Shown: piece after piece, positions 1 through 29,103 of the stretch | Numbering within the stretch: position 1 is the stretch's first letter | Layout: each line of letters begins with the position of its first letter | Source of the DNA: a virus | IMG/VR virus record: IMGVR_UViG_3300009032_000011 | Span: 1-29,103 of that record | Reading direction: 5' to 3' (one strand) | DNA: 29,103 nucleotides | The notes under the pieces: generated by a model | What the model saw: only the letters and a program-made list of their open reading frames with translations | Told to the model about the DNA's origin: nothing | The model's database searches: none | Program-made: the position numbers and the translations under genes

Positions 1-36
1 AAAGAGTTCTGAAATTTTTGGACGTTCGTTCTTCAT
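1..36 (-). CDS. Partial gene (5' end only), coupled to the methyltransferase
   Basis: Only the first 12 codons lie in the window, reading MKNERPKISELF. The ATG (36-34) shares four bases (ATGA) with the stop codon of the methyltransferase gene, and AAGG sits four bases upstream as a ribosome site, so translation is probably coupled. A gene coupled directly behind a DNA methyltransferase is often its partner restriction enzyme or another modification protein. That is inference from position; 12 residues cannot identify the product. Confidence 0.6.
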   Translation of the reverse strand, partial: MKNERPKISELF

Positions 37-1166
37 GCGACCTTCTCTAAAACCAATATTGATTCTTGCTTGATACGAGCATGAGACAAGTTGAAGGCTT
101 TACGAGAAGCGAGGATCTCTCGCTCTATACGCTCAACTAATTTCCATCCCAGCTTCTCGGCTTCTTCAACAATTATGGTACCATTATCAACTACTTCGCC
201 GTGAATTTTCGATGGTCCAATTACTATTCCCCATTTGCAAGTTATGTCAGTGAACGGTGTGATTGCTGAAATCAACGCCCGCATTTGCTCATTAAACTTT
301 GACGCAGTATGCCGATTCTTTTTAAAAAAATGCGACCGCGCGCCAATCTCGTTGGCTTTGACAGCAAGTGGATTTAACCCTAGCCACCACATTCTATACT
401 TGTGATAAAGCCAATATTCATAGGCGTTAGGATACGGAGGAGACGTAATGACCAATCCTATTTTTTGATTCGTAAGGACGCTATCAGCTTTAAGTGAATC
501 AGTACAAAAGATAATCACTTTTGGCGGCAACCCCTTTTCACCTAGATGTACTCGAAACTGCCTGCATGCATTTAAAAAATGTTTGAATACACTATCAAAG
601 GATACGTGCTTTAAAACGGCGGCATAGCGGGTATCGCTGTCTTGGTTTGATGTTCGAACAACGATAGAAGAAAAAGCGAGCTTTAATGCATCTTGAACGT
701 TACCAGGCTCAAGATCCTCAATCTCGGCAATCAAAGCATGCAAAGCTGCCTGGACCTCTGGTAAAAACCAATGATCAACATTTGGAATTTCCCTCGATGT
801 TACCTTCTTATTTTTCTTAGCAGAGATAACAACAAGTTCAGCAATGCTCAAAAATTCCTTAGGTAAGTTGCTTGTTTTGACACGCGAGATCAGACAAGCA
901 ATCGGGTTTAGATCAATTCCGATACTTTCTATCCCAGCTCTCTGCGCCTCAACTAAGGTAACTCCCGATCCGCAAAATGGATCCAGCAGGATTGATTTTG
1001 GCGCAATTCCAAGCTTTTTGATTAGCGCGGCGGGGATCTCACTAATAAATTTAGCAGGATATGGATGAATTGAGTGCAGAGAACGAGCAGTCCCAGACCG
1101 TGGAAAGTCCCAATCAGTTTCGGGATTAGAATTGTCGTCTATGGATCGATCCCTTTTAGTGGACAG
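33..1166 (-). CDS. DNA methyltransferase (N6-adenine or N4-cytosine type), 5' end frameshifted
   Basis: The open frame contains the S-adenosylmethionine-binding motif I, DPFCGSGVTLVEA (about 982-945), preceded by HPYPAKF (about 1067-1047), and the amino-group catalytic motif IV, TSPPY, about 155 residues later. This marks an N6-adenine/N4-cytosine methyltransferase with order I then IV. The frame has no ATG, GTG or TTG before motif I: the first TTG (851-849) lies behind it, and a stop lies at 1169-1167. The sequence before the break continues in the next frame: a Cys-containing stretch LCRSCNHSKRLDCPLKGIDP runs from a possible TTG at 1222 to a stop at 1141. One missing base near 1139-1147 would join them. 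The gene therefore looks like a frameshifted methyltransferase with a zinc-binding-like N-terminus, unless this is an assembly error. It may protect phage DNA from restriction. Confidence 0.72.
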   Translation of the reverse strand: MSTKRDRSIDDNSNPETDWDFPRSGTARSLHSIHPYPAKFISEIPAALIKKLGIAPKSILLDPFCGSGVTLVEAQRAGIESIGIDLNPIACLISRVKTSNLPKEFLSIAELVVISAKKNKKVTSREIPNVDHWFLPEVQAALHALIAEIEDLEPGNVQDALKLAFSSIVVRTSNQDSDTRYAAVLKHVSFDSVFKHFLNACRQFRVHLGEKGLPPKVIIFCTDSLKADSVLTNQKIGLVITSPPYPNAYEYWLYHKYRMWWLGLNPLAVKANEIGARSHFFKKNRHTASKFNEQMRALISAITPFTDITCKWGIVIGPSKIHGEVVDNGTIIVEEAEKLGWKLVERIEREILASRKAFNLSHARIKQESILVLEKVA

Positions 1167-1222
1167 TCAAGTCTCTTAGAATGGTTACAACTCCGGCAGA
1201 GTGTGGCATGGCGCGGCGGCAA
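1139..1222 (-). pseudogene. Out-of-frame N-terminal fragment of the methyltransferase
   Basis: In the frame next to the methyltransferase, a short run from a TTG at 1222 to TAG at 1141-1139 encodes a Cys-rich segment (CxxC, then a further Cys in DCPL). Its end joins in sense to the start of the methyltransferase frame (IDDN...) if one base is restored. No good ribosome site precedes the TTG. It is most simply the native N-terminus cut off by an indel. That homologues carry this Cys segment is my guess and is unchecked. Confidence 0.45.
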
Positions 1223-1235
1223 TAGAAATCAAGTG

Positions 1236-1457
1236 TCAAACTTTATTTCGTGCAATGGCAGCGTCGCGCTCCCCTACTATAAGCTTCAACAGTGCGTCCT
1301 TTTGGTCTATGCGCTTAAGGGCTTGCTCAAGAGCAACTTGAGTTTTAAGTAAAACTTCCACCAGTCTAAGAGCTGGCTCAAGGTCTACCACCGCTGATAT
1401 AAATTGTTCAACGGTCATGTCGTCAATGTGCGAATCTTCTAGGTCTATTGTTCCCAT
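1236..1457 (-). CDS. Small helical protein of unknown function (73 aa)
   Basis: The ATG at 1457 follows a strong ribosome site, GGAGGAG, about ten bases upstream. The protein is acidic at its start and then mostly predicted helix (residues 15-65: VVDLEPALRLVEVLLKTQ and the following charged repeat-like stretch), so a short coiled coil is possible. It has no signal peptide, membrane segment or recognised motif. It lies between the 104-aa gene and the methyltransferase on the same strand, with under 40 bases to each, so it is probably in the same transcript. I do not recognise the family. Confidence 0.6.
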   Translation of the reverse strand: MGTIDLEDSHIDDMTVEQFISAVVDLEPALRLVEVLLKTQVALEQALKRIDQKDALLKLIVGERDAAIARNKV

Positions 1458-1493
1458 GCTAGCGTAACTCCTCCATAATTGTACGTTGTATCA

Positions 1494-1808
1494 TTATGCG
1501 TCCTTTATAATTTTAAGGATTCTTTCTATTCCTTTCTCGTCCGTACTATCAAGCGTGATTGTAGATCCTCTGTACTCTATTCGTACTTTTTGAGCATCTG
1601 GCCCAAACGATTCTTGTTTTAATTTTTGTTCCCCTGTTGTGTCGCGTTCGTACTGTGCGGCTGTGAATTGGCGATGGTAGTAGAGCCACAACTCGGTGAA
1701 TATCTCGTTGCGCTGATCTTTTAGGATTTGCCTTGTCTCGTTGCGACATTGTAGCAACTCTAAAATTTTTGCAGGAGTGAGATGTTCCCCGTACTTATCC
1801 ATTTCCAT
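1494..1808 (-). CDS. Hypothetical protein (104 aa)
   Basis: The start at 1808 is supported by GGGGAGGA upstream; an ATG at 1813 is in another frame that stops quickly. The protein is charged, with an N-terminal helical half (LTPAKILELLQCRNETRQIL) and a C-terminal half that reads like a small alpha/beta unit (VRIEYRGSTITLDSTDEKGIERILKII). No membrane segment or catalytic motif is visible. It is the first minus-strand gene after the inverted + cassette, so its promoter probably lies between 1809 and 1900, next to the left hairpin repeat. Family unknown. Confidence 0.65.
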   Translation of the reverse strand: MEMDKYGEHLTPAKILELLQCRNETRQILKDQRNEIFTELWLYYHRQFTAAQYERDTTGEQKLKQESFGPDAQKVRIEYRGSTITLDSTDEKGIERILKIIKDA

Positions 1809-1842
1809 AACATTTTTCCTCCCCTCTGCTATGATATTAACT

Positions 1843-1872
1843 AAATCGCCATAAATCTCCTAGCTTTAGCTA
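1843..1872 (+). repeat. Left copy of a 30-bp hairpin repeat flanking the + strand cassette
   Basis: This copy matches 2676-2705 in 24 of 30 ungapped positions, starting AAATCGCC and sharing CTTTAG. Both copies form a hairpin with the same TTTA loop. Here the stem is TAGC/GCTA; in the right copy it is TGCC/GGCA, so the stem differences compensate each other, which points to selection on the folded form. The two copies are in direct orientation and bracket the oppositely oriented Cys-repeat/RHH genes. Confidence 0.55.
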
Positions 1873-1904
1873 CTCAAGAGCGAGAAAGATTCGCAGCTGA
1901 AAGG

Positions 1905-2018
1905 ATGTTCAAAATCGTCAGACAGGCTGACGGCTGCTATCGAGAGGACGAGCTACGAGACGCCATGAGGCTATGGGAATCGCCTAACCCCTTGAATCCA
2001 CTACCTAATAATAAATGA
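1905..2018 (+). CDS. Possible small protein (37 aa) or gene remnant
   Basis: A frame open from 1845 to the TGA at 2016-2018 has its first usual start at ATG 1905. It reads MFKIVRQADGCYREDELRDA and ends in a Pro/Asn-rich tail. Composition looks protein-like (charged and helical, also upstream of the ATG), but the AAAGG before the ATG is too close to be a good ribosome site. It may be the 3' end of a gene whose 5' part was lost when the left repeat arrived. Low confidence. Confidence 0.22.
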   Translation: MFKIVRQADGCYREDELRDAMRLWESPNPLNPLPNNK

Positions 2019-2028
2019 TTAGATTACT

Positions 2029-2054
2029 TGCACCAGTATCACGGTTGTGATACT
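2029..2054 (+). promoter_or_regulatory. Candidate promoter with palindromic operator for the + cassette
   Basis: A perfect inverted repeat, GTATCAC-GGTT-GTGATAC (2036-2053), lies 36 bases before the Cys-rich gene and overlaps an extended -10-like element (TGTGATACT). A TTGCAC upstream is too close for a standard -35, so an extended -10 promoter or activator use is more likely. The downstream gene pair encodes a ribbon-helix-helix-like protein, a class that usually represses its own operon through such palindromes. Autoregulation is inference. Confidence 0.42.
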
Positions 2055-2088
2055 CTTAGTTGTAGAGAGTGAGCTATAAAGGAAAATT

Positions 2089-2520
2089 ATGAAAACCCAA
2101 ACGATAACTGACGCGAATAACAATAGCGCATCTATTGAGTATTTCGGCACGGAAGAAAAGGCAAGAGCGGCATTAGAGACTCTTAAAAACTGCTCGGACT
2201 GCGTGAACTGTGATTGCTGCACCCGCTGTGTGGGTTGCACCGACTGTGTGGGTTGCCACGACTGTGTGGATTGCTCCGGCTGTTTGAACTGTTTGGAATG
2301 CTTGTTGGGTTGCTCCGGCTGTGATTGTTGTTATGCCTGTAGGCGATGCTCGAACTGCTCGCGCTGCACCCGCTGTGTGGGTTGCTCCGGCTGTGTGGAT
2401 TGCCACGGCTGTGATTGTTGTTATGACTGTAGGCGATGCTCGAACTGCTCGCGCTGCTCCGGCTGCTCGCGATGCGTTCTTCTCTCGGACAAAACGGATA
2501 AAAAGGATAAAAAGCAATGA
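2089..2520 (+). CDS. Cysteine triplet-repeat protein (35 Cys in 95 residues)
   Basis: After a 34-residue N-terminal part (MKTQTITDANNNSASIEYFG onward), residues 35-129 place a Cys at almost every third position (C-x-x-C-x-x-C), interrupted by three CDCC units and one three-residue spacer, and the protein ends in a Lys/Asp-rich tail. Such a strict three-residue period suggests a narrow solenoid whose Cys line one face, able to bind metal or form many disulfides; no enzyme motif is seen. A 51-bp block (2317-2367) recurs at 2407-2457 with one mismatch, so the array grew by duplication. AAAGGA lies seven bases before the ATG. It is transcribed against all neighbouring late genes and overlaps the next gene by ATGA. 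Function unknown. Confidence 0.78.
   Translation: MKTQTITDANNNSASIEYFGTEEKARAALETLKNCSDCVNCDCCTRCVGCTDCVGCHDCVDCSGCLNCLECLLGCSGCDCCYACRRCSNCSRCTRCVGCSGCVDCHGCDCCYDCRRCSNCSRCSGCSRCVLLSDKTDKKDKKQ
2317..2367 (+). repeat. 51-bp internal duplication, copy 1
   Basis: This block inside the Cys-repeat gene is repeated at 2407-2457, 90 bp downstream, with a single mismatch (c/a at 2336/2426). The offset is 30 codons, so the reading frame is kept. A shorter block at 2218-2238 also recurs exactly at 2365-2385. These recent duplications suggest the array can change length. Confidence 0.85.
2407..2457 (+). repeat. 51-bp internal duplication, copy 2
   Basis: Second copy of the block at 2317-2367, in frame, with one base different. 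Confidence 0.85.
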
Positions 2521-2687
2521 GTAGCGAAATGAAAAAACCAAAATTCCTATCAATTCGTGAAACGGAAATATTCCGGCGGCAGATTAATGCCCTAATAAAA
2601 AAACTAGGGGAGAATCAATCACGGGTAATTATTAGAGCAATCGGGGAGGCGTACGGCAGGTATTGTGGTCACCAAAAATCGCCGTAA
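2517..2687 (+). CDS. Small ribbon-helix-helix-like protein (56 aa)
   Basis: The ATG overlaps the stop of the Cys-repeat gene as ATGA, so the two are translationally coupled. The 56-residue product has a short strand-like start (KPKFLSIRETEIF), a Lys-rich helix (RRQINALIKKLGENQ), then SRVIIRAIGEAYGRYC. The last segment resembles the second helix of ribbon-helix-helix (Arc/CopG-type) DNA-binding proteins. It would fit as the autorepressor acting at the palindrome 2036-2053. The fold assignment rests on pattern only. Its stop codon lies inside the right hairpin repeat. Confidence 0.6.
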   Translation: MSSEMKKPKFLSIRETEIFRRQINALIKKLGENQSRVIIRAIGEAYGRYCGHQKSP

Positions 2688-2705
2688 ATCCCCTGCCTTT
2701 AGGCA
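2676..2705 (+). repeat. Right copy of the hairpin repeat; IS200/IS605-end-like
   Basis: This is the partner of 1843-1872. The hairpin extends to CCCC-TGCC-TTTA-GGCA-t-GGGG (2690-2710) and is followed by AGTAGTCAC. In shape this resembles the subterminal hairpins at the right ends of IS200/IS605 elements, which sit a few bases inside a TCAC/TCAA-like cleavage site. No transposase is present. Alternatively it is a shared 3' end for the convergent genes; it lacks the T-run of a standard terminator. Confidence 0.5.
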
Positions 2706-2759
2706 TGGGGAGTAGTCACATCACGAGGGTTCCTAGTACCGCATACCTGCCTACCCCGA

Positions 2760-3032
2760 CTAAGGGACTACTTCAGACGCAGCGTCAAGTGCGTCCGACT
2801 CAGCAAGTACTGCTTCAGCCTTGGTCTTCCCTTCTGCAACCTGAGTGGATGCAGCGTCAAGAATCGCAGAAATTCTATCGAGCTGTGCTTCATCAGCGCC
2901 ACTGTCAAGTGACTCAATGAAGGCTTTGACTTCATCAAGCTTTAAATCTACGGCATCAAGAGTCCCGTTTTGTGCAACAACTGCGTCGCGTAATGCGCCA
3001 GCAGTTGCTTCGATTGTGTCTAGTTTTCCCAT
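2760..3032 (-). CDS. Small helical coiled-coil protein (90 aa)
   Basis: An in-frame start exists at 3098, but ATG 3032 has AAGGAGA at good spacing and is chosen; the protein then begins MGKLDTIEATAGALRDAVV. It is acidic, rich in Ala, Asp and Glu, and almost entirely predicted helix with heptad-like spacing, without Cys, membrane segment or signal peptide. Proteins of this type often lie beside holins in phage lysis regions, but I know of no assigned role. It is the last minus-strand gene before the + cassette, with which it converges. Confidence 0.6.
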   Translation of the reverse strand: MGKLDTIEATAGALRDAVVAQNGTLDAVDLKLDEVKAFIESLDSGADEAQLDRISAILDAASTQVAEGKTKAEAVLAESDALDAASEVVP

Positions 3033-3098
3033 GAGCGTTGTCTCCTTAAGAAGAAAGTTAATTATATCAGTTATAGAAGGTACACAAAAAGAATACAT

Positions 3099-3341
3099 TT
3101 AGAAAACTACATTTGAAGGTATGATTCTTTCCGTGGCGTACCTCCTGTGAATTATACTCATTATGTTGCCGTACAGAGTACCCGCTGCAGTGGCAAGAGC
3201 TGGTATCATAACTCCTGGGTCAGCTCCTCCGTGCAGAATCGCAGCAATGGTCCCGATGGTTGCCAAGATGCTCAGTATGTTACTTCGAACCGTTTTGCTT
3301 TCACTAAGCGTTTTGCCGCCCGCAAGTTTGTTTTTGCTCAT
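3099..3341 (-). CDS. Holin-like small membrane protein (80 aa)
   Basis: ATG 3341 is preceded by AGAGGAG at good spacing. The protein has a charged N-terminus, a hydrophobic segment at residues 21-36 (NILSILATIGTIAAIL), a Gly/Asp turn, a second, weaker hydrophobic segment at 43-64, and a basic C-terminus (HRRY). Size, topology and position next to lysozyme suit a holin that permeabilises the inner membrane for the endolysin. Other small phage membrane proteins share this layout, so the call rests on topology and context. Confidence 0.55.
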   Translation of the reverse strand: MSKNKLAGGKTLSESKTVRSNILSILATIGTIAAILHGGADPGVMIPALATAAGTLYGNIMSIIHRRYATERIIPSNVVF

Positions 3342-3359
3342 AACATAATCTCCTCTTTA

Positions 3360-4598
3360 TTAATCAACTCTTATTTTAGGATTCGGAATCACAGCACACA
3401 CACTACCGTAATGCGCTACCACGTTGAAGGGAAAATCTTTTGCCAGCTTGCGGAACCGAAAAAAGTGACGATTACTCTTATCTTGAGTATATAGCTTGTG
3501 CTCATACGCCGTGGCAATCTTCTTTGGCCCCTTCATCACGTAAACACTCGCCAGCTTAAATGAGGTCTTGTTATAAGATGTAGGTAGGAATGTAACCGCA
3601 CCACGCTGTAGAACGATTGGGTCACTTTGCTTCCAAAGAAAGTTCTTCTTTGCGCCATCCGGCACTTTCAAGAATGTTTTACAACCTTTTTTTCCCTTCT
3701 CATCTTCCGCGCCCCAAGGCTTAGGTAGTTTTACGCGGAACACCAGTTTCTTTTGTAGTTGGTCGAAGATTTCTGATGACGGAAAGTTGGTTCTCTTACG
3801 AGGGTCAACGAAAGCCCCCCCACGCTTCAGTCCGTTGAACTCCGCAATCCAAAGGAATGTCGCATCGCAAGAGGCTGACGATGCCAAGAAACGTGGGAGG
3901 TCGTTGTATGCAATCTTTGGAGACACAATTGCCGGTCGTGCTGGAAGGTCTGTATCCACCCCGTCCATGTTAGAAATACATGGAGGTGTCACATCAGGAG
4001 CATCCCCGTGCCCTTCTGTGATAAAACCAGTTATGGGCTTCACAGGAGTGCTTCGTCCGACAGGATTCCAAACCCATTGGCATCGTTCGGGAAAGAGAGG
4101 TTTGATGGCAGCAACAAGGTTCAAATAGTTCTTAGAGTCTAGGTTCGATTCTAAACCTCCTGAGATGGCACAGGCGACGTTCGGATTACGAGCGTACCAC
4201 TCGGCAAGGGGTTGTAGGTTAGAGCGTATCCTGGTGAACAGGGCTTCGTCGTTCGCCTGTAATTTCTTTTTATACTGGTCTACGGTGAGCGACTTCAGAA
4301 CTTCATAATTTCCACAACGGTTGTTCCGCTGACACACTTCGTTCAGCAGGTGAGATTCCAGGTACTTGGGTCTTGGGTCGGCTGCCCACTGATCAAGACA
4401 CGAAAGGTTGGTACCGAAGGAGTTCCACAAAACGGCCAATCGTAAGGTGGCGCTTCCCTTGTAGGCTCTCATCATGGCTTCACAAGGCCACTTGTCGTGC
4501 AGCGCAGCGTAGGCACCAAGTCCACCCTGGTTCTGAGCAAAGGCACTTCCGGTTATTGAGCAACAAATGAGGAACGCTGTTATGAGTTTAATAGTCAT
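3360..4598 (-). CDS. Exported Cys-containing protein of unknown function (412 aa)
   Basis: The N-terminus is a clear Sec signal peptide: MTIK, a hydrophobic core (LITAFLICCSITG), then a cleavage site after SAFA (residue 21). There is no valid lipobox. The mature part of about 390 residues has around 11 cysteines, consistent with disulfides in the periplasm or outside the cell, and a mixed aromatic/charged composition; WIAEFNGLKRGGAFVDPRKR is a distinctive stretch. I recognise no catalytic motif. The start, preceded by GGAGAAAG, overlaps the end of the lysozyme gene by 11 bases. Position in the lysis module suggests it acts on the envelope or secures host release, but that is inference. Confidence 0.7.
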   Translation of the reverse strand: MTIKLITAFLICCSITGSAFAQNQGGLGAYAALHDKWPCEAMMRAYKGSATLRLAVLWNSFGTNLSCLDQWAADPRPKYLESHLLNEVCQRNNRCGNYEVLKSLTVDQYKKKLQANDEALFTRIRSNLQPLAEWYARNPNVACAISGGLESNLDSKNYLNLVAAIKPLFPERCQWVWNPVGRSTPVKPITGFITEGHGDAPDVTPPCISNMDGVDTDLPARPAIVSPKIAYNDLPRFLASSASCDATFLWIAEFNGLKRGGAFVDPRKRTNFPSSEIFDQLQKKLVFRVKLPKPWGAEDEKGKKGCKTFLKVPDGAKKNFLWKQSDPIVLQRGAVTFLPTSYNKTSFKLASVYVMKGPKKIATAYEHKLYTQDKSNRHFFRFRKLAKDFPFNVVAHYGSVCAVIPNPKIRVD

Positions 4599-5079
4599 AC
4601 TGGTCTTTCTCCAAAAGATTTATTACGCGATCATCTCTTCCCTGGTTAGGTTGACACTTGGGATCCACTTGTTTGGCCCAGAGACTCTCACGAAGTTCCT
4701 GACCGGCTGCAGGCCAATCTGACCGTCGTATGGCGGACAGCATTTTCTTGAAACTTCTGAGGCTTTGAGGCTTCATGCTAAAGGCAAGGTTGATTAAGGC
4801 CAGCTTTCGGTTTTCAGTTAACCCGTCCCACACCTCAATGCCAACAACGTCCTTAGCGGTCGCAGTCGCCACTGCAACGTCTTCGGAAAGTATTTGATAT
4901 ATGACAGCATTACTCAGTGGCTTAGAGTCCAGGTTGTGCCCGACTCCTATGGTAAGAAATCCTTTTGGTGCCCGTACCGGAACCCCAGTGGCGTCGTCGT
5001 AAGGCATACGCTGAACTCCTTCGTCGCGAGTGAGCATGGTGAATATTTTATCGCTAACTGGTTCCTGCACGTCGCTCAT
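4588..5079 (-). CDS. Endolysin, T4-type lysozyme (GH24)
   Basis: This 163-residue protein has the length and motif order of T4 lysozyme: Glu20 in RDEG (the acid), Asp29 in YDDATG, then Thr43 in the LTIGVGHNL signature. The Glu-to-Asp spacing of nine residues equals that of T4; about eight extra residues precede the Thr. It cleaves the N-acetylmuramic acid-N-acetylglucosamine bond of peptidoglycan. There is no signal peptide, so it needs a holin, and two candidate membrane partners are adjacent (5081-5338 and 3099-3341). AAGGTGAAG precedes the ATG. Confidence 0.9.
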   Translation of the reverse strand: MSDVQEPVSDKIFTMLTRDEGVQRMPYDDATGVPVRAPKGFLTIGVGHNLDSKPLSNAVIYQILSEDVAVATATAKDVVGIEVWDGLTENRKLALINLAFSMKPQSLRSFKKMLSAIRRSDWPAAGQELRESLWAKQVDPKCQPNQGRDDRVINLLEKDQYDY

Positions 5080-5080
5080 A

Positions 5081-5338
5081 TTACTTCACCTTGAAATAAT
5101 TTATTATCGCTACTCCAATCGAGGCTACCGCTGCCAGCATACCACTTACTAATACCGTCAAAATCTTGGCACGGTCTGCGCGTTGAGCTGTCAAAGAACT
5201 GACGGCGTGCTTCATACCCTCGATCTCAAGCTTTTGTTCCATCACCTCATTGCGCAGGATTACTAAATCCTGACGGATAAGATTGAGCGACTGGTCTAAT
5301 ATTTGAATTAGTTCCTTCGCGAATTCGCCTTCTCTCAT
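5081..5338 (-). CDS. Coiled-coil protein with C-terminal membrane anchor (XhlA-like, lysis)
   Basis: Residues 1-55 are predicted amphipathic helix (ELIQILDQSLNLIRQDLVIL and onward) and residues 59-80 form one membrane segment ending NYFKVK. This is the plan of XhlA-type lysis proteins: cytoplasmic coiled coil and a C-terminal anchor. From the ATG at 5338 (weak GGGG site) the gene overlaps the 3' end of the receiver gene by 92 bases in another frame. A later ATG at 5242 lies just past that gene's stop, but would lose much of the helix and has a poorly spaced ribosome site. Probable partner of the lysozyme just downstream. Confidence 0.62.
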   Translation of the reverse strand: MREGEFAKELIQILDQSLNLIRQDLVILRNEVMEQKLEIEGMKHAVSSLTAQRADRAKILTVLVSGMLAAVASIGVAIINYFKVK

Positions 5339-5795
5339 TGAGTATAACCCCGCTTAGCCAATATAAACGACGGAGCGCATCGTGACGAATTTTAGCGTGA
5401 ATTAAACTACGAACCAAGTCGTCTTGCCCCATGGTGCCCTTCACTATGTAGTCCTGAGCACCAAGTGCAATTGCTTCTGCGGCTAATTTTGCAGAGGGAA
5501 TTCCTGAATGTACCACTATCGGAACACAGGGGAATTCTTTCAGCAAAGCTCGAACACTCTGCAAGTCCTCGGAGTCAGGCAGATTTATATCTAACAGTAT
5601 AAGGTCAAATGCCCCAGTTTGTAAGGATGCTTTTGCTTCCTCAATCGTGTGGCACACTCCTACTGCGAGTTGAGAAAAAAGGGTCTTGTCACAACCAACG
5701 ATCCTTTCTTGGAACTTGATGACATCGGCAGTACCGTCTTCCATCATTAGGACGCTGAAATTAGTAAGTGTTGGCTGCATGGGGTTGGTCTCCAT
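5247..5795 (-). CDS. Stand-alone response-regulator receiver (REC) protein
   Basis: Residues 13-130 form a complete CheY-like receiver: acidic pair Glu19/Asp20, phospho-acceptor Asp69 in DLILLDINLP, Ser97 in VVHSG, and Lys119 in DYIVKG. All residues needed for phosphorylation by a histidine kinase are present. There is no output domain; about 50 further residues end in a low-complexity tail that is overprinted by the next gene. A strong site, GGGGAGAAA, precedes ATG 5795. The neighbours are virion and lysis genes, an unusual place for a receiver. It might read a host phosphorelay and act on the adjacent membrane protein or a host regulator; no partner kinase is in the window. Confidence 0.85.
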   Translation of the reverse strand: METNPMQPTLTNFSVLMMEDGTADVIKFQERIVGCDKTLFSQLAVGVCHTIEEAKASLQTGAFDLILLDINLPDSEDLQSVRALLKEFPCVPIVVHSGIPSAKLAAEAIALGAQDYIVKGTMGQDDLVRSLIHAKIRHDALRRLYWLSGVILNERRRIREGTNSNIRPVAQSYPSGFSNPAQ

Positions 5796-5797
5796 TG

Positions 5798-5992
5798 TTA
5801 TTTCTCCCCTGGTAGATTATTAATAAAAGCTATAACTGCTTCCCAGTTGCTCGCCAGGGCAAGCGCATCGTCAGCAGTTAAAATGAGTTTCAGTTCTTTA
5901 TTATCAGCATCCCGCACATCCAACTCTATCTTATTTTTATTGGCGTGGTGTATGCCGCGTATCATAACTTTTTTTAAGACTTCATCTCTCAT
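5798..5992 (-). CDS. Hypothetical protein (64 aa)
   Basis: The start is set at ATG 5992, which shares ATGA with the stop of the LamG-like gene and follows GGGAG. The protein starts MRDEVLKKVMIRGIHHANKN, reads as a beta-rich first half (IELDVRDADNKELKLILTAD) and ends in a helix with Trp (NWEAVIAFINNL). No membrane segment is seen. It is coupled upstream to the LamG-like gene and lies two bases before the receiver gene, so all three are probably translated from one message. Function unknown. Confidence 0.6.
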   Translation of the reverse strand: MRDEVLKKVMIRGIHHANKNKIELDVRDADNKELKLILTADDALALASNWEAVIAFINNLPGEK

Positions 5993-6852
5993 GTACCCAC
6001 TCCCGTCAACATCATACTGCCCGGAGAGCCGGTAGCAGGAGGGGAGATAGGAGCTGTGTAATCCGAGTTCCATTCTTGCGATAGTCGTAATGGGTGGGCA
6101 CCTTCAAAAAGACTTGCCATTTCACGTTGAAGAAGTCCTCGGTTCCACAAGAATACATCCCCGATTTTTCCTTTCCATAAATTGGTTACATTTATAGGGT
6201 CCCAGCTTCCAATACCCCACGTGCCGTCAATCGGATGAGAGAATGACGGGTTGGTGGCATCGCCTATGCTTTGATTGCCGTCCATTAATGACGCGAAGCT
6301 GCCAATGGACGGATTGCGATACATCGTAACGTGGTGCCACTTGTTGGCTACGGTGGCAATAGATGGTGAAGCAGAAAAAAGAGCTGCACCTGGCCCAAGG
6401 TCGTATTGCAAGACCATGCCATTTTTGTCAGTGCGATGAATAAAAATGAAATAACTTTTGGTGGCATCACCGCCTACTGAACTTCCTATAAGACTGTACG
6501 TATTGTGTGTAGTGTCATCTACAGTGTAACGCATGGAAAGAGTGAACGGTGTGCTCAGGCTGACTATTCCAGTTCCAATATTTATACAGTCGTCAGTACC
6601 GTCATAAACAAGAGCTGGCCCCCACGGAGAATCAATCCATGCGGAGTTAGTCATGCCCGTACTAAAGGCACCGTGATTGCCTCTGCCAGAAAAGTCTTGA
6701 AGTCTTCTGCCTTGAAACCCGATGGACGGGCACCATGCGCCGATTAGTGCGTTCCAAAGCTCAGGGAATGCCGACTCTGACTTGTTGCGCGCGAAGCCGT
6801 TCTGAAAACTTGGTCGCGCTGAGGGTAGTGGCAACAATCCAGAGAACGTCAA
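5989..6852 (-). CDS. LamG/concanavalin-like virion protein (287 aa)
   Basis: A TTG start at 6852 is supported by GAGGAGA six bases upstream; no nearby ATG fits better. Residues about 35-245 have the hallmarks of a LamG/ConA-like jelly-roll: DFSGRGNHGAF, YDGTDDCINIG, TPFTLSMRY, NKWHHVTMYRN, and GKIGDVFLWNR with a following leucine-rich end. Such domains bind glycans or form host-contact surfaces on phage tails. It closes the run of tail tip and appendage genes, so a surface decoration or receptor-contact role fits. The carbohydrate ligand cannot be read from sequence. Confidence 0.75.
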   Translation of the reverse strand: MTFSGLLPLPSARPSFQNGFARNKSESAFPELWNALIGAWCPSIGFQGRRLQDFSGRGNHGAFSTGMTNSAWIDSPWGPALVYDGTDDCINIGTGIVSLSTPFTLSMRYTVDDTTHNTYSLIGSSVGGDATKSYFIFIHRTDKNGMVLQYDLGPGAALFSASPSIATVANKWHHVTMYRNPSIGSFASLMDGNQSIGDATNPSFSHPIDGTWGIGSWDPINVTNLWKGKIGDVFLWNRGLLQREMASLFEGAHPLRLSQEWNSDYTAPISPPATGSPGSMMLTGVGT

Positions 6853-6864
6853 GTGTGTCTCCTC

Positions 6865-7338
6865 TTATTGAACTTCAGGGCTTACGTACGAGTATCTCAG
6901 CCAGTGATTGCCAGCTGTAGAATCTAATGCCACCACCGTATCATGAACAAGAATAATACCCCATTTCGGTGCAGCTATTCGGACCAAGAACTCACCATAC
7001 AAAAGTTCGCCAGTAGCAGCTGTGCTTTTATTTCTCATCACTCCAATTAGGGGAGCATTCTGAATAGTAAGAGCAGCGTCCGAAGCCCCAGCGCCGTCTG
7101 TTCTGTGATTGGTGCCGTGGTTGTCATCTGCGATTAAATATAGATATGCCGACCTGTTTCCAGTCGGCGAAGTCCCTTGCTTAATCTTTGCCCATATGCG
7201 GACACATTGTTCGCGACTTGTACTGTTGTCAAGAATGTCTGACTGACGCCCAACTCCTGTGGTGCTCGAAGCTAAGCTTGCAATCGTAATAGCGAAAGCA
7301 GTGGAAGAACCAAAGAGGTCAAGAATTTTATTTGCCAT
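6865..7338 (-). CDS. Small virion structural protein (157 aa), probable tail appendage
   Basis: ATG 7338 follows AGGAG. The protein is beta-rich, with Ser/Thr/Gly-rich stretches and no Cys pair or membrane segment; segments such as EQCVRIWAKIKQG, SAYLYLIADDN and KWGIILVHDTVVALD look like sandwich strands. It lies between the collar protein with its 146-aa neighbour and the LamG-like protein, in a run of similar beta proteins. I do not recognise a named family; a structural role is inferred from composition and context. Confidence 0.6.
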   Translation of the reverse strand: MANKILDLFGSSTAFAITIASLASSTTGVGRQSDILDNSTSREQCVRIWAKIKQGTSPTGNRSAYLYLIADDNHGTNHRTDGAGASDAALTIQNAPLIGVMRNKSTAATGELLYGEFLVRIAAPKWGIILVHDTVVALDSTAGNHWLRYSYVSPEVQ

Positions 7339-7346
7339 GACCGCTC

Positions 7347-7787
7347 CTACTTATAATCAATATTTACAATTACATCATTTGTGGCTGGGTCTATGTTGTT
7401 ATTGTCAGCCACGCCTGTTGTGGCACGAACAGCAATGCCTGTATCAAATTTGATTCCTATGGCTTTACTAAATGCAATGCCGCCCTTGGGTGGTATTCGA
7501 TAAGTTCGCAATGGGGTATGGCTACTAGTAGGAGTGCCAGAATTATTGTAAAGTTTTACATAATTAAATTCCGTGGCATGACCGTTGAAGAACTCACCAC
7601 CGTACACCGAACCTGCCGAAGACTTAATGTTGTTGCCAGTTTTGTTGGTGTCGATGTTACGATAAGTCTCCACGCCGTCCGTAGTAGTTGGGTCAACGTG
7701 AACTACACTACGAAGAATCGAATCTCCTGGGTCTTTGGCTCGAAATACTTTACCGGAGCCTTCCGTTGCTTGAAAATTATCTGTCAT
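7347..7787 (-). CDS. Small virion structural protein (146 aa)
   Basis: ATG 7787 has AGGAGA four bases upstream. The protein is Asn/Thr/Gly-rich and beta-rich with a strand pattern (NYVKLYNNSGTPTS, PLRTYRIPPKGGIAFSKAIG) that I associate with small phage tail-tip or capsid accessory proteins; no enzyme motif is present. It is nine bases upstream of the 157-aa gene and 11 bases downstream of the collar gene. The role is inferred from context. Confidence 0.6.
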   Translation of the reverse strand: MTDNFQATEGSGKVFRAKDPGDSILRSVVHVDPTTTDGVETYRNIDTNKTGNNIKSSAGSVYGGEFFNGHATEFNYVKLYNNSGTPTSSHTPLRTYRIPPKGGIAFSKAIGIKFDTGIAVRATTGVADNNNIDPATNDVIVNIDYK

Positions 7788-7798
7788 ACATTCTCCTG

Positions 7799-8857
7799 TT
7801 AAAGCGCCTTAACTATCCAGTTACAAACTATGCACGGTGGGTTATTGGTTCCTGTGTCTGCTGTGCCTCCTGCTACAGTGGTCAAGGCAGTTGAGCCTGT
7901 GGTGTTGGTGTTCGGTGCCGCAGTTGCTGTTGCTCCACCGCTTCCAGTATCTCCTCCCGTTTCTGATGTAGACGAAATAGTACCATCTCCGTTGTTACCA
8001 GAGTTTACGTTGCCAACCCTGCCACTAAAAGAACTATTCGCATGAATATGTGCGCCACTACCGTCATTTGATGTGACGTTGGTTTCGTTGGCACCCGAAG
8101 ACGCAGCATTCAACGCTCTATTGCCGCCACTGCCGGCAATGGTGGAACCAGATTTAGTTCCATAGTTATGCTGGTGGGCTGCTGAAGACTGAATGTTAAT
8201 GTCCGCACCGTTTAATGCCGCATTGTGATGATGCGCTGGTAGTGAGTGAGTATGTGATGGGGTCGAGTGAACATGTGCCCCGCCAGTGTGTGTGTGGTTA
8301 GACATGTCGTGCGTATGACCGGCCACTGTGTGAGTGTGGGAGGGTCCAGTGTGCGTGTGATTGATAGCACCGAATATCGTACCCATCGCACCGTTGCCAG
8401 GAGAGACCGAAGCGTGTTGTCCAAACATTAATCGCCCACGGCAATCGGGAAGTGTGAAAGTAGTACTACCATCACCAGCACCAAACGTAGTGCTCCACAA
8501 CGCAAAAAGAGCGGCATAAGTGGTACGACTAATAGTGGTACCGTTTAAAATTAAATAGTTCGTGGGAGCTGTTGCTGTGAGCCAAGAAAGACAAGTCCCG
8601 ATAGGTACGCCAGAATGCAGCACTGTATTGGACATGTGTGTGCTTATTTCATTTTCACGCCCCGTTGGCGTCCAAGACGATCCAGTAAACCTTTGTTCAA
8701 TATCAGTTGACGGATTGAGCCGAATCATCCCAGTGGGAATATTGGTGTCAATATCAAAGTCCTTGATGCCAACGTGCTCAAGCTGAGTCTTAAAAAAGTC
8801 TCTAAAGTCAGCATACTCATCAGCTAAACCAGGAGTGTTCCAGTCCGTTGCTGTCAT
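7799..8857 (-). CDS. Tail collar-domain fibre protein with HxH repeats (352 aa)
   Basis: Residues about 90-145 match the phage tail collar domain: GTCLSWLTATAPTNYLILNG, then YAALFALWSTTFGAGDGSTTFTLPD with RGR. From about 165 to 270 the protein carries nine HxH motifs (HTH, HVH, HHH, HQH, HIH). Such His pairs bind metal in tail fibre tips; in the T4 long-fibre tip they hold iron ions along a trimeric needle. The C-terminus is Ser/Thr/Gly-rich. It is probably the receptor-binding tail tip fibre, trimeric. The start ATG follows GGAG. Confidence 0.82.
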   Translation of the reverse strand: MTATDWNTPGLADEYADFRDFFKTQLEHVGIKDFDIDTNIPTGMIRLNPSTDIEQRFTGSSWTPTGRENEISTHMSNTVLHSGVPIGTCLSWLTATAPTNYLILNGTTISRTTYAALFALWSTTFGAGDGSTTFTLPDCRGRLMFGQHASVSPGNGAMGTIFGAINHTHTGPSHTHTVAGHTHDMSNHTHTGGAHVHSTPSHTHSLPAHHHNAALNGADINIQSSAAHQHNYGTKSGSTIAGSGGNRALNAASSGANETNVTSNDGSGAHIHANSSFSGRVGNVNSGNNGDGTISSTSETGGDTGSGGATATAAPNTNTTGSTALTTVAGGTADTGTNNPPCIVCNWIVKAL

Positions 8858-8860
8858 AAT

Positions 8861-9523
8861 CTAAACTCCTTCCGCTGCCCAACTAAAATCGTTTTCCACC
8901 TGAACTCCTGTATCTGACCGAAAACAATATACATCAAAAGAGGTCGGATTAGGTACATCCACAAAATCGTATACCGCAATCACTGGATACAAAGCATTAA
9001 AAGCAGGGGTAACAGTGATGCTCCGTACGTCTATAAAATCCTTGTTAAAAGGCACGGTTGCTGGTGCCATGTCATCTGATGTGCCGCTGCCAGCATCGCG
9101 CTTATGCTTCAACGAGATGCGAAGTCGTACTGGCCCTGCCTTGACAAGATAATGGTTGTTGGCCGTGGTGAAGTCGAGAGTGACTTTTATATATCGAAAA
9201 TCGCCAGCGAATAATTGAAATACTCCTGAGTGATTAGTGTACGTCATGTCATCGTCTGAGATTGATATAGTACACGCCACGCTCACCGTGCCATCAATCG
9301 CATCCATCGGGCACGTCACAGTGAGTAGTACGGGGTCAGTCAACAGCACTCCCAAGTCATGCTTGTACACAAACTTCGCCGTGGAATTGGACGGTTGAAT
9401 AAATATTGGGTAGCCAGCGACAACTTGCTCCTGCGGCGAGGCCCATGTGTTGTCGTCAAAATGCTCCTGAAAGGTCTCATCGACCACTGGGAGAATCATT
9501 CGCTTTGTACTAACCAGTCCCAT
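8861..9523 (-). CDS. Minor tail protein (220 aa)
   Basis: ATG 9523 follows AAGGA, eight bases after the J-like gene's stop. The protein is beta-rich with two probable sandwich halves; the C-terminal half contains NPTSFDVYCFRSDTGVQVEN and reads as a module attached to the tail tip. It has no signal peptide or enzyme motif. Position between the J-like tip protein and the collar fibre suggests a connector between hub and fibre. Family not named. Confidence 0.62.
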   Translation of the reverse strand: MGLVSTKRMILPVVDETFQEHFDDNTWASPQEQVVAGYPIFIQPSNSTAKFVYKHDLGVLLTDPVLLTVTCPMDAIDGTVSVACTISISDDDMTYTNHSGVFQLFAGDFRYIKVTLDFTTANNHYLVKAGPVRLRISLKHKRDAGSGTSDDMAPATVPFNKDFIDVRSITVTPAFNALYPVIAVYDFVDVPNPTSFDVYCFRSDTGVQVENDFSWAAEGV

Positions 9524-9531
9524 TAAATTCC

Positions 9532-12318
9532 TTATGCCGAGTAAGTGAGAGGTCCAACAAGTCCAGTGAGCAATCCGGCTGAACTAGTACCAGGCAACGG
9601 TGGCTCAGGAATTATAACAGGTTGTCCCTGTATGAACTCAATCCGAATATTATTTAATGTCAACGCAAGCTCAGGGTCAAGCACCACATCTTCAAACAAC
9701 TCAAAATCTGGTGGCTCATCTACATGCACTCCCAGTGAAGCTGGCTGCCCAACATTACTAGCCTTGTCCACAGGTACGCACCAATAGACAAAATCGCCAC
9801 TAATAATTTCAAAGTATGCCGCGAAGGTTCCTGCCGTGTTGCCTATAAGCTCTGCACTGGCAAGCTGTGGCCCTTTATAGATGTTGTAATAATCTACAGG
9901 CAACGTGCCGCCAGTTGAGGGAGTCCAGCGGAGAAGTACGTTGTTGTCGATTACTTGAGCCGTGAAAGTAGCTACTGCGAACGGTGGATAAATAGTTACA
10001 TCTCGAAAATTTGAGTCACCTGTATTGAAAGCGACGTCGTGTGCTGCAATCCAGAATCTTCTGTTGCCACTCCATGCCCCCTTGAGTGTATAAGTAGTGC
10101 CCTTCACCTTTGTAATAAAAACCGACTGGTCAAAGCTTGTGCCGTATCGAATCTCATAATCGGCAACGGCAAACTGTCCAATTGATTCTGTCCATTTCAG
10201 CACTACGTTCTCGCCCACAATGGTGTGCTGGATAATTGGCGCTGAAGGTCGGAGTACTGCCACCACAACACTGGAAGCGTTGTCGCAGTAGTTACCAGAC
10301 GAGTCCATTGACTTTATAAGGAAGTAGTAGGTGTCTGTTACCTTGAGGGCTAGTGTGTATTGAACGCCTGCGACTTCTGCTACAAACTCGGCAGAGTCCC
10401 AGTCAAGCGCTGAGTCCGATAACCGCAACTCATAATGGTCAAGGTCAAGGTCAAGAATATTGTCCCATGTGAAGTGGATACCGAATGAACCAAACGATGC
10501 GCCGAAGCTGGTAACATCCGATGGTGGCTCACTCTTGCCCAGCACTGAGTGGTCAGTAACAGTGGCCCACTCTCCAACAAAACTAAGTGCGTTACGTGCG
10601 CGTGCGCGAACGTCATAAAGTACTAAGTCCTGCACATCCAAAATGTGAGTGAAGTTGACTTCTGCAATAACCGGAGTGCCTGGATTCCATTCAGAGTCGG
10701 CAGTTTTTTTGTACTGAATATCAACAAAACCATTTGAGTTTATAAAGACGTTGGTGAACGAATCCCACTCAACTCTTATTCGGCTGAACACGGTGCCATC
10801 ACCTCGCACGTACAATTGGTCTGTACCGGAAAGTAGTGTAAGTCCGGTAAGAGGTGGCACACTCAATGGGCTTGACAAGTCCGAGTTTGGTGAAAGGTCT
10901 ACAGTGGTTTCTTGTCCAGAGTTCCAATCGTACACAGCTTCCGCAGTCTCACGTAACTGCATGTCCACTTTTAATTCTGGCGAGTCGTTACCTTCGTCCA
11001 GAATTAGTTCCGTTTCTACAACCTTGAAAGGTTTATTGGTCCAGCCGTATCGTGCCAAAGTAAGCAACACCACATTGGGCGCTTCAAGGGCAAAAGCACG
11101 AAGTCCCCACGTAGCATTAACTTCAATTGGCTGCCGTACTTCTTCCAGTGCGATCTTTGATAACCGTTGGCACGCCGAAGGAGACAACGTGACAGGGTAT
11201 TTCATCTCCTCAAAATTACGCTCGCCATTGTCCTGATTCTGATAAAAGTTATTCTTCACAATTGGGAAGTCTGTTACTTGCCATTTATTAGTTGGGCTTG
11301 TGTATGTGCCACGCACTGCATTGAAGTTATCGCGTCGGGACGCACGAGTCTTAATCTTAATGGCACTTCTTAAGTCAGCGTCAGTGAGGGTAACAGTTGG
11401 GGAGTGATATCTTGCTGGCCAAACCTTCCACAATCCGTTCACGTAAGTAAGAGAACCACCGTGACCAGTCACCATTTTTTCGAGTACCGATTGTTTTGTT
11501 TCGTCAGTATCAAACGTGAAGTCAACGGTGTATCTTTTTTCAGTGCCGCCATTAATTAGGGCTACGTCTTCGTCGCACTCATTAGCGGCAGCTGATAATC
11601 GGTCCATGTCCACGCGAGCAGGAGGCACGCTGCATCCAAACTTGGTGTTCATTAAATAATCGGCCATTATTAGAGCCGCGTTGTTGGTATACTTGTAGGT
11701 GCTGTCCCGTGGGTCAAAGATGTCACTCTTGCCTTGCACTTCAAAAGAAATATCAGGAAGCCCGTCAGGGAAAGTTTTATTGTTGAAGATGAGAATAATA
11801 TACGCGTGCGCCAGTCCGCGCTGCCTATGGGCTGCCGTCCACTTACCGGGAAAAGAAGCTGCACTTTGAGTAACTAAGTCTGATTGAGCTGCTTGATTTT
11901 CGTTACCGTCATTGAGCGCCATGAACACTTTGTTCAAATAATTAGCGTCCACTGTGCCGTCAGCTTTAGTGCCACTCACTGCCCAACGTGGGTCAGGAGA
12001 AGCGCCGAAGTTTATCTTCACTTCGTTCAGATACAATGCAGTGATGGCACTAATCTTGTGACAAGCAAGAGTACAAACTAAGTGCTGAAGAGTCCCAGTG
12101 TCATGGGCAAACGTCATGATGGCCCCTATGCGAGCACGGCCATAAACACATCGCCAGGTGGCATCGCTCTGTCGAATGGTTACGTCTTTACCTGTCGGCT
12201 CGTGCTGTTTGTTCTTAGCTTTCTGAGCGTTGATGTTGGTTTTTGGACGTGAGATTCTTTTCTTAGAACGCTTGGTGCTATTGGGATGCTTGCCTGTTTT
12301 GCGACGATCCGTTGCCAC
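9532..12318 (-). CDS. Tail tip attachment protein, J-like, with fibronectin type III domains (928 aa)
   Basis: After a very basic N-terminus (residues 1-45), the protein contains the hub part typical of lambda gpJ-like central fibre proteins (WRCVYGRARIGA, MADYLMNTKFGC, and VTGHGGSLTYVNGLWKVWPA with following TLTDADL). From about residue 595 come three fibronectin type III-like units (strands such as VVLKWTESIGQFAVADYEIR and VLLRWTPSTGG). It forms the distal tail hub and host-contact spike. A GTG start at 12318 shares one base with the previous stop (ATAGTG) and follows GAGG. Length, lambda-like order and FN3 units support the call. Confidence 0.85.
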   Translation of the reverse strand: MATDRRKTGKHPNSTKRSKKRISRPKTNINAQKAKNKQHEPTGKDVTIRQSDATWRCVYGRARIGAIMTFAHDTGTLQHLVCTLACHKISAITALYLNEVKINFGASPDPRWAVSGTKADGTVDANYLNKVFMALNDGNENQAAQSDLVTQSAASFPGKWTAAHRQRGLAHAYIILIFNNKTFPDGLPDISFEVQGKSDIFDPRDSTYKYTNNAALIMADYLMNTKFGCSVPPARVDMDRLSAAANECDEDVALINGGTEKRYTVDFTFDTDETKQSVLEKMVTGHGGSLTYVNGLWKVWPARYHSPTVTLTDADLRSAIKIKTRASRRDNFNAVRGTYTSPTNKWQVTDFPIVKNNFYQNQDNGERNFEEMKYPVTLSPSACQRLSKIALEEVRQPIEVNATWGLRAFALEAPNVVLLTLARYGWTNKPFKVVETELILDEGNDSPELKVDMQLRETAEAVYDWNSGQETTVDLSPNSDLSSPLSVPPLTGLTLLSGTDQLYVRGDGTVFSRIRVEWDSFTNVFINSNGFVDIQYKKTADSEWNPGTPVIAEVNFTHILDVQDLVLYDVRARARNALSFVGEWATVTDHSVLGKSEPPSDVTSFGASFGSFGIHFTWDNILDLDLDHYELRLSDSALDWDSAEFVAEVAGVQYTLALKVTDTYYFLIKSMDSSGNYCDNASSVVVAVLRPSAPIIQHTIVGENVVLKWTESIGQFAVADYEIRYGTSFDQSVFITKVKGTTYTLKGAWSGNRRFWIAAHDVAFNTGDSNFRDVTIYPPFAVATFTAQVIDNNVLLRWTPSTGGTLPVDYYNIYKGPQLASAELIGNTAGTFAAYFEIISGDFVYWCVPVDKASNVGQPASLGVHVDEPPDFELFEDVVLDPELALTLNNIRIEFIQGQPVIIPEPPLPGTSSAGLLTGLVGPLTYSA

Positions 12319-12935
12319 TATCTGCGCCTCTTATTTTTATGAGGTTTTGGCTTGGTTTTCTGCTTCGGTTTTTTCTCAGGGACTCCCCAAAATCCGTCCC
12401 AGTCAGCTAGTCCAGTAATATATTCCAGGCCACGGTCGTCGGGATAGATGGACTTCTGGTAAACGTCAGTAAAGCGTTGCTCCTCTGCCTTCTCTAACTC
12501 TATCAGTTCAGTTTCGTAAGTAAAAACTACGGTGGCATCACTAGCAGATTCTTGAATCTCTGCCGTGTCCAGCTTACCCTCAAAACACAAGTATGGGTCG
12601 TTAATTACAGCTTCGGCACCATCGAGAAACGCGAGCCACAGTTTGCCAAGTTTATTTTGAGCTGCTTCGTTCAGTGCTAGAGCAACTACGGAGGACGGAA
12701 CACCAGCCAAAGTAATTTCAAGGTTAGTGGCTTTAATGTCGGCACTTTCCCCGATACCACCAACTCCCTGGAACCAACCATTGCCGTTCCAAGTTTTACT
12801 GTCCCACGAAATATCTCCGAGTCCACTCCAAAGTCTTATGGTAGAGCTGTTGAATTCGCCTTCAAAAAAAAAGGCAATTCGCACATGTGCTGCCTCTAGT
12901 TCTGCAAGAAAGTCCGCAGTAAGCGCACGGGTCAT
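12318..12935 (-). CDS. Distal tail protein, DUF2163-like (205 aa)
   Basis: ATG 12935 is chosen over a TTG at 12950 because GGAGG lies four bases upstream and the ATG forms an ATGA overlap with the preceding stop. The sequence begins MTRALTADFLAELEAAHVRI and contains the pattern of DUF2163-type minor tail proteins: IRLWSGLGDISW, GNGWFQGVGGIG and CFEGKLDTAEI. These lie between tape measure and tip gene and build the tail tip. The last 20 residues are strongly basic (KKPKQKTKPKPHKNKRRR), matching the basic start of the next protein. Confidence 0.75.
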   Translation of the reverse strand: MTRALTADFLAELEAAHVRIAFFFEGEFNSSTIRLWSGLGDISWDSKTWNGNGWFQGVGGIGESADIKATNLEITLAGVPSSVVALALNEAAQNKLGKLWLAFLDGAEAVINDPYLCFEGKLDTAEIQESASDATVVFTYETELIELEKAEEQRFTDVYQKSIYPDDRGLEYITGLADWDGFWGVPEKKPKQKTKPKPHKNKRRR

Positions 12936-13549
12936 ATCGCCTCCACGCAACTCAGAGATATGTCATAGGTCCGAGTCTCGTCGGCTGACCAAAGATTTAC
13001 AGTTTGGTTTGCCAATCGAAATAAGCCCTTTGCTTGTTCTGTAATAATACTTTCACCGTCAGCCGGCGACTCGCGCAATCGAGGCCAGATATCAATCACA
13101 GCTTTCCCGTCACTCTGAGAATCTACATCATCAGTGCCCATCACGGCATACAGTCTGTTAGCGATTTGAATTTTATCACCAAGCTTTAGAATTCCAGCAA
13201 TGTCAACAGTCCATCCTTTAGTGGCGAGCGTGTTCCCTGTTTGTGCTGCGCCATCGACTAAAGGTACGCCACTGGCAAAGCCACGAGACTCGGTATTTAG
13301 TGGGTCGTACACCATGAAGGTTCCGCGTGGCCCTTGCAGAGCAAGTAAAAAGGCTACCAACTCTTCCGCTGCGTCGCGCTCTAAAGGAGGAAACGAAATA
13401 TCGGCCCCCCAACTTTGACCTGAGAATTCTTGCACCTGAGTATCAAAGGTGAATGGGCTTCGTGACAGATTCACTGCGTTCACTGCATAAAACTGCACAC
13501 GCTTTGGTTTACACGAAGCGGGGATGCTTAATGGAAAGGTTATTGTCAT
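12932..13549 (-). CDS. Distal tail protein (DUF2460-like region; 205 aa)
   Basis: The ATG overlaps the tape measure's stop (TAATG). Recognisable parts are FYAVNAVNLSRSPFTFDTQ, the WGADISFPPLERDAAEELVA stretch with GPRGTFMVYDPL, and a C-terminal beta unit ending in DISLSCVEAI. This pattern and the place directly after the tape measure fit the distal tail (Dit/gpM-like) position, the ring joining tail tube and tip. The exact family label is less sure than the role. Confidence 0.7.
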   Translation of the reverse strand: MTITFPLSIPASCKPKRVQFYAVNAVNLSRSPFTFDTQVQEFSGQSWGADISFPPLERDAAEELVAFLLALQGPRGTFMVYDPLNTESRGFASGVPLVDGAAQTGNTLATKGWTVDIAGILKLGDKIQIANRLYAVMGTDDVDSQSDGKAVIDIWPRLRESPADGESIITEQAKGLFRLANQTVNLWSADETRTYDISLSCVEAI

Positions 13550-16500
13550 TAAAATGATTCCGCAAAAGTTCCACCACGCTCACGCTGTTGAGCTACAGCA
13601 AGTACCGCAGCCTCTACCGCTCGGTCTTCCATCATCGCCATAGCTCTCATAATATCGCCTTCAACACCAGGCGACGCCCCACGAGCATCAATATGGTACA
13701 CATTTGAGCCTGAACCATTTGATCCACCTTGAGCCGCTACTTTGAGCATACCTTGTAAATGACCAAGAGGCAGGATGGCTTCTGGCCCTGCTTCTCCTAT
13801 TAACCCAAGCGTAGGACCAGTCACTATGCCTCCACTGGCAAAAGCAGGGACATTCGTATTTACAGGAGAAGATGTGTTGGGCTGCATATCGAGAACCTTT
13901 TTTGCATTCCCATCAATACTGGCCGACACGTTCAGTTGTACATTTTTTGTGCTACTGTCTGGAATATCCTTTATTGTATCAAGATATTTCTTAGCTTCAG
14001 TTTGAGCCTTTGTCCAAACATCTGCCAATGCTGATGAGTTACTTTGCATATCTGCAATAACCCCACCTAGAGTTCGAGTAGTGGCATCTTTGATTGCATC
14101 CAGACTGGTAAGCCCACGAGACTGAAGCGCTGCGAAGAACGCATCTACATAAGCAGGGTCCGATCCAGCTTGAAGTAGTGCTGCTTTCCATTCATCAAAA
14201 CTTGTAACGCTAGCTTCCCCAGCTTCTATAGCTGCATTCTTTATGCCCTGAATGGCGTCCATGCCGTCGCCACCAGACTGAATAATTTGGTCAAAGCCAC
14301 CTTTCATATTTTTCACACCTACGAGACCTTCGCCAAAAGCTTGAGACACACCTTGTAGGTTCACTTCCACTTCGTGCCAGCTCATCGAGCCTTCTTCGCC
14401 AGCTTTCTCAAAGGCATCAGTCATATCCTGTTGACTCACGCCGAGCTGTGCCATCATCAACCGCGCATTGTCGATGTTTCCAACTAAATTCTCTTGAAGA
14501 ATGGCGCCAATTTGCCCACCAACATCTTGAGTAATACCGAGTACTTTTGTAAGTCCTGTGCCTATGGAATCGAATACTTGAGTACTTTGAGGCCCATATT
14601 GCTGTTGCTGTTTATCGGCCCACCCTGGATTATTGAATCGGTCGCTGCTTCCAAACTGAAAATTCCCGTTGAATGGCTGCATCTTTCCGTCAGAACCAAA
14701 AAATGAAGTGTGCTTATCTTTGAAAGCGTCTTCTAAGAAACTCTCTACTTGCTTTCGCGCAATCGTATCTTTGTTTTTTGGTCCACCGCCGAGCGTGCCG
14801 CCGAGAAAACTCCCGACAACCTTCCCGATAGAGCTACCAATACTAGCGCCAGCAGGACCACCTAAAACAGCGCCGATTCCAGCACCAGCAATTTGACCAC
14901 CACCTTCAAAAGTTGACTTGGTATTTTTGCCGATTTTACTGAAAGATTGTAACGTGTCAGTTGCAATTCCAAGATATCCGGTCATGCTGCTCATGCCACC
15001 GGAAAGGCCCGTCAAGCTTGAACTTAAATCTGAAGTGCCCGTGCCAAGAGACGAGAGGCTCATTGACTTATCGAGATTGCCGGACAGTGCTTGGCCTATC
15101 AAGTCGCCACCACCACTACCACTGCTTCCGAGGCCAAGGCCGCTCATTATGCTGCCGAAGATGTCACCACTTCCACCACTTGAGCCACCGCCGCCAAGCA
15201 ACGAAGAGAAGATGTCTCCCGTGCCCATTTGACCATTGATTAAGTTACCGAGTTGGCCGAATCCACCTTTACCTTTTCCAGTAGTCAGCCCACCAAGAAT
15301 ACCTCCAAACATATCGGCATACTCTCCACCGACACCGAAGTTTTTGAACATCCCACTCATGCCCTCTGTAAGAGAGGAAGCAAGTTCTTCTCCTGCCGCC
15401 TTCATCTCTTTCATGGTCCCCATTGAGCCACTCAACGCTTGGTCAAATGCGCGTGAGTGCTCTGCTGTATCTTGCATCGAGGAGCCAAGATTCTTCAGCC
15501 CTTCCATGTCGCCAGCGGCCATGAGCTGCGTGATGCTTTCAGTAAGTGGGTCGATTAATTTCTTACCGGCGGCAAGCTCGTACAGTTCTTTTTGGGTATC
15601 TTTTAACTTTTCATTAAGTTGCGTTTGGTTACGATTCCATTCGTTGAAGTCCCCCTTGCCATCGCTTAGTGATTTGCGAAATTGGTCAAGCGCATCCTTG
15701 TTGCCTTTGAAACTTTCGGCCAGCTTGTTGAGTCCGTCGTAGTCATTTGCCTTGAGTAACTCAGTAATATTTTTACGAAGAGGGTCCATGTCGTGGTTCA
15801 AATCCGACATCACGCTCTTGAGGTCTTCTCCGGTACGCTTCCACGATTCGCCAAGCTTTTTACCTTCATCTCCTGCGCCCTTGCTTGTATTTTTAATAGA
15901 CGTAAGGAGAGAGCTAAACGCTTGGTCTACTCCTGCCGTGGCAGCCTGAGTGGGAGGAATCATCTTTGCGCCAAGCGTGGCGAAGTTTTCCCCGACTCCG
16001 TTCACTAAGTCAGGAACAGAAGAAGGACCAATCACAGAATCGTAAAGTCCTTCGAAGGTCGCTTTTACATCATCAGTAAAGCCAACGACTGCTTGTTTTG
16101 CACCGTCGAACTTTCCGGTAAACCATTCTTGAACTCCTTCCACCATCATTTGTACTGAGGCAAGAACGTTATCCTTCATGCCAACAAAAGCTTCCCCAAT
16201 ACCTTGAGCAAAAGCTAGAGCAGAGCCTAGTGCTTCGTCTGTTACTTGAGTAACGATACGTCCAATTTCAGACAGCCCAACGTTGACGTCGGCAGCAAAG
16301 TGGTCAATCATTGGGCTGATAGTGTCCCACTCGTACCACACTGCAATGGCGGCACCCACCAGTGCAGCTACTACTCCCAACGGTGTGAATAGAAGCGTGA
16401 GGCTTCCTGCCATCAACACCCCGCCTTGTGCAGCAATTCTAAAGACAGGACCGAGCCGAGCCACCCAACCAAATAGGAATCCGACAACCTTTATTACTGG

Positions 16501-17631
16501 CCCAACCACTACCAATATTACACCAGCGCCAGCTATGAATTCACGAACCGCCGGACTAAGACCAGCGAATGCTTCTCCTGCTGACTTCAGAATTGGAGTC
16601 AGCTCCTTCATTAGTTCGGTTAAACCTTTTAGTATCGGAGAGCCAAGAGGCTCTAAGGCTACTTCGACTTGGTGACGAAACTTTGTAAGACGGTCAGAGA
16701 ATGAATCTGTGTCGTCTACTGCTTTGCCAATAGTTTCAGTTGATCCCTGAATGCCAGCTATAAAATCATCTACACTAAGTTTCCCTTGCCGAATCAGAGA
16801 GGCAAGTTGTGGCCCAGCTTTGTTACCAAAGATTTCAATTGCAGCGGCCGCCGCAGCGGTATCGCTAGGTGCTTTTTTGAGTGCATTAAACGTCAGCTGC
16901 AATGCTGCGCCCATGTCTTTAACGCCAGCCTTAGAGAATTTTGTGACGGCAACATTAAAAGCGCCCATCACGTTACCAGCGTCGAGTCCGTTCTTGCCTA
17001 GCAAGGCAAACATTGAGGCACTTTGCTCAAGGCCCAATCCGAGACGCTGTAATGTGGGTTGGAATGAAGCAACAGTTTGCGCCAGCTCTCCTACGTTGGC
17101 ATTTGTTTTCTGTCCCACTTTGAACAGAAAGTCCATCGTAGAGCTTTGCTTATCCGTAGCTACCTGCCACGAGTTGAACAGAGACACTGTGCCCTTAACG
17201 GTAGTAGCGAGGTCTTGTCCAGTAACCTGAGCCAAGCCAGTTACTTGTTTTGAAAGAGCTGCGAGAGGTTTCCCTGTGAGACCAAGCCCTGTGTTGAGTT
17301 CGGCAATGACGTTACCAACTTCTTTTGCACCTTGAGTACTTTCAACAAAAACTGCTTTGAAGGTACCTTGTAAAGAATCTAGCGCGTCCCCAGTTGCGCC
17401 AGTTTTGGCACGAATGGTATCAAACGCTTCATCCATGTCTTTGGCGGCAGCAATAGCAGCCGCACCCACCAAGCCAAGTGGTACCGTAAACGCAGAGGTA
17501 AATTGTTTACCGATTCGCTCAACATTTTTCCCAAGCCCCGAAAAGGTCTTCGAGACTTGGTTCATGTCGGCTGAGAACTTTGCAAAGGAACCGCGTAGTT
17601 CTACAAATAGGGTGGCTACTTCTTTTGCCAT
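13549..17631 (-). CDS. Tail tape measure protein (1360 aa)
   Basis: By far the longest gene. Residues 1-350 are helical and hold a PhageMin_Tail core (the GLDAGNVMGAFN and NKAGPQLASLIRQGKLSVDD stretches). About 365-430 are hydrophobic (VILVVVGPVIKVVGFLFGWV and beyond), the usual membrane-active segments, followed by long coiled helices, a Gly/Ser-rich region near 795-860, and a C-terminal tail. Its length sets the tail length, and it is ejected ahead of DNA and helps cross the inner membrane. The ATG shares one base with the preceding stop (TAATG) and follows GGAGG. It is assembled with the tail chaperones just upstream. Confidence 0.93.
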   Translation of the reverse strand: MAKEVATLFVELRGSFAKFSADMNQVSKTFSGLGKNVERIGKQFTSAFTVPLGLVGAAAIAAAKDMDEAFDTIRAKTGATGDALDSLQGTFKAVFVESTQGAKEVGNVIAELNTGLGLTGKPLAALSKQVTGLAQVTGQDLATTVKGTVSLFNSWQVATDKQSSTMDFLFKVGQKTNANVGELAQTVASFQPTLQRLGLGLEQSASMFALLGKNGLDAGNVMGAFNVAVTKFSKAGVKDMGAALQLTFNALKKAPSDTAAAAAAIEIFGNKAGPQLASLIRQGKLSVDDFIAGIQGSTETIGKAVDDTDSFSDRLTKFRHQVEVALEPLGSPILKGLTELMKELTPILKSAGEAFAGLSPAVREFIAGAGVILVVVGPVIKVVGFLFGWVARLGPVFRIAAQGGVLMAGSLTLLFTPLGVVAALVGAAIAVWYEWDTISPMIDHFAADVNVGLSEIGRIVTQVTDEALGSALAFAQGIGEAFVGMKDNVLASVQMMVEGVQEWFTGKFDGAKQAVVGFTDDVKATFEGLYDSVIGPSSVPDLVNGVGENFATLGAKMIPPTQAATAGVDQAFSSLLTSIKNTSKGAGDEGKKLGESWKRTGEDLKSVMSDLNHDMDPLRKNITELLKANDYDGLNKLAESFKGNKDALDQFRKSLSDGKGDFNEWNRNQTQLNEKLKDTQKELYELAAGKKLIDPLTESITQLMAAGDMEGLKNLGSSMQDTAEHSRAFDQALSGSMGTMKEMKAAGEELASSLTEGMSGMFKNFGVGGEYADMFGGILGGLTTGKGKGGFGQLGNLINGQMGTGDIFSSLLGGGGSSGGSGDIFGSIMSGLGLGSSGSGGGDLIGQALSGNLDKSMSLSSLGTGTSDLSSSLTGLSGGMSSMTGYLGIATDTLQSFSKIGKNTKSTFEGGGQIAGAGIGAVLGGPAGASIGSSIGKVVGSFLGGTLGGGPKNKDTIARKQVESFLEDAFKDKHTSFFGSDGKMQPFNGNFQFGSSDRFNNPGWADKQQQQYGPQSTQVFDSIGTGLTKVLGITQDVGGQIGAILQENLVGNIDNARLMMAQLGVSQQDMTDAFEKAGEEGSMSWHEVEVNLQGVSQAFGEGLVGVKNMKGGFDQIIQSGGDGMDAIQGIKNAAIEAGEASVTSFDEWKAALLQAGSDPAYVDAFFAALQSRGLTSLDAIKDATTRTLGGVIADMQSNSSALADVWTKAQTEAKKYLDTIKDIPDSSTKNVQLNVSASIDGNAKKVLDMQPNTSSPVNTNVPAFASGGIVTGPTLGLIGEAGPEAILPLGHLQGMLKVAAQGGSNGSGSNVYHIDARGASPGVEGDIMRAMAMMEDRAVEAAVLAVAQQRERGGTFAESF

Positions 17632-17969
17632 TATTCGTCGCCTCCACGACGACGAAGTTTCTCGCGTGCTTTCTCAGCCGCATCTGCGTGTGGACGCACC
17701 ATCGTGTCCCAGTATTGCTTCAGGTCGTTGCCAGTCTTCTTCTTTGGGGTATCATACACTGGCATAAAGTCCTGCGCGACGAAGGGTTTTTTCTGTTTTG
17801 AATGGTCACGGTGAGCATTGGCGATGGTACTTGCTACAATTCCAAACCCAAGATCTTGATGCTTCTTGGTGGCATCAAATCGTTTCCCCAGGTAGTGAAA
17901 CTGTATAGGTGTCAATCTTTTAAACTGCTCATCCGTAAGCCCATAGTCATAAACCGCAATCGACCACAT
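17631..17969 (-). CDS. Tail assembly chaperone, downstream (gpT-like) domain, made by -1 frameshift
   Basis: This frame reads LMWSIAVYDYGLTDEQF and a basic C-terminus, like the T part of gpGT chaperones of lambda-type tails. The ATG at 17969 has no ribosome site. The frame is open without a stop all the way back to the A_AAA_AAG site at 18020-18014 in the -1 frame, giving a junction peptide GATDRIEDSEINWLL. So the product is almost certainly only made as a G-T fusion by frameshifting. The fusion binds the tape measure and recruits tail tube subunits. Confidence 0.82.
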   Translation of the reverse strand: MWSIAVYDYGLTDEQFKRLTPIQFHYLGKRFDATKKHQDLGFGIVASTIANAHRDHSKQKKPFVAQDFMPVYDTPKKKTGNDLKQYWDTMVRPHADAAEKAREKLRRRGGDE

Positions 17970-17995
17970 TAGGAGCCAGTTGATTTCTGAATCCT

Positions 17996-18346
17996 CTATG
18001 CGGTCGGTTGCTCCTTTTTTTCGGCATCGCCCTCCTTCGCAGGTTCAGCAGGTGGCATGGTGCGTCCCAACATTTCATTTATCATCGGCGCAAACTGTTG
18101 AAGCTTTTGCATTGACACCATCTTGCTGAAGTCTTCAAGTGTTAGAGATGGGTCGTCAGTGAGTAATCCGGCCCACAATAGGTACCGAAGGTCATTAACG
18201 CCCATATCATCCCACTTAATTAACTTGAATAAACTTTTTCCAACGCGCTTCTCCAGCTCACAGAAAGCGTTTAAGTCAAGTACGAAGTTTCGTTTGCGGT
18301 CAAGGTCAACTACGATTGCAGGTGATGCCTGTTTTGCATTTGTCAT
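17996..18346 (-). CDS. Tail assembly chaperone (gpG-like), 116 aa
   Basis: The protein begins with VVDLDRKRNFVLDLNAFCEL, followed by a helical stretch with KLIKWDDMGVNDLRYLLWAG, the form of gpG-like tail chaperones lying between tail tube and tape measure genes. It ends EKKEQPTA shortly after a heptanucleotide slippery site (18020-18014). Most ribosomes make this G form; a minority should shift -1 into the 17631-17969 frame. It keeps the tape measure soluble and guides tail tube assembly. Confidence 0.82.
   Translation of the reverse strand: MTNAKQASPAIVVDLDRKRNFVLDLNAFCELEKRVGKSLFKLIKWDDMGVNDLRYLLWAGLLTDDPSLTLEDFSKMVSMQKLQQFAPMINEMLGRTMPPAEPAKEGDAEKKEQPTA
18014..18020 (-). promoter_or_regulatory. 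Programmed -1 ribosomal frameshift site, A_AAA_AAG
   Basis: On the coding strand the codons GAA AAA AAG hold the canonical heptamer A_AAA_AAG in the correct phase. After a one-base back-slip, the reading frame continues open into the gpT-like frame ending at 17631. The site is seven codons before the G stop codon. This is the conserved arrangement of lambda-like tail chaperone genes. Confidence 0.85.
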
Positions 18347-18382
18347 ATTATAAGTAGCGCCTCTCTTCGCTACGGTTATGTA

Positions 18383-19150
18383 TTAAAGACGGGTAATCGG
18401 CCCCGTGATTTTGATAGTTGCGCTCGCCATCAACTTATCATCAATTTTTGCAGACGGCGTAAAATCCGTCACGTACCCAGCAAAGCTATCGGTAGATGCG
18501 GCGGTATCAGTCCAAACGATGCGGTAATTTCTAACGAGTCTGGCTAATTGGTCGGAACGAAGTCCACCTTGGTTCGCGTTACCTGGAAGGTAATTCAAAT
18601 CAAAGCTGATTTCAGTACCATCGAGCAAGCTCGGAATGAACTCACGGAACGCATTCGGTGACGCCATGTGCGTTGCATCAATAAGCTCCAACTTAACACC
18701 AGGTCCACTGATGTTGGTGATTTCGGCAAGAGTTGTAAAAACCTCTGTTCCTGCCAGGCCACCGCTAAGAACCGCTGAAGCACCAGCCACGATGACACTT
18801 GCTCCTGTTCCTGTACTTATGTTGGCATCAAAGAATTCATCGAACGTTGCGCTTGCGTAGAGATTCGCAATTGCTTGCAGAACGGTAGTGGTTGACAAGC
18901 CGCCAGAGTCCGTGGCTGCGTTAATCAGAACTGACGTTTGAGTAATAACTTGGCTGTAAGCTGTGCTATTTCCTGATACCACAATTCCGAAAGTCAACGC
19001 ATTGCCATAGACACCAGCTGTTTTAGCCAGAACTTTAAGCTGTGCATTGCTGGTTCCGATGATTTTAGAAGCTTTTGTGCCAGCTCCTACACCGCCGTCG
19101 CCCCGTTGAAGCAGTGTTCCAAATCCCGAAGTTCCTTCTGTTGCTGCCAT
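18383..19150 (-). CDS. Major tail tube protein with an inserted domain (255 aa)
   Basis: The core matches lambda-like tail tube proteins: residues 1-20 (GFGTLLQRGDGG) continue at 134 in TEVFTTLAEITNISGPG, then SFDLNYLPG and a C-terminal end SATIKITGPITRL. Between them (about residues 24-133) sits an extra 110-residue, Ser/Thr/Gly-rich domain which also occurs in the connector protein (20362-21309). The core builds the hexameric tube; the insert would most easily project outward. GGGAG precedes the ATG. Confidence 0.86.
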   Translation of the reverse strand: MAATEGTSGFGTLLQRGDGGVGAGTKASKIIGTSNAQLKVLAKTAGVYGNALTFGIVVSGNSTAYSQVITQTSVLINAATDSGGLSTTTVLQAIANLYASATFDEFFDANISTGTGASVIVAGASAVLSGGLAGTEVFTTLAEITNISGPGVKLELIDATHMASPNAFREFIPSLLDGTEISFDLNYLPGNANQGGLRSDQLARLVRNYRIVWTDTAASTDSFAGYVTDFTPSAKIDDKLMASATIKITGPITRL

Positions 19151-19185
19151 ATAATATTCTCCCTAATTAAATAATGTGAAATATC

Positions 19186-19578
19186 CTACTCGTTGTACCA
19201 CACGCGATAGTCTTGTGTAACACGTCTCAATTCCAGCGAATCGGAGTATCCGTCCATTTCGTCCAGTAGTAAGACGCCCTGAAGGTTTACTCCGCTTTGT
19301 ATTCCCCTAAATCCGTCGATGGCTTCACGTATGGTCTTTCCAATGGCACGCGCTGCCTTCACGCTCTTAGCGTACACGTCAATCTGTACTCTTGCAGCAG
19401 CCAAACCGCTCGGTCCAGTAAGACTGTGCACACGAGGTGCATCTATGCGTGTCATCGTGACGTATGGAAGTGTTGGTGGTTCTGGTGCTTCGGCAAAATA
19501 AATCCGTGTGCTCACTAAAGCAGTCAACGGCGCGGTTGCCAGCAGTTTGTTAATAAGTCCAACTTCTGCTTCAGCCAT
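19186..19578 (-). CDS. Tail completion/terminator protein, DUF3168-like (130 aa)
   Basis: The 130 residues match the DUF3168 type: an N-terminal helix (VGLINKLLATAPLTALVSTR), IYFAEAPEPPTLPYVTM, a strand region with ARVQIDVYAKS, and helix AIGKTIREAIDGF. Proteins of this type cap the tail tube and join it to the head (gpU-like). It overlaps the gp10-like gene by eight bases and precedes the tail tube gene, the usual order. Confidence 0.83.
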   Translation of the reverse strand: MAEAEVGLINKLLATAPLTALVSTRIYFAEAPEPPTLPYVTMTRIDAPRVHSLTGPSGLAAARVQIDVYAKSVKAARAIGKTIREAIDGFRGIQSGVNLQGVLLLDEMDGYSDSLELRRVTQDYRVWYNE

Positions 19579-20005
19579 TGCCTAATTTCTTCCATTGTTT
19601 TGCGACAGAACTACCAATATCTGTGGCGATTAAATTCTGAATCTCTTCCTTGGTGGAATCAAACGCGGGTCGCATAAAAGGTGCTGGCCCTTTGTTGCCA
19701 GCCTTTATAACTTTGTTCCCTCTTTTAATTACCCACTTATGGCCGTATTCAATCAAAGGAGCGTAAAAAAGAGGAGTCTCAACATAGTAAGCTCGCTCCA
19801 CTTCAGTGATTTTTTTAGCACGTCCAACAATACTTTTTTGCAACTGCCCAGAATGCCTCGGTACGATGCTTTGAGTACGGTCGGCTAAAAGACGCCCAGC
19901 TTTTTTAAGCGCACTACCCAGGATGTTGCGTGCCACCTTCTCCGGTAAATCTTGGAGTCCTTTGGCGAAGTTCTTTAGTTGAGGAATCTCTATGGTTATG
20001 CTCAC
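19571..20005 (-). CDS. HK97 gp10-like tail/head-tail protein (144 aa)
   Basis: The signature of the HK97-gp10 family is clear: ALKKAGRLLADRTQSIVPRH with SGQLQKSI, then YYVETPLFYAPLIEYGHKW and PAPFMRPAFDS. The family closes the head-tail joint. The start is a GTG at 20005 which overlaps the preceding stop as GTGA, so translation is coupled to the head-tail adaptor gene. Confidence 0.87.
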   Translation of the reverse strand: MSITIEIPQLKNFAKGLQDLPEKVARNILGSALKKAGRLLADRTQSIVPRHSGQLQKSIVGRAKKITEVERAYYVETPLFYAPLIEYGHKWVIKRGNKVIKAGNKGPAPFMRPAFDSTKEEIQNLIATDIGSSVAKQWKKLGNG

Positions 20006-20349
20006 GGTGCCAAGCCCTCCACATATTCACCTGCAATCTCGGTAAGCTCTCGCCTTCCAAGCTCGGTTATGCCCAGCACTTTATACACTTGATTGTCGTG
20101 CTCGATGCGATCTCTCTCGCTCACGTCCGTGCAATACTGCACGCGAAAATTGGTAAGCTTTACAGCACGCGAGCTATTTGAATCATACTTTTCGGCTATC
20201 GAAATGTGGTTTACTTCGGCCCACATTTGACGGTTACGCGCGAAGCTTTCCACTGGCTCATTCATTTCATTGAACGTAGTGGTGGCTTGCAGGAGCCAAA
20301 TTCTCCTGTCTCTTTTTCCTGCCACTGCTTGAGGGAACCCGAATGCCAC
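20002..20349 (-). CDS. Head-tail adaptor (SPP1 gp16-like), 115 aa
   Basis: The protein shows the head-tail adaptor pattern: an N-terminal basic segment (GKRDRRIWLLQAT), NEMNEPVESFA, W-AEV, and a C-terminal DRIEHDNQVYKVLGITELGR. Members form the ring between portal/connector and tail completion proteins. A GTG start at 20349 is supported by GGAGG seven bases upstream. It follows the connector gene with a 12-base gap. Confidence 0.83.
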   Translation of the reverse strand: MAFGFPQAVAGKRDRRIWLLQATTTFNEMNEPVESFARNRQMWAEVNHISIAEKYDSNSSRAVKLTNFRVQYCTDVSERDRIEHDNQVYKVLGITELGRRELTEIAGEYVEGLAP

Positions 20350-20361
20350 CTATTGCCTCCG

Positions 20362-21309
20362 TTAAAATCTAAAGTCACGATGCGAAGCCAACAACCATTC
20401 CGCAGCCTGTGGAATTATAAGAGCTGTAATACCTGGATTCACTTGCACGCTTTCACGGTTCGTGTACCAGTGCCCAATCATGAGTTTCATGGCGTGCCGA
20501 ATTTCAAAAGGCACCGAGTCGCCATCGTCGCCATATCCCACAATAAAATCCACTTCCACTGGTGCATGTCTGTACGTGTTCACATAAGGCCAGGATTGCC
20601 CAGGACTAAGTGCCATCAAGGCAGGGACATTCTTATTATCCAATTTAAAAATGGAGTATGGGGCGCTTAGAGTTTGAAGAGCCTCATTCTGGTCATAATA
20701 ACGCACCTCATCTACGCTTTGCACGTTCCCCCAATCAAGTTTCAAATAGTCATTTGAGCAAGGAAAAGACCGTAAACGCTTGGTCATAGTTTGAGTAAGA
20801 AGTCTTTTGCGAAGTAATGTTTCAGTTTGGCCCTGAGCTACCATTATCAATGTGGTAACGTAGTCGTCTTCGTAACTCAATCCGTCCACGCCACCACTAA
20901 AGGACGCAACAGTCGCCGCTGCAAGCAGTCCTGTACCATTGCCAGCACCTTGCGTGGCCGTTATTTTTTGGGCAATAAGGGGAGAGTTTAGTAGTGCCGC
21001 AATCACATCATTCACAGTGCTTGTGGCAACACCGCCTGAGCTAGTGGCAAGATTGATGGTAAAAATGTCTGAAGCAAAAGATACAGAAAGTGGGGTATCG
21101 TTACCGCCGTTGATTATTACAGCCTGCCATCCGTTGGAAGAGATTCCGTCAAACTTTGCAGTCAATAACAAAAGGGAATTACCACTACCGAAAGTCTTAG
21201 AGGCTTGAGCACCAGCCGCATAATCATCTACACGGAGATGTTTCTTAGTCTCAGCGAGCGAGATAACCAAGCCCGAAGGAGGTGTTGTAATGTAATAAAC
21301 ATCACTCAT
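20362..21309 (-). CDS. Head-tail connector (gp6-like) with an inserted domain (315 aa)
   Basis: Connector proteins of the gp6 type usually have 100-200 residues. Here the N-terminus (LVISLAETKKHLRVDD) continues at about residue 146 in YEDDYVTTLIMVAQGQTETL, with the rest (PFEIRHAMKLMIGHWYTNRE) as expected. An extra stretch of about 115 residues (30-144) interrupts the helical bundle and is homologous to the insert of the tail tube protein: both begin near ASK, contain a SGG-(S/T)T block, and end in a SGG motif. The core docks under the portal ring. The start overlaps the previous gene's stop by four bases. Confidence 0.85.
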   Translation of the reverse strand: MSDVYYITTPPSGLVISLAETKKHLRVDDYAAGAQASKTFGSGNSLLLLTAKFDGISSNGWQAVIINGGNDTPLSVSFASDIFTINLATSSGGVATSTVNDVIAALLNSPLIAQKITATQGAGNGTGLLAAATVASFSGGVDGLSYEDDYVTTLIMVAQGQTETLLRKRLLTQTMTKRLRSFPCSNDYLKLDWGNVQSVDEVRYYDQNEALQTLSAPYSIFKLDNKNVPALMALSPGQSWPYVNTYRHAPVEVDFIVGYGDDGDSVPFEIRHAMKLMIGHWYTNRESVQVNPGITALIIPQAAEWLLASHRDFRF

Positions 21310-21503
21310 TTGTCTCTTCTCTCCATGCGCTCAAAGGCACTTTCTGGATTAGATGCGGTAACTCTTTCAACGATGGAAGCGACATTTGCTCGAACTAACG
21401 ATTTCGCTTCCTCGACTTCACAAACATAAAGCTGACCTTTTCGGAAAAAGGTATCTTCGTGCTGTACGTCTTTATAGAACCGGACTTCACAAACTTCTGC
21501 CAT
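21306..21503 (-). CDS. Small hypothetical protein (65 aa) in head-tail operon
   Basis: An ATG at 21503 is chosen over a TTG at 21536 because the latter falls inside the terminator stem; AAAGG lies four bases before the ATG. The product begins MAEVCEVRFYKDVQHED and contains FFRKGQLYVCEVEEAKSLV, like small phage proteins with an SH3-like start, and ends with charged residues. The stop overlaps the connector start (ATGA). Being directly behind the terminator, its expression depends on read-through or a local promoter. Role unknown. Confidence 0.6.
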   Translation of the reverse strand: MAEVCEVRFYKDVQHEDTFFRKGQLYVCEVEEAKSLVRANVASIVERVTASNPESAFERMERRDK

Positions 21504-21516
21504 GTAGCCTTTAGAG

Positions 21517-21549
21517 TAAAAAGCGTGCCGCCACAATCGACGGCACGCT
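21517..21549 (-). terminator. Intrinsic terminator behind the capsid/decoration genes
   Basis: On the minus strand a perfect nine-base stem, AGCGTGCCG with CGGCACGCT and a ten-base loop, is followed by TTTTT. It lies 16 bases after the stop of the 152-aa gene and before the next small gene. It would end most transcripts from the capsid unit and reduce expression of the tail genes relative to the capsid. Confidence 0.85.
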
Positions 21550-21564
21550 CAAGTGACTTAACAC

Positions 21565-22023
21565 TTAGCCACTAAGCCCATATCTTCCACCAGAAGCCAC
21601 AATCATGACGCCCCCAAGAACGGGACTGTCAACAACTTCCGTTGCCTTCAATCGGACAAAAGGCTTATCGCCTAATGCGAGTCCTTCCATCTGGTCTGTA
21701 ATTGCCAACTCATATGTCTCTGCGCTGCCGGCCGTGGTTGTAAAACCAGTGGTAGTAGCTAGAGTCCAAGCACCAGCAACGCCAGCATTCGTAATCCTTC
21801 TGTAGTAGAAGGGGATGGCAGCTTCCGTGGTACCACTTCCGTCAGTAGCTTTGGTAAGCGTGACAGTGCTGGTACCAGTAACCCCAACGCCCTTAATGAC
21901 GAAAAAATTCGCCCTGCTAAACGTCTTCATATTCACGGCAGTCGATACAATCGATGCCGAAAAAGCGTCAGCTACAGGAGCAAGCCCCTGTATAACTTTA
22001 CTTTCAGTATTAATATTACTCAT
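21565..22023 (-). CDS. Probable head decoration/fibre protein (152 aa)
   Basis: ATG 22023 follows AGGAG. The protein is Thr/Ala/Gly-rich, beta-rich (STVTLTKATDGSGTTEAAIP, PFYYRRITNAG, AWTLATTTGFTTTAG) and lies immediately after the major capsid gene, with the terminator following. Position, size and strand-rich composition suit a capsid decoration or stabilising protein, made in large amounts like the capsid. I do not recognise a specific family. Confidence 0.65.
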   Translation of the reverse strand: MSNINTESKVIQGLAPVADAFSASIVSTAVNMKTFSRANFFVIKGVGVTGTSTVTLTKATDGSGTTEAAIPFYYRRITNAGVAGAWTLATTTGFTTTAGSAETYELAITDQMEGLALGDKPFVRLKATEVVDSPVLGGVMIVASGGRYGLSG

Positions 22024-22075
22024 AAAACAATTCTCCTAAGATTTACTCAATTTAAAGGTTACTTATCAACTAAGA

Positions 22076-23425
22076 CTACGAACCATTTCGCGTATCGAGT
22101 ACGACAAAAGGTGACTTAGTTGCAGTACCTAGGAACGGAGTAAGTGGCGCTCTCCACATTGGCTGTCCGTCAGTTCGGAACACGAATCGCAACATCGACT
22201 CGTCGTACTCAAACCGAACATGAATACTCATCGCTGACTGTATGCCACCCTTCTCAATTAAGAGATATTCGGACATATCAGCCAAGATAAGGTCTCCTGG
22301 TGTGCCAAGTGCAGACGCTTGCTCAATTGGTATCAAAGGCAGTCCAAGCAAGGAGTTCTGTGGGTTGCCAGCAGCGCTATTTGCAGGAATGAACAGAGGT
22401 ACCGAGCCAGACGTTGCACCAGCATCAAACTGCATGGTGGCCAGGGCTGGAAAGATTTCGCTGTTGTAATACCACGCAGCCTTGCTTGCCGAAGCAGCAG
22501 GGAGACGTGAGTACATTTTAACAATGTTTTTCCAGTTTATTACCGCAGCCGCTTGAGTGGCTTCATCATCCTGGGTCACGAGTGCAGGTGAATTTAAGAA
22601 TCCAAGAGGTTGACCTACTCCACTACCGCGTACGATGGCGTTATCAATCTGGAATCCAAATTCCTTAGAAAAGAGCTGGTTAACCCATGACTCAAGCGCT
22701 GTTGCATCCTCAAGAAGCTCGTCGGTGATTGGAATCAATCCGATTAACTTCTTAAGAGTTAGCTCAATTTGTCTGAGTTTTGGCTTGCTCTTAGTTTTTT
22801 GCTCTGCCTCGCCTGCCCAATATGCAAGCACTCCACCTTGACGGCTTCCATCTACACGAGAAGTTTCATCAATCATGGTAAGCTTGATACCGTTCTTGCC
22901 AGCGCCAATTGGGAGTCGAGTACAACGAGAACTCAGAACACCAGTGTCATAGGCACCAGTGCTAAGTTTCTCGCTGTATTCTTTCTGCACAAGGAACCCA
23001 CCTTCAGCGGGATTTACTTCATTCATTCCCGTCGCGGCACGAACTTCAAGCAGTCTTGGGTCAACTCGTCCTCCGTGAGAACCAGCACGAATAACCTGTT
23101 GAAGCTGCTCGCCGAAGCTTTTGAATGGCCCACTGGATTTCTTTGACTCCTTGGAACGGTCTTCTTCTCCGTCGCCAGACTTGCCACGATTTTCAACCGC
23201 AGGAGCAGACTCGTAACGCCCACCAGCAGCAGATTCACGTTCGTTAAGACGGGTTTCACGTGTAATGGACTCCGACACAACGTCGTATTCCTTTTCAAGT
23301 GCGTTAAAAGAAGTTCGCTCTTCAGCCGGCATCTCCCGATTCTCGTCAGATACTTTGTTCTGAATTTTACGAAGTTCGGCAAGAATTTCTTTATGCCGAG
23401 CCTGTTGTTTTTCTAAATATGTCAT
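22076..23425 (-). CDS. Major capsid protein, HK97 fold (449 aa)
   Basis: The ATG at 23425 is preferred to a TTG at 23446 (GGAG lies upstream). Residues 1-100 form a charged coiled-coil scaffolding (delta) domain, followed by a flexible stretch (KKSSGPFKSFGEQLQ) where the protease would cut, then the HK97 capsid core with NPAEGGFLVQKEYSEKL, LIPITDELLEDATALESWV, GQPLGFLNSP and the C-terminal DGQPMWRAPLTPFLGT. The protease gene is directly upstream, as in HK97. A 210-base leader precedes it. Confidence 0.94.
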   Translation of the reverse strand: MTYLEKQQARHKEILAELRKIQNKVSDENREMPAEERTSFNALEKEYDVVSESITRETRLNERESAAGGRYESAPAVENRGKSGDGEEDRSKESKKSSGPFKSFGEQLQQVIRAGSHGGRVDPRLLEVRAATGMNEVNPAEGGFLVQKEYSEKLSTGAYDTGVLSSRCTRLPIGAGKNGIKLTMIDETSRVDGSRQGGVLAYWAGEAEQKTKSKPKLRQIELTLKKLIGLIPITDELLEDATALESWVNQLFSKEFGFQIDNAIVRGSGVGQPLGFLNSPALVTQDDEATQAAAVINWKNIVKMYSRLPAASASKAAWYYNSEIFPALATMQFDAGATSGSVPLFIPANSAAGNPQNSLLGLPLIPIEQASALGTPGDLILADMSEYLLIEKGGIQSAMSIHVRFEYDESMLRFVFRTDGQPMWRAPLTPFLGTATKSPFVVLDTRNGS

Positions 23426-23635
23426 AAAGCGCAATGCTCCAATCAAGTTGGTTAGTTAAGTTGCGCCGATAATGGAAAGTACCCGAATATGCGCGCGCAA
23501 CACGTTAAAGGACTGACGTATGTGTGCCACGCGGTACCAGGTTCAAAGGAACTGAGGAACCAAAGTGGATTCTCGGCACGGCCAGCTCAAATCAAAGGAC
23601 TTGAACCAAAAATACCGAGAGGTTCTTTTTTTAGG
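23426..23635 (-). other. Untranslated leader of the capsid gene, with alternating hairpin pentamers
   Basis: No gene is seen in these 210 bases. In the mRNA sense, four pentamers occur in the order GAACC (23625-23621), GGTTC (23607-23603), GGTTC (23561-23557), GAACC (23544-23540), each able to pair with more than one partner, giving alternative hairpins. No strong promoter was recognised. It is the second-longest gene-free stretch in the minus-strand structural genes and could hold a promoter or leader control of capsid expression. Confidence 0.4.
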
Positions 23636-24301
23636 TTACTTGCTTTTTTCCAGCCATGCAATGCGTTTTTTTAGTCCATCGTTTTGACGCACCAATTTTG
23701 CATCCATCAAAGCCTTAAGCTCGTTTGACCTTACTTCAAAAATCGAAGCAGGTTCAACAAAAGTTCCTGAAAGCTTTGGGCTTAGTGTGGCACTGCGCGC
23801 TTCAGCGCTTGTGCCCTCGTAGGCTGGGAAGGTAACAACTGAAATTTCAAACAGGTCTACATCTGTGAGGGTTCTAACTTCGCGTCCTTCCACAATTGAC
23901 CAGTCGGCGCCATCGGGCATGGGCATAAATCCAAAACTCATGCCAGTAATGTGCCCTGTGCGCACAAGTTCCAGCGTATCGCGGCCAGCTTGGGTATCAG
24001 GTGGAGTGATTTCAACATACAATCCCGTGCCATCCTCTTTTAACTCAAGACTACCAGCTCCAACACGCCCAATTGGGAATGAAGAATCGTGGTCCCAAAG
24101 TGCCCGTACGTCAGGACGCTCGGTAAGGGAACGAGTGAAAGCACCAGGTGCCACGCGCTCATCAAAGTACCCGATGTTTGTTATTTGATTGAACACGGAA
24201 GCGTAGCCTACGATTTTCTTGGCTTCGCCGTCCTTGGCTCTAACTTCAAGCTTGGTGTTGGTTTCAAAATGTAATTGCTTACGCTGTTCGATATTCCTCA
24301 T
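23636..24301 (-). CDS. Prohead maturation protease (HK97-type, S78)
   Basis: The HK97 protease fold is visible: KKIVGYASVFNQ, DERVAPGAFTRSL, then catalytic His71 in ALWDHD, IGRVGAGSLEL, catalytic Ser122 in HITGMSFGF, and DLFEISVVTFPAYEGTSAEA with the probable acidic third residue. It cleaves the N-terminal delta domain of the capsid protein during maturation. The ATG lies 23 bases inside the portal gene. The C-terminal 60 residues are helical and charged. Confidence 0.92.
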   Translation of the reverse strand: MRNIEQRKQLHFETNTKLEVRAKDGEAKKIVGYASVFNQITNIGYFDERVAPGAFTRSLTERPDVRALWDHDSSFPIGRVGAGSLELKEDGTGLYVEITPPDTQAGRDTLELVRTGHITGMSFGFMPMPDGADWSIVEGREVRTLTDVDLFEISVVTFPAYEGTSAEARSATLSPKLSGTFVEPASIFEVRSNELKALMDAKLVRQNDGLKKRIAWLEKSK

Positions 24302-25991
24302 GGTTAGTTCCGGGTAAAAGTTTCGGCTCTGCGTCGTAAATCGCTTCTACCGATTCACATAGAAGGTTTGATAACGTAGCTGAGCGCTCTTGCACAGAGG
24401 CATAAGATGGCTCGCGACTCTTTTTCCAAAAGTCATTCCATAGAATCTCCACCACTTTGTCGTTTAACGGGACATCTGCGTACATGGAGCGATGGTAAGC
24501 GTAAAGTCCCAACTGAGGGAAGATAGCGGAACGGCACGTTTTTTCATGTTCAGTTATCCACTCATTTATTTTTTCTGTATTATTTTCTTTTTTAGTCAGT
24601 CGTTCTAACGCTTCTGTCTCTTTGTAAATCAGACGATTCAAGATGTTAGAGAAGCACGCTCGCACGAGTGCTCTTTCTTGTGGGGTAGGCAGAGATTTCA
24701 CCTCAGTTTTTACAGTAGGTTCTTCCTTTTGTGCATCGGGAGCTGGTAGTGCTGGGTTAGCCGCTGGTGGAGTTTCGCCAAGCTTATCTTGCCACACCAT
24801 GTTCATTTCCACCAAATACTTGTCGCCTGAAATGTCTTTGATGGGAGACATATTTTCTAGCTTTCGCCACTCGTTGGCAGACAGGATGCCGTTGCGACGC
24901 ATGATCTCGTAAGCTTCATTGCGAGTTTTGGTGTCACCACGTAACAAGCCATCAATTAGGAACTCGGCATAAAGTTCTTTGTTCCCCACTTTAGATACAA
25001 AGAAATTCATCATCAAAGTTTGCTCAATGCGCTTGATGTACGGCTGCAAAGAGTAAACTACAAAGTTAATTCCTTGTTGCTCAATGTTACTAAATGTGGC
25101 ACGCGAAAGGTCTCCCACAATGTGTGGTGGCACACGAAAGATACGAGCCATTTCTTCAAGCTGGAAGCGTCGTTGCTCAATAAACTGCGCATCATGAGCA
25201 CTCATCGATATAGGCTCAAACTTCATGCCTTCTTCAACAACTGCCACCTTGAAAGCTTCGGATTCGCCGCCATGTGCCGCTTGCCACGACTGTCGAATGC
25301 GGTCGCTGGTGGCTTTATCCAATTTATTCGGATGAGTTAAAATACCTGATAGCTTTGCTCCGTTTTTGTAGAACTTGCCTGTGAATTTATCGGCTGCAAT
25401 TGTAAGAGCTGCCGTCTCACGAGCTACCGAAATAGGGGAGCGACCTGTTAAACCATCCGTGAATCCGGTACGAAAGTGCATTACTTCACGCTGCGAGAGG
25501 TCACGAGAACTCCCATTTTTGAACACATAACGGTAGTTAATACTCATGTCGTCAAGCTGGTACACTGTCATGCGCGTGGGGTTGAGTGGAACCAGTGCAA
25601 TTATCCTTCCTGACTTATCGCGAAGCTTAAAAGTGTACGCGTTCCCGCGTAAAAGCAAGTGGACCAACAGCATCTCCACCCACTCACCAGAGGTCATCCA
25701 GTCATTGGGCATCGCGTTTAGAAGGAAGTAGAACGGGCTGTTCACCGCCCTTTCACGTCCCCCATCCGATGTGCGCTCGTAGGTTAGAAGAGGCATACAC
25801 GCAATTGTTTGGGATATGGCACTAATACACGAGTACACTGCAGCTGTACCACAGGCTGACTCAGGCGTTACGGTAATACCGGATGCGGTTTCAGCTATGA
25901 ACGCCGAATACCAACGGTCATCGTCATCGTGAGGCCGTTTATCGTCTGCCCTTTTGCTGAATAAGCTACCAATGCGTGTTATGAGAGACAT
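24279..25991 (-). CDS. Portal protein, HK97 type (570 aa)
   Basis: Typical portal features are seen: TPESACGTAAVYSCISAISQ, MPLLTYER, EWVEMLLVHLLLRGNAYTF, the MHFRTGFTDGLTGRSPI stretch, and the stem/crown region with ARIFRVPPHIVGDL and NIEQQGINFV. It forms the dodecameric gate for DNA packaging and ejection. At 570 residues it is longer than usual (about 400): after residue 430 it carries a Pro/Glu linker and a helical tail of some 140 residues (NILNRLIYKETEALERLTKK). This tail may act in assembly. Confidence 0.93.
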   Translation of the reverse strand: MSLITRIGSLFSKRADDKRPHDDDDRWYSAFIAETASGITVTPESACGTAAVYSCISAISQTIACMPLLTYERTSDGGRERAVNSPFYFLLNAMPNDWMTSGEWVEMLLVHLLLRGNAYTFKLRDKSGRIIALVPLNPTRMTVYQLDDMSINYRYVFKNGSSRDLSQREVMHFRTGFTDGLTGRSPISVARETAALTIAADKFTGKFYKNGAKLSGILTHPNKLDKATSDRIRQSWQAAHGGESEAFKVAVVEEGMKFEPISMSAHDAQFIEQRRFQLEEMARIFRVPPHIVGDLSRATFSNIEQQGINFVVYSLQPYIKRIEQTLMMNFFVSKVGNKELYAEFLIDGLLRGDTKTRNEAYEIMRRNGILSANEWRKLENMSPIKDISGDKYLVEMNMVWQDKLGETPPAANPALPAPDAQKEEPTVKTEVKSLPTPQERALVRACFSNILNRLIYKETEALERLTKKENNTEKINEWITEHEKTCRSAIFPQLGLYAYHRSMYADVPLNDKVVEILWNDFWKKSREPSYASVQERSATLSNLLCESVEAIYDAEPKLLPGTNHEEYRTA

Positions 25992-26009
25992 CAGTATTTT
26001 TCACCTTTT

Positions 26010-27614
26010 CTACAAAACTAATAAGTCCCTAGAAGAGTATACACTAGAAACATCTAACGCTACTAGCGCTCTTGACAGACCTGTAATAATGGCAACACAT
26101 CCGTCTATTTTCTCAGGACTGCGCTTCTTACTTGGCTTCAAGTTACCGGCAGCATCTTCTTCAGTACTCAAGTTCCCAGCATTCCAAGTTAAGACTGGGT
26201 TGGCTCCGTGAGAGAACTTCACTTCCGACACTGCTGAAATGAATTCCTTAGTGGGAGCATTCAGTGTGAAAATACCTTGCCGCACATGCACCACTGTGAA
26301 TCCATCTTCCTCTTCCAACTGTGCGGACAACTGGTGAGCATTCCAAGGATCCACTGCAATTTCTCTTATGTCATAGGCGTTGTACAGAGAGTTTATTTCA
26401 GCTCGTATACGCGCATAGTCAATTCTGCCCCCAGGAGTGGCAGACAAAAAACCTTGTTTCACCCATAAATCGTATGGCACGCGGCCACGCGATGCCGCGA
26501 GTTTCTCTTTAAGCGTTTCAGCCGGACACCAAAAGCGCATGACCACCACCCACAAATCTTCTACTCGAAACACAAGTGCCAGTGCTGCCAAATCGTTTAC
26601 ACTGGACAAGTCAAGCCCCATCCAACAGGGCTTGCCAGCAAGAGAATCCATGTCGAAGGGTAGGTTCTGTCCACACTCGCGCCACTTACTCATGTTAAGA
26701 GCACGCACATCACTTTCCGTCCACATGTTTAAGTGCAGTCGCTTAAAAGTATTTTCGTAGGTCGGTTTTGCTTTTGCTTCACGAACTTCTTTTTCAAAGT
26801 ACTGCGCAAAAATACTAATCCCATAATTGGGATTCGCTTTGCGCCAAGTGGCTTCCAAAGTCCAGTCATCGGTGGCATCTGCCTCAAATATTAAGGGCAT
26901 AAAACTGGGGTCTACTACCAGACCATCTCGCACTCGCTTTGCATAATCGTACACTTCGTAGCACACCGAATTGCGGTCGAATCCGGCAGTGGTCATATAA
27001 ATTTCAAGTGGTTGTTTGCGTGCTCCGGTTGAAGTTTTCAATACATCGTACAAATCACGCGAGGGCTGAGCATGAAGTTCATCAAACAAAATACCATGCA
27101 AGTTGGCACCATGCTTGGTGTTGGCATCGGCTGAAATAACCTTGTAATTGGAACCTGTTTCGTGCACGACAAGCGAGCGTCTAAAACTTTTGCCACGCTT
27201 GGTCAGCAACAAGGAGCCGTCGTTCATGTCTTTGGCAATGCTGAAAATAACATTTGCTTGGTCAGTGTCGGCAGCGGCAGAAACTATTTCAGCTCCAATT
27301 TCTCCATCAGCATGAAGCAGGTACAGCGCAATACCAGCACCCCAAGTGCTCTTGCCATTTTTACGTGGAACAAACACAAACATGGTGCGGTATTTGCGCG
27401 AGCCGTCCACTCTGCGCTTCCAACCAAACAATCGACGAGTGGCTTTGCGTTGCCAAGTTTCAAGCAAGAAGGCCTTGCCAGCAAAGGAACCTTTTGTGTG
27501 CCGAATGTTTTCGAAAAAAAACCGCACTACACGCCGAGCCGCAGCTCGGTCGAAGTAATATTCTTTGCGCCATGCCAGAGCACTAGTCACCGAATGGGTC
27601 TTTTGGATTTGCAT
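26010..27614 (-). CDS. Terminase large subunit (534 aa)
   Basis: The ATPase part has Walker A RKNGKST (residues 84-90), Walker B ILFDE (175-179) and the coupling motif MTTAG (207-211). The RNase H-like nuclease has Asp335 (WMGLDLSS), Asp422 (EIAVDPW) and Asp504 (EKIDGCVA). All catalytic residues are intact. It cuts concatemeric DNA and pumps it into the prohead. The family is the HK97/YmfN-like Terminase_1 group. The start overlaps the small subunit gene by 32 bases. Confidence 0.95.
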   Translation of the reverse strand: MQIQKTHSVTSALAWRKEYYFDRAAARRVVRFFFENIRHTKGSFAGKAFLLETWQRKATRRLFGWKRRVDGSRKYRTMFVFVPRKNGKSTWGAGIALYLLHADGEIGAEIVSAAADTDQANVIFSIAKDMNDGSLLLTKRGKSFRRSLVVHETGSNYKVISADANTKHGANLHGILFDELHAQPSRDLYDVLKTSTGARKQPLEIYMTTAGFDRNSVCYEVYDYAKRVRDGLVVDPSFMPLIFEADATDDWTLEATWRKANPNYGISIFAQYFEKEVREAKAKPTYENTFKRLHLNMWTESDVRALNMSKWRECGQNLPFDMDSLAGKPCWMGLDLSSVNDLAALALVFRVEDLWVVVMRFWCPAETLKEKLAASRGRVPYDLWVKQGFLSATPGGRIDYARIRAEINSLYNAYDIREIAVDPWNAHQLSAQLEEEDGFTVVHVRQGIFTLNAPTKEFISAVSEVKFSHGANPVLTWNAGNLSTEEDAAGNLKPSKKRSPEKIDGCVAIITGLSRALVALDVSSVYSSRDLLVL

Positions 27615-28089
27615 CTGTACCGTTTCCTAAGAACACGATACGTGCTCGTGCGCTTGGAGTTTGCCCAAAATGAGACGCGAAGCGAAGCGCTAAAGTTTTT
27701 TGTTGCATTAATTGAGCGTACCAAGGTAGCGCCTTAATGCCCTTCGTTATTTCTGTTGGTTTTCCATCTTCGTCCAATGGTCCCGCGCATCGAACGGGAG
27801 CTACCGAATCGTAAGTTTGAAATTTTTGCATTAGACGCTCGCACTCTGTGAGCGTATCAACATAGAGAACCAGCATCTGATAATCGACGGTGGAAAGCCC
27901 TCCCATGGAAGCCAGTTCACGACATACGGCGGTCCACAAATACTGACGAGCCTGGTTAAACCACGCCGGACATGGGATCTCTTTTACAACCGGAACTTTT
28001 GCCTCGGCGGGGTTGAACGGACGGCCAGAGGGATTGCCCTCAAGGAGTCTCAGATAGCTAGGTTTTGGTTGTGGTCCGCGAGCGCCCAT
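27583..28089 (-). CDS. Terminase small subunit, P27 family (168 aa)
   Basis: The N-terminus MGARGPQPKPSYLRLLEGNP is the hallmark of P27-type small terminases, followed by CPAWFNQARQYLWTAVCREL, LSTVDYQMLVLYVDTLTE and ALRFASHFGQTPSARARIVF. It recognises the packaging site and regulates the large subunit. AGGA lies seven bases upstream. The gene-free stretch just upstream is the probable target. Confidence 0.92.
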   Translation of the reverse strand: MGARGPQPKPSYLRLLEGNPSGRPFNPAEAKVPVVKEIPCPAWFNQARQYLWTAVCRELASMGGLSTVDYQMLVLYVDTLTECERLMQKFQTYDSVAPVRCAGPLDEDGKPTEITKGIKALPWYAQLMQQKTLALRFASHFGQTPSARARIVFLGNGTDANPKDPFGD

Positions 28090-28447
28090 AAAGTGATCCT
28101 ATCACGAGTCGCACAAAGTGTGCACTAGTTTATAAAAGTCGGTTATAGATCTCACCAGGCTTGGCATTAGGCTGAAGCATTGCCCTGGCCTTACGATTGT
28201 CAGGGTCGGACAGGGGAATGCCGAGGGTAAGCAAGAATATCGCGTCCTAGAGGCTCCTAGAGGCTCCTAGAGGCATGGGCTTAGGTTGGGTTGGGAATAA
28301 AACAGGGGCCTCAGTGCTAACTAGCTGACGACAAGTCAAAAACTACCCTCAAGAAACCCGCTTAGTTTTTTGCACGTGCACACCCGCGCCCTACTACAAA
28401 AGTTGTAAGAGATTCATCTACCCCCCGCCTTCAGTGTGGTGGATGTT
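28090..28447 (-). other. Gene-free stretch between HNH and terminase: candidate cos/packaging site
   Basis: These 358 bases hold no convincing gene. They contain three tandem copies of TCCTAGAGGC (28245-28274), a ten-base palindrome TGCACGTGCA (28371-28380), a C-rich run (28420-28428), and two short hairpins just before the small terminase: GTGAT-cct-ATCAC (28093-28105) and GCACA-aag-TGTGC (28111-28123). In HK97-like phages the order HNH - cos - terS - terL is common, so this is the expected place of cosN and the small-subunit binding sites. The cut itself cannot be located by eye. Confidence 0.5.
28245..28274. repeat. Three tandem copies of a 10-bp unit (TCCTAGAGGC)
   Basis: Three exact, head-to-tail copies lie in the stretch upstream of the small terminase gene. 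Regular ten-base spacing equals one helical turn, so a protein could bind all copies on one face; small-terminase binding is the natural candidate. Confidence 0.9.
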
Positions 28448-28810
28448 TTAAGGATGGTTCTTTTTATCTTGTGCACTTTTTAGAGCATGGCACCGCGTAC
28501 ACATTGACTGAAAGTTGGCTGGGTCCAGGTCTGCGCCTCCTTGGCGACGAGGCGCCACGTGATCGACTACCCGTGCGACATCACCACATGTGGCACAGAG
28601 GGGATGCTCACGGATGTACATCAAGCGTGCCCTCTGCCACGTACTCCCTGAATAGAACCGATCCAACTGTGCCTCAGTGGGGTCGCTGCGTCTGGCGTAA
28701 TTCTGTTTAGCCCATCGCATCTTTTTGTGCGCATCGCAGTGACCACTGTTGGGAGCCACCAACTGAGCACAACCAGGCCAACCACATGGGACACGTGTAC
28801 GTTCTGGCAT
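28448..28810 (-). CDS. HNH endonuclease (120 aa)
   Basis: The C-terminal half is a zinc-bound HNH domain: CATCG (Cys72/75), VVDHVAPRRQGG with Asp83-His84, Asn99 in DPANFQSMC, and CTRCH (Cys104/107, His108). The N-terminus carries an extra Cys/His set (Cys9, Cys14, His24, Cys25, His28), possibly a second zinc site. Small HNH proteins next to the terminase genes assist cos cleavage and packaging in HK97-like phages, which fits this position. Confidence 0.92.
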   Translation of the reverse strand: MPERTRVPCGWPGCAQLVAPNSGHCDAHKKMRWAKQNYARRSDPTEAQLDRFYSGSTWQRARLMYIREHPLCATCGDVARVVDHVAPRRQGGADLDPANFQSMCTRCHALKSAQDKKNHP

Positions 28811-28816
28811 GGTGGG

Positions 28817-29005
28817 TCAGTGCTCTCTCAGTAATGTGCGTAGTGACGAGCGTACTTGATCTGGAAATGGACTAGTGAGTGCTGTGTTCACATGCTGCTT
28901 GAATCTTCCTATACTCAACGCCATCAGATAACACATGTACAAACTTATGCATGAGAGGACGAACGCCGTAATCGAGAGTACTAGTGCCACGATGTTCAGT
29001 GTCAT
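28817..29005 (-). CDS. Small membrane protein (62 aa)
   Basis: Residues 4-30 form a hydrophobic segment (LNIVALVLSITAFVLSCISL and on), followed by a soluble tail (RFKQHVNTALTSPFPDQVRS). The ATG overlaps the stop of the upstream partial gene as ATGA, with AAGG four bases before. A role in host membrane change or superinfection is possible, but nothing in the sequence decides it. Confidence 0.55.
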   Translation of the reverse strand: MTLNIVALVLSITAFVLSCISLYMCYLMALSIGRFKQHVNTALTSPFPDQVRSSLRTLLREH

Positions 29006-29103
29006 GCGACCTTGGGTCCTACAGTGTTGAGTAACTCCACTAAGCCCTTCGCGTGCAGAGAGAGCGTCCCCTTAAAATCAGGCTCTACCCCCCATGAATG
29101 CTC
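29002..29103 (-). CDS. Partial gene (3' end), cut by the window edge
   Basis: A minus-strand frame enters from the right edge and ends at TGA (29004-29002), giving at least 33 residues: EHSWGVEPDFKGTLSLHAKG and a tail LVELLNTVGPKVA. Its stop overlaps the next start (ATGA), which supports translation. Composition looks like a real protein end. Family unknown. Confidence 0.5.
   Translation of the reverse strand, partial: EHSWGVEPDFKGTLSLHAKGLVELLNTVGPKVA

Follow-up and report, generated by a model that had tools for sequence, protein, structure and literature searches.

The receiver gene and its neighbours

The window, which is the whole 29,103-nucleotide stretch of IMG/VR virus record IMGVR_UViG_3300009032_000011, encodes on its minus strand a series of late genes. 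In transcription order, these specify a tail tip protein, a tail collar protein, a LamG protein, a 91-aa protein, a CheY-like receiver (REC), a coiled-coil protein with one membrane segment (CC-TM), a T4-type lysozyme, a 412-aa protein, and an 80-aa protein (Table 1).

Table 1. Coordinates of features in the window and of loci in related contigs (L numbers)
Feature	Position	Strand	Description
LamG/concanavalin-like protein	5989..6852	-	LamG match 5.6e-9; closes the tail-fibre region
91-aa protein	5798..6073	-	Directly upstream of REC; 64 aa from inner start; no family match
REC (CheY-like receiver)	5247..5795	-	182 aa; E19/D20 acidic pocket, D69 phospho-acceptor, S97 switch, K119
REC sub-parts	residues 124-159; 162-182		Extended last helix; tail without predicted structure
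REC 3' end/CC-TM 5' end overlap	5247..5338	-	92 bases; codon-position composition
CC-TM	5081..5338	-	85-aa coiled coil, one C-terminal membrane segment (residues 61-79), predicted N-in
T4-type lysozyme (endolysin)	4588..5079	-	163 aa; no signal peptide seen
412-aa protein	3360..4598	-	N-terminal signal-like segment; overlaps lysozyme 3' end
80-aa weakly hydrophobic protein	3099..3341	-	Holin candidate by size and place alone
HAD-phosphatase-like genes	L018 5327-6001; L139 5242-5973; L148 5238-5966; L173 5294-5971		Directly upstream of REC and CC-TM
Four-gene operons	L010 4113-7204; L012 4117-7157; L124 4437-7330; L160 4088-7075; L194 1958-5048		PAS histidine kinase, Rcp1-like REC, second REC, CC-TM

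Judged from its sequence and structural model, the window REC is a classical receiver with a confident REC fold and an intact phosphorylation site. The ORF and its residues are as the earlier note had read them, every one in the position it gave, and the acidic pair, phospho-accepting Asp, Ser/Thr switch, and Lys are all present. REC matches Pfam Response_reg (PF00072) with an E value of 5.4e-12 and 46.3 bits (curated cut-off 30.2), and E19, D20, D69, and K119 are invariant in an alignment of 26 viral and bacterial relatives. The AF2 model adopts a (beta-alpha)5 fold with a mean pLDDT of 88, and a Foldseek search with this model retrieves receiver domains from the PDB at probability 1.00, which bears out the predicted fold. 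AF2 has little confidence in the C-terminal tail, to which it assigns no regular structure. A strong ribosome site, CCAGGGGAG, precedes the gene. A contig from another metagenome (L002) is 99.9% identical to the window over 15.8 kb, REC gene included, so the locus is not an assembly artefact. Receivers are less exceptional in phages than the earlier note had held. CheY-like ones occur in Alteromonas phages V22 and A5, and jumbo phages encode cREC, a divergent receiver associated with NAD/ADP-ribose enzymes but in no case with histidine kinases (PMC7824862). The window REC shares the receiver fold with cREC (PF20274), but an identity with that family was rejected, the match being 15.6 bits against a cut-off of 27 (E 0.026). 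The first 27 bases of the window (positions 1-27) recur in L002 about 2.9 kb further on (18715-18741), so the window probably ends where a repeat broke the assembly.

The neighbouring CC-TM is predicted by AF2, from the single sequence, to form one 83-residue helix. The 92-base overlap between its gene and that of REC, which had been pointed out earlier, is real at the level of ORFs. G+C content by codon position in the overlap (0.58/0.19/0.47) fits the CC-TM frame and not the REC frame. This composition, together with the unstructured, low-confidence REC tail, makes a CC-TM start at 5338 plausible, with the REC tail probably the passive member of the overlap; an alternative is the later start at Met33 (position 5242, just past the REC stop). 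The CC-TM of L002 differs by a single substitution, V to I, in the membrane segment. XhlA-type lysis proteins are small coiled coils with one C-terminal membrane segment, encoded beside an endolysin, and CC-TM is alike in layout and in its adjoining lysozyme gene. However, XhlA profiles gave no match to it at E values up to 1, nor did PHROGs or NCBIfam. The XhlA label given to this product earlier therefore had to be dropped, since no profile supports it.

The lysozyme, which supplies the endolysin of the window's putative lysis cassette, matches Pfam Phage_lysozyme (9.1e-7) and a PHROG endolysin family (2.3e-13). Its start codon adjoins the CC-TM stop and is served by the ribosome site AAGGTGA. 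Profile matches thus confirm both the lysozyme and the LamG protein as neighbours of REC, while the "64-aa gene" of the earlier note does lie upstream of REC but is 91 aa long as a full ORF, 64 aa being its length from an inner Met. The 80-aa product matches no family. A search for lipobox spanins in positions 3000-6200 of the window returned none except a spurious internal match within REC. On the strand opposite to the late genes, positions 2089-2520 (+) encode an extremely cysteine-rich protein of 143 aa, of CxxC type and built of internal direct repeats.

REC and CC-TM as a gene pair across phages

A first scan with the window REC as sole query identified three distant viral relatives (contigs of 92, 274, and 43 kb), and in 3/3 the next gene after REC encodes a one-segment membrane coiled coil. 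Profile scans enlarged the set of REC loci beyond these three. A gene was scored as CC-TM if adjacent to REC on the same strand and encoding 55-220 aa with one membrane segment and a long segment poor in P, G, W, F, Y, and C. By this rule, an adjacent CC-TM is found at 34/77 viral REC loci, a raw count biased upward because the seeds of the profile scans were RECs already paired with CC-TM, and at 0/55 bacterial REC homologues. The rule is satisfied by 23 of the 590 other genes at the same viral loci (3.9%). Collapsing viral loci that share non-signalling genes left 38 gene-sharing groups, 10 of which are positive (Fisher p 6e-5 versus bacteria; binomial p 1.4e-6 versus 3.9%). Two parts of the evidence escape this ascertainment: the three relatives of the first scan, and the Alteromonas phages, which came from a structure search. 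That REC and CC-TM are a recurrent gene pair in unrelated phages is thus well supported. Of the gene order of REC, XhlA, and lysozyme that the earlier note proposed to look for in related phages, REC with a coiled-coil membrane protein was indeed found, sometimes directly beside endolysin, holin, or spanins; since relatives carry the pair, the REC gene is no acquisition confined to this one phage.

CC-TM-like proteins are common in phages, and those paired with REC share no common family. Basic residues are distributed unevenly between the 15-residue flanks of the membrane segment. The 22 proteins with a C-terminal anchor have 74 K/R before and 32 after the segment, while the eight with an N-terminal anchor have one before and 29 after. 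A cytoplasmic coiled coil is consequently predicted for both orientations, and with this topology REC could bind the coiled coil of CC-TM in the cytoplasm. In one phage group (L018, L139, L148, and L173), a HAD-phosphatase-like gene lies directly upstream of the pair, and the product in L173 has a weak Acid_phosphat_B match. The phosphorelay may be a target of this protein, or there may be no connection.

Two contigs belong to the same broad group as the window, L145 having a tail tip protein 36% identical to that of the window and L174 a terminase 44% identical. L145 encodes an SLT-type lysozyme, REC, and a 76-aa CC-TM, in that order. Compared to the window, SLT replaces the T4-type lysozyme and sits on the other side of REC, with REC and CC-TM kept together. 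In L174, an N-anchored coiled coil precedes REC, and HNH and terminase genes follow a few genes on. By identity, the closest sequences to the window REC are bacterial (38% to a REC from Chloroflexota). The REC tree, poorly resolved and with weak bootstrap, needs approximately eight label changes and gives no clear support to a single origin of phage RECs. Searching annotated phages with the window REC by tblastn gave no match, and other REC queries returned mostly bacterial contigs filed as phage, or nothing. A search with the window tail protein found the near-identical contig only.

Cultured phages, lysis genes, and histidine kinases near the pair

Two cultured Alteromonas phages encode comparable receivers. 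Both CheY-like RECs have been listed as class II AMG and not among the lysis genes, with V22 gp29, gp31, and gp32 described as unknown (PMC7289586, PMC10579305). The V22 order is C92 amidase, coiled coil gp29, REC gp30, Rz-like gp31, an Rz1-like gene, and gp32 with two membrane segments. In A5, a schitovirus, it is coiled coil gp10, REC gp11, Rz gp12, an Rz1-like gene, gp13 with two membrane segments, and gp14, the annotated endolysin. V22 gp31 is an Rz-like spanin (PHROG lysis match, 7e-6) whose gene overlaps REC gp30 by 32 bases, and A5 gp12 matches Rz at 2.9e-8. We observed a nested Rz1-like lipoprotein gene in each phage: that of V22 (L196; MN877442.1, 26492-26791) overlaps gp31 and is absent from the GenBank annotation, and that of A5 (L197; 5723-6055), also unannotated, overlaps gp12. 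Four related contigs (L199-L202) keep the V22/A5 order with different downstream enzymes, which in L199 is a Peptidase_M15_3 (7.9e-11). Like V22 gp30 and A5 gp11, the window REC is stand-alone, classical, and located after tail-fibre genes. A coiled-coil protein precedes REC in V22 and A5, and a membrane lysis protein overlaps its 3' end, as in the window. However, the window REC is only weakly related to theirs in sequence and its partner is a C-anchored CC-TM instead of Rz.

Lysis genes accompany the pair in several other lineages. L154 has the order GH108 endolysin, CC-TM, REC; a PHROG holin lies 36 bases after REC in L029/L030 and just downstream in L033; an Rz/Rz1-like nested pair, judged by eye alone, is upstream in L026; and L009 shows a weak Rz-like match. 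Distances are greater for GH108 in L148/L149 (about 3.3 kb), SLT in L139 (about 27 kb), and the lysozyme of L004 (about 53 kb). Tail fibre genes are the neighbours in L010/L012, and the pair of Microcoleus phage My-WqHQDG adjoins primase/PIF1 genes. A search of 49 records with GH108, SLT, and M15_4 left most without any match, and Peptidase_M15_4 had none in any record, so that the link to lysis comes from about seven lineages. It is the position of the genes that suggests a lysis role for the pair, and not in every lineage.

In the window record and the L002 contig, both of which may be fragments, no HATPase_c (histidine kinase) was found. A complete two-component system, with its kinase in the same genome, is thus not seen in the window record, which points to the host as the putative phosphoryl source. 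Elsewhere, a kinase adjoins the REC/CC-TM pair (L010, L011, L012, L024, L025, L124, L160/L162, L180, and the Microcoleus phage). L010, L011, L012, L025, and L124 have the order kinase, REC, REC, CC-TM; the kinases of L024 and L180 are membrane kinases; and L009 encodes a REC-PAS-kinase fusion. Large phages and a cyanophage carry a four-gene operon in which a PAS histidine kinase is followed by an Rcp1-like REC, a second REC, and CC-TM (Table 1). In the GenBank entry of the Microcoleus phage, kinase, REC, REC, and CC-TM are WOL31350-WOL31353. As in the window, its REC is followed by a coiled coil with a C-terminal membrane segment and the genes overlap. Unlike the window, it encodes a PAS histidine kinase itself, along with another REC, and the genes lie near DNA primase/helicase and not lysis genes.

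A possible role in lysis timing

The usual account of lysis timing invokes the accumulation of holin and, for a few phages, lysis inhibition. One part of the earlier note's interpretation still stands, namely that the receiver is intact, lies in a lysis region, and is tied to the membrane protein encoded next to it. From the phosphorylation site, the fold, the pairing, the predicted topology, and the position among lysis genes, we infer phosphorylation, binding, and an effect on lysis time. REC and CC-TM would be a two-gene signalling module of the late/lysis region. D69 would be phosphorylated by a host histidine kinase or acetyl phosphate, or in other phages by the phage kinase adjoining REC, and phosphorylation would alter the binding of REC to the cytoplasmic coiled coil of CC-TM, via the receiver face or the long last helix. 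CC-TM would then act on holin, spanin, or endolysin release at the inner membrane, and lysis would be advanced or delayed according to the signal. On the proposal that REC, depending on its phosphorylation, governs a membrane-anchored coiled coil and thereby the timing of lysis, we judge the balance to be even.

REC might instead reprogram the host as a decoy or AMG, either a sink for phosphoryl groups or a competitor of a host response regulator, its site among lysis genes reflecting only late expression. The window REC, stand-alone and with neither output domain nor phage kinase, would suit such a role, as would the published class II AMG status of the V22 receiver. We nevertheless consider this unlikely, since it fails to explain the repeated presence of an adjacent coiled-coil membrane partner, the overlapping frames, and the phages with their own kinase beside REC. 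The pair could also serve a membrane-signalling function unrelated to lysis: it might exclude superinfecting phages, sense envelope stress, or control a membrane protein of the host, for example. Lysis neighbours would then be a coincidence, membrane proteins being plentiful in the late region. Consistent with this, the pair adjoins tail-fibre or replication genes in several lineages, and detected lysis genes adjoin it in a minority only. Yet in V22, A5, and the four related contigs REC is flanked directly by a coiled-coil gene and Rz/Rz1, and holin (L029/L030) or endolysin (L145 and L154) is nearby in others, which makes this improbable in our view.

That REC is a passenger gene from a host, kept by chance, would agree with its bacterial closest sequences and with the label changes in the tree. 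Its active-site residues are retained, however, the pairing with CC-TM recurs in unrelated phages, and the kindred contigs L145 and L174 also carry the REC pair, so that this reading, already disfavoured, seems very improbable. A virion-associated REC, injected and acting early in infection, has in its favour the nearby tail genes of the window, L003, L005, and V22. It is the hardest to credit, since REC matches no structural family and late action at the membrane better suits a membrane-anchored partner and neighbours such as lysozyme, Rz, and holin.

Control of lysis timing by a membrane-anchored coiled coil under REC would resemble T4 lysis inhibition, in which RI and RIII act on holin T. 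The likeness is one of concept, signal-dependent holin control with a cytoplasmic component, and the T4 system is not known to involve a receiver or phosphorylation. Although RECs in phages are already known, their pairing with CC-TM seems undescribed: we found no description of it, or of REC in lysis cassettes, in the open-access literature, which is a weak negative.

The link to two cultured phage-host systems, V22 and A5, makes the pair of uncultured phages directly testable, and it offers a possible function for V22 gp29, gp31, and gp32 and for the previously unannotated Rz1-like gene. Tentatively, with the balance tilting somewhat against it, we propose that such phage modules form a widespread class that has escaped description, one in which lysis would be timed by phosphorelay through a classical receiver acting on a membrane coiled coil, with kinases drawn from the host or encoded by the phage. 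If this is true, a phage could adjust its lysis, through the phosphorelay, to the state of its host or environment; some phages, as their gene arrangement suggests, may time host lysis by a phosphorylation signal.
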